Notes: generated from the letters alone by a model not told the origin. Shown: positions 1-64,000, counted from the first letter of the stretch. The stretch: 64,000 bases of DNA from Methanolobus sp. (GCA_030154025.1 JASKKT010000005.1:1-64000); one strand, 5' to 3'. Program-made: numbers and translations.

Positions 1-82
1 CCACCCTTGTTCGCATGCATGCACAGGGGTTTGAACGGGGAACTTGCAAATATACTCAGTACCGAGCGGATGTATTCCTTCT

Positions 83-1120
83 TCATATTCCGACTCCCAT
101 CAGTCCTACAAATATCAGGGCGGACGTCAGTGCTGCTACGGGCACCGTGACTATCCAGGAGAGAACTATCTTCCCGATAACACTTAAATCAACCGCTGCA
201 AGTCCTCCTGCCAGACCCACTCCGATGACCGAGCCCACAAGGGTATGTGTGGTCGAGATGGGAAGGGAGATATAGCTGTGCATTACCACAACCGATGCGG
301 TCGCGAACTCAGCAGAAAAACCTCGTGTGGGAGTAAGCTCCGTAATCTTTGTACCTATGGTCTCTATTACACGGTATCCCCATGTGGCAAGACCGAAGAC
401 CATTCCAAGGCCTCCCATGATCATTACCCATATAGGGACCGAGATGCCTGCCAGATCGAGCACGTGAAGAGCAGCATAAAGGGGACCTACGGCATTTGCA
501 ACATCATTCGAGCCGTGCGCGAATGCGATATAACATGCCGTGGCTATCTGCAGGAAGACGAACTTGTTCTCGATCTTGTACGGATCGTCGGTCTTCTGCA
601 ATATGAAATACCTTATCAGGGAGAATATGATATAAGCAAGGATGGCACCCAGAACAGGAGATATAAGCCAGCTGCTAACGATCTTGATCAGCACGGCCCA
701 GTTTATTTCATGGAGCCCGATAATGCCGTTAAATGCAGCCACGAGACCAAAACCCAGGACAGCACCAACAATTGAATGTGTTGTAGAGACAGGGAGATTG
801 TAGAAGGTCGCAAGGGTGATCCAGAAACCTGCTGCAAGGATGGCGGCAAGCATTCCTATTGCAACAAGGTGGCTGTCAATGGCAGCTATCGAATCGATGG
901 GTACTATTCCCTTGGCAATAGTGGAAGTAACCCTCTTCCCGAAGAAGACAGCGCCTGCAAACTCAAAGAACGCAGCGACGATGATGACCTGTTTTATAGA
1001 GAGCGCACCGCTGCCTACAGAAGTTCCCATGGCGTTGGCAAGGTCATTGGCACCGATATTCCATGCCATATATAGACCTGCGATGATAAGCGAAATTACA
1101 AGTGGATTGAATAAGTCCAT
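83..1120 (-). CDS. pit: Inorganic phosphate transporter, PiT family
   Basis: [18 protein letters not shown] and [11 protein letters not shown] duplicated PiT signature motifs, multi-TM. Confidence 0.93.
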
Positions 1121-1265
1121 TTTGTCGGATTCCTCTATGTATTTTTAGTACGGCTAAGAATCCTATATACATAAACCTGTCTTATTTAATCTATATATTC
1201 CTATATAGTTATATATAGCATAATAGATTCCGGCCTGGCTCCAGATATGATCTCAGGACAGGTCC

Positions 1266-2510
1266 TCAGAAGAAGGAGTCAAGGGTTCGCTGGGCTCTTA
1301 TGTTGGACAGCATCTTTGCTTTTTCCATCCACTTTGCCCTTGGGGTACGCAGCCGGGTTGACATGTCCCTGAGTGCCCCCTCAACAGACTCGAATACCCT
1401 TGGCTGTGATCCAAGCGCCGAGCGTGATGCCTCGCGTACGACCCAGACTCCAAGTGGAGCCCAGTACTCAGGCCTTATCTCGCGTACCATGAACACCGAT
1501 GCCTGCCTGCGTATGGAACCCAGGTATTCCAGAGCAGACAGCCGCGCTGCATAGTAGCCCCCTGCAAGATTGGAGTATCCTTTCTTGCCACCATGATCTT
1601 CGCTGTCCGACTCGATCCATGTGCTCTGCCCGGTCCAGACAGCCTGCGGCATCCACACCTCTATAAGCTCGAAGCTAAAGCTTCTTGGCATGAGCATGAT
1701 TTCAAAATGATTGCCAAAGGCTCCCCCGCTGAACACAAGGATATCACTTAATTGCTGGTAATCCCGTACCTTGGAAAGCATTTCCTTACCTACCAGGTCA
1801 TCCACAGCCGTGATAGACCACCTGGTAGGTACCAGTTTCCTCTCCTGCCCAAGCAGGCCGATGGAAAGCAGGCGGGTTATGTGCTCCACAGGAATGTTAC
1901 CCTCCCAGAGTTCGGAAACTGCATCCTTTGCAAGTGCATCTGTATCGTAAACCAAAGCGTCGACCTTCTTCGGGACCTTAGGATTCTCAGCGATATCAAA
2001 GTCCTTCAGTTCACCTGAAGGACCCATGGGTGTCAGCACATTATCAAATTTCAGCTTGTTCTGGATAGGCTTGCTGAACCATGCCTCAGTATCCACAGGC
2101 TTTTTTGACAGGGCCAGCTCCTGGGATTTCTCGATTAGAGGATTATCTGGATTGCGGGCATTCTTTACATTGACGCCTGTGTTCGCCCTCACAAGCCTTG
2201 AGCGGGATGAGATTATGTCCGGGATGCCCATTTTCAGCAGTGCTTTGGGGTCCTCAAGAAGGCTGGCCTCATCACCCTCAAGCTGAGGAGGGATCATGGG
2301 ACCTGCCCTTACCTCGGGGTAGTTGTGCCTGCCTATGAACACAGAAGGAGGAGATGCACCAAATATGGATGTTTCACCGGCGATGCCGGAAAAAGTGGAT
2401 TCCACCGACCGGAACTTCTCCAGGATAGGGCAGAAAGGACGGCCGCAAAGCCCCTTACCCTTGCATCTGACACAGAGGCTGCTGCTCACTGCTTTACCCG
2501 GTCTCCGCAA
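1266..2510 (-). CDS. Nre family archaeal DNA repair protein with C-terminal PIP-box
   Basis: N-terminal CVRCKGKGLCGRPFCP zinc motif; C-terminal QRTLDSFF PCNA-interaction motif; true start may be internal to the ORF. Confidence 0.85.
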   Translation of the reverse strand: MRRPGKAVSSSLCVRCKGKGLCGRPFCPILEKFRSVESTFSGIAGETSIFGASPPSVFIGRHNYPEVRAGPMIPPQLEGDEASLLEDPKALLKMGIPDIISSRSRLVRANTGVNVKNARNPDNPLIEKSQELALSKKPVDTEAWFSKPIQNKLKFDNVLTPMGPSGELKDFDIAENPKVPKKVDALVYDTDALAKDAVSELWEGNIPVEHITRLLSIGLLGQERKLVPTRWSITAVDDLVGKEMLSKVRDYQQLSDILVFSGGAFGNHFEIMLMPRSFSFELIEVWMPQAVWTGQSTWIESDSEDHGGKKGYSNLAGGYYAARLSALEYLGSIRRQASVFMVREIRPEYWAPLGVWVVREASRSALGSQPRVFESVEGALRDMSTRLRTPRAKWMEKAKMLSNIRAQRTLDSFF

Positions 2511-2848
2511 AGGACGCAGTAGCCTGCATCAGGCTCATTCTTATCCAGCCAGCCGGACACCTGGATATACTTACATATATTGCACATACCGGTTACCTGC
2601 TCCCTGGGGTCCAGGCCCTGCAGGAGCTGGGAAGCGAACTTACGTATCTCCTGCTGTGCATCTTCTGACAGGTCAACCTCGGCCCCTCTTTTCTCGCTGA
2701 GGTATTGGGACACGGCTGCCCGTGAGAGCCCCAGCACCTCAGCCGCTTCCTGCTGTGTACGCCCGTGTTCAGATATGATAGTGCGGGCGATCTCTGCACG
2801 TATAGCGGGCAGTACTTTCTGAACCATGATCTCACATGTTGTTTTCAC
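2486..2848 (-). CDS. HTH (XRE-like) transcriptional regulator with C-terminal Cys cluster
   Basis: TQQEAAEVLGLSRAAVSQYLSEKRG helix-turn-helix; CNICKYIQ...CVLCGD Cys pairs. Confidence 0.8.
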   Translation of the reverse strand: MKTTCEIMVQKVLPAIRAEIARTIISEHGRTQQEAAEVLGLSRAAVSQYLSEKRGAEVDLSEDAQQEIRKFASQLLQGLDPREQVTGMCNICKYIQVSGWLDKNEPDAGYCVLCGDRVKQ

Positions 2849-2866
2849 TGGAACTTCTCCTGTTTT

Positions 2867-3259
2867 TCAAGCTTTTTTATTGCGGTAATCCTCAATGGCC
2901 TTATGAAGTGCATCCAGGGCAAAACCAGAGCACCTGCCCTTGCCCTCAGGAAGGCCCCCCAATGCTTCCTGAACGTCCTCATTGGAAATTGCAAGGGCTT
3001 CCTCAATCGTCTTTCCCTTTGCAAGCTGGGTGACCATCGTGGATGTGGAGATTGCCACCACGCACCCGAAGGTCTTGAATTTGACATCGGTAAGCACATC
3101 ATCTTTTACCTTGACATACATGGTGATAACATCACCATCAACAGTACTGCCGACCTCACCGACGCCATCAGCGTCCTCAATCACCCCGACGTTCTTGGGG
3201 TTTGTGAATTCTTCTATTGTCTTCCTTGAGTACATGTCTTTCTCCTGGATGTTCAGCAT
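2867..3259 (-). CDS. nifU: Iron-sulfur cluster scaffold NifU/IscU-like
   Basis: MYSRKTIEEFTNPKNVGVIEDADGVG, KFKTFGCVVAIS; adjacent to NifS. Confidence 0.92.
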   Translation of the reverse strand: MLNIQEKDMYSRKTIEEFTNPKNVGVIEDADGVGEVGSTVDGDVITMYVKVKDDVLTDVKFKTFGCVVAISTSTMVTQLAKGKTIEEALAISNEDVQEALGGLPEGKGRCSGFALDALHKAIEDYRNKKA

Positions 3260-4425
3260 TGTCCCGGGGAGGATATCTGCCGCAGTTTTGCCACGGTTTC
3301 CTGCAGCACTCCGGTAAGATGATCTATCTCATCCATGGTATTCTCCCTCCCCAGGCTGATCCTGACAGAGCCATGTATGTAGTCTGGCTCAAGACCGATA
3401 GATGTCAACACATGGGAGGAGTGAAGGGATCTGGAAGAGCAGGCCGAGCCGGTGGACACGGCAATCCCTGCCATATCAAGCATCATGAGCAGGGACTCAC
3501 CCTCGACATCCCTGAAGCTGAAATTGGCATTGTTCGGGAGCCTCTGTGTGGAATGACCGTTGAGCCTGACATCGCTTATTGTGCCGAAGACACTTTTGGT
3601 GAGCGAGTCACGTAAATTCTTCATATGCACTGAGTCCGTCCCGAGGCGCTCACTGGCCAGGGAAACTGCTTTTGCAAGACCCACTATACCAGGTATGTTC
3701 TCTGTACCCGGACGCAGGCCCCGTTCATGCCCTCCGCCAAAGATGACAGGATCAAGAGTTGTGCCTTCACGCACATACAGGGCACCTATTCCCTTGGGTC
3801 CGTGTATCTTATGGGAGGACATGGAGAGCATATCTACACCCAGCTCGTTCACGTCCACCGGGATCTTCCCTACCGACTGCACGGCATCGGTATGCAGGTA
3901 GAGATCGTTCTCTTTTGCTATCCCTGCGATCTCCTTTACAGGCTGTATGGTACCAATCTCATTGTTGGCATGCATGATGCTTATAAGCACGGTATTGTCC
4001 CTGACAGCCCTCTCCACCTCCCCCAGGTCCACAATACCCTCACTGTCCACGGGCACGTATGTGACCTCATGGCCCATGCCTTCCAGGAAACTGCAGGTGT
4101 TGAGCACTGCCGGGTGCTCGATGACAGATGTAATGATGTGCTGCCTTTTTCCTGCCTCACGGGAGAGGACACCCTGAAGGGCAATGTTATCGGATTCAGT
4201 GCCTCCCGATGTGAATATGATCTCCTCTTCCCTGGCACCGATGGATTCGGCCACCATGGAGCGTGAATCAGAAAGTGCCTCTGCCGCTTCCTGCCCGAAA
4301 GAATGAAGGCTGGAGGCGTTGCCAAACCGTTCTGTAAAATAGGGGAGCATAGCATCCATAACCAGTGGGTCCACAGGTGTGGTTGCACTATGGTCCATAT
4401 ATATCCGCTTCATACTATCCATCAC
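3253..4425 (-). CDS. nifS: Cysteine desulfurase NifS/IscS
   Basis: YMDHSATTPVDP, SSHKIHGPKGIGALYVR PLP lysine motif, STGSACSS active Cys. Confidence 0.95.
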   Translation of the reverse strand: MMDSMKRIYMDHSATTPVDPLVMDAMLPYFTERFGNASSLHSFGQEAAEALSDSRSMVAESIGAREEEIIFTSGGTESDNIALQGVLSREAGKRQHIITSVIEHPAVLNTCSFLEGMGHEVTYVPVDSEGIVDLGEVERAVRDNTVLISIMHANNEIGTIQPVKEIAGIAKENDLYLHTDAVQSVGKIPVDVNELGVDMLSMSSHKIHGPKGIGALYVREGTTLDPVIFGGGHERGLRPGTENIPGIVGLAKAVSLASERLGTDSVHMKNLRDSLTKSVFGTISDVRLNGHSTQRLPNNANFSFRDVEGESLLMMLDMAGIAVSTGSACSSRSLHSSHVLTSIGLEPDYIHGSVRISLGRENTMDEIDHLTGVLQETVAKLRQISSPGQC

Positions 4426-4551
4426 AAATAGAGGATGCTCTTAATAAATAAATACCCTGCACCCGCCTGAAAAAATGTCAATGCAGGGGACAGGATCCCT
4501 CCCCTGCTGAAGCAAGTAAGAAGAATGAACTAGAACGAACGGACAGGCCGT

Positions 4552-4860
4552 TCAATCCTTTATCTGTTCCGGAGAGAATCCCCTCTCAACAAGAACATCC
4601 TTCATGCGTCCTATGTGATTACCCTGCAGTTCCACACCGTTACCCTTTACAGTCCCTCCGCATGCGAACTTGGACTTCAGATACGTAGAGAGCTCATGAA
4701 GATCAATCTCATGGGCATCAAAGCCTTCCACAACGGTGACTTCCTTCCCATAACGTCTTCTATTAACTTTTACCGTTATCCGTTGCTGCTCTTTTGCCAC
4801 TTCTTCGCATATGCAAAGTTCCTTTGGCAGGCCACATACCGAACACATTTCAGAACTCAT
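4552..4860 (-). CDS. Translation initiation factor aIF1 (SUI1)
   Basis: SUI1 domain: [36 protein letters not shown]. Confidence 0.93.
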
Positions 4861-4943
4861 CTTTTGATTTATCCTCCGGGATTATTACCTATTTTAAACA
4901 CTACATAGACTTAAATTAAAATAGATGGTTAAAGTAAACAACA

Positions 4944-5300
4944 ATGATATTAAAACCTAGTGGTGAATATGTCGCTACAAGTACCGAATTTGCATGTAGT
5001 GTATTTAAGCAGGCCCTAGGCCTGATGTTCCGGAAGAATATTGCGGAAGATCATGCCCTGATATTTGTTATGGACAGGAGCAGGAAAGTATCCTTACACA
5101 TGCTTTTTGTCATTTTTCCAATTGATGCCATTTTCCTGGATGAGGACAAGAGAATAGTAAAGATATCCGGGCTCAGGCCATGGACAGGCTTGTGCTCATC
5201 GGGTACAAAGGTAAAATATATAATCGAGACTGCCAAAGGGACAGCAAAAAAAGCAGGCCTGAAGGTAGGCGACACCCTCACTTTCAGGAATGAATGTTAA
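4944..5300 (+). CDS. DUF192 family protein
   Basis: GLMFRK...ALIFVM...HMLFVIFPIDAIFLDEDKRIV...AKKAGLKVGDTL. Confidence 0.8.
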   Translation: MILKPSGEYVATSTEFACSVFKQALGLMFRKNIAEDHALIFVMDRSRKVSLHMLFVIFPIDAIFLDEDKRIVKISGLRPWTGLCSSGTKVKYIIETAKGTAKKAGLKVGDTLTFRNEC

Positions 5301-5385
5301 GACATATTCCTCAAAGAAACGTTTATTAGTTTCCGGATGCTTTAAAAGCCTAGTTAATCGAGAGTTTAAATACCGAGGCACATGA

Positions 5386-7533
5386 ATGTTATCTGAAAAT
5401 GATTTCAAGATCGTTACTGAAAAGATGGGAAGGGGACCAAACCTTGTGGAACAGGGGTGCTTCCTTAACCTCTGGAGCGAACACTGCTCATACCGCTCAA
5501 GTGCACCCCTGCTCAGGACCTTTACAACAACCGGCGAGCGAGTGATCATCGGACCCGGTGATGATGCCGCCGTAGTCAGCTTTGGGAACGGCTGGGTGCT
5601 GGCCATAGGAATGGAAAGCCATAACCACCCCTCATACGTGGATCCCTACAACGGAGCAGCCACCGGAGTTGGAGGCATCGTACGTGACATAATATCTATG
5701 GGTGCACGTCCCATCGCACTCATGGACCCGCTCTACTTCGGGCCACTTAACAGTTCCAAGAACCTGTATCTCTTCGAGCACATCATCAAGGGCATCGCAG
5801 GATACGGGAACTGCATTGGAGTGCCTGTCGTTCGCGGAGAGGCGTTCTTTGACGAGGCATATAGCGGCAACCCTCTCGTGAATGTGGTGGCAGTGGGCCT
5901 TGCCAGGGAAGAGGACATCGTGACCGCATGCGCACAGAAGGCAGGCAACAAGCTTGTCCTCATGGGTTCTACCACAGGTAGGGACGGACTTGGCGGTGCA
6001 TCTTTTGCCTCCAGGGACCTCTCGGAGGAATCCGAAGCCCAGGACAGGCCAAGCATCCAGATCGGCGATCCCTTTACAGAGAAACTGCTGATCGAGGCAA
6101 CCCTTGAAGTGATCAAAAAAGGCTATGTTAAGGCCTGCCGGGACCTGGGAGCTGCAGGGCTTGCCGGTGCCAGCTCCGAGATGGCTTCCAAGGGCAACCT
6201 GGGAATGCATATAATAGCTGACAATGTGATACTTCGTGAAGAGGGCATGGTCCCATACGAGATACTTATAGCGGAATCACAGGAGCGCATGCTCTTGGAG
6301 GTCGAGCCCCAGAATGTTCAGGCAGTCCTTGATATCGCAAAGAAGTATGACCTCAACGCAAGCATGATCGGTGAACTCAAGCAGGAGCTGAGATATACTG
6401 TTGAGTTCAAGGGAGATGTAGTTGCAGATATACCCATCAAGCTGCTCACTGAAGGTGCTCCGACATTCGAGCGCCTCTCCAGGGCTCCGGCAACACGTGA
6501 CGAAGGAGATAAGCCCCAGCTTCCCCAAGACCTCAAAGAGGCAGTTCTGAAAGTGCTCTCGTCCCATAACGTAGCCTCAAAGAAATGGATATACAGGCAG
6601 TATGACCATGAGGTGCAGCTCAGGACGGTCATGAAACCAGGAAATGATGCAGGCATCCTGAGGATAGACGGCAACGAGGGCATTGCAATGTCCTGCGGCT
6701 GCAATCCAAGGCAGACCCTGCTTGACCCATACCAGGGAGGTAAGGGCACTCTGGTCGAGAACGCCATGAATCTTGCCGTCAAAGGCTCCCGCGGTATTGC
6801 CGTGGTGGACTGCCTCAATTTCGGCAACCCTGAGAAGCCGGACATATACTGGCAGTTCAAGCACGCCATTCTCGGACTGGGGGACGGCTGCAGGGAACTC
6901 GGGATCCCGGTAGTGGGAGGTAATGTGTCCCTGTACAACGAAAGTGAGGAGTTCAGGACCGCCATCCCACCCACGCCTTCCATTGGTGTCATCGGTTACA
7001 TCAGTGATGTGACAATAGCTCCTTCCGATGTGTTCTCAAAAGAGGGAGAGACCATCATACTCGTAGGAACGACCAGGGACGAGATGGGTGGCTCCGAGTA
7101 CTACGCCCTTGCCGGGAAGAAAATGAACGGGAAAGTGCCCCAGGTCCCGGAGAAAGTTTCAGATGTCGTCGATGCTCTTATCAGGACAGTGGAGAGCAGG
7201 AAGATCACATCCTCACATGACATATCCCTGGGAGGTCTTGCTGCAGCACTTTGCGAAATGAGCACAAACATGGGCGCTGATCTGGACCTTACATCCATCG
7301 GACAGGGAATGAGGGCTGACGAGGTGCTGTTCTCCGAATCACACGCAAGAGCTATCATTACAACTTCAGAGCCTGAAGCTGTCAGGAAACTGCTCGGGGA
7401 TATCCCCCACACTGTTATCGGCACCACCGGAGGCAGTGAGCTGAAGATATCAGGAAAAGACTTTAGCCTCTCTCTGATGCCTGAGGAAATAAAAGAGGCA
7501 AGAGAAAGCCTCACAAAACTGATGATGGAGTAG
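5386..7533 (+). CDS. purL: Phosphoribosylformylglycinamidine synthase subunit PurL
   Basis: Full-length 715 aa; [53 protein letters not shown]. Confidence 0.96.
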
Positions 7534-7563
7534 ATCCATCATCCTTAAACACATAAGTACAAC

Positions 7564-7803
7564 TTACCTGCGTGTTGTGGTCTCATCCGCTCTTGTGTCA
7601 CTGCCTACCCTTGTGGCGAAGTATAACATGTAGAGCGCTGCCAGACCCACAAGGACATAGATTATCCTTGAGATCGTGGTCATCTCACCAAAGATCGCTG
7701 CTACAAGGTCGAACCTGAGTGCACCAACCAAACCCCAGTTAAGGCCTCCAATTATCACAAGTGCAAGAGATAACCAGTCAAGAGCATTCATTCTTGTTGC
7801 CAA
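7564..7803 (-). CDS. DUF378 small membrane protein
   Basis: LDWLSLALVIIGGLNWGLVGALRFDLVAAIFG. Confidence 0.85.
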   Translation of the reverse strand: MATRMNALDWLSLALVIIGGLNWGLVGALRFDLVAAIFGEMTTISRIIYVLVGLAALYMLYFATRVGSDTRADETTTRR

Positions 7804-8073
7804 TTTGTCACCTCCCTGTAAACCCCCTAAATATTAATTTTATTTAAGTGGGTAATGATTCATAAATAAGGAAGTAACAATTTTTAGGATTCATCATGAT
7901 GCATGGAACAGACAGTTACAGTGGAAATCCCAACGCACACAAGTTCCCTGAAATAAGGGACCTGTAACTGGACAGGATGCAAGGGTAAGTGAATAGAAGA
8001 CCGGATCAAAACCGGAGAATAACAGAGTGAGTGCAAAATATAAGTGGGATGGGCCGGAGCCCATCGGGAGAAA

Positions 8074-8283
8074 TTACTCTTCCTTTTCTGCAAACGCAAA
8101 CTTGCGCAGTACTTTGGTGATCTTGATGTTTACGGTCTCGCCGACCTCGGTCTGGGGAACGAAGATTACAAAGCCTTCTATCCTGGCAATGCCGTCTCCC
8201 TCTTTTGCGATATCCTGAATCGTTACTTCGTATGTTTCTCCAGCAGCTACAGGAGCTGTTGACTCTTGATTATTGTTGAACAA
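8074..8283 (-). CDS. TRAM domain protein
   Basis: [52 protein letters not shown]. Confidence 0.9.
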
Positions 8284-8537
8284 AACAATGCACGTCCTTT
8301 ATTTCAGAAATAAGACCTTCAACCATGCTGCCAAAAAGCCGCCATAAATAGGAATTTACAGAGAATTTGCAGAATAGTATCGAATCTCAGGCATAATACA
8401 TACAAATCAATATTTAAATCTTTTTAGTGACAGAAGGGCTTGCCGGTTACAGCTTAGACCACATCTATTTTAAGTATTAAAATAAAATATGTACCTAGAA
8501 ATTACAATCAAATTATAGATTTGAAATAATATTCAGG

Positions 8538-10784
8538 ATGAACTCAATGGACGAAGTACAGATCAAAGTAGAAAAAGCACATCCGAACGACTTCGGAAGG
8601 GGCATTGTCAGGCTGGATCCCACGACACTCCTGAGCCTGCAGCTGTCTCCGGGGGACATAGTGGAGATAGAGGGGAAGAGGAAGACCGCAGCCAAGGTGT
8701 GGAGGGCTGAGAGACAGGACTGGGGACAGGGAATAGTCCGTATCGACGGATTCATAAGGCAGAACGCAGGCGTGGGCATCGGAGAGAGAGTCACCATCAG
8801 GAAAGCCGACGTTGAGACCGCCACCAAGGTGATCCTGGCCCCTCCTGAAGGTGTGACCATGGAATTCGGTGACCACATCAGCGAGATCATCAAGAGGAAC
8901 ATTATGAAGAGGCCTCTTGTGGAAGGGGATGTCATACCCATTATCAGTTCGATGACACAGCCGATGTCCAGCCAGGTGGGAGGAGGACAGGCCATACCGC
9001 TGATAGCCGTGGAGGTCGAACCTGCAGATACGATCGTTATAATCGGGGAGTTCACCGAGATAGAGCTGAGGCAGAAGCCGGTGAGAGGATACGACGGTGC
9101 AGCAAGAGGTATCACCTATGAGGATATAGGCGGACTTGGTACCGAGATACAGCGTGTAAGGGAGATGATAGAGCTACCTCTCAAGCACCCGGAGCTGTTC
9201 CAGCGTCTGAACATAGAGCCTCCTAAAGGTATCATACTTTTCGGGCCGCCAGGGACCGGCAAGACACTTATTGCAAAAGCCGTGGCAAACGAGTCCCGTG
9301 CCAATTTCCTGTACATTGCAGGCCCCGAGATCATGGGTAAGTACTATGGTGAAAGCGAGGAGCGTATACGCAAGATATTCGAGGAGGCCGAAGAAGAGGC
9401 TCCTTCGATCATATTCATAGACGAGATAGATTCCATAGCACCCAAGAGGCAGAACGTTACAGGAGAAGTGGAGAGGAGGGTCGTCGCCCAGCTCCTTACC
9501 ATGATGGACGGCCTTGAGGAGAGAGGACAGGTAGTGGTCATTGGTGCAACCAACCGCGTGGATGCCATAGACCCGGCCCTGCGAAGACCCGGAAGGTTCG
9601 ACAGGGAGATAGAGATAGGAGTACCGGATACCGACGACCGCCTTGAGATCCTGCAGATCCACACAAGGGGAGTACCTCTTCGCGAGGATGTCACACCCGA
9701 GTTCCTTGAGTATCTCGCAAAGCATACCCAGGCTTTTGTAGGGGCAGACCTGCTTGCACTTGTCCAGGAGGCCGCCATGAAGTCCCTCAGGCGCGCATTG
9801 CCTGACATTAACCTGGAGGACGAGGAAATACCGCAGGAGATCCTTGATACCATCAATGTGTGCAGGGAAGACTTTGAAAACGCACTTTGGGAGATAGAGC
9901 CTTCAGCCATGAGGGAGGTTCTTGTTGAAGTACCTGCAGTGAAATGGAGCGATGTTGGTGGTCTCGATAAGGCCAAGCAGGAAATTGTCGAGGCAGTTGA
10001 ATGGCCTCTGACAAAGCCGGAGAAGTTCGTCCAGATGGGTATCAGGCCGCCTAAGGGAGTATTACTGTTCGGTCCGCCGGGCACGGGAAAAACCCTTATT
10101 GCTCAGGCCGTTGCCAATGAGTCCAATGCCAACTTCATCAGCGTGAAGGGGCCGCAGATGCTCTCAAAATGGGTAGGCGAATCCGAGAAAGCTATCCGTG
10201 AGACCTTTAAGAAGGCAAGGCAGGTAGCTCCGAGCATTGTGTTCTTCGATGAGATCGATTCAATAGCACCTATGAGGAGTGCCATGACAGAGGACGGCAA
10301 GGTCTCGGAGAGGATCGTCAACCAGCTGCTTACGGAACTTGATGGGCTAGAGCCACTTAAGGAGATAGTCGTTATAGCTGCCACTAACCGCCCTGATATG
10401 CTGGACCCCGCCCTGCTGCGGTCCGGGCGATTCGACAGGCTGGTGCTTGTCGGGCAGTCCACGCTTGCAGGCAGAAAGGACATATTCAGGATACACACCA
10501 AGAATATCCCACTTGGAGAAGATGTCAATATCGATGACCTCGCCACCCTGACAGAAGGCTTTGTCGGCTCGGACATCGAAGCTGTCTGCAGAGAGGCCGT
10601 GATGCTGGCCCTGCGTGATAACTTCGAGAACGACAAGGTCGGCATGAAGTATTTCAGGGAAGCCCTGGCCAAGGTAAGACCCACACTATCAGAGAACATG
10701 ATAGAGTATTATGAGAGGATACAGGCACAGTTCAAGGGCGGCGTGAAGAAAGAAGAAGCAAGTTCTTATATAGGATACAGATAA
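8538..10784 (+). CDS. CDC48/VCP-type AAA+ ATPase (two AAA domains)
   Basis: Two [11 protein letters not shown] Walker A motifs, N-terminal CDC48 domain, [12 protein letters not shown]. Confidence 0.96.
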
Positions 10785-10833
10785 ATATATGAAAAATTTA
10801 AGTGTTACTTTTATATTCAGGGGTGAATAAATA

Positions 10834-11106
10834 ATGGCAAATGTCTTTGCAAAAAACCTTTCGAGCAAACAGGTAATGGCAACCGACGGCACAGAGATAG
10901 GCGTCCTTTTCAACATAGTTATGGACGTCAAAACAGGCGATCTGATAAACCTGATAGTTAAACCTGATATGAGCCTTGATACATCCAAATACCAGACCGA
11001 TGACCAGTATATATTGCTGCCCTTCGAGTCTGTGAGAGCTATCAAGGACTATATCGTTGTGGACAAGAACCTTGCCAGAGGCCTGAAAGACAAAACGGTT
11101 TTGTAA
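10834..11106 (+). CDS. PRC-barrel domain protein
   Basis: KNLSSKQVMATDGTEIGVLFNIVMDVKTGDLINLIV. Confidence 0.85.
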   Translation: MANVFAKNLSSKQVMATDGTEIGVLFNIVMDVKTGDLINLIVKPDMSLDTSKYQTDDQYILLPFESVRAIKDYIVVDKNLARGLKDKTVL

Positions 11107-11173
11107 AGCCACGGATGCAAGGTTCACCCCGGGCTTTGCAGCCTTTCATTTTATACCTGTATATCTAAGAGGG

Positions 11174-11854
11174 TCACAGCATGCCCTCTGACAGGAGATA
11201 ATCAATAGCTTCTGCTGTGCCATCCCCATAAGTGGTACTTGTTACATAGTCTGCGACACCCTTTGCCACATTGTCTGCATTACCCACAGCAATGGCAAAG
11301 CCCGCCGCATCAAGCATTTCTACATCGTTCACCGAATCGCCAATGGCAACAAAATCAGAGACCTCCAGACCCATAAGTTCTGCCATCTTTGCAAGACCGG
11401 TGCCCTTGTTAATCTTTTTGCTCTTGATGTGAATTGCGAAGTGGGTGTCAATTATCTCAACATCCAGCCCTGTAGTTTCCAGCAAAGCTCTTGCAGCGTC
11501 GATATCAAAATCCCTTCTGAGCACTATCTCCGTCTTCCTGAGTGAAGAATCAAGCTTTTCCATGTGCAACACCTGGGAGAGGAAATTGAAGGCTTTCTCA
11601 CATTCGTGGATGTGATCCGAAACTATAGGTTTCCTGTCAAAACCATCCGTGACAACGCCGCCGTTCTCGGCAATTATGCGACAGCAGATACCGATAAGCT
11701 TGGAAGCTGCCCGGGCATAGCACAGTACATTGCCTGTGGCAAGGACAACAGGTACGTCAAGTGTGCGCAGTTTTTCAGCCGCTCTCAGGTTGAGCCGGCG
11801 GTCCATATCCGTTATGGTGCCGTCTATGTCAATGGCAAGGGCTTTGAATTTCAT
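11174..11854 (-). CDS. Phosphoglycolate phosphatase (archaeal HAD type)
   Basis: LAIDIDGTITDMDRRLN; VAIGDSVNDVEMLDAAGFAIAVGNA. Confidence 0.92.
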   Translation of the reverse strand: MKFKALAIDIDGTITDMDRRLNLRAAEKLRTLDVPVVLATGNVLCYARAASKLIGICCRIIAENGGVVTDGFDRKPIVSDHIHECEKAFNFLSQVLHMEKLDSSLRKTEIVLRRDFDIDAARALLETTGLDVEIIDTHFAIHIKSKKINKGTGLAKMAELMGLEVSDFVAIGDSVNDVEMLDAAGFAIAVGNADNVAKGVADYVTSTTYGDGTAEAIDYLLSEGML

Positions 11855-11896
11855 AAAAATGTAGGATAAAGGGAAACGATTAAAAAGTTTCCCTGA

Positions 11897-12874
11897 TCAT
11901 GGATCGCGCAATCCTGCGGTGGTCACGGATATGATAGCCTCTGCATCCGGAAGGTTGGGAGAATCCACAAGCCTGACTATCCTCTTATCGCCTTTGGACT
12001 TACGCAGGTACAGTCTGAAAGTGGCAGTGTGTCCTACAATATGACCGCCTATTGGCTTTGTGGGATCGCCGAAGAAAGCGTCAGGTTTTGCCATCACCTG
12101 GTTTGTAACAATCACACAGGCATTGAAAAGGTCCCCGAAACGCTGCAGTCCGTGCAGATGCTTGTTCAGTTTCTGCTGCCTGTCTGCAAGGGTCCCCCTG
12201 CCTATGTACTCGGCCCTGAAGTGAGCCGTCAGGGAATCCACGATAATGAGCCTTACGGGCTTGTCAGAGTTCTTCAGCTCGTTGGCAAGCTCCATCGCAG
12301 AATCCACGAGCAGTATCTGGTGATTGGAATTGAAGGCGCGGGCAACGTGTATATGCTTCAGGAACTCCTCGTAATCGTACTCCTGGCTATATTTCTCCGA
12401 GAGCCCTTCCACCATCTGCTTGATCCTCTCTGGCCTGAAAGTGTTCTCAGTATCAATGATTATTACAGAGCCGTCAAGACCGCCCTGTTCCTTGGGAAGC
12501 TGTACATTGACAGCAAGCTGGTGAGCGACCTGGGTCTTCCCGGAACCGAACTCTCCATACATTTCGGTAATTGCCTGGGTATCGATCCCGCCTCCCATCA
12601 TCTCATTGAACTCAACGCAGCCTGTGGAAAGCTTTCCCACAAGTTTCCTGCGCTCCATCACGACATCTCCGGTCTCGAAACCCCCGATATCCGCAGATTG
12701 CCTGGCAGCCAGGATGATCTTTGCAGCAGTCGACTCACCGATATCCGCAGCAGTTGCAAGCTCTGCAGGTGATGAGACAGCTATTGCCTCCACCGTTGTA
12801 AAACCTGCATCCATCAATTTCTGTGCAGTTGCCGGACCCACATGGTCCAGTTCTTCTAATAACACTTCAGCCAT
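11897..12874 (-). CDS. radA: DNA repair and recombination protein RadA
   Basis: HhH N-terminus; [19 protein letters not shown] Walker [26 protein letters not shown]. Confidence 0.96.
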
Positions 12875-13025
12875 TATTTATTACTCCATAGGTGCACATT
12901 GCTATCCATGAGGTGCACAATTGTGCTATTCTATGGTGATGAGAGTATATATACATAGACCAAGCGTGGTGAAAGTATTCAGTACGCTTTTGATGATGAT
13001 ATAACACAAAGCCTTATCATATTAA

Positions 13026-13502
13026 ATGAGAATTTACATCCCGATGGCAAAAGTAGCGATAGGGGGCACTTTCGAATGCCTTCACGACGGACACAGGGAA
13101 CTGCTAAGCAGGGCATTCGAACTTGCAGAGGGCGGACAGGTCGACATCGGACTTACCTCCAATGAAATGGCAAGCAGGCGGAACCGCGCCATACCGGACT
13201 ACTCCTCTCGGAAATCCCAACTGCTTGAATACCTGCAGGGAATCTCCGGGAACACACAATACAGGATCATCGAACTTAACGATCCCTATGGCAGGACCCT
13301 TGATGAGGACTACGACCATATTGTTGTCTCCCCTGAAACCTATCCTGTGGCACTCAGGATCAATAGTGTCCGGGTAGGAAAAGGAATGAGACCAATTGAG
13401 ATCGTTAAAATAGGTTTCGTACTGGCAGAGGACAGTGAACGTATTTCCTCCACCAGGATAGTCCGGGGAGAAATAGACATTCACGGGCACATTATTCACT
13501 GA
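13026..13502 (+). CDS. coaD: Archaeal phosphopantetheine adenylyltransferase
   Basis: VAIGGTFECLHDGHRELLSRAFE nucleotidyltransferase motif; SSTRIVRGEID. Confidence 0.9.
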   Translation: MRIYIPMAKVAIGGTFECLHDGHRELLSRAFELAEGGQVDIGLTSNEMASRRNRAIPDYSSRKSQLLEYLQGISGNTQYRIIELNDPYGRTLDEDYDHIVVSPETYPVALRINSVRVGKGMRPIEIVKIGFVLAEDSERISSTRIVRGEIDIHGHIIH

Positions 13503-13549
13503 CATTGAATGTACATAATTTTATTAACCTTCTTTTCCAACTAAGTTTC

Positions 13550-13882
13550 ATGAGCAGAGAATTCTCACAGATGGACAGACAGATATTCAACAAGCTTGCA
13601 CCCGAAGCTGGCGGCAGCACGATGTCCGGCATGGGACACAACTATCCCTTCATCCTCAGACCCATATCCCACAGGATAGCACAGTCTGCAGAGGACTTCA
13701 GGAACCGGCTGGAGAGGCTTGATGCTACGGAGCTCGATTATCTCGCAGGCCTTGCCATGGAGGATAAGGAGGACATCCGCTCCCTTGAAGATGAGGATGT
13801 CGAGTCCTTCATGGAACTTGTCAGAGAGAGAATATCTCCTGAAAGGGAAAAGGAACTTAAGGCAAAACTCGGGTTGGCATGA
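13550..13882 (+). CDS. Conserved hypothetical protein, start at MSREFSQMD
   Basis: Continuous ORF between CoaD and AP-endonuclease-like gene; overlaps the next start. Confidence 0.7.
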   Translation: MSREFSQMDRQIFNKLAPEAGGSTMSGMGHNYPFILRPISHRIAQSAEDFRNRLERLDATELDYLAGLAMEDKEDIRSLEDEDVESFMELVRERISPEREKELKAKLGLA

Positions 13883-14724
13883 GCAGTAAAAAGCCTGCCA
13901 CCCTGCTATTTGGAACTGCAGGCACACCCAGGGGCTCCCTTAAAGGCACCAGCGTCAGCGGAATAGAAAGGATCCGGGATGTGGGGCTCGGCTGCATGGA
14001 GCTGGAGTTCGTCCGGGGAGTCAAAATGGGAGAGAAGAGCGCAAAAAGCGTTCATGAGAAAGCAGATAAGATGAATGTGGGCCTGAGCGTGCATGCTCCC
14101 TACTATATCAATCTTAACTCTGCCGAGCCCGAGAAGCTGGATGCAAGTATCGGCAGGATATATGCGGCTTCAAGGATCGGGAGCCTGTGCGGGGCAAGGA
14201 GCATCGTGTTCCACCCTGCATATTACCAGGATGATACTTCCGAAAGGGTGCAGGAAAAGGTTTCCGTCATCCTCAAGACACTCACTGCAAGGCTTGATGA
14301 CGAGGGCATAGATGCAGTCCTTAGGCCGGAGACCACAGGGAAGCCCACACAATTCGGTTCTCTCAATGAGACTTTACTCCTTGCCAGCGAGATAGAAAGA
14401 GTGTTGCCTTGTATTGATTTCGCACACCTGCATGCAAGGAGTAACGGAGCCGAGAACTCCTATGAGGAATTCTGCAAGGTGCTTGCAATAGTGGAGGAAA
14501 CACTGGGAAAGGAAGCCCTCTGTGATATGCACATGCATGTGTCAGGTATAGAGTATGGGGAAAAGGGAGAAAGGAACCATCTCAACCTTGAGGACTCTGA
14601 CCTCAAATATGCAGAGCTGCTCAGGGCGCTGAAAGATTTCCAGGTGAAGGGGCTTATAATCTGTGAAAGTCCCGACAACGAGGGTGATGCACTTCTGCTG
14701 CAGAGGACATTTGCCAGCCTCTGA
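13879..14724 (+). CDS. Endonuclease IV-like TIM-barrel (AP endonuclease 2 family)
   Basis: LSVHAPYYINLNS, ARSIVFHPAYYQ, VLRPETTGKPTQFG, CIDFAHLHAR, DMHMHVSGI metal-ligand motifs. Confidence 0.88.
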   Translation: MSSKKPATLLFGTAGTPRGSLKGTSVSGIERIRDVGLGCMELEFVRGVKMGEKSAKSVHEKADKMNVGLSVHAPYYINLNSAEPEKLDASIGRIYAASRIGSLCGARSIVFHPAYYQDDTSERVQEKVSVILKTLTARLDDEGIDAVLRPETTGKPTQFGSLNETLLLASEIERVLPCIDFAHLHARSNGAENSYEEFCKVLAIVEETLGKEALCDMHMHVSGIEYGEKGERNHLNLEDSDLKYAELLRALKDFQVKGLIICESPDNEGDALLLQRTFASL

Positions 14725-14753
14725 CGCACTTTTTGATTGCATGTACCAAGCTG

Positions 14754-15440
14754 TTATATGTGAACTCCCGGCGCCAGATGATCCAGTATCGGATGAAGCA
14801 GAGTGAACAGACCGATCAGGATGATTACAGACCCGCTGACAAGCGGAAGCCTGCTGATGCTCTTACTGCCGACGTAACCCTCGAGGAAACCCTTTCCTTT
14901 AACAAAGACAATGGACAGGGATGTAATGGCTACCGCAAGGCCGATACTGAACACAAGCACGTACAAAAGGCCGTTGTACACTTGGTTATTCGAGATGCTG
15001 AAAAGAAGTATGGCAAGCGCTGCAGGGCAGGGGATGAGTCCTGTGGAAAGTCCGATGGCGATAACTCCTTTCCTCGTATCTATGATATGCTCATGCGGAT
15101 GATAGAATTTTCTCAAAATCCACACTCCCACACCTATCAGTATCATTCCTCCCAGCAGGCTCATGATATCGTGTGTAAGATCAACGTCCAGTGCTTCAAT
15201 AAGATATATCGATGCTACGCCTAAAGCCATCACGACTATGACATGGGAGAAGACGATTGTCAGTCCCAGGAGAAGAGCGTCTTTTACATCTGCATCAGTG
15301 CCCATGACAAAAACTGCCATGATAGATTTCCCATGTCCCGGTTCAAGTGCGTGCAGAGCACCCAGGAGAAACGCCGAGACAACTATCAGAATACTAAGAT
15401 CTGAATACTGTACGTTTGTTCCGGCCCATAATAGATCCAT
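14754..15440 (-). CDS. NicO-type nickel/cobalt transporter
   Basis: GALHALEPGHGKSIMAVFVMG, FSHVIVVMALG; GLSTGLIPCPAALAILL. Confidence 0.82.
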   Translation of the reverse strand: MDLLWAGTNVQYSDLSILIVVSAFLLGALHALEPGHGKSIMAVFVMGTDADVKDALLLGLTIVFSHVIVVMALGVASIYLIEALDVDLTHDIMSLLGGMILIGVGVWILRKFYHPHEHIIDTRKGVIAIGLSTGLIPCPAALAILLFSISNNQVYNGLLYVLVFSIGLAVAITSLSIVFVKGKGFLEGYVGSKSISRLPLVSGSVIILIGLFTLLHPILDHLAPGVHI

Positions 15441-15648
15441 ACCAATAAGCCTCCTGCGAGAGTCATTATTTAAATGACCTGAAGTTCAGTGTTATTTAGT
15501 GTTACTAGATGACTTTGCACATATAAAAGCATTATGAATTAGTATGTTATTTTATCCCATAAAAGTGTTACCCGGCCTGGCAAGCTAATGAAGCATGGTC
15601 AATAGAACAGGAAAAATGAAGAGAAAAAGGAGAGAAGAAACGATAATA

Positions 15649-16965
15649 TTATTTTTCCAGCAATGGATTGGCAACACTTACAGGAATGTTAATACCGCTC
15701 TTTTCCATATAGCCCCTGATCCGGTCCAGCGCATGTTCCACCATGCCGTCATGAGTAAGGATAAGGCACCTCTGCCCCGACAATGCATTGAGGATGGAGC
15801 GGTCGATAACACCTGAAGTTACATGAACGTAGATGTCATCCTCTTCAGCTATCAGCTTGCTCTTCTTACCCATGGCTCCCACACATTCAATACCATCCCT
15901 TTTGATGATACGCATCAGTTCATCGTGCGAGTATCTGGAAGTGTCATAGATGCCGATAGAGCCTGCCCTGAGAGCCTTCCGGTCCATCTCGACTATGGCC
16001 AGTCCTTCTTCATGGATGTGCAGCACGCGGCAGTTGATGGCCTCGTATGTGGAGTCCATGGCATACTCACCGTAGAGTATCCCCAGGTTTATAGTATCGC
16101 CCACTTCCACCTCGGGAGGGACATCCACCCACATCAGGTGCTGGGAACGCAGGGTCTGCACCAGGTCAGGAATATCACGGGGACAGCTTTTGATCTTCGC
16201 AAGGCCTCTCTTTTTGATCTCCTCATATATTTCAAGGGTGACAGGCCTTCTCAGGTAAGCAGCCTTGAGGTTCTCTGTCTGCCTGAATATATCTTCCGGA
16301 ACACCCTCACTGATGACCCTGCGGTTGTTCATAAGGAAGACGTAGTCTGCCCAGCTGTAGGCCAGGTCCACGTCATGAGTGGAGATAATAATGGTCTTGC
16401 CGAAATAGTTCAGCTCGTTGAGCAGGTCCATGACCTCGTCTGCACCCACCGGGTCAAGATTAGAGAGCGGCTCGTCGAGAATGATGATCTCGGGGTCCAT
16501 GGCGACTATGCCTGCGATGGCAACCCTCTTTTTCTGTCCTCCGCTGAGATGGTGGGGAGGCTTGTTCTTCAGAGGGGTCAGACCCACATACTCCAGTGTG
16601 TCAGTAACTATCTTTTCGACCTTCTCTTTCGGATATCCAAGATTGATAGGCCCGAAAGCCACATCCTGGTAGATGGTCGGTGCAAATATCTGGTCATCGG
16701 AGTTCTGGAAAACGATGCCCACATTCTTCCGCACCTCGCGCAGGGATTTTGAATCATACCTGAGAGGCTCGCCGTGATAGAGCACCTGGCCTTTCTGCGG
16801 ACGGTGGGTCCCGTTCAGTGCCATGAACAGGGTTGATTTGCCGGAACCGTTGCGCCCGACAAATGCTATCTTCTTTCCCTTCTCGATCTTTATGTTGATA
16901 TCCTCAAGGGCGAGGGTACCGTCGGGATAAGAGTAACTGAGATCCTTTGTTTCCAGAACTACCAT
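15649..16965 (-). CDS. cbiO: Cobalt ECF transporter ATP-binding protein CbiO with C-terminal extension
   Basis: ABC ATPase motifs [30 protein letters not shown]; about 170 aa C-terminal extension. Confidence 0.93.
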
Positions 16966-16974
16966 GTTTTTACC

Positions 16975-17757
16975 TCATATCAGGGTTATACCTCTTGTAA
17001 GATAGAAGACAGACAGCACCAGCGCAAAATAGCTGCAGGTAAGCAGGACTTCCGGCATCCTCACCGGCCTTTTCTCTTCCAGCAGTATCATCTTGCCGTC
17101 GTAACACCTAGAGTTCATTGAAAGGTACAGCTTCTCGCCCTGCTCCCACGAGCGTATGAAGAGATTGGTACCCAGCATGACCAGCGACCTGAAGGATGTC
17201 CTGAAATCTCGGTACCCAAGGCGCACCGTCTGTGCATACCTTATTCCCATTGCAACTTCAAGGAAGACAAAGATGTAGCGATACATCATCATGGCTATCT
17301 CAACAAAAGAGTCCGGGAAGTGGGTTGCCTTCAGCACTGCAAACAGTTCCACCATGGGAGTCGTTAGGGAGAGGAAGAACAGGCAGGACATGCCGCCGAT
17401 GGTCCTTGATAGTACAAGAAGTGCCATATTAAGGCCGCCACTCTTTACTGCGAGGGTGTATCCCGAGACATCGAACGAGAACAGGATATCCCCTGTACCG
17501 AAAAAGAAAGCTATTATAACGGCGCTCGTTAACACAAAACCTGCCGGCAGAGCGAGCAGCTTCAGATAGAACTTAAAGGGGATCCTGCCAAAATACACAG
17601 TGGCAAAGCCCATGCACAGGGCAATGAGCAAAGGAGTGAAAGGGGATGTGGAAGACACACCTGTGAGAATACCAAAGGTAACTATGGATAGCTTGAGCCA
17701 GTTGTTCCTGTATCTCAAGGGGCTCATCAGCGCGTAATCATCAAGGATATTTACCAT
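16975..17757 (-). CDS. cbiQ: Cobalt ECF transporter permease CbiQ
   Basis: Multi-TM, next to CbiO; RYIFVFLEVAMGIRYAQTVRLGYRDFRTSFRSL. Confidence 0.9.
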   Translation of the reverse strand: MVNILDDYALMSPLRYRNNWLKLSIVTFGILTGVSSTSPFTPLLIALCMGFATVYFGRIPFKFYLKLLALPAGFVLTSAVIIAFFFGTGDILFSFDVSGYTLAVKSGGLNMALLVLSRTIGGMSCLFFLSLTTPMVELFAVLKATHFPDSFVEIAMMMYRYIFVFLEVAMGIRYAQTVRLGYRDFRTSFRSLVMLGTNLFIRSWEQGEKLYLSMNSRCYDGKMILLEEKRPVRMPEVLLTCSYFALVLSVFYLTRGITLI

Positions 17758-18016
17758 ACATTACCACGTTTTATCCGGGAGCGTCTTTTGTATACATTAA
17801 CTATCATTGGTTCCAGATAAGCCAGAATAACAGAGGTTGCTTCATAGATAAGTTTTTCGTCATTCCTGCATCAAGAAATCAATAGCAACCGGAATATCAC
17901 CGCATGATGCATTAACACCTCAACCGCGGCCCTTCACGAGAGCGGACGGAACTGAAGCCGCACAGATAACAAAACAGACAACAGAACAGACACAGAATGG
18001 GTAAGAACATGAAAGT

Positions 18017-18035
18017 GATGCCCCTATGAGGCATC
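18017..18035. terminator. Terminator-like hairpin between cbiN and cbiQ
   Basis: GATGCC-cctatga-GGCATC inverted repeat just downstream of the cbiN stop; no clear poly-T. Confidence 0.35.
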
Positions 18036-18038
18036 AGC

Positions 18039-18326
18039 CTAATTTACCTTGTTCTTGCCTCTGTAATAGCCGAAAGTATAGCCTATTATCAGGGACCCTA
18101 TCGCAGCCTGGAGAGCAAAAAGCAGGCTTTCTGTCTCTCCTCCCGGAGGCTCGAAGCCGATCCCACCGAACCAGGGTTCATAATCAGGATTGATCTCAGC
18201 TATCACGTCCTCGGCTGCACCGTCCGCACCACTGAACTCAGAGTAGGGATCTATTACAAAATGCGCATAAAGGAACTGGGCTGCGAAGAGAACAAGTACA
18301 ATACCCACAATGTACTCCAGCTTCAT
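18039..18326 (-). CDS. cbiN: Cobalt transport protein CbiN
   Basis: EFSGADGAAEDVIAEINPDYEPWFGGIGFEPPGGETESLLFALQAAIGSLIIGYTFGY. Confidence 0.95.
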   Translation of the reverse strand: MKLEYIVGIVLVLFAAQFLYAHFVIDPYSEFSGADGAAEDVIAEINPDYEPWFGGIGFEPPGGETESLLFALQAAIGSLIIGYTFGYYRGKNKVN

Positions 18327-19021
18327 TCCATTGCCTCCTTGATCTTTGTAACAGCTGCGGAGCTGAGAACATTGAGGTCCACAAGCACCTCACTCTTGAT
18401 CTGCACCACATACTTCATGATGAGTGCGGTCAGGGCTCCCTCAACAACTGCAAGAGGGATCTGAGTTACAGCGAAGATCAGAGCGAATTTTGTGAACGAT
18501 GCATAGACGCCGCCTACCTCAGAAGGGAAAGCCAGGGCAAGCTGAACTGATGTGACCACATACGTTGCCAGATCAGCAAGAGCTGTCGCAAGGAAGACAT
18601 TCAGGTAAAAGTTCATTCCTGCTTTGGAAGCTGACCTGTAGAACACATAAGCTACTACAGGACCGATTATTGCCATGGCTGCTGTGTTTGCTCCAAGGGT
18701 CGTCAGACCACCGTGTGCAAGGAAGAGGGACTGGTAGAGCAGTACGATGACTCCCAGAACAGAAGTGATGGCAGGACCGAAGAGTATTGCAGCCATTCCT
18801 GTACCAGTTGGGTGAGAAGAGCTCATGGTGACCGCAGAAGGAAGCTTGAGGGATGACAGCACGAATATAAATGCGCCCGCAACAGCCAGTAAAGGCACAA
18901 CTTCACGTCTTTGGCTCACAAGTTTGTTCATCTGGTACATACCATACATTATAACAGGAATGGAGACGGCAAACCATATTTGCCACCATGGAGTGGGTAG
19001 GAACCCTTCAAATATATGCAA
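18323..19021 (-). CDS. cbiM: Cobalt ECF substrate-binding protein CbiM
   Basis: MHIFEGFLPTPWW N-terminal metal-binding motif; SSSHPTGTGMAAILFGPAI. Confidence 0.96.
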   Translation of the reverse strand: MHIFEGFLPTPWWQIWFAVSIPVIMYGMYQMNKLVSQRREVVPLLAVAGAFIFVLSSLKLPSAVTMSSSHPTGTGMAAILFGPAITSVLGVIVLLYQSLFLAHGGLTTLGANTAAMAIIGPVVAYVFYRSASKAGMNFYLNVFLATALADLATYVVTSVQLALAFPSEVGGVYASFTKFALIFAVTQIPLAVVEGALTALIMKYVVQIKSEVLVDLNVLSSAAVTKIKEAME

Positions 19022-19295
19022 CTAAGATCACCTTCCTTTTTACTAATCCTATGAAATCAAGTATAATTGATTATGGATATTACAGGTATTATGTTATTGT
19101 AAATAAGCATAACGATTCGTGTTAGCGTGAAGATGTATTAGCACTTAACATAACAGACGTGCACAAAGTAGCAATTCATATCCATCCGGAAGTTTTGATG
19201 AAAATATGTAACCATAGTTACCCGGAAGAAAAACTATCGCAAATGAAAAGGAGGTCTATAAAAGCGCACCCAAAATAAAGTAAATTTACTTGATA

Positions 19296-19877
19296 TTACA
19301 TGACCACCATCAGGCAGTACACATCCGATCTGTTGAGTGGAGGTTCATCCACAGTGCCAACCACCGCCCTCTCGTGGGGATAACCGATGTCCTCATAGAT
19401 GCATATCCTGGCATCAATTCCCATTTCCTTCAGGACGCCTGCGACCTCGGCCGGCCCGAAACTGTCGGCAGGGAGAAGGAAGACGTTCTTCCCCAGAGAA
19501 AGCTCGCGTATAAGGGCCTCTCTTGCCGGAGCGGGGTCCCTGCCGTGGGCTGTGATCATGGCAAGGTTGGACATCTCCACATGGAAGCGTGCGCATGATG
19601 CCTGAATGGATGAAACGCCGGTGACCACCCTGTCGTGATCGCCTGCAAACTTCCCAAGCCCTGAGAACATGGGATCCCCTGTAGACAACACCACGGCATC
19701 CGCGGGCAGCAGATGCAGGTTCTTGAAACTCTTGATCGGGTGGGCCTCGCAGTTAATATGGTCCCTGGCAAGCTCTATGGCCCGCTCCGAACCGTAGACC
19801 ACCGGAGCTGCACTGATTACCTCAATGGCCTCCTGCGTCAGCATCTTCGGACCGACGCCCACGCCTACTATGATCAT
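19296..19877 (-). CDS. cbiE: Cobalt-precorrin-7 (C5)-methyltransferase CbiE
   Basis: [43 protein letters not shown]; adjacent to cbiD. Confidence 0.9.
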
Positions 19878-20890
19878 ATACCGTCCCCGCTGTCCATGAG
19901 CACCGTGCCGTCACGGTCAACGACTACGATGCGTGCACCTTTGCCTTTTTCAATCGCTCCCTCAAAGGCTTTCTTAAGACGTTCGTTACCGGGATCAAGT
20001 TCAAGCATCTCCACCACAGTGGCAAACCCGCTGTCCTTGAGCATATCAGGGTCCCCCCATTTCAGGACAAGGCCCGGCAGGCCGCATATCACAACATCGC
20101 CGTGTGCTGCCTCAAGAGCCTCATCGATACGGCTTCCGGCAAGCACCACTGTGTGCTCAGGGAAAAGCATAGTGGAATACCTGATACCTATCCTGCCTGT
20201 GGTGAGCACCACCTTGTCGGATTCCCTGATCAGGTCTCCCTTCATCTCTCCCAGGTGATCGTTCCATGGTTCCACGAAGCCTGTGGTGCCGAGAATGGAT
20301 ATGCCGTCAATGATACCGATACGGCTGTTGAGGGTCTCCTTCGCAATCTCCTTCCCCCGGGGAAGATATATAGTGACTTCAGCACCCCTCAGGTTCAGCT
20401 CCTCCACAGCTTCCTCAATGGCCGCCCTTATCTGCTCCATGGGGCGCGGGTTGATGGCAGGCTGGCCTTTTTTTGATTCGAGGCCGCTGCGGGTGACAAT
20501 ACCGACACCCTGGCCCGCATTCACTATAATGCCGTCAGCCTCCCTGGCCTCAGCAGCGAACTCAAGTCCCCGGGTGATATCGGACTCATGATCATTGTTT
20601 ATCTTGACCGCAACAGCATGCCCTTTACCTGCCTTCACGTCAAGCTCGGCGCGCAGCCCCACGGGTGTGGGGACTGAGACACGGGTCACATCCCCCCCGA
20701 GGGAGAGCACCGCAGCCTTTGCGGCAAGTGCAGCCGTTGTCCCGGTAGTGAAACCTCTCCTCAGCACCGAGCCATTGCTAAGTACAACCAGCATTCCGCT
20801 CCGTATGCCTTCTTCAAGCTCCTTGCGGGGCATCTGCGAGCGTTCAAGCCATTCATCTGGTATTTTGGATTTGTTTACCGGGTCGATCAT
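19874..20890 (-). CDS. cbiD: Cobalt-precorrin-5B (C1)-methyltransferase CbiD
   Basis: [42 protein letters not shown]. Confidence 0.95.
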
Positions 20891-20933
20891 CTCAGGTCAA
20901 TTGTAGTTAATACTTTTAAAATTTACCGACAAA

Positions 20934-22814
20934 TCATGTCCTGCCAAACATCCTGCCCAGTTCCTCCTTCGTAAAGGAGACCATGGTAGGCCGTCCATGA
21001 GGACATGTGTAGGGATTCTCGCATAGTATCAACTGCCTCAGCAGTCCCTGCATCTGCTCCGGAGTGCACACTGCACCAGCCTTTATCGCCGCACGGCAGG
21101 CCATGGTGCTGCAAAGGCGGTCATACACTTCGGTATCCTCCCTGATCCTCCCGCCTGTCACCAGGTCCGAGATAATATCGTGCACGATTCCAGGGTCCTC
21201 AAGCCTGCCAAAGATGCTTGGCACCGTGGTGACAACGTAAGCGCCTGGACCGAACTCCGATATGGAGAAACCTATCTGCTCCAGGAAGGGTATGTAATCC
21301 TCTATGATGGCCCTTTCCTTTGTACTGAGCTCAAGGGTCACTGGCGTGACAAGTTCCTGCCAGCCCATGTCCCTCATTTTCAGCACCTGCTCGTACATGA
21401 TGCGTTCGTGGGCAGCATGCTGGTCCACCAGCACAAGCTTTCCCTCGCTCTCAGTGAGTATGTAGAGGTCCGCGAACTGGCCCAGCACCTTTACATCCGG
21501 AAGAGCCTCGCTTTTCTTTACAGGAGGCACGTGCTGCGCCTGAAGTCTCTCACTTCTCATGAGCCTCTTCTGGGTATCCTTCATGGGGTAACGGTAAGAC
21601 TGGCTTTCCTCCCTGAGCACCGAAGGCTGCTGAAGGAGAGACTCCTGCCTGCCATCAAAGAAAACATGATCTGCTGGAGCAGTGCCGCTTCCTTCCTTCT
21701 CAGGAGGGCGAGCCTCGGGCCCATATATTCTTGACTGGACAGAGCTTTCCTTGGTAAGCCTGAGCTCAGGAATAAGATCAGCAGTACTGAGGGCCTGTTC
21801 CACTGCGGTGATAATGGCGGATTCTATTTCCTTCTCATGGCTCAGGCGCACTTCCCTTTTTGTCGGATGTACGTTCACGTCAACATAGAAGGGGTCGATG
21901 TCAAACTTCAGGAAGGCTGCAGGGTAGCGTCCCTTGGGAAGGAGAGTGTAGTATCCCAGCCTCACAGCATTGGCTATCACCCTGGAATAGATGCTCCTGC
22001 CATTGATAAAGAAAGCCTGGAGGTCAGTTCCGCTCCTTGTCAGCTCAGGCTTGGATATGTAACCGGATATGGATACAAACTCGGACCTGAATTCCACAGG
22101 AACCAGCGAACGGGCAACGTCTGCGCCATACAGGTGAACTATGCTGTCAAAGAGCTCACCTGAGCTTGGAGATCTCATGATGACCTTGCCGTCGCTCACC
22201 AGGGCGAAGGATATCTCGGGATGGGCTACTGCGTGCCTGGTGACCACATCAGTGATATTGGCAAGTTCGGTGCGCAGGCTCTTAAGGTACTTTTTCCGCG
22301 CAGGGGTGCTGTAAAATAGGTCGTTCACGGATATGGAGGTTCCCACAGCCGAGCCTGCTGAGGATATGCTCTTGATGCCACTGCTGTCTACGACCAGCCG
22401 GGTTCCGGAAATATCGTTTTCCTGCCTGGTCGTAAGCTCGACCCTGGAGACCGAGGCTATGGATGCAAGCGCCTCACCCCTGAAACCCAGGGTGAGCACA
22501 CGGTCAAGGTCCTCGATGCTGCTTATCTTGCTTGTTGCATGTTTCGTGAATGCCAGCGAAGCATCCTGGTGGCTCATCCCGGAGCCGTTGTCAACAACAA
22601 GTATGCTTTTCGTGCCAGACCCCTTTATTTCCACTCGAATATCGGTGGCATTAGCGTCAATGGAATTATCGATGAGCTCCTTGACCACGGATGCCGGACG
22701 CTCGATGACTTCTCCTGCAGCTATCTTGTTTATCGTGGACTCGTCCAGTACATGTATCCTGTAACCCTGCAGATCATAATTTTTGTCGGCCATAATCTTT
22801 CCCTCCTTTCTCAC
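20934..22814 (-). CDS. mutL: DNA mismatch repair protein MutL
   Basis: AAGEVIERPASVVKELIDNSIDA, GFRGEALASIASVSR; DQHAAHERIMYE endonuclease motif. Confidence 0.96.
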   Translation of the reverse strand: MRKEGKIMADKNYDLQGYRIHVLDESTINKIAAGEVIERPASVVKELIDNSIDANATDIRVEIKGSGTKSILVVDNGSGMSHQDASLAFTKHATSKISSIEDLDRVLTLGFRGEALASIASVSRVELTTRQENDISGTRLVVDSSGIKSISSAGSAVGTSISVNDLFYSTPARKKYLKSLRTELANITDVVTRHAVAHPEISFALVSDGKVIMRSPSSGELFDSIVHLYGADVARSLVPVEFRSEFVSISGYISKPELTRSGTDLQAFFINGRSIYSRVIANAVRLGYYTLLPKGRYPAAFLKFDIDPFYVDVNVHPTKREVRLSHEKEIESAIITAVEQALSTADLIPELRLTKESSVQSRIYGPEARPPEKEGSGTAPADHVFFDGRQESLLQQPSVLREESQSYRYPMKDTQKRLMRSERLQAQHVPPVKKSEALPDVKVLGQFADLYILTESEGKLVLVDQHAAHERIMYEQVLKMRDMGWQELVTPVTLELSTKERAIIEDYIPFLEQIGFSISEFGPGAYVVTTVPSIFGRLEDPGIVHDIISDLVTGGRIREDTEVYDRLCSTMACRAAIKAGAVCTPEQMQGLLRQLILCENPYTCPHGRPTMVSFTKEELGRMFGRT

Positions 22815-22910
22815 GTGTTCCGATCCTGTAATTTACTCAATCCTGTATCCCTCCTGACCTATTCTTAAGAAGTATCAGGGAATACACATACTTTTCCTTG
22901 CCGGCAGGTC

Positions 22911-24185
22911 ATGCACGGACGTTCATGCAAAGGTCCACTATACACAAACGTTATATCTGTTCATGTTTTTAGAAGCAACATCATATCAGAAGGCTTAAGG
23001 ATGCACAAACCCGCCGAACTAAGGAACATAGTACCGCTGCTGGCACTTTTGACAGCCTTCCCTGCATTTTCCACGGACATGATCCTGCCCGCCATCCCTT
23101 CCCTTGCAGTGATATGGGATAAGCCCCTCTCAGTGGTCAATCTCATCCTCATCGCCTTTTTTGTAACCTATGCCTTTTTCCTGCTGTTCTACGGCCCCAT
23201 ATCGGACAGGTACGGGCGGCGCAGGCCCCTGATAGCTGGCATCTCGCTATACATCCTGGCCAGCATGCTCTGCGCAGTGGCAAACAGCGCGGCAGCACTC
23301 ATTGCATTCCGCATACTGCAGGCCGCAGGAGCTGCAGCCAGCGCATCCCTGTCAATGGCAATGACCAAGGACATCTTCTCAGGCAAGGAAAGGGAGAGGA
23401 TACTTGCCTATATAGCCATAATCATGGCGCTGGCTCCCATGTTCGCCCCAATTCTGGGAGGCTGGATACTTGCATACCTTTCATGGCACTGGATATTCTT
23501 TGCCCAGGGCATGATGGGATTGATAGGCCTGCTGGGTGTCCTGAGGACACCAGAAACCCTGAAGGAAGTATCCGAAACACCTCTCTTAAGGGTAATGCAT
23601 TCATACGGAAAGCTCCTGCTTAACAGGAACTATGTCATCATGGTCCTGGTGATGTCCGTGAGCCTTCTGCCGCTATACAGTTTCATTGCGGGCTCTTCCG
23701 CCCTGTACATCAACGGATTTGGTATGAGCGAGCAGAATTTCAGTTACTTCTTCGCCTTCAACGCCTTGGCACTCATGGCAGGGTCAATGTCATGCCTGAA
23801 ACTCACAGGAAGGACAGACTCAAGATACATGATAACAGCTGGATTTGCAGGGATAGTGCTGGGAGCAGCACTGATCCTTACGATCGGCCAGCGCAGCCCA
23901 TGGAGCTTTGCCATCCCCATGGCGATGATAACATATTCCATCGGCATCAGCCGCCCTCCCAGTAATCACCTGGTGCTTGAGCAGGTGCGCAGGGATGCGG
24001 GCTCTGCGTCTTCTTTACTGATATTCACATACTTTACCCTTGGAGCCTTAGGCATGTGGCTGGTATCCCAGGACGGGGCGGACCGGATACAGATACTGGG
24101 CACCATTGCCTTAAGCTGCGGGGCCCTTGTGCTGCTTGCATGGATGATACTGCAAAGAAAGAATATCGTCCACAGCCACTCATAA
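22911..24185 (+). CDS. MFS transporter, Bcr/CflA drug-resistance family
   Basis: 12-TM MFS; GPISDRYGRRRPLI, FSTDMILPAIPSL. Confidence 0.88.
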   Translation: MHGRSCKGPLYTNVISVHVFRSNIISEGLRMHKPAELRNIVPLLALLTAFPAFSTDMILPAIPSLAVIWDKPLSVVNLILIAFFVTYAFFLLFYGPISDRYGRRRPLIAGISLYILASMLCAVANSAAALIAFRILQAAGAAASASLSMAMTKDIFSGKERERILAYIAIIMALAPMFAPILGGWILAYLSWHWIFFAQGMMGLIGLLGVLRTPETLKEVSETPLLRVMHSYGKLLLNRNYVIMVLVMSVSLLPLYSFIAGSSALYINGFGMSEQNFSYFFAFNALALMAGSMSCLKLTGRTDSRYMITAGFAGIVLGAALILTIGQRSPWSFAIPMAMITYSIGISRPPSNHLVLEQVRRDAGSASSLLIFTYFTLGALGMWLVSQDGADRIQILGTIALSCGALVLLAWMILQRKNIVHSHS

Positions 24186-24227
24186 AACTAACAAGGAGAA
24201 ATCAAAATGAAGGCGACACTCCACCAC

Positions 24228-26915
24228 TCATCCTTTTTCTTCCAGCCTGTTCTTCATCTGGCTGAGCCTGTTGAGCGCCTCAAGGGGTGTCAATGAGTTG
24301 ACGTCCAGTTCCCTGAGTTGCTCCAGAACGGGATGTGGTTTGCTTTCCTCTGCTGAGGCAGCCTGGTCGAAGAGTATGAGCTGGGTGTACTTGGCGTTGT
24401 TCCGATGCTTCCTGCCGGCCCTGGTATCGTTCATGCTTATGGCGCTCTCGTTCTCTATATCTTCAAGGATCTCCCTGGCACGCTTGGTAACGCTCAAGGG
24501 TACGCCGGCAATCCTTGCCACGTGGATACCGTAACTCTTGTCTGTGGCGCCGGGCACGATCTTCCTCAGGAAGACCAGGTCGTCACCTTCTTCTTTTACT
24601 GCGATGTGGAAGTTCTTCACCCGCTTCAGGCTGCCTGCAAGCTCGGTGAGCTGGTGGTAGTGGGTGGCGAAGAGCGATCTCACTCCAACGCGTCCCTTGT
24701 TGTGGATGTATTCCACAACTGCCTTTGCTATGCTATATCCATCGTAGGTGCTGGTGCCCCTGCCTATCTCGTCCAGCAGTACAAGGCTTCTGGGGGTTGC
24801 GTTGTTCAGGATGTTGGCAAGCTCCACCATCTCAACCATGAAGGTGCTCTGCCCGCTGGCGAGGTCGTCGAAGGCGCCGACCCTGGTGAACACCCTGTCC
24901 ACTATGCCGATGGACGCATGTGTGGCAGGCACAAAGGAGCCTGCCTGCGCCATGATAACTATCATCGCTATCTGGCGCATGTATGTGGACTTACCCGCCA
25001 TGTTGGGCCCTGTTATAAGCATGAACTGGTTGTTCTGGCAGTCCATGTCCGTATCATTGGGTACGAAACCGCCCGGGACCGCACTCTCGACCACAGGATG
25101 CCTCCCGTCCCTGATAAGCAGCTTGCAGTCGTTTGTAATGCCCGGCCTGATGTAATTGTTATTAGCCGCCACTTCGGCGAAATTGGCAAGCACATCCAGC
25201 ATGCCTATGGTTGAGGCGATGTCCTGCAACTGCTTTGCATGGGAAGCCACAGCCGTATTGATCTCGCAGAGCAGCTCATATTCCAGGGCCACCATCTTCT
25301 CGTCAGCGGAGAGGATATCGCTCTCACGCTCCTTGAGCTGCGGGGTGTAGAACCGCTCGGCATTGGTCATGGTCTGCTTGCGGATGTAATCGTCCGGTAC
25401 CTGGGATATATTGGCCTTGGTGACCTCCAGATAATAGCCGAACACCTTGTTGTAGCCCACCTTCAGCGACTTGATACCGGTCCTGTCCCGTTCCTTCTGC
25501 TGGAACTCCGCTATCCAGTGCTTGCCGCTCTTTGAAAGGTTCCGAAGCTCGTCCAGTCTTTCGTTATAGCCGGACTTTATCATCCCGCCATCCCTGACAC
25601 TTACCGGAGGCTCGTCCACTATCGCCCTGCCTATGAGGTCCGTGAGTTCTTCCAGCTCCCTGAAGGAGGAGAGCTGTGAAACGATATCTGCCAGCAGCCC
25701 TGATTCCCCGCACCCTTTCATGGATTCGCTTATCTGCGGCACAGCCTCCAGAGACCTTCTAAGTGCCACCAGGTCCCTCGCATTTGAATTGCCATACAGT
25801 ACCCTTCCCACCAGCCTTTCCATGTCTTTTACATAGGAAAGATGCGACCTGAGATCGAACCTCACAAGAGTGTTGCTCAGGAGCTGTGAGACCGCGTCCA
25901 GCCGGTGGTTGATATCGCCAACGGATACAAGAGGCTTGAGCAGCCACTTCTGCAACAGCCTTCCGCCCATGGGTGTCCTGGTGTCATCCAGCACGCCCAG
26001 CAAGGTGGAATCGTTGCCCTCGCCCCTGACGTTCTTGACTATCTCCAGATTGCGCAGGGTGATGGCATCCAGCACCATGAACTCCGAGTCAAAGTATGTC
26101 TTGAGCTGCTGCACCTGCGATAGCTCCCGCATCTGTGTGTCAACAGCATACTGCAGGGCTGCTCCCGCAGCACATACGGCAAAGGGTAGCCCGCTGCATC
26201 CCATGCCCTCAAGTGTGGACACATGGAAATGCTCCTTCAGCAGCTTATCTGCGCATTCCTGCCCGAAGATATCTTCTCCGTACTCATGGATAATTATCTT
26301 CAGCTCCCTTATCCGCTCCACGAGCTTCTCGTCAGCAAGCATGGAAGGCGGCATGATGCACTCGGAGGGGCCCATGCGTGCAGCCTCGCTTGCTATCCTG
26401 TCATATGGAGAACTGTCCGCAAGCTGCGTGGTCAGGAACTCACCCGTGGAGATATCCAGGAACGCGAGGCCGAAATCCTTCCCCCCCCTAAAAAGCGCCA
26501 TTAGATAGTTATTCGAAGCATCCGGGAACATGGAGGGGTCCATGGCAGTACCCGGCGTGACAACACGCACGACACCCCTTTTCACAACCCCTTTGGCCGT
26601 TTTCGGGTCCTCTAGCTGCTCGCATATGGCAACCTTATAGCCTTTCTTAATGAGCCGGGGCAGGTAGTTGTCAATTGCATGGTAGGGAATCCCCGCAAGC
26701 GGCATTTCCTTCCCATCCTTACCCCTTCCCCTTGTGGTTAATGTGATCTCCAGTTCCCTGGCAATGGTCTTTGCATCCTCGCCAAAGGATTCGTAGAAAT
26801 CCCCCATCCTGAAAAATATGAGAGCATCTGCATACTCCTCCTTGGCCGAATAATACTGCTGCATGGCAGGTGTCATCTGATTCATGATAATCTGTGGAAA
26901 TGGTTTGTTTCCCAA
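24228..26915 (-). CDS. mutS: DNA mismatch repair protein MutS
   Basis: TPAMQQYYSAKEEYADALIFFRMGDFYESFGEDA; GPNMAGKSTYMRQ. Confidence 0.97.
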   Translation of the reverse strand: MGNKPFPQIIMNQMTPAMQQYYSAKEEYADALIFFRMGDFYESFGEDAKTIARELEITLTTRGRGKDGKEMPLAGIPYHAIDNYLPRLIKKGYKVAICEQLEDPKTAKGVVKRGVVRVVTPGTAMDPSMFPDASNNYLMALFRGGKDFGLAFLDISTGEFLTTQLADSSPYDRIASEAARMGPSECIMPPSMLADEKLVERIRELKIIIHEYGEDIFGQECADKLLKEHFHVSTLEGMGCSGLPFAVCAAGAALQYAVDTQMRELSQVQQLKTYFDSEFMVLDAITLRNLEIVKNVRGEGNDSTLLGVLDDTRTPMGGRLLQKWLLKPLVSVGDINHRLDAVSQLLSNTLVRFDLRSHLSYVKDMERLVGRVLYGNSNARDLVALRRSLEAVPQISESMKGCGESGLLADIVSQLSSFRELEELTDLIGRAIVDEPPVSVRDGGMIKSGYNERLDELRNLSKSGKHWIAEFQQKERDRTGIKSLKVGYNKVFGYYLEVTKANISQVPDDYIRKQTMTNAERFYTPQLKERESDILSADEKMVALEYELLCEINTAVASHAKQLQDIASTIGMLDVLANFAEVAANNNYIRPGITNDCKLLIRDGRHPVVESAVPGGFVPNDTDMDCQNNQFMLITGPNMAGKSTYMRQIAMIVIMAQAGSFVPATHASIGIVDRVFTRVGAFDDLASGQSTFMVEMVELANILNNATPRSLVLLDEIGRGTSTYDGYSIAKAVVEYIHNKGRVGVRSLFATHYHQLTELAGSLKRVKNFHIAVKEEGDDLVFLRKIVPGATDKSYGIHVARIAGVPLSVTKRAREILEDIENESAISMNDTRAGRKHRNNAKYTQLILFDQAASAEESKPHPVLEQLRELDVNSLTPLEALNRLSQMKNRLEEKG

Positions 26916-26995
26916 ATTATCTGGCTGTTAGTATTTTTGTGTTTGCATTGGAGGCAGATGCGATATTTAGGATTTTTTGAACTGCAGGAAAAATG

Positions 26996-28132
26996 TCAGG
27001 CCATTGTTCCAAACCGGAACTTGGCGCTGTTTTTCTTCATGATGCTCACCAGATGCAGCATCACAGGCACTTCCACCAGCACGCCTACCACGGTTGCCAG
27101 CGTGGCCCCCGAATCGATACCGAACAATATAAGGGCGACTGCCACAGCAAGCTCAAAGAAGTTGCTGGCACCGATGAATGTGGATGGGGCAGCTTCCTGA
27201 TAGGGTATCCTGAGTTTCCTGGCTCCCATGTATCCGATAAAGAATATGAAGTAGGTCTGTAGCACCAGGGGTATCGCTATGAGCAGGATGTGCAGTGGAT
27301 AGTTGATTATCTTATCACCCTGGAAGATGAAGATCAGGACAAGCGTGACGAGCAGGCCCGCCGGGGTCACCCACTCGATCTTCCTGATGAGACTGTTCTC
27401 AAGCCAGGAAACACCTTTCCTTTTTATGGCCGCATGCCTTGTGATGACCGCAAGGGACAGGGGTATTGCCACGTAGAACAGCACCGAGAAGAAGATTGTC
27501 ATTACAGGTACCGGGAAGTTCGTGGTCACTCCCACAAGCAGCGCTCCCAGGGGGGCGAACAGCACGAGGATTATGAGATCGTTCACGGAAACCTGCACCA
27601 GCGCGTAATTGATGTTGGCCCTGGCAAGGTAGGTCCACACAAGCACCATGGCCGTGCATGGGGCAAGACCTAGCAGGATCATGCCCGCAATGTATTCTTC
27701 CTGGAGCATTGGCGGTATGAGGTCTGCGAAGATAACGCTCATGAACAGCCAGGCAATGAAGGCCATGGTAAAGGGCTTGATGGCCCAGTTAACAATGACC
27801 GTAAGTGTAAGAGGCTTGGAATTCCTCTTGACATTCAGTACCTCTTCAAAATTGATCTTCAGCATGATCGGATACATCATCACCAGTAGCATGAGCGCCA
27901 CCGGGATGGAAACGTTAGCCACTTCTATCCTGCTGAGGGATTGTGCAAATCCCGGGAACAGGTACCCTATTGCAGTGCCCAGTACGATACAGACGGCAAC
28001 CCATATGGACAGGTACTTACTGAAAAAATCGAGTTCTCGTTCTTCTTCCCTTCCATTTTCGATTTCTTTTCCTATTTCTTTACTTGTCCCTTTTTCCTTT
28101 GTTTTTTCCCGTCCTTTTTCCATACCTATCAC
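26996..28132 (-). CDS. ACR3-type arsenite efflux transporter
   Basis: GLAPCTAMVLVWTYLARANINYALVQVSVNDLIIL; IGASNFFELAVAVALILFG. Confidence 0.93.
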   Translation of the reverse strand: MIGMEKGREKTKEKGTSKEIGKEIENGREEERELDFFSKYLSIWVAVCIVLGTAIGYLFPGFAQSLSRIEVANVSIPVALMLLVMMYPIMLKINFEEVLNVKRNSKPLTLTVIVNWAIKPFTMAFIAWLFMSVIFADLIPPMLQEEYIAGMILLGLAPCTAMVLVWTYLARANINYALVQVSVNDLIILVLFAPLGALLVGVTTNFPVPVMTIFFSVLFYVAIPLSLAVITRHAAIKRKGVSWLENSLIRKIEWVTPAGLLVTLVLIFIFQGDKIINYPLHILLIAIPLVLQTYFIFFIGYMGARKLRIPYQEAAPSTFIGASNFFELAVAVALILFGIDSGATLATVVGVLVEVPVMLHLVSIMKKNSAKFRFGTMA

Positions 28133-29025
28133 TCCTTCCCTGCCGGAACCAGCAGTATTGGCTTTCTCGTCCTGCGCAGCAGGCTCTCGGCAGTACTTCC
28201 CAGCAGTATGCCCCTTAGCGACCCCATTCCATGAGTTGTGATTGCAATAAGAGTGATGCCCAGCTGTTCTGCAAGAGTGTCTATCTTCTCGGCAGGCCTT
28301 CCGATGTTCACATGATAACTGACCTTGATCTCACTCTCAAACCTGCGTCCCATTCCTGCGAGCCGGCCCAGGATGCGCTGCCTCTCACTTTCAAGCCAGG
28401 CTTCCTCGTTCCCGTCTTCGATCACATGTAAGAATACCAGCTCATCAATGATATCCCCCAGGGATCCGATCTCCCGCAGTATCCCCTCCGAATGCCCGGA
28501 AAGATCGACCGGAAGCAAAACCTTCGAGAACTTAGTGGAGCAGGCTTTCACATAGGTCTCTGTCCCGTCCCCCATGAGAGTATCATACTTCTCAATAAGC
28601 ACTATTTTCCCAGATTCCCGGGATATGTGTTCGGTCGTCCTTCCTATGAGACGGGCCCTTACCGGGCCTGAGGTTGTCGCACCCATCACGATACAATCCA
28701 CATCCTCCTCATCTGCGACCCTTACAATAGTCTTTTTAACGTCGCCGTGGACAACCAGCGTGCTTGCAGCCACACCTATCTCATCGAGCAGTTGTCTGTA
28801 TTCAACAATCCTCTTTCTTGCATTCTCCTCGAACATCGGGGCCAGTCCCTGGGCCTGATAGATGTCCACAACATGCAGTAATATCACTCTCTTAAGCCCG
28901 GCATTTTTGAATTCCCCTACACAGGCAAGAAGCTCCTCACTCTCGATCGTAAAATCGACCGGCACAAGTACGGTTTCTATCATCTGGGCCTCCGGCAGTT
29001 TCGATATGCAACTCCATATGAACAC
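28129..29025 (-). CDS. Universal stress protein, two UspA domains (start likely 28983)
   Basis: TVLVPVDFT...GATTSGPVRARLIGRTTEHI; GSTAESLLRRTRKPILLVPAG. Confidence 0.9.
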   Translation of the reverse strand: MFIWSCISKLPEAQMIETVLVPVDFTIESEELLACVGEFKNAGLKRVILLHVVDIYQAQGLAPMFEENARKRIVEYRQLLDEIGVAASTLVVHGDVKKTIVRVADEEDVDCIVMGATTSGPVRARLIGRTTEHISRESGKIVLIEKYDTLMGDGTETYVKACSTKFSKVLLPVDLSGHSEGILREIGSLGDIIDELVFLHVIEDGNEEAWLESERQRILGRLAGMGRRFESEIKVSYHVNIGRPAEKIDTLAEQLGITLIAITTHGMGSLRGILLGSTAESLLRRTRKPILLVPAGKE

Positions 29026-29096
29026 GCTTCTGAGGTTTTAAGGCCTGGAATCCCTGAAACCCCATAATACAGGTTGGGTCTTATCATATATAAACC

Positions 29097-29155
29097 ATTT
29101 CAACTAAATTTGAAATAGAAACCCTTAAATAGTATTTTCAAACATATTTGAAATA
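29097..29155. promoter_or_regulatory. Tandem ArsR-type palindromes (ATTTCAACTAAATTTGAAAT; TATTTTCAAACATATTTGAAATA)
   Basis: Two inverted repeats with TTTCAA/TTGAAA arms directly before the permease start. Confidence 0.55.
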
Positions 29156-29156
29156 C

Positions 29157-30197
29157 ATGACCCAAGACTACCTGATGCATCTGTTCAATGCAGGTCTGCA
29201 GTCCGTCCAGGAGTACCTGGCCCTGCACGTACTGCTCTGTCTGATTCCCGCATTCTTCCTTGCCGGAGCCATTGCATCCCTTTTCTCAAAAGAATCAGTG
29301 CTCAAGTACTTCGGAGCGGACACACCCAAATACATATCATACACAGTTGCAGCCGTATCCGGCTGTCTCCTTGCCGTATGCAGCTGCACGGTACTCCCCC
29401 TGTTCGCAGGCATCTTCAAAAGAGGAGCCGGCATCGGCCCGGCCACCACTTTCCTGTTCTCCGCACCGGCCATCAATATCCTGGCAGTAGTCTATACTGC
29501 AAAGATTCTGGGCTACGACCTCGGTGCGGCCAGGGCTGTGGCTGCCATACTGCTGTCCATAGTTATCGGATTGACAATGGCCCTGATATATGAGAGACAG
29601 AGAACAAAACAGCCGGGGATCAGGACTTTCAGCAGTGAGAAGCATTCCCATACTGCCCATCTCTTCCTGCTGCTGCTGGCCATACTTGTGGTTCCCGAGG
29701 TAATAGGATCGTGGACCTACCTTGCCCTGGTGGAAATACCCCTGATAGCATTGACAGTGTATTTCTCCTTCAAGTGGTACTCAGCAGAGGAAAGGAAGAG
29801 CTGGATGGAAGAGACATGGTTCCTTGTCAGGATGATCACTCCACTCCTGCTGGTGGGCGTCTTCTTTGCAGGTATGGTCGTGGAGCTGCTCCCGGCCAGT
29901 ATCGTGGTCAAGTACGTGGGTGGCGACGGCATAATGTCCTACTTCATAGCTTCCGTTGCTGCGGCACTGATGTACTTTTCCACACTGACGGAAGTCCCCA
30001 TCATTAGTGCGCTTACAGTGCTTGGCATGGGAAGGGCTCCCGCGCTAGCCATGCTGCTGGCCGGCCCGGCACTGAGCCTGCCAAACATGATAGTCATCAG
30101 CCGCATAATGGGAGTGAAGAAAGGACTCTCCTACATATCTCTCGTTATTGTGGCTGCCACGATATCCGGAATTCTGTTCGGCTATTATATGTTGTAA
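29157..30197 (+). CDS. Permease (ArsP/DUF318-like), start at MTQDYLMHLF
   Basis: CSCTVLPLFAGIFKRGAGIGPATTFLFSAPAINILAVVYTAKILG. Confidence 0.87.
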   Translation: MTQDYLMHLFNAGLQSVQEYLALHVLLCLIPAFFLAGAIASLFSKESVLKYFGADTPKYISYTVAAVSGCLLAVCSCTVLPLFAGIFKRGAGIGPATTFLFSAPAINILAVVYTAKILGYDLGAARAVAAILLSIVIGLTMALIYERQRTKQPGIRTFSSEKHSHTAHLFLLLLAILVVPEVIGSWTYLALVEIPLIALTVYFSFKWYSAEERKSWMEETWFLVRMITPLLLVGVFFAGMVVELLPASIVVKYVGGDGIMSYFIASVAAALMYFSTLTEVPIISALTVLGMGRAPALAMLLAGPALSLPNMIVISRIMGVKKGLSYISLVIVAATISGILFGYYML

Positions 30198-30224
30198 TGA
30201 GAAAGATGAGGAAAAGGTGCACTA

Positions 30225-30914
30225 ATGAAGCTACTGGTAATCTCAGACATCCACGGGAACATGCAGGCTCTTGATGCGGTCATGTCCATAGCTCACGATG
30301 AGGTTATCTGCCTTGGGGATATCGTGGACTACGGGCCTTCACCGGGCGAGTGTATCGACCTGCTGGATAAGCAGGGCATACCAACTGTCCGGGGTAACCA
30401 CGATAATGCCGTTGCGTTCAGAATGGAATGCGGCTGCGGCTACGAATACAAGCACCTTTCAGTATCCACAAGGGAATACACATGGAATGTCCTCAACGAG
30501 AGGCAACTGGGATTCCTGAAGAAGCTCCCCTTTAGTCTGGAAAGAGTGGAGAACGGGAGAAAACTATACTTTACCCATGGCAGCCCCCTGTCCTTCTATG
30601 ATTACATAAGGCCGGATACTCCCGAGGAAGTTATCAGAGGATATATAAACGGATTGGACGCCGATTTTATTTTTGTCGGCCATTCACATACCCCTTTTGT
30701 GAGGAAGATCGGGGATGTGACCCTGGTCAATCCCGGGTCGGTGGGCCAGCCCAGGGATGAAGATAACCGTGCAAGCTGCGCGGTATTTGATACCGACACC
30801 CTGCGGACAGAGATTATCCGGGTGAGGTACGACATGGAAACCGTTTGTGACAATATCAGGAAGAGTATGTCCCATGCGGATGAATTGACCTCGATACTGG
30901 AAAGAGGAAAATGA
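30225..30914 (+). CDS. Metallophosphoesterase family protein (YfcE/MJ0936-like)
   Basis: LLVISDIHGNMQAL, GDIVDYGPSP, RGNHDN, VGHSHTP. Confidence 0.92.
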   Translation: MKLLVISDIHGNMQALDAVMSIAHDEVICLGDIVDYGPSPGECIDLLDKQGIPTVRGNHDNAVAFRMECGCGYEYKHLSVSTREYTWNVLNERQLGFLKKLPFSLERVENGRKLYFTHGSPLSFYDYIRPDTPEEVIRGYINGLDADFIFVGHSHTPFVRKIGDVTLVNPGSVGQPRDEDNRASCAVFDTDTLRTEIIRVRYDMETVCDNIRKSMSHADELTSILERGK

Positions 30915-30954
30915 TATTATAGTATACTGATTGGATGAATACAAAGGTGATAAG

Positions 30955-31188
30955 ATGAAAATAGAAATTCTTGGTTCAGGTTGTGCAAAGTGTAAGAAGA
31001 CAAAGGAAATAGTCGAGCAGGCAGTCGCTGAGCTTGGTGTGGATGCGCAGGTGCTTAAAGTTGAGGACATGGACAAGATCCTTTCCTACGGAGTGATGAT
31101 CACGCCTGCTGTTGTTGTTGATGGTGATGTGAAGATTGCTGGAAAGGTCCCAACGGTCGAGAAGGTAAAGGAATGGATCACAAAGTAA
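30955..31188 (+). CDS. Small thioredoxin-like redox-active disulfide protein
   Basis: KIEILGSGCAKCKKTKEIVEQAV; GVMITPAVVVDGDVKIAGKVP. Confidence 0.92.
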   Translation: MKIEILGSGCAKCKKTKEIVEQAVAELGVDAQVLKVEDMDKILSYGVMITPAVVVDGDVKIAGKVPTVEKVKEWITK

Positions 31189-31203
31189 AACAGAGAGGAG
31201 AAA

Positions 31204-31573
31204 ATGGCAAAAAACGCAAAATGTGCGTGTGAGGCTGCAAATATCGGCCTGTACGCATGTGCCGGCGGCTCCAATGCGGGACAGATGTCAAACATAGTTG
31301 CAGTTGAGCTTACAAGGCAGGATACTGTGCACCGTGGGAATCGGAGGCAAGGTACCCGGAATTCTCAAGAGCACAGAAGAGACTGACGAGATAATAGCAA
31401 TCGACGGCTGCGCCCTTATATGTGCAAAAAAGTCCCCGGAACTTGCAGGATTCACAGTCGACAAGCACATAGTCCTGACAGAGCTTGGTATGCAGAAGAA
31501 CAAGGACCTGGACCTTCAGGAAAGTGAAGTTAAAGAGATAATGACCAGAGTGGAAAACGCTCTGAGCAACTGA
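31204..31573 (+). pseudogene. DGC-domain putative zinc-binding protein, frameshifted near 31311-31325
   Basis: Frame 1 MAKNAKCACEAANIGLYACAGGSNAGQMSNIVAVELTRQ continues in another frame as GRILCTVGIGGKVPGILKSTEETDEIIAIDGCALICAKKSPELAG. Confidence 0.75.
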
Positions 31574-31607
31574 AAGATATGTGAAGGGGAAAGCAATCCC
31601 CTCCTTT

Positions 31608-34600
31608 TTACTTACTCACGGTCATATCCGTACCATTTGCCTCGGCACTCACCTGCGGGTTATAGTACGAATATGCCCTGCTCTCCTGCCCGACGGCCTT
31701 CACCGGGAACAGTGCCTTCATATGGATATTGAATCTTATCTCCTCTCCCGGCTGCATGTCATCGATGTAGAGTATAACCTTGCGGCCTGCGACCTCGTAG
31801 CGGGTTATCACGCCTTCGTCCTTAAGGGCCGTGAGGCTTGATGTGACAGGTGTGAATCCCGTGGGCACCGCAATATCCACTATCATCATTCCGCTGGATG
31901 TTAGACCGCCATCGACGCCGCGCAGGCCGTTGTACTTCACCCTGGTGTTCACGGTCACGATATCGTTCACCGTGACATTGGAGGAATCATAATCCACATC
32001 AAGTTCTATCTCTTTCTGCGGAGTGATATCCGGCAGTATCACATTAAAGCGCCTTACAAGCTGGTAACTCACCTCTCCCGTGCCCTCAAGTTCGAGCCTG
32101 GCCCGGGATGCGTTATGGGGGATCTCCACTATCTGCACCACATCGAAATTGCGGGAACCTATTTCTATGGACCTGATAGTGGTGTTGCCTGCGAGTACAG
32201 TTACGGTTGCATTCACATCCCTGCCGGCTGAGGCTGCAGCACTCATAAGCGCCCTGAAGGCCATGACCGTATCCTGGGTGCTGGAGAAACCGCCGTTGGA
32301 GTTGCGCTGTGCTGCTATCCACTTCAGTGAAGAGCTGGCCACAGGGTTCTTTGCCTCTATGAGCGCAAGGGTTGCATAGGCCGTGGTCTCGACATTCTTG
32401 CTTGACGGCACCATGAAATCATAGCCGCGGTGCTCGTATGGCATTGGAACGTTAGCCTCTCCATAGCCCCAGTATGTGCCACTGTCATCCTGCTTTGCAA
32501 GTGCGAGCAGGTCGTTCAGGGCTTTATCGGCAAACGGGCTGTCAAGCTTCTGCAGTGCAATGGTACCGATTGCAAGTGCATAGGGGTCCTTCTGGGCTGC
32601 AAGGTTGTCCTCAAGGTACTTGCGGGCACCGGCCATCACTACCGGATTAGCGGAGCCGTACTCATCAAGGGCCAGGGTCACATAAGCAGTCAGGGCATAG
32701 GTGCCGCTGACACCGCCCATCATATCCTCATGTATCACAAAGCCCACCGGCTCCCAGGAGCCGTCAGCCTGTTGGTGGGATTCTATCCAGGAAGCGGAAT
32801 CATCAAGGAGACCTTCATCTATGGTTGTAAGGTCCCTTGCACCGCTGAACTGGGAAAGCACGAATGCCGTCAGCCAGAGGCTGCCCTCCGGGTCGCCCTC
32901 ACCGAAGGCCGAGAAGGAGCCGTCGCTGTGCCTGTATGTGAGCTGGCGCTGGTAACCTGTGACTATGTACATTTCTGCCTTGGCCTTGACCTGCGGGTTA
33001 TCCTGCCCAGATGCCTCGAGATAGCGCAGCACTTCAACATCAGTTGAGAAGAGCATCATGTTCTGCTCACCGCAGCCATAGGGCATCCCCAGCAGGTCAT
33101 CAACACCGTTGATGGTCTGGGCCACTATGCTAGGGCTGAAGCTTACAAGCACCTTCCCGGAATCAGGGACTATTCCTTCGGGAAGTGTTGCGTCCATTAT
33201 CACTGACCCGTTCTTCAGGATACCGTTGTCCACAAGCTCCCTTGTAACGCCTTCAGGTTCAACGATCAGCTCTTTCCTGACAGCATCGGCCTTCTCTGTA
33301 GTCTGGCCCTTTATCTCGATGACCTTCCTGCCTACATCCGTGGGCCGGATGGTGAAACTTGCATAGCCGACACTGTTGGCATCCACTGTGACCTCCTCCA
33401 CATCCTCGCCTACGATATCGAACCAGTCGGCATCCGACAGAGTGAGCATAACGTTCTGCTCCCTGTCAAGGTAATTGTATACCTGCACCTGTACAGGGAA
33501 CTCCTCGCCCCTGATGACCGAGTACGGCAGGTCGGGGTCGATGAAGAAGTCCTGGAACACCCTCAGCCCGGCCTCGGAAATACCTATACCGTCAGGACCC
33601 GAGGACACCGCATGCAGCCTCCAGGTGGTGATACTGTCAGGAGCGATCAGCTCAAGGCTGGCAAGCCCCTGCTCATCCGTGAGCAGGTCAGGCATCCACA
33701 TCCATGTCTCAGGGAAGAACTGGCGCATTCTCTGCACTTCGGCAAGGGAAGCGCCCGAACCTGTCTCCTGTGGAGAGGCTTCGTCAGAGTCTGTGACGGT
33801 ATCCATAGGCGCTTCCATGGCAGGGGCATCTACAGGCATTTCATTCTCAACGCCTTTGAACATGTCATCAAAACCGCCTGCAAAACCGTCGGCTTCCCAG
33901 CCCCGGGTTTGCGATCTCGGGACATTGATGCCCGGGGAGGCCATTACTGTCACACCGGTGCTTTCCAGCATCTCATAGGCACCCTCACGGTACCAGTGGG
34001 GATGCGATTCTGCCTGGGGCTCCATGAAGCGTTTTTCCAGCTCGTCGAACACCTGTTTAAGGTTGAGCCTGCCTTCGCTCAGTGAGTACACGGACTCATC
34101 AACGATGGAGAAGCCTATCATGGACCTGCTGCCTGCATCGAAGTTAACGGTCACATTGTCCCCCGGCCCCACGGACTCGCTGTTAAAGGAATTCTGCAGG
34201 TCCACCTGTGAGGAGAACTGCACCTCAAAAGGCAGCACATCCACGGAAACCTCGCTGTTGGGATTGATCATGTATGCCACGACCTTTGCCTGCGGGCTCA
34301 TCTGCATGGTCACAGGGATATCGATGTCCTGATTCCTGTTTGTGCCCGAATACACGGTCCTTCCGTTGGCGAACACATCGTAGAACACAGTTCCCGGATT
34401 GGTGGAGTACACCCTGAAGGAGATGGTGTCTCCCACCTCCGGGACTCCGTCGGTGAGCTGAGTTATATGGATGAAACTTGCGCTTGGCGAGTATACGGCA
34501 TTCAGTTCCTTGTATGCATACGCACTGTCGGCACTCGCCGTAATGGAGCACTGCATGGCTGACTCAGGCACATCATAGGTAATGAGAGCAACACCGTTCT

Positions 34601-35834
34601 TTGTGGACACGGTTTGCTGGTCCCTGTTATCCTGATATGATTCGTCCGTGAATGCCGCATCAACGGTCACCTGAGTATCCACAGGCTTTCCTCCCGGATC
34701 CTTGGTCACCACAAGCACCTGGAGCGGCATGCCTGGCTTGATATAACTGGATTCGGGAATTATCTGGAGCACTAGAGGAGATTCAGCAATGATCAGCAGC
34801 TTGTTGCTGGTCTCGCTATGGTTACCCGTATCAGTGACCGTGACATTGAGCATCAGGCTTGCCTGCCCGCCAGCACCATAGGTTCCTGCTGCATATCTCA
34901 CGGCAGGGAGCTCGAAATCTACAGAGCCGTTGCTGAGCCTTGCATTATAGGTGGCATACTGCTCCCATTCGCCTACATAGCGGAAGGCTTCCACAAGCAC
35001 CTCGCCTTCCACGTCCTTGCCAAAGAAATAAGAAGATGATACTGTGCCTGTTATCTTGTCCGATACAAGGAACCAGTCCTGCGGCGTGCTTACGGCCACA
35101 TCGAACTTCGGAAGCACATACTTGTCCACCTGGATGTCCACATTGGAAACAGAATCCCCGGCTGTTGCCTTTATCTTCCATGTACCCAGATTGAGTTCCG
35201 AAGCCAGGGGCAGATCGAAGGAAGCTACACCATATTCGTTGGAGCTCACTTCCTCCTTGAATACCTTGATGCCTTTTGCATCCATTATTTCCACTACTAT
35301 GTCCTGCTCCACAGGCACCAGGTTGTTGTTAAGGGAAAGTATCCTGCCGTGGACTGTCTGGCCCGGCTTGTATATGGGCTTATCAGTTTCGATGAAGAGC
35401 GGATTGTTCCTTACCACTTCCACAGTGGCGGTGAAATTGCGCTCATAACCTGCCGGTCTTGCCGTGAGCACATAGCGCCCTTCCTTCACATCAGGCACTT
35501 CGAAGGAAGCTACTGAATTTCCTGCAGCCGTGGTGGATGCGGTGATAAGCGGGACCTCGGTGTTATTCTCGTCCACAAGGGCATATTCGATGCAGCGGCT
35601 GACCGGCTCTCCTTTATCAAAGGCTGCCATGGTTATGGAACTCTCACTGCCGGAGAAGAGCACCTTAGGAGCCAGAATAAAGAATTCATCTCCCGCACCT
35701 GAGAGCTGGCCGGTGCACGGACCGGCGAGGTTGGAAGAGAGTTGATCTTTGTTGCCGATACACCCTGAGATAAGGGAGAAGAGTATAAGCATGCATACCA
35801 CGCATGACCATGCCTTGACTGCTACAAGTTTCAT
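31608..35834 (-). CDS. Alpha-2-macroglobulin/complement C3-like thioester lipoprotein
   Basis: Lipobox LISGC; MPYGCGEQNMM thioester; VIHEDMMGG; FFPETWMWMPDL; RNSNGGFSSTQDTV; start chosen at MKLVAVKAWSC. Confidence 0.93.
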   Translation of the reverse strand: MKLVAVKAWSCVVCMLILFSLISGCIGNKDQLSSNLAGPCTGQLSGAGDEFFILAPKVLFSGSESSITMAAFDKGEPVSRCIEYALVDENNTEVPLITASTTAAGNSVASFEVPDVKEGRYVLTARPAGYERNFTATVEVVRNNPLFIETDKPIYKPGQTVHGRILSLNNNLVPVEQDIVVEIMDAKGIKVFKEEVSSNEYGVASFDLPLASELNLGTWKIKATAGDSVSNVDIQVDKYVLPKFDVAVSTPQDWFLVSDKITGTVSSSYFFGKDVEGEVLVEAFRYVGEWEQYATYNARLSNGSVDFELPAVRYAAGTYGAGGQASLMLNVTVTDTGNHSETSNKLLIIAESPLVLQIIPESSYIKPGMPLQVLVVTKDPGGKPVDTQVTVDAAFTDESYQDNRDQQTVSTKNGVALITYDVPESAMQCSITASADSAYAYKELNAVYSPSASFIHITQLTDGVPEVGDTISFRVYSTNPGTVFYDVFANGRTVYSGTNRNQDIDIPVTMQMSPQAKVVAYMINPNSEVSVDVLPFEVQFSSQVDLQNSFNSESVGPGDNVTVNFDAGSRSMIGFSIVDESVYSLSEGRLNLKQVFDELEKRFMEPQAESHPHWYREGAYEMLESTGVTVMASPGINVPRSQTRGWEADGFAGGFDDMFKGVENEMPVDAPAMEAPMDTVTDSDEASPQETGSGASLAEVQRMRQFFPETWMWMPDLLTDEQGLASLELIAPDSITTWRLHAVSSGPDGIGISEAGLRVFQDFFIDPDLPYSVIRGEEFPVQVQVYNYLDREQNVMLTLSDADWFDIVGEDVEEVTVDANSVGYASFTIRPTDVGRKVIEIKGQTTEKADAVRKELIVEPEGVTRELVDNGILKNGSVIMDATLPEGIVPDSGKVLVSFSPSIVAQTINGVDDLLGMPYGCGEQNMMLFSTDVEVLRYLEASGQDNPQVKAKAEMYIVTGYQRQLTYRHSDGSFSAFGEGDPEGSLWLTAFVLSQFSGARDLTTIDEGLLDDSASWIESHQQADGSWEPVGFVIHEDMMGGVSGTYALTAYVTLALDEYGSANPVVMAGARKYLEDNLAAQKDPYALAIGTIALQKLDSPFADKALNDLLALAKQDDSGTYWGYGEANVPMPYEHRGYDFMVPSSKNVETTAYATLALIEAKNPVASSSLKWIAAQRNSNGGFSSTQDTVMAFRALMSAAASAGRDVNATVTVLAGNTTIRSIEIGSRNFDVVQIVEIPHNASRARLELEGTGEVSYQLVRRFNVILPDITPQKEIELDVDYDSSNVTVNDIVTVNTRVKYNGLRGVDGGLTSSGMMIVDIAVPTGFTPVTSSLTALKDEGVITRYEVAGRKVILYIDDMQPGEEIRFNIHMKALFPVKAVGQESRAYSYYNPQVSAEANGTDMTVSK

Positions 35835-36041
35835 TTTTACCACGACCTGTGCCTGGAGGAAAGTGATTAAATCTTTAGTTAAAGTGTACGAGGCAGGTCC
35901 GTATATACTTTGCTTAAACTTCAATGGGGTTTGAAGTTATAGATGAAAACACATTTCCACATGCCATCGGCCATGGTATTTGCGTGCTTTCAGATGTTTT
36001 GATAGCGTCGCCCTGTGAATGAGCACAGGTATAAATAGGTG

Positions 36042-36118
36042 AAATGTTATGTTAGATATAACTAACATTAAAGTAATTAAATATAACATTTAGATGTAAA
36101 TAGATAGCATAATGTTAG
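36042..36118. promoter_or_regulatory. Nested palindromes upstream of DUF2178/XRE pair
   Basis: AAATGTTAT...ATAACATTT enclosing ATGTTAG-N6-CTAACAT, plus a third ATGTTAG at 36112. Confidence 0.5.
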
Positions 36119-36140
36119 AACAATATCGGAGCTGATAATA

Positions 36141-36536
36141 ATGAACAAAATGGAAAAATACACGAAAACTATGTACTCCATAGCTGCGATCGTGATCATG
36201 GCAGGAGTGGCAATGGTGGCTTTCCTGGAGAATTATCAGGAAATGGCCATCGGTCTGATAAATGCAGGTGCAGTGATCATCTTTGTTACATTCATAAGGG
36301 CAAAAAGATTCAAGGATGGCCCGATGAAGGATGAGAGGACCGTCAGGATTGGTTCTTACGGACTCTCCTACTCATGGTTCGTCACAATTGTTCTGCTTGC
36401 CGTACTGTTCTGGGTGAACTACTTTGAACTCGTGAAACTGACAGTTGACCAGGTACTGGGATTGCTGATCCTGGTAATGGCGGTCACTGCAAAGGGATTC
36501 CAGTGGTACCTGTTCAGGAAGGGCGATGTGGAGTAA
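36141..36536 (+). CDS. DUF2178-like membrane protein
   Basis: Four predicted TM segments; DERTVRIGSYGLSYSWF; followed by XRE regulator. Confidence 0.75.
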   Translation: MNKMEKYTKTMYSIAAIVIMAGVAMVAFLENYQEMAIGLINAGAVIIFVTFIRAKRFKDGPMKDERTVRIGSYGLSYSWFVTIVLLAVLFWVNYFELVKLTVDQVLGLLILVMAVTAKGFQWYLFRKGDVE

Positions 36537-36548
36537 GCAGAGGCGAAG

Positions 36549-36755
36549 ATGAAGACCAGAATAAAGGAGCTTAGGGCCAGATACGACATGACCCAGGAAG
36601 ACCTTGCCAGCCGTGTGGGAGTCAGGAGGGAGACCATAGGGTTCCTCGAGAAAGGCAAGTACAACCCCTCGCTCAAACTCGCATACAAGGTTGCAAGATG
36701 CCTGCAGACCAGCATAGACGAGCTCTTTATATTTGAGGAAGAAGACCTCGTATAA
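36549..36755 (+). CDS. XRE-family HTH regulator
   Basis: [49 protein letters not shown]. Confidence 0.93.
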
Positions 36756-36779
36756 GAGAATTGTACAGGACAGGAACAC

Positions 36780-37322
36780 ATGGAAACTAAAACAAAGGTC
36801 TGGCTGGCCTCGGACGGTAAGCCGGTCATTGGTGCGGGGAAAGTGGCCCTCCTTAAGGCAATCGATGAGGAGCGCTCCCTCAGGAAAGCCTGCGAGAGGC
36901 TGGACATCTCCTACAAGCACGCGTGGAACGTGCTTAACACCATGAACGAGAGGCTTGGAAAAGACGTGGTGACGACCGTGCGGGGAGGAAAGGACCAGGG
37001 GACCTTCCTCACAGAAGAAGGCCGTCAGCTTATCCGCGAGTACGAGCACAACAGGGACTTCATCGAGGATACCATGAAGGACGAGGGCTCATGGGAGAAC
37101 ATAGGACTGAAGATATCGGCACGGAACAGGATACCGGGCAAAGTGACCAGGGTTGAAAGTGAAGGACTTATCGCAAAGGTAACCCTTGAGATAGAGCCCT
37201 CGGTCCTGACGTCCGTAATCACCAGCGAGGCCGTAGAAAGGCTCGATATCCGGCCGGGGGACGAGGTCTTCGCTATAGTCAAATCCACCGAGGTTCTCCT
37301 GGGTAAAAAGGCTAAGCAGTAA
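36780..37322 (+). CDS. ModE-like molybdate-responsive regulator (LysR-type HTH plus TOBE domain)
   Basis: KVALLKAIDEERSLRKACERLDISYKHAWNVLNTMN; TOBE-like NRIPGKVTRVESEGLIAKVTLEI. Confidence 0.88.
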   Translation: METKTKVWLASDGKPVIGAGKVALLKAIDEERSLRKACERLDISYKHAWNVLNTMNERLGKDVVTTVRGGKDQGTFLTEEGRQLIREYEHNRDFIEDTMKDEGSWENIGLKISARNRIPGKVTRVESEGLIAKVTLEIEPSVLTSVITSEAVERLDIRPGDEVFAIVKSTEVLLGKKAKQ

Positions 37323-37331
37323 TATTAGAAA

Positions 37332-38462
37332 TCACTGCTTGCACTGTTTTTTGGAGACACCGTGAACAATGAAAGGAAGCAGCGCCAGTGCAAACACCAG
37401 CTTCAATGGCTCAGGTAGTATCTCACTTGCACTGCCAACAACTGAACTCGCCTCGATCCCGAGCCTGAAATAGATCAGGTCCAGCAGCAGGCCAAAGCCC
37501 AGCGAGCAGATGGCTATCATTCCCAGATAGAGAGCAGCGCTTCTTTTACCGAGGAACCTTGTCACCATAGTAAGCGTGGCGGCATTTGTTGCAGGCCCGG
37601 CAAGCAGGAAGACGAATGCTGTCCCCGGGCTCATTCCCTTGGCGATGAGGGCTGCTGCCAGCGGTGTTGATGCAGTTGCGCAGATATAGAGGGGAATACC
37701 CACCACAAGCATGAAAAGCATGGAAGTGATGCCGCCTCCCAGGTAAGAGCTCACAAGCTCATACGGGACTGCATAGGAGATCATGCCGGCAAGGACTATG
37801 CCCAATACAAGCCACCTGGAAATATCTCCAAGGAGCTCAACGAAGGCATATCTTACGCCCTCCTTGAGCCGGCCAGCTCCCGGGGGGACGGCATCCCTTG
37901 CAGGAGAAGGCTGGCATGAGCAGGAAGAGTCGCTGCATGCAGTCAGGGGCTGGAGCATAAGTACGTTCTTTTTCCCGGAAGCCGTTTTCACAACGGCCTT
38001 GTCCCCGGCTACCGGGAGCTTTTGAGGATCGAGGAAATTCTCCGCTATCCCTGCCGAAAGGGCGGTTATGAAAGCTACCAGCGGACGGAACACGGTCATT
38101 ATAGGGTCAAGCAGGGCATAGGTTATAGCTACTGAATCAACGCCTGTTTCGGGAGTGGAGATCAGGAATGACAATGTGGCACCCTTTGTAGCCCCTCTTT
38201 TCTGTAGTGACAGGGCAGTGGGCACCACGCCACAGGAGCAGAGGGGAATCGGGACTCCAAGCAATGATGCATGCAGTGCCGACCTGACCTTTCCTGCGGA
38301 GCTGCCCAGATATCTCATGATCTGCTTCTCAGGGATATATACATGCAGAAGGCCAGCTATAACGAACCCCAGGAAGAGGTAAGGAGCCATTTCCACGAAG
38401 AGATGCCATGATTCCATGGCAATTCCCGCCAGTATTGAAAGTTGTGCATCCATTTTCATCAC
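37332..38462 (-). CDS. Permease, SO_0444/DUF318-like metal efflux family
   Basis: CSCGVVPTALSLQKRGATKGATLSFLISTPETGVDSVAITYALL; paired with ArsR regulator. Confidence 0.85.
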   Translation of the reverse strand: MMKMDAQLSILAGIAMESWHLFVEMAPYLFLGFVIAGLLHVYIPEKQIMRYLGSSAGKVRSALHASLLGVPIPLCSCGVVPTALSLQKRGATKGATLSFLISTPETGVDSVAITYALLDPIMTVFRPLVAFITALSAGIAENFLDPQKLPVAGDKAVVKTASGKKNVLMLQPLTACSDSSCSCQPSPARDAVPPGAGRLKEGVRYAFVELLGDISRWLVLGIVLAGMISYAVPYELVSSYLGGGITSMLFMLVVGIPLYICATASTPLAAALIAKGMSPGTAFVFLLAGPATNAATLTMVTRFLGKRSAALYLGMIAICSLGFGLLLDLIYFRLGIEASSVVGSASEILPEPLKLVFALALLPFIVHGVSKKQCKQ

Positions 38463-38818
38463 TCATGCTCTGAGACGTGTTTCCGGCACATGTCAATGAG
38501 GGTATGCACGTGCTCATCTGCAATATGGTAGACTGCGAACCGGCCTTCCTTTTTCACGCGCACCAGATCAAGCTGGCGCAGGGTCCGCAGGCTATGGGAG
38601 ATGGCAGGCTGGGAAATATCAAGTGCCCCTTCAAGCTCCTTGACACACAGGCCGCCCCCGGAAAGCAGGAATAGTATCTTCAGCCGGGTCTCTGACTGCA
38701 ATGCACCGAAGATGTCGCATATCCTGCAAAGCTCATCCTCCGAAGGAATGCTTTGCAAGAGAAGTGATATTGATTCTTGATCGGCACATACATGCTCTGG
38801 ATCATCTGTCATAAACAT
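38459..38818 (-). CDS. ArsR/SmtB-family metalloregulator
   Basis: LQSETRLKILFLLSGGGLCVKELEGALDISQPAISHSLRTLRQLDLVRVKKEGRFAVYHI. Confidence 0.92.
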   Translation of the reverse strand: MFMTDDPEHVCADQESISLLLQSIPSEDELCRICDIFGALQSETRLKILFLLSGGGLCVKELEGALDISQPAISHSLRTLRQLDLVRVKKEGRFAVYHIADEHVHTLIDMCRKHVSEHE

Positions 38819-38852
38819 ATGAACATATGTGCATATATTTATGCATATTGCA
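38811..38852. promoter_or_regulatory. AT-rich palindrome cluster upstream of arsR-like gene
   Basis: ATAAACATATGAACATATGTGCATATATTTATGCATAT overlaps the start codon. Confidence 0.4.
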
Positions 38853-38889
38853 TGAGGGCCAGAGAGATCGGCCGATTTATCTTACGGAC

Positions 38890-39657
38890 TCATATAACTA
38901 AAAGCATGACAATGGCAAAGAATAGCAATGATAGCAGGTCCTTTTTCCGGAGCTGCGGTTCATGAAGGGAGCTGCGGTGATGACCCTGGTAGCAGCGGCT
39001 TTCCATGGCAACAGCCACATCCTCTGCAGAGCTGAAGGCAGTCCTGATCATGGGAACAGACAAGGAATAGAGAGCTCGTGCAGGATTTTTCTTTGCATCC
39101 AGGCCACGTGAGATCTGGGAATCCCGGAGGTGGTTAAAGCTTTCATAAAGAAGAGGCACGAAGTGCAGGGAAAGGAACATCATGGTCGCAAGGTCAAAGG
39201 AGGAGATGCCGAATTTCCTTGAAGGTAAAGGGCGAAGCATGCGTTCTATCCCCGCCGTCATCATGGAGGGACTTGTTGTGGCTGTGAGAAGTGAGGCGAA
39301 CATCAGCAGGAGAATGAATCGCAGGATAAGCAGTGATCCTTTTACCAGTCCCTGGTATGTGGCATCCAGCCCCATCAGGGAGAATAGGGGATCACCTCCG
39401 GTAAGGAAGAGCTGAAGAGTGAATATCAGGGCCAGGAATATCAGCATAGGCCTGAGGGATCCGAATACTACCCTGGGAGATACGGAGGAAATAAGAAGCA
39501 GTAGATAGAACACCAGCAATATGGCGGCCATTTCCCTGAAAGTGGAGGACATGAAGATGCTGATGCTTGCTACCAGCATTGCAGTTATCTTCACCCTCGG
39601 GTCAAGCATGTGAAGAAAAGAGTTGCCTGGGACATACCTGAACAGAAGGGTGCTCAC
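38890..39657 (-). CDS. ecfT: ECF transporter T component (EcfT/BioN)
   Basis: MLDPRVKITAMLVASISIFMSS; R-G-L-A motif DSQISRGLDAKKNP. Confidence 0.92.
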   Translation of the reverse strand: MSTLLFRYVPGNSFLHMLDPRVKITAMLVASISIFMSSTFREMAAILLVFYLLLLISSVSPRVVFGSLRPMLIFLALIFTLQLFLTGGDPLFSLMGLDATYQGLVKGSLLILRFILLLMFASLLTATTSPSMMTAGIERMLRPLPSRKFGISSFDLATMMFLSLHFVPLLYESFNHLRDSQISRGLDAKKNPARALYSLSVPMIRTAFSSAEDVAVAMESRCYQGHHRSSLHEPQLRKKDLLSLLFFAIVMLLVI

Positions 39658-40493
39658 TGCTCAGTTGCCCCCGTGACCCTCTTTGGCCCCAGCATGCGGG
39701 ATATTTCCCGGAAGGCCTCATCTGTGTCGAAGATGTCGCCCCTTACATCGAATCCCCTGGTACGCAGTTCCTTCATGAGGCATGTGATCTCAGGAAGAGG
39801 AAGGGAGCCATGCCCGGCATACTCTGCAGGAGTACCGCTGAACACGAGCCTTCCCCGGTCAAGCCAGTATACATGGTCTGCAAGGGACAACATATCCGAT
39901 ACACGATGGGATACCACAATGATCGTGATGCCATTTGAATTGAGGAGCCTGAGAGCGGAAATGAGCAAGCTCTTATTCTCTGCATCCAGTCCTGAGAGAG
40001 GTTCATCCAGCACCAGATATTCCGGCCTGCATGCCAGGACGCCTGCTATGGCAACCAGCCTCTTCTGGCCTCCACTCAGTCTTAAGGGTGACTCGGCGGA
40101 GATATCCTTACCAAGGCCAAGTAATTCCAGTGCATAATGCACCTGCTTTTCAATTTCAGGCCCCCGGAGCCCGAAGTTTTTAGGACCGAAGGCCAGCTCC
40201 TCAAAGACAGTCCTCCCGAAGAGTTGCTGCCGGGGAAACTGGAAAAGCATACCTACCCTGGACCTCACTTTCTTTTCAGATGCTTGCATGCCATCTACGG
40301 TCACCTGTCCCGAACAGGGCCTGAGCAGGCCGTTGAAATGCCGTATAAGTGTCGATTTGCCTGAGCCGATGGCACCGCCTATGAGCACGAACTCGCCCCT
40401 GCCGATGGAGAGACTGACATCCTCAAGGGCGGTCCTCTCCAGAGAAGTGCCGGGGTTGTAACGGAAATTCACATCCCGGACCACTATTGACAC
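39654..40493 (-). CDS. ecfA2: ECF transporter ATPase EcfA2
   Basis: GGAIGSGKSTLIRHFNGLLRP; LSGGQKRLVAIAG; LDEPLSGLD. Confidence 0.93.
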   Translation of the reverse strand: MSIVVRDVNFRYNPGTSLERTALEDVSLSIGRGEFVLIGGAIGSGKSTLIRHFNGLLRPCSGQVTVDGMQASEKKVRSRVGMLFQFPRQQLFGRTVFEELAFGPKNFGLRGPEIEKQVHYALELLGLGKDISAESPLRLSGGQKRLVAIAGVLACRPEYLVLDEPLSGLDAENKSLLISALRLLNSNGITIIVVSHRVSDMLSLADHVYWLDRGRLVFSGTPAEYAGHGSLPLPEITCLMKELRTRGFDVRGDIFDTDEAFREISRMLGPKRVTGATEQ

Positions 40494-41296
40494 AGAGCCT
40501 CCAGCAACTCGTCCTTCGTAAGGGCAAGCCCGATATCGGGGAATCCTGCACTGGCAAGCATTTTTGAGAGTGCTGCCACAGGTGGTATCTCAACTCCATA
40601 CCTTTCGAGGTCGTATTTTTTGAATACATCCCGGGGAGATGCGTCAGCCACAACGCTTCCTGAATCCATGATAATGAGACGATCCGCATCCACAGCCTCC
40701 TCGAGCCGGTGAGTGACACAGATAACAGTAGTGTCTTGCTCACGGATGCGCCTGACAGCGTCAAGTACTTCCTGCCTTGAGAGAGGATCGAGCATGGAAG
40801 TGACCTCATCCAATACGATACATTGGGACTCCATTGCAAGCACTCCTGCAATAGCAAGCTTCTGCTTCTGGCCGCCACTGAGGGCACGGGGAGAATGGGA
40901 CCTTAGTTCACAGATCCCCATGGTCTCCATAGAGCTTTCCACAAGCTCCTTTATCCTTGCAGAGGGAAGGCCCATGTTCTCCGGGCCAAAGGCGATGTCC
41001 TCCTCCACGGTCATGCCGATGAACTGGGAGTCAGGATCCTGGAAGACGATACCCACGGCCTTGCGGATAGCAGGGTGGTGTTTCTTCTGCGAAGTGCACA
41101 AGCCGTTCACATGTACGGAGCCACCCGAGGGAAGGAGCAAGGCATTGATGTGCCGGATAAGGGAGGATTTACCGCTGCCGTTCCTCCCTGCAATGACAAC
41201 AAATTCACCTTCATCGATCTGCAGGCTCACTGAGTCCAGTGCCGGAGTCCCGTCAGGATAAGTGTGACACAGGTCGCGGATATCTATCATGTTCAT
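40484..41296 (-). CDS. ecfA1: ECF transporter ATPase EcfA1
   Basis: [46 protein letters not shown]. Confidence 0.93.
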   Translation of the reverse strand: MNMIDIRDLCHTYPDGTPALDSVSLQIDEGEFVVIAGRNGSGKSSLIRHINALLLPSGGSVHVNGLCTSQKKHHPAIRKAVGIVFQDPDSQFIGMTVEEDIAFGPENMGLPSARIKELVESSMETMGICELRSHSPRALSGGQKQKLAIAGVLAMESQCIVLDEVTSMLDPLSRQEVLDAVRRIREQDTTVICVTHRLEEAVDADRLIIMDSGSVVADASPRDVFKKYDLERYGVEIPPVAALSKMLASAGFPDIGLALTKDELLEALCQ

Positions 41297-41326
41297 CTCC
41301 CGGGCGCAATGCTATCCATGGGGCAC

Positions 41327-41881
41327 CTACTCAAGAGAATATTTTGCGGCGATCACAGAAGAGAATGCGATTTTAAGCAAATCCCCCGGAATGAATGGAG
41401 CAACACCCACAAAGATAGCACTTTCCACTGAGATGCGTGCAATGTGAACCATATAAGCAGCACCCAGCAGATAGATCACGAGTAAGCCTGCAGACATGAA
41501 TAGCGCATTCCGGAGCACACCGGAAGTGCCCCACTTGTCGGAAAGTGTGCCTATGAGAAAAGCAGCAAGCACAAAGCCTATCAGATATCCACCGGTAGGT
41601 CCAAGCAGCACGCCAATACCTGATGAGCCTCCGGAGAACACAGGCAGTCCGATGATCCCAAGCAGCAGGTAGATCATCACACTCATGGATCCCCAGCGTG
41701 CACCAAGCATGGCACCTGCGAGGAATATGAACAGCACCTGCAAAGTAATAGGAACAGGACTTATGAGGACCGGTATCCGGATAAATGCCCCGACTGCTAT
41801 CATGGCGGTAAAAAGAGATGCTATCGCCATTTTTCGGATATCGCTCTCGTAATAGTTCTCATAATGATAATTTTCTTTCAT
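41327..41881 (-). CDS. bioY: Biotin transporter S component BioY
   Basis: FIRIPVLISPVPITLQVLFIFLAGAMLGARWG; GPTGGYLIGF; start at MKENYHYENYY. Confidence 0.93.
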   Translation of the reverse strand: MKENYHYENYYESDIRKMAIASLFTAMIAVGAFIRIPVLISPVPITLQVLFIFLAGAMLGARWGSMSVMIYLLLGIIGLPVFSGGSSGIGVLLGPTGGYLIGFVLAAFLIGTLSDKWGTSGVLRNALFMSAGLLVIYLLGAAYMVHIARISVESAIFVGVAPFIPGDLLKIAFSSVIAAKYSLE

Positions 41882-42044
41882 GGATCCTCCCTTCTTCACC
41901 TGAGCTGTAAACCTCATGATCACGACCTCAGTCCTGCCAGGATACACTTCCAACTGACTGATGAGGTTTACAATTGAAATAGTACTGGGTGCACAATATG
42001 ACAATATTGCATCATGCAAGCACCAATACCAGGCTGTATAAGCT

Positions 42045-42075
42045 ATGTCAACCTTTTTTTGCAGATGGTTTACAT
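42045..42075. promoter_or_regulatory. Candidate BirA-type biotin operator ATGTCAACC-N13-GGTTTACAT
   Basis: Inverted half-sites resembling TTGTAAACC/GGTTTACAA upstream of bioY. Confidence 0.55.
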
Positions 42076-42253
42076 GTTATAAAAAACTTATCGTATACAA
42101 CTACCAACCAGGTTTACAATACTGAAGAGACTGCCTCTGACACCGCTATTGCAGTACCATCATCCCAGTATAGGAAACAATAGGAGCAGATTTCAAGACA
42201 GAAAAGAGAATAATGCCGGGAACTCCGGCACTACAAAGTAAATCCAAGCAACT

Positions 42254-43876
42254 TTACATGTCCATGTCAGGCTGGGGCATTCCCGGGGGCATTGCGCCGC
42301 CCTTGCCACTTGCTGCAACGACGTCATCGATCCTGAGGATCATTACGGTTGCCTCTGTGGCGGAATTGATAGCCTGTGTCTTGATCCTGAGAGGTTCAAG
42401 GACGTCCATGTCGTACATGTTCACGACCTTACCGGTGTAAACGTTAAGGCCTGCGTTCTTGTTGCCCTGCTCGTGCTGGGAGCGAAGCTCGATAAGCATG
42501 TCAATGGCATCCAGACCTGCATTCTCTGCAAGAGTCTGCGGGATTATCTCGAACGCTTCAGCGAACTTGCTTACTGCGAGCTGTTCCCTGCCCTTGAGGG
42601 TTGCAGCATATTCCCTGAGCCTGAGTGCAAGCTCTATTTCCGGTGAGCCGCCGCCTGCAACGATCTTCTTGTCTTCCAGTGCAACGCCCACTACACAAAG
42701 TGCGTCATTGAGCGCACGCTTGAGTGCATCCACGATGTGTGTTGTACCACCGTGGAGAACAAGGGAGACTGTCTTCTCTTCCCTGCATCCGGTAAGGACG
42801 GTCATATTGGCGCCGCCGATATCCCTCTCTTCCACCATTTCGGCAGATCCGAGGTCGCTTGACCTGATGTCGGTGACATCCTGGAACAGGGTTGCCCCGG
42901 TTGCCTTTGCCAGCTTCTGGAGGTCGCTCTTCTTGATCCTCCTGCATGCGTAGATGCCTGCCTTCTCGAGATAGTACTGTGCAAGGTCGTCAATGGCCTT
43001 CTGGGAGAACACTACATTGGCGCCACTTGCGATGATCTTGTCAACCATTTCCTTGACCATTCTTTCTTCCTGCTCAACGAAAAGCTGCATCTGGTCCGGA
43101 GAGGTGATCTTGATCTCGGCATCCTTCTCGATCTTATGGAACTCTATGCCAAAGCTTGCCAGCAGGATCTTAGCGTTCTGGATCTTCTTTGGCATGTTGG
43201 GCCTGACACGCTCTTTGTCAATGACAAGGCCGGAGATCATCTCAGTATCAAGGATGCTTCCACCTTCTTTCTTTTCGATGGTGATGTCACCCACATCCAC
43301 CTTTATGCCATCCTCGGTCTCCTCTGCTACGGAAAGGACAGCATCGAGCACGATATCTGCAAGGAACTCCTTGTACTCGCCTGCACCTTTCCCTGTAAGG
43401 GCGGTCCTGGCAAGCTTCTTCAGAGTTTCCCTGTCGTCCTTAGAAACGTCTATTGTAATTGTGTCGAGGATCTCAGCACATTTTTTTGCGGCGTGCCTGT
43501 ACCCTGAAGCTATGATCGTGGGGTGGACCCCTTTGTCGAGAAGCTCTTCTGCCTTTGCGAGAAGCTCTCCGGTGAGTACGGCTGCTGTGGTAGTACCGTC
43601 GCCAACCTCATCATCCTGGGTCTTTGAGACCTCGACCACCATCTTGGCTGCCGGGTGCTCGATATCCATTTCCCTGAGAATGGTCGCGCCATCGTTGGTA
43701 ATTACAATATCACCGAGGGAGTCCACAAGCATCTTGTCCATACCCTTGGGACCAAGTGTGGTTCTTACTGCCTTTGCCACGGCTTTACCTGCAAGGATAT
43801 TAATGCTCTGTGCATCTCTTCCGCTTGAAGATCTCCTGCCACCGCTTCCTAAAACGTACCTGGGCTGTCCTGCCAA
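42254..43876 (-). CDS. Thermosome subunit (group II chaperonin)
   Basis: [44 protein letters not shown]-terminal [15 protein letters not shown]. Confidence 0.97.
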
Positions 43877-44047
43877 ATTATAACCTCCTTATAACCATGA
43901 GTCATTCTATCAATATGGAAAGTTAGCATTAGTTGCCATCGAGTATCCGGGATACTCATACTGCTCAATCTAAATGCAAGCAGTTCTATATAAATTTAAC
44001 CGCCTGTGATTTACGGAATAAAATAAGAGAAGAAAGATAAATAGAGC

Positions 44048-44488
44048 TCAGCCCCGGTTATATAGCTTGTCAAGATGTGCATCAATCAGGCAGTAAACAT
44101 GCTGCCTGTAACGTGCAGGTGCAGGAATATTGAAAAAGGACATCCCGGGATTCGGAGCATTAAAAAGGGAGTTGCCTCCTGCGGTCCATCCCACATTGGT
44201 TACCACACCCACCCTTTCCATTTCATCCACCATGGCTTTGACCTTCCCGAAATCCTCGATGGTACCTCCCCAGTCACTCTCATTGAAATTGGGAGACCTA
44301 GCCCCGGCATTGAGTTCCAGCTGCTGCAGAGCGAAGCTGTATGTCCTGAACCACTGGATATCATCCTCACTGAGGTCAATAAGACCCCTGACTGCATCCT
44401 GCCTCAGGTTTTTCATCATCAAGGGAATGTCATAGGCCCTGAAGGAGTTATTTCCTGATTTCTCAATAAAGATTTCCGGTTTACCCAT
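44048..44488 (-). CDS. Hypothetical protein, no family recognised
   Basis: 146 aa ORF with ordinary composition; MGKPEIFIEKSGNNSFRAYDIPLMMKNLRQDAV. Confidence 0.65.
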   Translation of the reverse strand: MGKPEIFIEKSGNNSFRAYDIPLMMKNLRQDAVRGLIDLSEDDIQWFRTYSFALQQLELNAGARSPNFNESDWGGTIEDFGKVKAMVDEMERVGVVTNVGWTAGGNSLFNAPNPGMSFFNIPAPARYRQHVYCLIDAHLDKLYNRG

Positions 44489-44690
44489 AATAATACCCCG
44501 CTAATGGAATAATTGTTCCGATTAAAAGATAGGGCACAATCGGATAAGTATTTTGTCCGGAAGTACAAGAGCACACACCATCCGCAATTATAGGAGACAG
44601 TGGGCAGCAGGAGCTATCAGAAGCTGAAGAGACCCGTCTTCGCATGCATAGCGAGTACAGGACCCTGTTACTGCTCACCAGGATCCATAC

Positions 44691-44846
44691 CTAACAGACC
44701 ACAAGACTTCTTATGCAGGCGTTCTTGATAAACTGGATCATGTCATCCCTGAGGAGGAACTCCTGATCCGAAAGGTCATCTGTATCCAGGTATCTGTGAA
44801 ATACTTTCTTGAACTCATTGAATGTAGCTTCATCTTTTTTGTTCAT
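44691..44846 (-). CDS. Small hypothetical protein MNKKDEATFNEFKKVFHRYLDTDD...
   Basis: 51 aa ORF from internal Met, charged and protein-like. Confidence 0.4.
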   Translation of the reverse strand: MNKKDEATFNEFKKVFHRYLDTDDLSDQEFLLRDDMIQFIKNACIRSLVVC

Positions 44847-44970
44847 GCAATACTCCTTATGAACAATCCTCAATATATTATTCTAAAAATAAATATAAAT
44901 ACTTATCTATTATAATGGCTCTGCAGCAAGAAAGTTAGTGCCCGCACCCACCGATGGGGGCGGTATACTA

Positions 44971-45075
44971 TTAAACTGCACCAAGCCCTGCAAGAGCAAT
45001 GCTCACCAGTACAAGAATATAGAACATTAGAAATACCAGCACTATCGCTGGTTTACTACATAGATGCCCGGTCAT
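44971..45075 (-). CDS. Possible 34-aa single-TM small protein
   Basis: MTGHLCSKPAIVLVFLMFYILVLVSIALAGLGAV read by hand; below the ORF track cutoff. Confidence 0.35.
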   Translation of the reverse strand: MTGHLCSKPAIVLVFLMFYILVLVSIALAGLGAV

Positions 45076-45375
45076 CCAGACCACCACCATATCCAAACCT
45101 ATCAAAAAAGACCAGGATAGATCAATAAAAAGTACAGGGTCAGTAGCCCTGTCTTATCTCAGTTCCCCCGTAGTGATACTGTACTCGAAGTTATCAGTGT
45201 TCACAGGAAGTATACTAAGTGTCCATTCACCTGCAGCACCTGAAACCTCATACACCTCGGTATAGATCGTGCTTGTATTCTGGTAACCGAAGGAACCGGA
45301 GGATGCCAGCGGCCTGACAGTACGTGGATCTTTTGCATAGTTTAGTATTTATATATTCAACCTATAGTTTAGCCC

Positions 45376-45662
45376 ATGCAGGATAAGAGATACCCAAAAA
45401 GTCATTTCATGGCAGTCGGAATGGCCATCGGCATTCCTCTTGGTCTTCCTATCGGTCTCCTGATAGACATGATCGCCATCGGGCCGTTAATTGGAGTTGC
45501 CCTCGGAACAGGGATAGGGGCGTATATGGAGAAAAAATATAACCCGAATCCCTTAACGATCTCAGTTGAAGATGATAAGCGAGAAAGAAAGTCATCCTGG
45601 CGCTTGCCGGTTTCTTCCTGCTGGGCCTTCTTGCCCTGATCGCTTTGCTGATGATGATATGA
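45376..45662 (+). pseudogene. Small two-TM protein with frameshift near 45583-45592
   Basis: First frame MQDKRYPKSHFMAVGMAIGIPLGLPIGLLIDMIAIGPLIGVALGTGIGAYMEKKYN; second frame RKKVILALAGFFLLGLLALIALLMMI*. Confidence 0.65.
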
Positions 45663-46105
45663 GGTGGCAGGCACGGGCCTGTCCGGGCCCGTAAGGGGAT
45701 ACGTATGATCAAAGCGCTCTACCACTTTTGACACTCACGCCGCTGACCATGAGGCAGGACAAAATGGATCCTGCGCCATCCTTGCTGCAGCTCATGCTTC
45801 TGAAATATCCCATTGCCTGATATGGCGTTCTTGCACCAGTCATACGGAAAAAATAAAGGTGCATGCGCAGTGCACGCATCGGATATGGAAAGCTCACACC
45901 GGGACTGTATAGCCGTCAGTCAGCCTTTCCATGAAAGCTACAAGGGCTGAAACCCCAGTATTTCTGTTAACTTGCAAGGTCCCAAACCACACAACTTCGT
46001 CCCAATGATTTAATGGTAGAAATTAAGCGTGGGAGATATATACATATCCTGGTTCGGATCATTAGAAGATACTGATCATTGTTTAGCATCTAAACATCTG
46101 TTTGC

Positions 46106-46909
46106 TCAACAGAAAGCCAGGAAGATTATTTCCCGCGCCCTGTCGATCAGTTCCCTGACCTCCTGTTCCTGAGGTTCTTCATGCGGATTGGTGCACTTAT
46201 CCTTTAAAGCTTCAAGATGGTCCATTGACTTGAGGAGCTCAGGATCAATGTCATACTGCTCATCAGATGCAAGAAGCTTCCGGGCCATTGTGATCATTGT
46301 GTCATCAGATTCCAGTTCGATCCCGTTAACCTCGCACAGTGTCTTTAAGTATCTTTCAAGAGCGAAACCTGCCATGATACCGGCAGCGCGGACCAGACCT
46401 TGCTGATACAGGCTCTCAGCTTCGTTTAGTCCCGAATTTACCAGGTCTGCTGTGATCATTTTCCTGTAGCTGTTCCTGGCTGAAGCTATGAGGGGTTCTA
46501 TTGTGTAGAGCATGCTGACCTGGGCATCAAAGGATGACAGGAAACCCTCCTTCAGGTGCTTCTTCTCGTTGGAGTTGGTGGCAGGGTCCTTCAGGCCGAT
46601 AAGGCTCAGTATCTTCTCATGCAGCCCTGTAAAGCTTTCATACCTCGCATTCCCGCCCCTGCCCGGATATTCAAGAGCAAGCCTCCTGCAAAGCTCATAC
46701 CAGACCTCATACTTTACCAGAAGGGAGCGTTGTAGCGGCTCGCTACTGGAATTGATGACACACACCTTATATTGGACATTCTGCAGCCCCGTGGAGCCGT
46801 CATCAGCATGCCTCATCCTTCTCTGGGTCGTGCCTTCCAGCAGGTCCATGTACATCTCTTCGATCGCTTCGGCTTCCTTGATGTAGGTGGCGAGGTCGGG
46901 GGTGGTCAT
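46106..46909 (-). CDS. Hypothetical protein with HEPN/DUF4145-like C-terminal region
   Basis: AAGIMAGFALERYLKTLCEVNGIEL...LEALKDKCTNPHEEPQEQEVRELI. Confidence 0.6.
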   Translation of the reverse strand: MTTPDLATYIKEAEAIEEMYMDLLEGTTQRRMRHADDGSTGLQNVQYKVCVINSSSEPLQRSLLVKYEVWYELCRRLALEYPGRGGNARYESFTGLHEKILSLIGLKDPATNSNEKKHLKEGFLSSFDAQVSMLYTIEPLIASARNSYRKMITADLVNSGLNEAESLYQQGLVRAAGIMAGFALERYLKTLCEVNGIELESDDTMITMARKLLASDEQYDIDPELLKSMDHLEALKDKCTNPHEEPQEQEVRELIDRAREIIFLAFC

Positions 46910-47031
46910 GAAGAGTAGAATGTGAGGACTGTATTTAAAGGAGGTGAGTATCAGTGGATCATAGACACCTTATTCTTTGAGAGTATCCCCGATGAACTGA
47001 AGGATATCGCTGGAAAAAGAAAAAAGCAATG

Positions 47032-47307
47032 TTAAAGCCACTTGTACCCGTGTTCGCGAGTGATTATCTCGAGTACATAAACCATGTCGTCCTCGATAGC
47101 AAAAATCGCCCTGTAGTCTCCTATACGAAGCCTGTAGAGGTCCTGCCGGCCTTTAGTACCCTTCAGTTTTTTGATATCGTTGCCCAAGGGATCGTTCTCT
47201 AACTTCCTAAGGCCTTCTACAAGCCTGTTCTTCGTTTCAAGATCCTGTGAGCTGAGGAATTTCCTTACGTGCGGGTGCACGTTTATCCGGTAGGTCATTC
47301 TGCTCAC
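47032..47307 (-). CDS. RelE/ParE-superfamily toxin
   Basis: LENDPLGNDIKKLKGTKGRQDLYRLRIGDYRAIFAIEDDMVYVLEIITREHGYKW. Confidence 0.92.
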   Translation of the reverse strand: MSRMTYRINVHPHVRKFLSSQDLETKNRLVEGLRKLENDPLGNDIKKLKGTKGRQDLYRLRIGDYRAIFAIEDDMVYVLEIITREHGYKWL

Positions 47308-47508
47308 TCAGATCTCATCAAGTGAGAAAAACTGATCCTTTTCTTCCAGGCGCCTGTACATACGGTCCATGAATTCCCCTTTATCGACAGCATCCATGAG
47401 GCGCTCCAGAATCTCGCTATAGGTCTCCCCTTTCTGACCGTAGCTTTTCAGCCGGTCTCTTACGGACTTTGTGGTTGGTATTGTTGTTTGGTCAGCGGTA
47501 GAAGCCAC
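47308..47508 (-). CDS. Cognate antitoxin (RelB/VapB-like small protein)
   Basis: TTIPTTKSVRDRLKSYGQKGETYSEILERLMD immediately upstream of toxin gene. Confidence 0.85.
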   Translation of the reverse strand: MASTADQTTIPTTKSVRDRLKSYGQKGETYSEILERLMDAVDKGEFMDRMYRRLEEKDQFFSLDEI

Positions 47509-47958
47509 GATAGTTCCTCTTTAGATTGAGGTTATATGTATTTTATAGTTACTTATAGATATCTATAAGTGTTATCGAACTCAATGATGCTTTGTTGATT
47601 CAGGTGTCATCCGGTAATATAGGGAGTGCAACAAGAATCCAAAGTCCACCAAGCCTAATTACCACCCGAATCAGGAACCTATCATTGTCGATACTTTTCA
47701 ACAGGGTAAATCACTCCTTCGAGAGTCCAAAAAGAGTGGTATATTTCGTAAGGTTGCAGTAAGGTCCTCTCAAAATACAATGAGGACACGTGTAATCTAA
47801 GAGCATATCTGTCTAAAAAGGAGTTCCTTTAATAGGCAGATGGGTAACTTTTCCATGATATCGGCTATTCATAGTAAAAAGAAGAAAAATTACAATATTC
47901 TCACTAATGACAGGTTCTTTATTTAATGGATGAATTATAAATAAATATTATAGAATGA

Positions 47959-48798
47959 GTGATAAATATGGAAACTGGAATAAAACAACTTCATGTAAGT
48001 GTACCTCCAAAAGGCAAGAGTTTATCTTTCCGAGTTACTAAGAAACACCAAAAGGTGGGCAGTATCACATCAATAATTTATGAAACAACGGGGAGAGCAC
48101 GCGAATATTGTGAACTTGCCGCAAATATATATCGGGGATGTGAGCACGGATGTACCTATTGTTATGCTCCATCAGCAACATTCAGGAAAAGAGAAGAATT
48201 CTGTCTACCTGCTGTTAGAAAAAATGTACTGAAGCAACTGGAAATCGATGCAATTAAACTTGAAGAAATTGGCGAAAAAAGACCGATACTATTGTCCTTT
48301 ACTACAGATCCTTATCAACCGCTCGATGTAAAAGAAAAATTGACTAGGGAAGCGATTAAATTATTACATGATCACGGTCTTAAAGTAGAAATATTAACAA
48401 AAGGTGGAAAGAGATCTGAAAGAGATTTTGACTTACTTTCAAAAAACCCGGAGCTGAGTAGTTATGGTGCAACTCTGGTGTTCACTGATGAACTGATGAG
48501 AAGTGAAATCGAACCCCATGCTGCACCTACAAGTGAAAGAATTGATTCTCTGAAAAAAGCCCATGAGATGGGGATTCTCACGTTTGTATCATTAGAACCT
48601 GTTTGGGATCCAAATCAAACACTCGAGATTATTGACATGACTCATGATTTTGTTGACCTTTATAAGGTGGGAAAGTTGAACTACAACAAGCAACACAAAA
48701 ACGTTAACTGGATACGATTCAGGGATAATGTAGTCCATAAGTTAGAAAATTACGGAAAGAAGTATTACTTAAAAAGAAGTCTACAAGATATTAGTTGA
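47959..48798 (+). CDS. Radical SAM protein, SPL-like family
   Basis: NIYRGCEHGCTYCYAPS CX3CX2C motif; LSFTTDPYQPLD; TKGGKRSERDFDLLSK. Confidence 0.88.
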   Translation: MINMETGIKQLHVSVPPKGKSLSFRVTKKHQKVGSITSIIYETTGRAREYCELAANIYRGCEHGCTYCYAPSATFRKREEFCLPAVRKNVLKQLEIDAIKLEEIGEKRPILLSFTTDPYQPLDVKEKLTREAIKLLHDHGLKVEILTKGGKRSERDFDLLSKNPELSSYGATLVFTDELMRSEIEPHAAPTSERIDSLKKAHEMGILTFVSLEPVWDPNQTLEIIDMTHDFVDLYKVGKLNYNKQHKNVNWIRFRDNVVHKLENYGKKYYLKRSLQDIS

Positions 48799-48841
48799 CT
48801 TAAAGAAAAATATTTATTATTGTTCGTATTAATTATACTTC

Positions 48842-49786
48842 ATGAATTACGTCAAGGGTAATAATGGTCTTTATTATGAAGTTGTGCCTTGGCATAGTAA
48901 GCAGAAACATGAATTTTTACGTCATTATTTGAATGTATGGTCTGAGATGGTTGGCAATCACTCGAAGAGCGTTCCATCTCTTGATATAATTGATCTTTAT
49001 GCTTCGTGGGGCCAATGTAGTTGCATAGAAATAGGTGAAGAATGGCCTGGAACTGCTGCTTTGGCGGCTGAATGTTTGAATAGATATGCTCGGCCGGGAC
49101 TACTCTTTTTAAATACATATAATGCAAATATAGAAGAATTAAAGTTACAAGAGCAAAACCTGTTTACGATATTAGCATCTTTCAATATAAAATCAAAAAT
49201 TGTAACGCTGCCTATTGAAGAGGCAGTAGATGTTGCATTGAATGAAGCTAACTTACAATATCCCACTCTTTGGCTTCTGGACCCCTATGGGCCTAAGCAG
49301 TTACCTTGGAGTGTTGTGGAAAAGATATGTTCATCTAAAAGGCAATATAAGGATAAATATGGAAATCTCCATACGCGTCGTCCAGAGATTATGATAAACC
49401 TCATGACATCTTCACTGCAGAGAGAAATTCATAATCAAAATGTGGTTTGTGGTTCTTTGGGAATTTCTGAAGAACAATGGAAAACATTAGAACAAAAATC
49501 ATGCAGTGGAAATACAACGAGTGTTATTGTGGATGCTTACGCAGAACGTCTATCTCAGTTCTATGAAAAACCACCTATTAGATTCCTAGTCAAAGGAAAG
49601 CATGGAAATATAGTTTATAGTATTCTTTTGTTTACGGATTCTGATGCTGGCCACTATGTCACGAAGGTGCATAAAATGCCAGAGTTTGATAAATGGTTAA
49701 AAGTTGAATGGTCAAAGAGCGCTGAGGAAATAGTTGCTAAGAAAAACCTACCTAAAAGTCAGTCATTCCTAGATCGTTTTAACTGA
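48842..49786 (+). CDS. tcmP: Three-Cys-motif partner protein TcmP-like
   Basis: IIDLYASWGQC Rossmann-like motif; LWLLDPYGPKQLPWSVVEKI; EIMINLMTSSLQR; adjacent to radical SAM gene. Confidence 0.72.
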   Translation: MNYVKGNNGLYYEVVPWHSKQKHEFLRHYLNVWSEMVGNHSKSVPSLDIIDLYASWGQCSCIEIGEEWPGTAALAAECLNRYARPGLLFLNTYNANIEELKLQEQNLFTILASFNIKSKIVTLPIEEAVDVALNEANLQYPTLWLLDPYGPKQLPWSVVEKICSSKRQYKDKYGNLHTRRPEIMINLMTSSLQREIHNQNVVCGSLGISEEQWKTLEQKSCSGNTTSVIVDAYAERLSQFYEKPPIRFLVKGKHGNIVYSILLFTDSDAGHYVTKVHKMPEFDKWLKVEWSKSAEEIVAKKNLPKSQSFLDRFN

Positions 49787-49892
49787 AGAATGAATGTCGT
49801 ATGCTGTTTTAGGCTTACCTAAGTCCTATAACTAAATTTTTTGAAGTATGGAAAGTGAAACTGCGTACAATGTAGTGTTATAAGAGGAAAGT

Positions 49893-50646
49893 ATGCCCGC
49901 AAAAGAACACCCAGTGTTTGTAGCACCCAACGACCCTGATATACCTATTTGGAGATATATGGATTTTACAAAGTTTGTATCGATGCTAGAGAATAAAGGA
50001 TTATATTTTTCAAGATCTGATAAGTTAGGGGATCCTTTTGAGGGATCATTTTCAAGAGGAAATGAAAAGCTTCGTTCAGTAGTATATAATGACCAGATTC
50101 CACCCGAGATTCTTAATAATCTATGTAATCTTTACCAAGAGATGATAACGTGCACTTTTGTGAATTGTTGGCACATGAATAATTATGAATCTGCTGCAAT
50201 GTGGAGACTATATTCAAAAACCAATGAAGCAATAGCAGTTAAATCTACTTATCGACAGTTGAATCAATTATTAGATGATGAGTGCTTTATCGGGATGGTT
50301 CAATATATAGACTATGAGTCTACATGGTTGCCGGAAGGAAATCTACTGTACCCATATGTACATAAACGTCTTTCATTTTCGCACGAACAGGAGTTAAGAG
50401 CGGTCATTCAAAAGCAACCTATGAAAGAGAAAAAATTGGAATTTTCAGAATCCTTCTACCGAAGGTATTTGGAAATCTCTTGAAATAGATAAATTAATCA
50501 ATGAAATATATGTGGCTCCTATGTCTCCTTCATGGTTTCGAGAACTCATTAATCAAATTGTAAAAAGGTATGGGATATCGGGACCTGTATTTCAGTCATC
50601 CTTGGATCAAAAGCCTTTTTTTTTGAAATCAGTATTTGACATATAA
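49893..50646 (+). pseudogene. DUF2971 family protein, frameshifted near 50455
   Basis: IWRYMDFTKFVSMLENKGLYFSRSDKLGDPFEGSFS; continuation GIWKSLEIDKLINEIYVAPMSPSWFRELINQIVKRYGISGPVFQSSL in another frame. Confidence 0.75.
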
Positions 50647-50744
50647 AGTGAATCCTGAGAAAATGTACTTCGCAAGAATCACAACTAACTCACAATTCAA
50701 GAAAAACAACTATTTATTAATACAAAAAATAAAGAAGAAATTTA

Positions 50745-50816
50745 CGTCCCGACCGAGGATCGAACTCGGGTCTAAGGCTCCGCAGGCCTCAAGGATATCC
50801 GCTACCCTACCGGGAC
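50745..50816 (-). tRNA. tRNA-Arg (anticodon GCG)
   Basis: GTCCCGG...CTGCGGA anticodon loop...CCGAGTTCGATCCTCGG T-arm...TCGGGACG; cloverleaf folds by hand. Confidence 0.9.
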
Positions 50817-50939
50817 ACTTGGTTCGTGTTCTAATGTCCTGCTTGGATATAAAGATTATCGCCTGAAAGGATATTGAACTTGCGGGACAGGTCAAAAGCA
50901 TTGATAAGAGTTAAATCCTGCAACAATGATTAGTTAAGC

Positions 50940-52121
50940 ATGTCAATGACCATAGGACTTGCAGGAAAACCCAATGCGGGGAAATCCACATTCTTCAAGG
51001 CGGCCACAATGGCGGATGTGGAGATAGCGAATTATCCGTTCACCACCATCAATGCCAACCGCGGGGTAACCTATGTGCGCGCAGAGTGTCCCTGTGTCGA
51101 ACGGCCAAAGCGCTGCGGGCATTGCGTTGACGGTATACGCTACGTGCCTGTGGAGCTAATTGACGTCGCAGGGCTCGTGCCGGATGCCCATCTGGGGCGC
51201 GGGCTTGGCAACACCTTCCTGGACGAGCTCAGGCAGGCGCAGGCCATCATCCACGTCATTGACGCTTCGGGGGGCACTGACATCGAGGGCAATCCTATAG
51301 ACGTGGGCAGCCACAACCCGATGGATGACATTGATTTTCTCAACCGCGAGATAACCATGTGGATGTTCGGTATCCTCAAGCGCAACTGGGACAGGCTCGC
51401 GCGCAAGATACAGGCCGAAGGACTCAAGATCGAGAAAGTCCTCTCAGAACAGCTTGCCGGCGCAGGGGTTGACGAATATCAGGTGATATGTTCGCTATCC
51501 GAATGCAAGCTCGATCACAACCATGTCAAATGGAGCGATGAAGACCTTGTCAGGCTATGCGATGCCATGCGCATCCTCAGCAAGCCCATTATGATAGCAG
51601 CCAACAAGGCGGATATCGCCCCCACCGAATTTGTCAACAGTCTGAAGTCACTCGAGCAGATAGTGGTTCCCACAAGCGCAGCCGCCGAGGTCGTGCTCAG
51701 ATCCGCATCAAAGGGCGGAGCCATCAAGTACAACTCAGGGGATGAAGACTTCACCATAATCAGGCAGGATCTCACGCCCGCCCAGAAAAAAGGCCTGGAG
51801 AGCGTGCACGCCCTGCTCATGAAGACAGGCGGTACAGGCATCCAGGAATGCATCAACAGGGCGGTTTTCGAACTGCTCAACCTCATAGTCGTGTACCCGG
51901 TGGAGGATGAAGGCAAATGGTCCGACAAGAACGACAGGATGCTCCCTGACGCGTTCCTCATGAAGAAAGGCTCAACAGCCCACGACCTCGCCTACAAGAT
52001 ACATACCGACATTGGGAGCCATTTCCTTTATGCAGTGGATGCAAAGACAAAGATGCGCCTGGGCGAGAAGCACGAGCTCAACAATGGCGATGTTGTGAAG
52101 ATAGTATCCACCGCAAAGTGA
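50940..52121 (+). CDS. Obg/YchF-related GTP-binding protein (archaeal, TGS domain)
   Basis: GLAGKPNAGKSTFFKAAT G1; DVAGLVPDAHLGRGLGNTFLDELRQA; C-terminal TGS. Confidence 0.94.
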   Translation: MSMTIGLAGKPNAGKSTFFKAATMADVEIANYPFTTINANRGVTYVRAECPCVERPKRCGHCVDGIRYVPVELIDVAGLVPDAHLGRGLGNTFLDELRQAQAIIHVIDASGGTDIEGNPIDVGSHNPMDDIDFLNREITMWMFGILKRNWDRLARKIQAEGLKIEKVLSEQLAGAGVDEYQVICSLSECKLDHNHVKWSDEDLVRLCDAMRILSKPIMIAANKADIAPTEFVNSLKSLEQIVVPTSAAAEVVLRSASKGGAIKYNSGDEDFTIIRQDLTPAQKKGLESVHALLMKTGGTGIQECINRAVFELLNLIVVYPVEDEGKWSDKNDRMLPDAFLMKKGSTAHDLAYKIHTDIGSHFLYAVDAKTKMRLGEKHELNNGDVVKIVSTAK

Positions 52122-52170
52122 AAGCTCACCACAGGAACAAAACGGGGCAACACATCTTAAGGAATATTCC

Positions 52171-52836
52171 ATGAGCTTCATCACCTCGTTCTATGAGAAT
52201 TATCTCCTCGGCCAGATAGCAAGGTCATCTGCAAGAGTCCCCGGGCATGTATCCCTCGTGCTCTCCGAGACCGATCTGCTGCACGCCAACGGCCTTGGGA
52301 AGATGAAAGACTACATATCCTGGTGCAGGCAGCTGGACATCGGCATTACAAGCATCTATGTGGATGTGCTGGACACCGAGGAGCAGCTCAGGGCCGAGAT
52401 GATAGGAAAGCTCTCACAGAAGCTCTCGGACCTGCTCTCAAAAATGCCCTCTGAGATTGGCTATGATATCTACACAGCTGACGGCGAGCTCAGTGCCAGC
52501 AGGAAGGGGACGGAGCTACTGGTTTATATCTCGGTAGGATTCGGAGGACGAAAAGAAGTCACTAAAGCCGTGTTATCTGTTCTCTCAGATGTAAAGGAGG
52601 GGAAGATATCGCCTTCGGATATCACGGAGGCTACCATCGAGTCCCGGCTGAAGGTAAAGCATGAGCCGGACATCTTCATCCGCTCAGGAGGCAAGCACCT
52701 GTCGGATTTCCTTATCTGGCAGTCCGTATACTCTGAACTCTATTTTACGGATGTGAACTGGCGCAACATGAGGAAACTGGACATCCTCAGGATAATCCGG
52801 GATTTCCAGAAGAGACAGAGAAGGTTTGGAAAATAG
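52171..52836 (+). CDS. cis-Prenyltransferase (UppS)-like protein lacking N-terminal catalytic motif
   Basis: IRSGGKHLSDFLIWQSVYSELYFTDVNWRN matches UppS C-terminus; N-terminal DGNRRWA replaced by SETDLLHANG. Confidence 0.82.
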   Translation: MSFITSFYENYLLGQIARSSARVPGHVSLVLSETDLLHANGLGKMKDYISWCRQLDIGITSIYVDVLDTEEQLRAEMIGKLSQKLSDLLSKMPSEIGYDIYTADGELSASRKGTELLVYISVGFGGRKEVTKAVLSVLSDVKEGKISPSDITEATIESRLKVKHEPDIFIRSGGKHLSDFLIWQSVYSELYFTDVNWRNMRKLDILRIIRDFQKRQRRFGK

Positions 52837-52848
52837 TTCTGCAGGAGC

Positions 52849-53313
52849 CTAAGCCTCAGGAAGGGGAAGAGCATATATCTTCCTGCTCATAACGATCGCA
52901 TTATCATCCATATAATAGCCTGCAACAGTCCCGCTGACCTTAAAGCCATTATTTGAGTAGAATGCCTGTGAGCCGGTATTCTTTTCCCTGACCTCAAGCA
53001 CCATCTCGCGATAGCCGTAAAGCCTTACAAGATCGATACACCACTCAAGCAGCTCCGTGCCAATCCCCTGCCTGCGAAAATCCGGATGCACGGCAATGTT
53101 CTGGAGATGGGCTTTCCCTCTTGAATCACCAACCATGGCATATCCGAGGATAAGGCCTTCCTTCTCGTACACCACAAAGCCCGGATTATTGAGATGGGCC
53201 TTGAACAAAAAATCAGGCCAGGGTACGAGGAAACACAGGTTCTCTACCTGCACCATCTGAGGTATGTCAGCCAGTATAGCCCTGCGTATCATGTTCTCAT
53301 CCCGGACGTTCAA
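52849..53313 (-). CDS. rimI: RimI-like N-acetyltransferase (GNAT)
   Basis: VHPDFRRQGIGTELLEWCI; LEVREKNTGSQAFYSNNGFKVSGTVAGYY. Confidence 0.92.
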   Translation of the reverse strand: MNVRDENMIRRAILADIPQMVQVENLCFLVPWPDFLFKAHLNNPGFVVYEKEGLILGYAMVGDSRGKAHLQNIAVHPDFRRQGIGTELLEWCIDLVRLYGYREMVLEVREKNTGSQAFYSNNGFKVSGTVAGYYMDDNAIVMSRKIYALPLPEA

Positions 53314-53380
53314 TCATTTATGCAACTAGTATTTATAGTTAATACCTCCTGGATACACTAAGGAGTTTTAAGGAGCTGAA

Positions 53381-53893
53381 ATGTCGGCATTCGGAGTGAT
53401 AGTCTGTCCCAGCTGCAGGGAACACGCCCAGATACTTGAGCTTGGCGGAGCGAAGAGGACCAGATGCCAGAAATGCGGAGCATCCCTTGATATCCGCAAA
53501 CTGCGTATTCTCCAAACATCCGACAGCCTGGAAGAGGCGGTATCTGCAAGAACGGTCCTGCAGGCCAGAGTGCACAACCTGGAAGAGCAGATGAAGAGCG
53601 AGCTTGCGGTCAGGCCCGCAACCGAGGAGAACAGGGCATCCCTCGTATCAGATAAGCCGGAGATGGATCCCGCATGCCTTAAGGAAACGAGGCATCCTCC
53701 AAAAAGGAACCCCAGGCAGATAATCCTTAAGCTGCTCCGGTCAAACGGGGGACAGCTGGAGATCAGGGTTCTGGAAGCCCTTGCACTGGAGCATGGAGTA
53801 AATGAACAGCAGCTGGAGACCATCCTTGAGAAGATGAAAAGCTCCGGAGAGATGTACGAGCCCTCCGCAGGAAGGCTCTGTCTTGCAGAATGA
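53381..53893 (+). CDS. Zinc-ribbon protein, DUF5817-like N-terminus with wHTH-like C-terminus
   Basis: CPSCREHAQILELGGAKRTRCQKCGASLDIRKLRILQTSDSLEEAVSAR. Confidence 0.7.
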   Translation: MSAFGVIVCPSCREHAQILELGGAKRTRCQKCGASLDIRKLRILQTSDSLEEAVSARTVLQARVHNLEEQMKSELAVRPATEENRASLVSDKPEMDPACLKETRHPPKRNPRQIILKLLRSNGGQLEIRVLEALALEHGVNEQQLETILEKMKSSGEMYEPSAGRLCLAE

Positions 53894-54025
53894 AGCCTTC
53901 GGAAGGAACTGCCCGTATATTAAGGAGCTTATTAAATTACTTCTATACAAAAGATATATTTGAAATGAAGCCTTATATGTAATGTCTGAACGATTACAAA
54001 ACCCTGTAAACACCAGGTTGACTTC

Positions 54026-55321
54026 ATGCTATCAGGTAAGAACATGTCCGATACAACGTTTGATATCATTGAACTGCTGCTTACTGCACAAATATATAAC
54101 AAATACCCGCAACTGGATGTGAACGACCTTCCCAAGAACATCCGTAAGTACTACTGGAACAGGGAACAGAGAACCGTACCCAAACCCATCAGAGTGAAAA
54201 CACTGGACATTGAAAAGGTGTTCGAGATCAGCAAGATAAACGGCATGCTGAACTCGCTGCCCTTTGTCAGCATAGATGAAGTGGATTTCTCGGTCAAGAT
54301 CACAGCCCTTGAAGTGGGCGCGGACTGGTTCCAGAAGAGGGAAGGAGCAATGGACAGGATCTCCCAGAATCCCACACTGGCCTACTACTACGAGAAGAAG
54401 CATGTGAGTGGTGCGGACTACGGCACCGCCAGGACAAAGGTCAGGCCCAAGGAAGTGGACCGGGAATGGATAGAGTCCCTCATGCAGGAGATAGAGAAGG
54501 AGGAGGGAGGCGCAGACATGCTCAAGCTTGCCCATATCAGCGCTCCGGAGGATATCCGGCAGACACTGAAAGATTTTATCCTCACCCCTGCCCAGGAGGA
54601 CGATGTCCGCAAGATAGTCAAGGCTATCCAGTACAGGGAATATCTGAAGCGCATCGGCCTATACGATGTGGGGAAGATCCTCATGGTGGGACCTCCTGGA
54701 ACCGGAAAGACATCACTTGCAAAGGCAATGTCAGAGTATCTTGCCATCCCCTTTGTGGAAGTGCGCCTGTCCATGATCACTGACCAGTACCTGGGTGAGA
54801 CAGCCAAGAACATCGACAGGGTATTCTCACTTGCAAAAAGATTGAACCCCTGCATACTTTTCATCGATGAGTTCGATTTCATCGCAAAGACCCGTTCCTC
54901 GGATGAACATGCAGCCCTGAAGAGAGCGGTCAACACCCTGCTCAAGGCCATCGATGGCATCAGCCTTACCAATGACGGCGTGCTCCTGCTGGCTGCCACC
55001 AACCATCCCAAGATGCTTGATACAGCTGCATGGAGACGCTTTGATGACATCATGCAGTTCCCTCTTCCGGATACCGATATGCGCAAGAAGATACTCGACA
55101 TCGTTACAAAGGAGATCCAGGGAGAATTCGACACGCAGGAGATCGCATCCCTTACGCATGGCTACAGCGGCTCAGACCTGCGTATGGTCATCAGGGAATG
55201 TGTGCTCAGCGCACTTGTGACCGAGCGCATGGAGCTGAACCAGAAAGACCTGCTCAGTGCCATTGCAAAGTTTGACGAGCGGGCAATGCTCAAGACCAAT
55301 GAGTACGACGCTACGACCTAA
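54026..55321 (+). CDS. AAA+ ATPase (FtsH/Cdc48-like single AAA domain)
   Basis: [49 protein letters not shown]. Confidence 0.92.
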   Translation: MLSGKNMSDTTFDIIELLLTAQIYNKYPQLDVNDLPKNIRKYYWNREQRTVPKPIRVKTLDIEKVFEISKINGMLNSLPFVSIDEVDFSVKITALEVGADWFQKREGAMDRISQNPTLAYYYEKKHVSGADYGTARTKVRPKEVDREWIESLMQEIEKEEGGADMLKLAHISAPEDIRQTLKDFILTPAQEDDVRKIVKAIQYREYLKRIGLYDVGKILMVGPPGTGKTSLAKAMSEYLAIPFVEVRLSMITDQYLGETAKNIDRVFSLAKRLNPCILFIDEFDFIAKTRSSDEHAALKRAVNTLLKAIDGISLTNDGVLLLAATNHPKMLDTAAWRRFDDIMQFPLPDTDMRKKILDIVTKEIQGEFDTQEIASLTHGYSGSDLRMVIRECVLSALVTERMELNQKDLLSAIAKFDERAMLKTNEYDATT

Positions 55322-56071
55322 GTGGTTTCCATGAGAATAACGCTTCTGGGCACAGGTGACGCTACCGGAACGCCTGTTATCGGATGCAGTTGCCCCACAT
55401 GCCAGGATGCGCACTGCGGAGGCAAGAGTCGGAGAAGCAGGGCTGCGGTGCTGGTGGAGTCGGACAGCGGTGCGGTCCTGATAGACACGGGGCCGGATCT
55501 GCGGGCCCAGATGCTCGAACACGGGATTGGGCGCATTGACGGAGTTATATGGACTCACGCCCATTATGACCATTTTGCAGGCTTTCCCGAATTCCACAGG
55601 GTACAGTACAATGTAGATGTATACGGATTGAAAGAAACTGTGGGCTATATATTCGACTACCTGAAATTCATGCACCCGAAAAGGCACATTGTGTCTCCCT
55701 GCGAACCCTTCAGCCTGATAGGACTGGAATTTACCCTGTTCGAGGTGATTCATCCGCCTGCAAAGAAGCCTGTGGGGGTCATCATAAGGCATGCCGGGAA
55801 AAAGGTAGTGATAACCGGGGATTCCCAGAGGAACATTCCCAAAAGAAGCATTCAGCACATCATGGACCCGGACCTGCTGATAACAGATGCCATAGTGCCT
55901 CCCACCGTAGGAGTCAAGAAGCACATGAACACGGAGGAGGCATCGGACCTTGCCAGGGAGATCGGGGCAAAGGAAGTCATATTCACTCACCTAAGCCACT
56001 TCTTCAAACCGCACGATGAGGCGGCAAAGGAATATCCCCTGGCCTATGACGGCATGAGCTTTGAATTATAA
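55322..56071 (+). CDS. MBL-fold metallohydrolase, PhnP-like
   Basis: GTGDATGTPVIGCSCPTCQDA; THAHYDHFAGFPEF; VVITGDSQ; FTHLSHFFKPHDE. Confidence 0.9.
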   Translation: MVSMRITLLGTGDATGTPVIGCSCPTCQDAHCGGKSRRSRAAVLVESDSGAVLIDTGPDLRAQMLEHGIGRIDGVIWTHAHYDHFAGFPEFHRVQYNVDVYGLKETVGYIFDYLKFMHPKRHIVSPCEPFSLIGLEFTLFEVIHPPAKKPVGVIIRHAGKKVVITGDSQRNIPKRSIQHIMDPDLLITDAIVPPTVGVKKHMNTEEASDLAREIGAKEVIFTHLSHFFKPHDEAAKEYPLAYDGMSFEL

Positions 56072-56099
56072 AGAAGGGAGCAGGATCCCGCATCTGCAA

Positions 56100-57047
56100 T
56101 CATTTCTTTTTCTTCTTATCCCGATCACTATACCGGCCCTCAACATCCTGTCTTATCCTGACAAGTCTCTTTCTCTCACGCCTGTATCCTGAAAGCACAA
56201 GGAACGCCGCCATTCCCAGGACAAGGGTCGCAATCAGAAGACCCCTGGGTGCTGACTCCGAATAGTACTTGACACTTATTGCACGGGGTATCTGTTCTAC
56301 CTGGGAGTCTGTGTTGTTAGAGAAGCTCTGCAGCCTTTCAAGTATGCTGCTGGAAGCCGTTCCGGGGCTTATCCAGACAAGGTTGCTCCTGCCATAGGAA
56401 TCATAATATATCTCATCGGGTGCGGGAGTTGTCTTACCGATCAGGAGGTTACCTGTGGTGTAGCCCTCCGGTATAACGAAGCGCACAACAGATGGCGGTG
56501 TTGTGATATGCAGGAAATCCTGGCCCCTGGGGGTTGACATCGTGAAGGCCACAAAGCCTGTTACAGGCTCACTGAACTTAAGATATATGTGTTTCTGCCC
56601 GCGAACCACATTCTCAGAAAGAGTGTAGTTCACAGGGGTGGCTTCAGATGATGCTGAAAGCTCCTCGAACAAACGGGCAGACGCACTAACATTACCGGAA
56701 CTGCTTGCAATGACAGCAATGTCTGTTACAGGCTCCTCATTGGAGGAACTCAGGTCCTCAAGGGGTATTATGTCTATGACAGATTCATTCTCTACCATGT
56801 AGACAACATTTGTCTGGCCTTTTCGGGATAGATAGAATGTGGCAGTGGGCAGGAAATCCCCATCGATGAAACTGTGGTTGGTGAATGCCTCGATCTCATA
56901 GGAGGATATGTTCCCCATACTGGTCTGCTGGTCAACAGGAACAAGATCATCGATGCAGCCTACTGCAAGGAAAAGGAGCATAAGGATGCAAAATGCCATT
57001 ATGGTACGCTTTTTCATCATTACACAATCTGCGAGATATTTAATCAA
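56100..57047 (-). CDS. DUF5803-like membrane-anchored lipoprotein
   Basis: Lipobox LFLAVGC; C-terminal TM and basic tail. Confidence 0.7.
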   Translation of the reverse strand: MIKYLADCVMMKKRTIMAFCILMLLFLAVGCIDDLVPVDQQTSMGNISSYEIEAFTNHSFIDGDFLPTATFYLSRKGQTNVVYMVENESVIDIIPLEDLSSSNEEPVTDIAVIASSSGNVSASARLFEELSASSEATPVNYTLSENVVRGQKHIYLKFSEPVTGFVAFTMSTPRGQDFLHITTPPSVVRFVIPEGYTTGNLLIGKTTPAPDEIYYDSYGRSNLVWISPGTASSSILERLQSFSNNTDSQVEQIPRAISVKYYSESAPRGLLIATLVLGMAAFLVLSGYRRERKRLVRIRQDVEGRYSDRDKKKKK

Positions 57048-57092
57048 GATATCGCTGCTTTCATGAGGACTGCTTACAGGCTGCAGGCGAGT

Positions 57093-57884
57093 TCAAACAA
57101 TAAGCCTTTTCCTCATCAAGTTTATCGAAAGCAACAACAGGACAGCACAGACAACCACAATCCATGCGAGATCGAAGAGTATCACAGGCTCAAGCGTACC
57201 ATAGCCTATGAGCCGAATGCCGTTGACAATGTGCGTAAGCGGCAGGAAAGCTATGGCAAAGTACTGTATGGGTTCAGGAAGTGCGTTCAGCGGGAAGAAG
57301 GTGCCGCTGAAAAGGAACATGGGAGTGATGAACAACAGCACAGGATAGTTAATAGACATTATATTGGGAGTTACTGCCGTGAAACACATGCCAATAGCAC
57401 CGAAAAGCAGGCCACCCAGGAACGCGAATGGTATTATGAGCAATGCGTAGCGTATGTCTATCAGCCCGAACAGTGCTATCACGGGGATCATCACAGTGGC
57501 ATTCACCATGCTCCTGGTGGCACCCCAGAGCAGTTCCCCTGCGATCACATCCTCGATTGTCACCGGAGTTGCGATAATGGCATCAAAGGTCTTCTGGTAG
57601 TACATGCGCACATAGGAGCCGTAGCTGCATTCGAAGAAAGAGGCATACATCACGGAGATGGATATGAGTGCGGGTGCTATAAATTTAGCATAGGGTACGC
57701 CATCAATACTTTCGACAAATCTCCCCAGCCCGAATCCCAGCGCCACCAGGTAGAGCAGAGGCTCAAGGAAGGGAGGAAGGAAGTTGAGCTTGATATCCTT
57801 CGCGAAAACATCCTTGTTCCGCTGCCAGACCGCATATGATTTGGAACTCACCTTCGGAAGCCGGAAATATTCGGATATTCTCAT
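57093..57884 (-). CDS. ABC-2 type transporter permease
   Basis: Six-TM permease partner of upstream ATPase; FLFSGTFFPLNALPEPIQYFAIAFLPLTHIVNGIR. Confidence 0.93.
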   Translation of the reverse strand: MRISEYFRLPKVSSKSYAVWQRNKDVFAKDIKLNFLPPFLEPLLYLVALGFGLGRFVESIDGVPYAKFIAPALISISVMYASFFECSYGSYVRMYYQKTFDAIIATPVTIEDVIAGELLWGATRSMVNATVMIPVIALFGLIDIRYALLIIPFAFLGGLLFGAIGMCFTAVTPNIMSINYPVLLFITPMFLFSGTFFPLNALPEPIQYFAIAFLPLTHIVNGIRLIGYGTLEPVILFDLAWIVVVCAVLLLLSINLMRKRLIV

Positions 57885-58786
57885 TCCCTGAGCCTCCTTC
57901 CCGTCATCTTGAGGAAAACGTCCTCAAGGGTTGCGGGCCTTGCACTCAGCTTTGATATGGAGCACTCCATTGTCAGGTACTCAGCTATCTGCTTGGGGTT
58001 GTCTGTGTAGACATGCACCAGTTCACCTATGACCTCGTAGTTGGCCTCTTTCATCTCCAGACACCTGATAAGTTCCGGATCCTTCTCAGCCTCGACAATA
58101 CCGGAACCCACATATTCCCTGATGACCTGCGAGGGACTGCCTTCCACAAGGATCTTCCCGTAATCCATCACAACCAGCCTGTCGCAGAGTTTCTCGACCT
58201 CGTCAAGATAATGGGATGTCAGCACCACTGTCACTCCCTGTTTTTTCAGGGCCCGGAGCTTGTCCCATATCATGTGCCGAGCCTGTGGGTCCAGGCCTAC
58301 TGTAGGCTCATCCAGTATCAGCATCCGAGGGCGGTTTATAAGCGCACGGGCAAGTATGAGACGGCGTTTCATCCCTCCTGAAAGGCTTTCGGTCATTGTG
58401 TCCTTCTTGTCCTCCAGATGAACGAACTCCAGCAACTCAGTGGCCCTTCTTTCGGCCTCGTCGCGGGGTATGTCGAAGTATCTTGAGAACACAACAAGGT
58501 TCTCATACACCGTGAAATCCATGTCAAGGTTGTTCTCCTGGGGAACCACCCCCAGATGGGATTTTATTTCCCTGGGATGCGACATGGCATCCATCCCGAA
58601 TATCTCCAGGCTGCCTGAAGTAACGGGAGAAACGCACTGGATCATGCGCATGGTAGTGGTCTTTCCGGCACCATTGGGCCCCAGGAAACCGAACATCTCC
58701 CCTTCCTCTATAGAGAAGGTTATGTTGTCCACCGCAAGAGTATCCTTATATTTCTTTACGAGACCCCTGGCGACTATCACCGGCAC
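57881..58786 (-). CDS. ABC-2 transporter ATP-binding protein
   Basis: GPNGAGKTTTMRMIQ; LSGGMKRRLILARAL; DEPTVGLDP. Confidence 0.95.
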   Translation of the reverse strand: MPVIVARGLVKKYKDTLAVDNITFSIEEGEMFGFLGPNGAGKTTTMRMIQCVSPVTSGSLEIFGMDAMSHPREIKSHLGVVPQENNLDMDFTVYENLVVFSRYFDIPRDEAERRATELLEFVHLEDKKDTMTESLSGGMKRRLILARALINRPRMLILDEPTVGLDPQARHMIWDKLRALKKQGVTVVLTSHYLDEVEKLCDRLVVMDYGKILVEGSPSQVIREYVGSGIVEAEKDPELIRCLEMKEANYEVIGELVHVYTDNPKQIAEYLTMECSISKLSARPATLEDVFLKMTGRRLRE

Positions 58787-58895
58787 TATGAATCACCCTT
58801 ATGCAAGTTGAGGGGAATATTCTTATCCTTTTCGATTTACTGTCCGTACCCGGGGAGAAGCGAACCGGTTTTTAACATAAAGATAGAATAGTGAT

Positions 58896-59324
58896 ATGAG
58901 GAACAAAATGGCTGAACTGAAGAACCTGATAGATACCGCAAGAGAGAAAGGGGCATTCCCAACTCTTATCAAAGCTGCGGAAGTGCTTGGTCTTATTGAC
59001 AAGTACAGCAAGGAAGGACCATATACTGTGTTCGCGCCGGTGGAGTCCGCTTTTGAGACCATCCCTGCCGAGGTCATAGATGAGTCATTCGAGGACCATC
59101 CATATCTGCTGGGGATAATCAATTACCACATAGTGAAAGGGAAATACACCACAGCTGACCTGAAGGATCTCACATCCCTGGAGACCGTTAGTGGCAAGGC
59201 CCTGAAGATTACAAGTGATGCAACGAAAGGTGGCTTCAGGATCGATACCGCAAGGATAATAGAAGCGGATATCGAGTGCACCAACGGCATCATCCACGCT
59301 ATTGACGAGATACTTATTCCATAA
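58896..59324 (+). CDS. Fasciclin domain protein
   Basis: EGPYTVFAPVESAFETIPAEVI; GIINYHIVKGKYTTADL; IEADIECTNGIIHAIDEILIP. Confidence 0.94.
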   Translation: MRNKMAELKNLIDTAREKGAFPTLIKAAEVLGLIDKYSKEGPYTVFAPVESAFETIPAEVIDESFEDHPYLLGIINYHIVKGKYTTADLKDLTSLETVSGKALKITSDATKGGFRIDTARIIEADIECTNGIIHAIDEILIP

Positions 59325-59453
59325 ATGTCTACTGTAAGAAAAGTTCTTTAAGCCATAAGTGTCTAAATGATATTGTCGATCGATCTTGCGGAAGGCCCGG
59401 GATACTATCTCAAGCATTCTTTTGACCGCTTGATGGACAGGTGGGATAAGATA

Positions 59454-59633
59454 ATGAATGGCAGAAGAAGTAGTGGTGGCTTCAGGCCAAGTGGTCCGAG
59501 GGAAATGCATAAGGCAATATGCGGAGACTGTGGCCAGGAAACAGAAGTTCCTTTTGTACCGGACCCGGACAGGCCCGTGTACTGCGGGGAATGCTACAGG
59601 AAACATAAACCCAGCACGCCCAGGAAATTCTGA
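59454..59633 (+). CDS. Small CxxC zinc-binding protein
   Basis: MHKAICGDCGQETEVPFVPDPDRPVYCGECYRKHKP. Confidence 0.85.
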   Translation: MNGRRSSGGFRPSGPREMHKAICGDCGQETEVPFVPDPDRPVYCGECYRKHKPSTPRKF

Positions 59634-59795
59634 GCTGCGTGGAATTGTAGTACAGCTTATTCAACCGACCCTGTATTGATTAAGCTGGAAGTATTTTTTA
59701 ATGATACCTGAAGTCAGAGCTATTTGATTTTAAATTCATGTGTTGCCTTAAAAAGGATACTTTATAAGATGCTCAATCGTAAAAACAGTTAATAG

Positions 59796-59818
59796 AATGG
59801 TGGGACCGCGGAGATTTG
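59796..59818 (-). repeat. Truncated tRNA-Pro 3'-end copy (AATGGTGGGACCGCGGAGATTTG)
   Basis: Exact 23-bp direct repeat of 59902-59924, the 3' end of tRNA-Pro. Confidence 0.85.
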
Positions 59819-59849
59819 CAACCCAGACTACGCTTCTGGAGCGCGAGAA

Positions 59850-59876
59850 GAGGTATTACACTCCGTGTAATACCTC
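59850..59876. repeat. Perfect 12-bp inverted repeat hairpin GAGGTATTACAC-TCC-GTGTAATACCTC
   Basis: Read directly between the two tRNA-Pro 3'-end copies. Confidence 0.9.
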
Positions 59877-59903
59877 AACAATTAAAATTGAATCAAATTA
59901 AAA

Positions 59904-59981
59904 TGGTGGGACCGCGGAGATTTGAACTCCGGTCGCTAGACCCCCAGCCTAACAGGATGGACCAGGCTACCCTACGATCCC
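59904..59981 (-). tRNA. tRNA-Pro (anticodon GGG), CCA encoded
   Basis: GGGATCG...CTGGGGG loop...CCGGAGTTCAAATCTCCG...CGGTCCCACCA cloverleaf by hand. Confidence 0.92.
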
Positions 59982-60014
59982 GCAGGAATGATACTTAATA
60001 CGCGTACCAGTATT

Positions 60015-60758
60015 TCACTCTTTCTGATGGTCCGGTCCTGAACCGAGCCAGGTGTTATAAGCTTTTACTACTTCCTCGCCTTCGACAAAGACCAGACCCT
60101 TATCTTTTCCGTACCTGATGGCATCTTCTTTCGAGAGGGCACGGCCCGTGTTGTCGTCCAGCATCTCACAGACGACCATGGCAGGAGTTATGCCTGCTAT
60201 CTTGGCAAGGGCAATGGATAGTTCAGTCTGGCCCATGCGCTCATGGACAAGCTTTCCGGCTGCACGCAGGATTGCAACATGGCCGGGTGTGCGGAACTCC
60301 TTACCGAAGTCAGGTACCTCGCCGTCAAGAGCCCTGTCTACGATATCCCCCAGTTTGTTGATGGTCAGCGCCCTGTCATTGTCGGGAATGCCGGTGCGGG
60401 TATCCCTGTGGTTGACCCATATCGAGAAGGAAGAGCGTGAATCGTACTTGAGGTCCCCGCCCTTTTCCACGATGTTGCCCAGGGAATTGCTGGACTGCCT
60501 GGCCTCACGGAGGATATCCGCCATGAAGGGTAGGCCCAGTTTCTCTGAGGCATGGGGATCGAGAGCCACACAGATAAGGCCGCCTGCATCCTTGCGCATC
60601 CACTTCACGTCTGATGGGGTGACCGCCTTTGCAGGGATTGTGAAATCGGTTTCCGCTTCACGGCCCTCCATATCGAAAAGAAGTATCATCCTGCCGTTCT
60701 GCAGGGCCTCTATAGCCTTGTTTATGTTCTCACTGTATCCGTTTGAAACCATTCTCAC
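60015..60758 (-). CDS. ribB: 3,4-dihydroxy-2-butanone 4-phosphate synthase RibB
   Basis: GRMILLFDMEGREAETDFTIPA; PGHVAILRAAGKLVHERMGQTELSIALAKIAGITPAMVVCEMLDD. Confidence 0.95.
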   Translation of the reverse strand: MRMVSNGYSENINKAIEALQNGRMILLFDMEGREAETDFTIPAKAVTPSDVKWMRKDAGGLICVALDPHASEKLGLPFMADILREARQSSNSLGNIVEKGGDLKYDSRSSFSIWVNHRDTRTGIPDNDRALTINKLGDIVDRALDGEVPDFGKEFRTPGHVAILRAAGKLVHERMGQTELSIALAKIAGITPAMVVCEMLDDNTGRALSKEDAIRYGKDKGLVFVEGEEVVKAYNTWLGSGPDHQKE

Positions 60759-61438
60759 TCACACCTTTGTGGGTCCCTGACAACTATCTTTACCTTATCC
60801 CCGTCACTTATCCTGAGCATTTCCCGCAGTTTCACGGGAGCTATTATCTCAAGCAGGTCCGCAGGGTAATGTGTACGGTCCGGGATAACGACCGCGCCCC
60901 TGATGCCCTCGATCTCTATGAGGTAGCACTTCCCTCCTCCGAAACTGCGCTCACCGTCGCTGAAACCGTGAACTACTACCGGCTTTATGAGAGTCATCCT
61001 CTCCCGCATCTCTGCGCTGGCACCGTCAAGCCTTACGTTAAGAGTCCCGGGATAAGGCTTGAAACCCAGCTTGTCCCTGAACTGGGACATATAACCGTCC
61101 CTGGAAATGTAATACTGTCCTTCCCCAAGCCCTGTGATGACATTGCCGTAGAGGTCAATATCATTACGGTCCCTGCAGAAGATATTCCTGTATTCAGCAT
61201 ACTCATTTTTGAGCAGGTCCACACCTTTTTCCCTGAGCTGGACCATCTGGCCTCCGGCCACAAGCTGCCTTTCTATATACTGCTCGTCCTCAAGCTGCTT
61301 GAGAATCCTTGCAGCTGTCTTGGAACTTGTGGAGGTATACCTTGTGAACTCACTGGAGGAGATCTTGACCGGCTTCTCAATTGCCCCGAGCAATGCCAGT
61401 TTTTTAAGGGATTCGGTCCTGTACATAAATAGCGCCAT
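60755..61438 (-). CDS. ribK: CTP-dependent riboflavin kinase with N-terminal wHTH (RbkR type)
   Basis: N-terminal HTH (ISSSEFTRYTSTSSKTAARILKQLEDEQYIER) plus GEGQYYISRDGYMSQFRDKLGFKPYPGTLNVRL. Confidence 0.94.
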   Translation of the reverse strand: MALFMYRTESLKKLALLGAIEKPVKISSSEFTRYTSTSSKTAARILKQLEDEQYIERQLVAGGQMVQLREKGVDLLKNEYAEYRNIFCRDRNDIDLYGNVITGLGEGQYYISRDGYMSQFRDKLGFKPYPGTLNVRLDGASAEMRERMTLIKPVVVHGFSDGERSFGGGKCYLIEIEGIRGAVVIPDRTHYPADLLEIIAPVKLREMLRISDGDKVKIVVRDPQRCE

Positions 61439-61468
61439 CTCAAATATGAGTAGAATCTCATATATGAG
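61439..61468. promoter_or_regulatory. Tandem palindromes CTCAAATATGAG and CTCATATATGAG, candidate RbkR operator
   Basis: Two 12-bp palindromes immediately upstream of the ribK/RbkR start. Confidence 0.65.
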
Positions 61469-61697
61469 GAGTGGGAGATAAAGGTTTTGATGAGCGATGA
61501 AGAGGTGTGGTCTGAAAAGAACCAGATGCCAATACTCAGCATAGCTTGCCCGTGGGTGTCAATGAGTATTCACTTCTGCATGGCAGAAAGGACATGTTCG
61601 GTCTGTTGCTAATAAATAGGGAAATATTTATTTAAGCAAAAATATAATATTTATAACTATGGCGTAACCTATATATTAAACTTACTATTTAATAAGA

Positions 61698-62483
61698 GTG
61701 ATGGAATCGAAACTCAGATATTATTTTGGGTCGATGGTATTCCTGTCAGGCCTTATTTTATCCATAGGTGCGATAGCGTTTGCTATTATGGTTCACCTCA
61801 GGAGAACATCTGATCCTTCGGAAATAATCACCACTTATGGCCTTCTGGGTGTTGGACTTTCCTTCATACTTCTTGGGATAAACCTTATGATAAGCCAGCG
61901 CAGACCTTATGGTATTTATAGCAACTGGGTTATGATATTCGGTTTTGTGTTCTCGATCCTGGGTGTGTGGTCCTTTGCAAGGACTTATGGAAGCAACTGG
62001 GTATATCCAACTGTTGCATACGTGTCTTTTGCATACGCTGCCGGAATATGCCTGCTCTCGGGTAACGCCTTTGGGAACGCAGTAATAAAGCTCATTGAAG
62101 AGCGCTCCGTGCAGTTGCGTGAGATGGCAGCCGGCCTTTACACGGCAGAAGATATTGAGAGAGAAGTTGAAGAGACCTTGAACAAGTCTCTCTCCGATGG
62201 CAGCCGGTTTTCCGTATTCAACCTGGATATAAAAGAAGACGAAGCTGTTTTTGTCCATGGGAAAACCCTGAAGGAATCACCGCAGGACAGAGTTGAGATG
62301 ACAGATAGTATCAGCGAGGTCGAGTCCCTGCAAAGCGCTATCAATGGAAAGGTCAAAGTGAACGATTATGCTATCGATCTGACTACGAAGATGCTGAGTG
62401 CAACAATGAAGCAGCATACAGAAGAACAGAACAAGAAGATGTCAAACAAACTTAAGATGAAATTGAGCTCTATAAGGCGGTAA
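61698..62483 (+). CDS. Four-TM membrane protein with cytoplasmic C-terminal tail
   Basis: TM segments plus charged tail; directly upstream of the actin-like gene. Confidence 0.8.
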   Translation: MMESKLRYYFGSMVFLSGLILSIGAIAFAIMVHLRRTSDPSEIITTYGLLGVGLSFILLGINLMISQRRPYGIYSNWVMIFGFVFSILGVWSFARTYGSNWVYPTVAYVSFAYAAGICLLSGNAFGNAVIKLIEERSVQLREMAAGLYTAEDIEREVEETLNKSLSDGSRFSVFNLDIKEDEAVFVHGKTLKESPQDRVEMTDSISEVESLQSAINGKVKVNDYAIDLTTKMLSATMKQHTEEQNKKMSNKLKMKLSSIRR

Positions 62484-62485
62484 AC

Positions 62486-63541
62486 ATGGCAAAAGGACTG
62501 GATGTAGGAACAATGAACATAATCTGTGCAGAGAAGGGAAAAGGAGATTCCATTTCATTTGCACAGCAGAGGAACGCATTTTTGAAAATGGAAGCCGGCG
62601 ACCTGGCACAGAACATGCTGGACAGCGCCAAGATACTGTACACCCAGAAGGATGACACCATCAATGTCCTGGGCGAGGATGCTTTCAAGTTCTCGAACGT
62701 ATTCAACAAGCCCATAAGAAGGCCAATGAAGCAGGGCATCATCAGTCCTGAGGAGAAGGAATCCATCCCCATGATCAAGCTTATCATTGAAAGGGTGCTG
62801 GGCAAGCCTGAGAAAGAGAGCGAGATAGTATACATTTCAGTGCCTGCAAGCCCTGTTGACAGCAAGGTCAATGTCCTGTATCACAGTAAGACAGTTGAAG
62901 CCCTTGCAAAGAGAGCAGGTTACCAGACAAACCTTATAGACGAAGGACTGGCTGTAGTGTTCTCTGAACTCGGGGATTCCAATTTCACAGGTATCGGCAT
63001 AAGCGTAGGCGCAGGCATGACAAACATTACTGTGGCATACCTTGCAACACCAATCGTCTCCTTCAGCATTGCAAGAGGAGGGGACTGGATAGATGAACAG
63101 GTATCCAGCGCCACCGGAGTACCAAACGAGAGAGTAACCGCAATAAAGGAAACAGACTTCTCATTCAATTCAGAGTATGAGATCGGAAGCGTCCAGGGCG
63201 CCCTTGCACTTTACTATGATGCCCTGATAACTTACATCATTGCCAACCTGAAGAAGAAGCTCCTTGAGGTAGCACCCCCTGATGTCGAATTCCCGATAGC
63301 TATCGCCGGCGGCAGCAGCCGTGCAAAGGGATTCCTGGACGTATTCGAGAAGAGGATATCAGAAGCAAACCTTCCGATCAATGTCTCAAAGGTCAAGAAG
63401 AACAGATCTTCCACGGCTGATTCTAAGGACCCGATATATTCGATCGCAAGAGGAGGCCTGATCGCAGCCCTCACCAGAGAAGATGCAGAAGCTGTTCCTG
63501 CTACCCCAGAGGAAAAGACGAAAAAGGCAGTCACAGCTTAA
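62486..63541 (+). CDS. Actin-like/Hsp70-fold ATPase (MreB-like, volactin-like)
   Basis: GLDVGTMNIICAEK phosphate-1; GIGISVGAGMTNITVAY phosphate-2; IAIAGGSSRAKGF adenosine motif. Confidence 0.87.
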   Translation: MAKGLDVGTMNIICAEKGKGDSISFAQQRNAFLKMEAGDLAQNMLDSAKILYTQKDDTINVLGEDAFKFSNVFNKPIRRPMKQGIISPEEKESIPMIKLIIERVLGKPEKESEIVYISVPASPVDSKVNVLYHSKTVEALAKRAGYQTNLIDEGLAVVFSELGDSNFTGIGISVGAGMTNITVAYLATPIVSFSIARGGDWIDEQVSSATGVPNERVTAIKETDFSFNSEYEIGSVQGALALYYDALITYIIANLKKKLLEVAPPDVEFPIAIAGGSSRAKGFLDVFEKRISEANLPINVSKVKKNRSSTADSKDPIYSIARGGLIAALTREDAEAVPATPEEKTKKAVTA

Positions 63542-63613
63542 TTCCTCTTTTTCTTTTTCTTTATAATTACACTTTCCTTTTTGATATGCTGGCGTTCATG
63601 TCAGACCACCTGC

Positions 63614-63806
63614 TTAGTCTAATTCATTCAGTAAACATTCTATCAGATGTTTTGTCTCAGAAATACCTTCTTTTACACTGAGCCAGACTACTTCAAGGTT
63701 GACACCAAAATAAGCATGAATTAATTTGTCCCTTATACCTGCTAGATCCTTCCATGGCATTATAGATATCCTGCACATAGTCCCTTATGTCCCGAATCTT
63801 AACACC
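63614..63806 (-). pseudogene. HepT/DUF86 HEPN toxin remnant with internal deletion
   Basis: KIRDIRDYVQDIYNAM in one frame then PWKDLAGIRDKLIHAYFGVNLEVVWLSVKEGISETKHLIECLLNELD* in another. Confidence 0.75.
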
Positions 63807-64000
63807 TCAGACAACTTCTACTTCATGCAGGATATATCTCCCTATACTGGGTTTAAGCGCACTTTTCATTACAAGATCCACCTTGATTCCCAAAGATTCT
63901 GAAAGGTGGTTTTCAAGATGAACGAAACTGAAAATAGTGGGATTTCTGCTGAATTCCACCAGCACATCAAGATCACTTTTCGGAGTATGCTCTCCGCGCA
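63807..64000 (-). CDS. MntA-like minimal nucleotidyltransferase antitoxin, partial (runs off window)
   Basis: ARGEHTPKSDLDVLVEFSRNPTIFSFVHLENHLSESLGIKVDLVMKSALKPSIGRYILHEVEVV*. Confidence 0.85.
   Translation of the reverse strand, partial: RGEHTPKSDLDVLVEFSRNPTIFSFVHLENHLSESLGIKVDLVMKSALKPSIGRYILHEVEVV

What the first reader, a model, noticed from the sequence alone, without database searches (positions are those of the whole stretch)
31608..35834. Complement C3/CD109-like thioester protein in an archaeon, with canonical GCGEQ and a C3-type catalytic His
Seen: lipobox (LFSLISGC); thioester MPYGCGEQNMM (GCGEQ codons 33063-33077); VIHEDMMGG about 110 aa later (His codon 32730-32732). The His motif resembles VIHQEMIGG of human C3, where the His steers the thioester to hydroxyl targets; human A2M has Asn there. 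RQFFPETWMWMPDLLTDEQG...PDSITTWRL and QRNSNGGFSSTQDTV resemble animal A2M (RKYFPETWIW, QRNSYGGFSSTQDTV). A low-complexity acidic/Met/Pro segment (EMPVDAPAMEAPMDTVTDSDEASPQETGSG) sits where a bait or anaphylatoxin region would be. Inference: a surface-anchored, protease-triggered covalent trap working at the methanogen S-layer. It is not beside a PBP1c gene as in many bacteria.
Basis: partly seen in the sequence, partly recalled or inferred. Interest (0 to 1): 0.75.

Follow-up and report, generated by a model that had tools for sequence, protein, structure and literature searches.

The report
Animal-type alpha-2-macroglobulin in methanogenic archaea
A methane-making archaeon carries a membrane-anchored protein built like the animal blood proteins that trap proteases (alpha-2-macroglobulin, CD109, complement), with every checked part of their molecular trigger intact, which suggests that this immune protein family may not have been invented by animals.

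Summary
The gene is real: 1408 aa, minus strand, ATG at 35834, with GCGEQ thioester, catalytic His1035 (114 residues after Cys921) and a lipobox. It is an alpha-2-macroglobulin-family (A2MF) protein of the ANIMAL type (MG3, MG4, A2M_recep Pfam domains), not the E. coli ECAM type. A profile of its prokaryotic relatives scores human CD109 446 bits and A2M 428, but E. coli ECAM only 24. The same type is near-universal in Methanolobus, inherited in step with RadA across three families of its order, and present in about 5% of sampled Chloroflexota. In 53 prokaryotic sequences the thioester, His, channel, plug residues and post-cleavage acceptor Asp are invariant or nearly so; only the acidic, Cys-free bait region varies freely (33% identity versus 79% overall). 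The likeliest function is a membrane-tethered, protease-triggered covalent protease trap (A2ML1/CD109-like). C3-like opsonisation is not supported: the His also occurs in the inhibitor A2ML1, and there is no anaphylatoxin or NTR domain. One Methanolobus ortholog was noted in 2021, but as a relative of bacterial homologs. What is new is the animal type, the intact trigger, and a tree that challenges the published 'arose in early animals' view. The direction of transfer is unresolved.

The parts
31608..35834 (-). animal-type alpha-2-macroglobulin-family protein, 1408 aa
35760..35771 (-). lipobox ISGC, Cys25 (N-terminal lipid anchor)
   Evidence: Cys kept in all f1 and f3 relatives; f2 relatives have an N-terminal hydrophobic segment instead
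35103..35120 (-). MG2-MG3 linker YVLPKF (239-244), roof of the bait channel
   Evidence: Y, P, K invariant in 53 prokaryotic rows; equals FVLPKF of A2M (PMC9352918)
34026..34064 (-). LNK first helix NLKQVFDELEKRF (591-603), floor of the channel
   Evidence: N, L, F596, E600 invariant; V 51/53
33735..33914 (-). bait region (641-700): acidic, Ala/Gly/Met-rich, Cys-free, hypervariable
   Evidence: identity 0.33 versus 0.79 mean in 21 Methanolobus rows; length varies; pLDDT mostly under 50
33711..33725 (-). plug RQFFP (704-708), equals A2ML1 Arg730-Pro734
   Evidence: R704, F707, P708 53/53; PMC9156758
33285..33287 (-). Asp850, MG7 acceptor of the plug Arg after cleavage (A2M D897 equivalent by alignment)
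   Evidence: 53/53; PMC9352918
32244..33128 (-). thioester domain (TED, 903-1197)
   Evidence: PF07678, 6e-77
33063..33077 (-). thioester motif GCGEQ (920-924)
   Evidence: 53/53
32730..32732 (-). His1035, acyl-imidazole-type catalytic His
   Evidence: 53/53; spacing to Cys 114, the same as A2ML1 (Cys970/His1084)
31641..31898 (-). MG8/receptor-binding-like domain (1313-1398)
   Evidence: PF07677, 2.9e-18
31662..31673 (-). MG8 YSYY (1388-1391); probable aromatic cover of the thioester, by analogy with animal MG8
   Evidence: Y1390 and Y1391 52/53, Y1388 51/53

Best explanation
An N-terminally membrane-anchored (lipoprotein), probably monomeric A2M-family protease trap of the animal (CD109/A2ML1) type. 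Inferred cycle: (1) the native protein holds the C-terminal end of its exposed bait region (R704-P708) as a plug in a channel made by MG2, MG3, their linker and the LNK helix, with the Cys921-Gln924 thioester buried between TED and MG8; (2) a protease that attacks the cell surface cuts the disordered bait; (3) the plug retracts, R704 pairs with D850 of MG7 and the channel collapses; (4) TED is released and the thioester, helped by His1035, couples to Lys or to Ser/Thr/glycan hydroxyls of the cutting protease, which is inhibited and stays tethered to the cell. Shown here: parts, invariance, architecture, fold match, inheritance. Inferred: anchoring, cleavage, conformational change, coupling and target.
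For: Animal domain set MG2-MG3-MG4-BRD-A2M-TED-A2M_recep, while ECAM has bMG1, bMG2, bMG3, bMG5, bMG6, bMG10. Full-length PDB sequence hits are animal A2MF and the best fold match is native human CD109. Plug, channel, acceptor, thioester and His are invariant or nearly so in 53 sequences. The bait is the least conserved segment outside the leader and is disordered in the model. Elsewhere dN/dS is 0.04-0.09. Lipobox kept, or replaced by a hydrophobic N-terminal segment. A monomeric inhibitor with the same His (A2ML1) needs the covalent bond to inhibit (PMC7864068, PMC9156758).
Against: No biochemistry. No conserved partner gene or protease next to it, and its presence does not track the Methanosarcinaceae M10 metalloproteases. 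The target protease is unknown. AlphaFold confidence is moderate (pLDDT 75, pTM 0.50).
Confidence: 0.75

Rival explanations
1. Complement-like opsonin: after cleavage the protein uses His-driven hydroxyl chemistry to label surfaces of competitors, viruses or its own envelope glycans rather than the protease.
For: His1035 invariant, as in C3 and C4B; PMC8416519 proposes immune or conflict roles for archaeal A2M homologs.
Against: The protein is tethered to its own cell; no anaphylatoxin or NTR domain; no linked convertase-like protease or receptor gene; A2ML1 uses the same His for protease inhibition (PMC7864068).
Confidence: 0.13
2. Covalent cell-surface linker or adhesin: the thioester joins the membrane anchor to S-layer, matrix or partner cells, and proteolysis only sets the timing.
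For: Other bacterial thioester domains act as covalent adhesins (PMC4450167, abstract); some relatives belong to families that I take to be syntrophic ANME-2 (identity inferred).
Against: The whole A2MF trigger is kept, including plug, channel and acceptor; the bait keeps changing while everything else is constrained.
Confidence: 0.07
3. An ordinary ECAM-type bacterial alpha-2-macroglobulin acquired from bacteria, as PMC8416519 suggests.
For: Both share MG2, BRD and TED domains and an N-terminal lipid anchor; Chloroflexota hold close relatives.
Against: Profile score for ECAM 24 bits versus 446 for human CD109; 17% identity to ECAM versus 36% to CD109; no bMG domains; separate clades with 100/98 support.
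Confidence: 0.03

Closest known systems
Human CD109 (structure 8s3o)
   Same: Domain order, GCGEQ, His (VIHSELQGG), FPETW region after the bait, membrane tether; best fold match; 36% identity over residues 704-1200
   Different: CD109 has a C-terminal GPI anchor (own knowledge); the archaeal protein has an N-terminal lipobox, few Cys and an acidic bait
Human A2ML1
   Same: Monomer-type inhibitor with the same His at the same 114-residue spacing; RQYFP plug versus RQFFP
   Different: Secreted skin protein with a different bait region
Human alpha-2-macroglobulin
   Same: All domains; best whole-length sequence hit (1.8e-117)
   Different: Tetrameric cage; Asn at the His position; no anchor
Complement C3/C4, insect TEP1
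   Same: Thioester fold and plug-in-channel elements; C3/C4B also have the His
   Different: C3/C4 have anaphylatoxin and NTR domains; weaker matches
E. coli ECAM (YfhM) and Salmonella A2M
   Same: Superfamily, thioester CxEQ, bacterial lipoprotein
   Different: Extra and different MG domains, CLEQ, no RxxFPE plug motif or VLPKF linker, pbpC neighbour
Methanolobus psychrophilus WP_015053894.1 (PMC8416519)
   Same: Named there as an A2M homolog from the same genus; presumed ortholog
   Different: Described there as closely related to bacterial A2M homologs; animal type, trigger residues and vertical history not noted in the passages read

Membership tests
A2M superfamily, animal type | MG2/MG3/MG4/BRD/A2M/TED/A2M_recep domains in order | tested here: met
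   all over Pfam cut-offs
A2M superfamily, animal type | GCGEQ thioester motif | tested here: met
   invariant in 53 prokaryotic rows
A2M superfamily, animal type | Plug (Arg, Phe, Pro) and MG2-MG3 linker channel residues | tested here: met
   with PMC9156758 and PMC9352918
A2M superfamily, animal type | Clusters with animal sequences to the exclusion of ECAM type | tested here: met
   100/98; 100/100
A2M superfamily, animal type | Formed thioester and protease-triggered conjugation | not testable with these tools
   needs purified protein
Complement C3/C4/C5 | Anaphylatoxin (Cys-rich) domain in place of the bait | tested here: not met
   no Cys between residues 429 and 921; no Pfam hit
Complement C3/C4/C5 | C-terminal NTR/C345C domain | tested here: not met
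   protein ends after A2M_recep
Complement C3/C4/C5 | Catalytic His near the thioester | tested here: met
   His1035; shared with A2ML1 and CD109, so not diagnostic
CD109 | Membrane anchoring | tested here: inconclusive
   lipobox conserved, but N-terminal and lipidation not shown
ECAM-type bacterial A2M | bMG1/bMG3/bMG5/bMG6/bMG10 domains | tested here: not met
ECAM-type bacterial A2M | pbpC neighbour | tested here: not met

The most novel reading that the evidence does not exclude
The animal A2M/CD109/complement family was not invented in animals. It descends from a prokaryotic animal-type A2MF that already had the plug-in-channel trigger, bait and His-assisted thioester, still carried by Chloroflexota and by Methanosarcinales, where it was inherited vertically since before animals.
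Probability: 0.5. Interest if true: 0.82.

Novelty: new variant of a known kind. Interest (0 to 1): 0.62.

Why it matters
Papers of 2022 state that the A2M/complement family arose in an early animal and that the bacterial members, thought to come from animals, are structurally quite distinct (PMC9156758, PMC9352918). A prokaryotic group that shares the animal architecture and the complete trigger, and is inherited with the species tree in an order of archaea, contradicts that view or needs an unusual animal-to-microbe transfer. It offers a low-Cys, membrane-tethered model of a covalent protease trap in culturable methanogens, and makes the origin of the complement/A2M family directly testable.

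Tried and rejected
Virus, phage or plasmid carriage: no relative in viral contigs or phages; only distant matches on plasmids. Functional operon: none; the gene usually lies near mutS/mutL in Methanolobus and Methanococcoides, with changing neighbours. Partner protease: the M10 metalloprotease of Methanosarcinaceae (PMC12587646) does not track the gene; genera without it have M10, and f3 genomes with it lack M10. Positive selection in the bait: dN/dS is raised (mostly 0.1-0.6 versus 0.04-0.09 elsewhere) but not above 1, so relaxed constraint explains it as well. Anaphylatoxin reading: rejected, no Cys. Exact position of animals in the tree: unresolved; alternatives not rejected (p-AU 0.26 and 0.13), only human sequences available. 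Budd et al. 2004 (PMC463071) is not in the library.

Full report
OBSERVATION. The frame at 31608-35834 (minus) encodes 1408 aa from an ATG. Pfam finds MG2, MG3, MG4, A2M_BRD, A2M, TED_complement (6e-77) and A2M_recep, all over their cut-offs. The gene is single-copy in a 2.26 Mb genome of the genus Methanolobus: the nearest named records are Methanolobus.

ANIMAL TYPE, NOT ECAM TYPE. phmmer against the PDB finds human A2M (1.8e-117), A2ML1, CD109, C4, mosquito TEP1 and C3; no bacterial structure is among the 60 best. A profile of residues 704-1200 built from 53 prokaryotic relatives scores human CD109 446 bits, A2M 428, A2ML1 334 (partial) and C3 177 (TED only), but E. coli ECAM 24. Identity over that region is 36% to CD109 and A2M and 17% to ECAM; a Chloroflexota homolog (L036) is 41% identical to human A2M, as close as human CD109 is to A2M (40%). 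ECAM carries bMG1, bMG2, bMG3, bMG5, bMG6, bMG10 and CUB_A2MG, none of which match here. An AlphaFold2 model of residues 213-1408 (pLDDT 75, pTM 0.50) has native human CD109 as best PDB match (E 1.8e-71), then A2ML1, C5, TEP1 and A2M; ECAM is rank 44.

DISTRIBUTION AND INHERITANCE. It is found in 25 of 27 Methanolobus genomes (two of these copies are split by a stop or frameshift), in Methanococcoides and in families f2 and f3 of the same order (57-60% identity), but not in f4, f5 or several other genera of the own family. Outside the order it is sporadic in two other archaeal orders (G191, G639; G175). About 16 of 301 Chloroflexota genomes have it: TED scores of 169-307 bits against 63 or less for ECAM-type copies; one further hit (G506, 66 bits) is cut by a contig end, and one of the upper group, L110, is an aberrant outlier in sequence. 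The gene tree follows taxonomy (f2, then f3, then the own family with G029 basal), the same order as the RadA tree, and distances correlate with RadA at r=0.93. One exception, G249, has a Methanococcoides-like copy (transfer). So the gene was most likely present in the common ancestor of these families. Published clocks put the ANME-2a/b and 2c stems at about 2.2-2.7 Ga (PMC10989977). A recent calibration puts crown Methanosarcinaceae under 0.85 Ga (PMC12587646), and the f1/f2/f3 split is deeper than that node. The animal family is said to have arisen after sponges split off (PMC9156758). This favours a prokaryotic age greater than the animal one, but depends on vertical inheritance and on those clocks.

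TREE. All animal-type prokaryotic sequences and the human A2M, A2ML1, CD109 and C3 sequences form one clade against ECAM-type sequences (100/98; 100/100, without C3). Human sequences fall with Chloroflexota and the f9/f10 archaea rather than with Methanosarcinales (98/83), but the AU test does not reject all prokaryotes as one clade (p=0.26) or animals with Methanosarcinales (p=0.13). Only human sequences could be used, with long branches. Direction of transfer is therefore open.

MECHANISM EVIDENCE. In A2ML1, Arg730-Pro734 plug a channel under the MG2-MG3 linker; cleavage of the bait frees the plug, its Arg moves to an Asp of MG7, and the thioester is released (PMC9156758, PMC9352918). The equivalents here are R704-P708, YVLPKF (239-244), the LNK helix 591-603 and D850. 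R704, F707, P708, Y239, P242, K243, D850, C921, Q924 and H1035 are identical in all 53 aligned prokaryotic rows (L110 excluded), and the plug motif is absent from ECAM and the other ECAM-type sequences checked. Residues 641-700 are the exception: identity 0.33 against 0.79 for the whole protein among 21 Methanolobus, variable in length, rich in Glu/Ala/Asp/Gly/Met, Cys-free, and mostly under pLDDT 50. That is what a bait region should look like; relaxed constraint would look the same. Part of MG4 (about 385-440) is the second most variable stretch.

THE HISTIDINE. His1035 lies 114 residues after Cys921, the same spacing as in A2ML1 (Cys970, His1084). In A2ML1 this His adds hydroxyl reactivity and helps inhibit proteases that lack accessible amines (PMC7864068). 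So it predicts amine plus hydroxyl chemistry, not a complement role.

ANCHOR. The own family and f3 keep a lipobox Cys; f2 has an N-terminal hydrophobic segment without Cys. Two different tethers at the same end suggest that anchoring is selected (inference).

PRIOR WORK. PMC8416519 (2021) listed archaeal A2M homologs, including one from Methanolobus psychrophilus, as closely related to bacterial A2M homologs and acquired by transfer. My data agree with bacterial relatives (Chloroflexota) but not with ECAM-type relatedness. I found no paper in the library describing animal-type A2MF with the trigger residues in prokaryotes; the library is incomplete.

VERDICT. A real, conserved, animal-type A2M-family protein, most likely a membrane-tethered covalent protease trap. 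Family membership by sequence, architecture and fold is firm; biochemical function is inferred; the evolutionary direction is open and is the main interest.

Noticed in passing
L008:2452-2454 (also L034): Methanolobus halotolerans copy is broken by an in-frame TAA; the G016/L031 copy is split by a frameshift. Recent loss within the genus.
   Followed up: partly
L111:3133-3135: The f10 archaeal copy (G175) has an in-frame TAG inside the conserved frame: decay, or a read-through (for example pyrrolysine) codon.
   Followed up: no
L110:2621-7597: Chloroflexota protein of 1659 aa with GCFEQ and several hydrophobic, transmembrane-like stretches inserted where the bait region would be; branches outside the animal-type clade.
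   Followed up: no
L113 (G249): A genome of another genus of the own family carries a Methanococcoides-like copy while its sampled congeners have none: recent transfer between methanogens.
   Followed up: partly
window 29148-30197 (+) and 37332-38462 (-): Two ArsP_1 permease genes flank the locus on either side, the second with an ArsR-like regulator frame at 38459-38818; several relatives keep the second pair nearby.
   Followed up: partly
P0001 residues 385-440 (window about 34515-34682): Part of MG4 is the second most variable stretch of the protein (identity 0.46-0.62); an MG4 loop of A2ML1 has been proposed to help hold the protease (PMC9156758).
   Followed up: no
L131, L151, L063, L065: Other archaea of the phylum carry a different, divergent A2M type with HGCPEQ, the ECAM-like or archaea-specific kind of PMC8416519.
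   Followed up: no
G000:C69:30963-31397: The own genome encodes an M10 (matrix-metalloprotease-like) peptidase, as do most Methanosarcinaceae sampled.
   Followed up: partly
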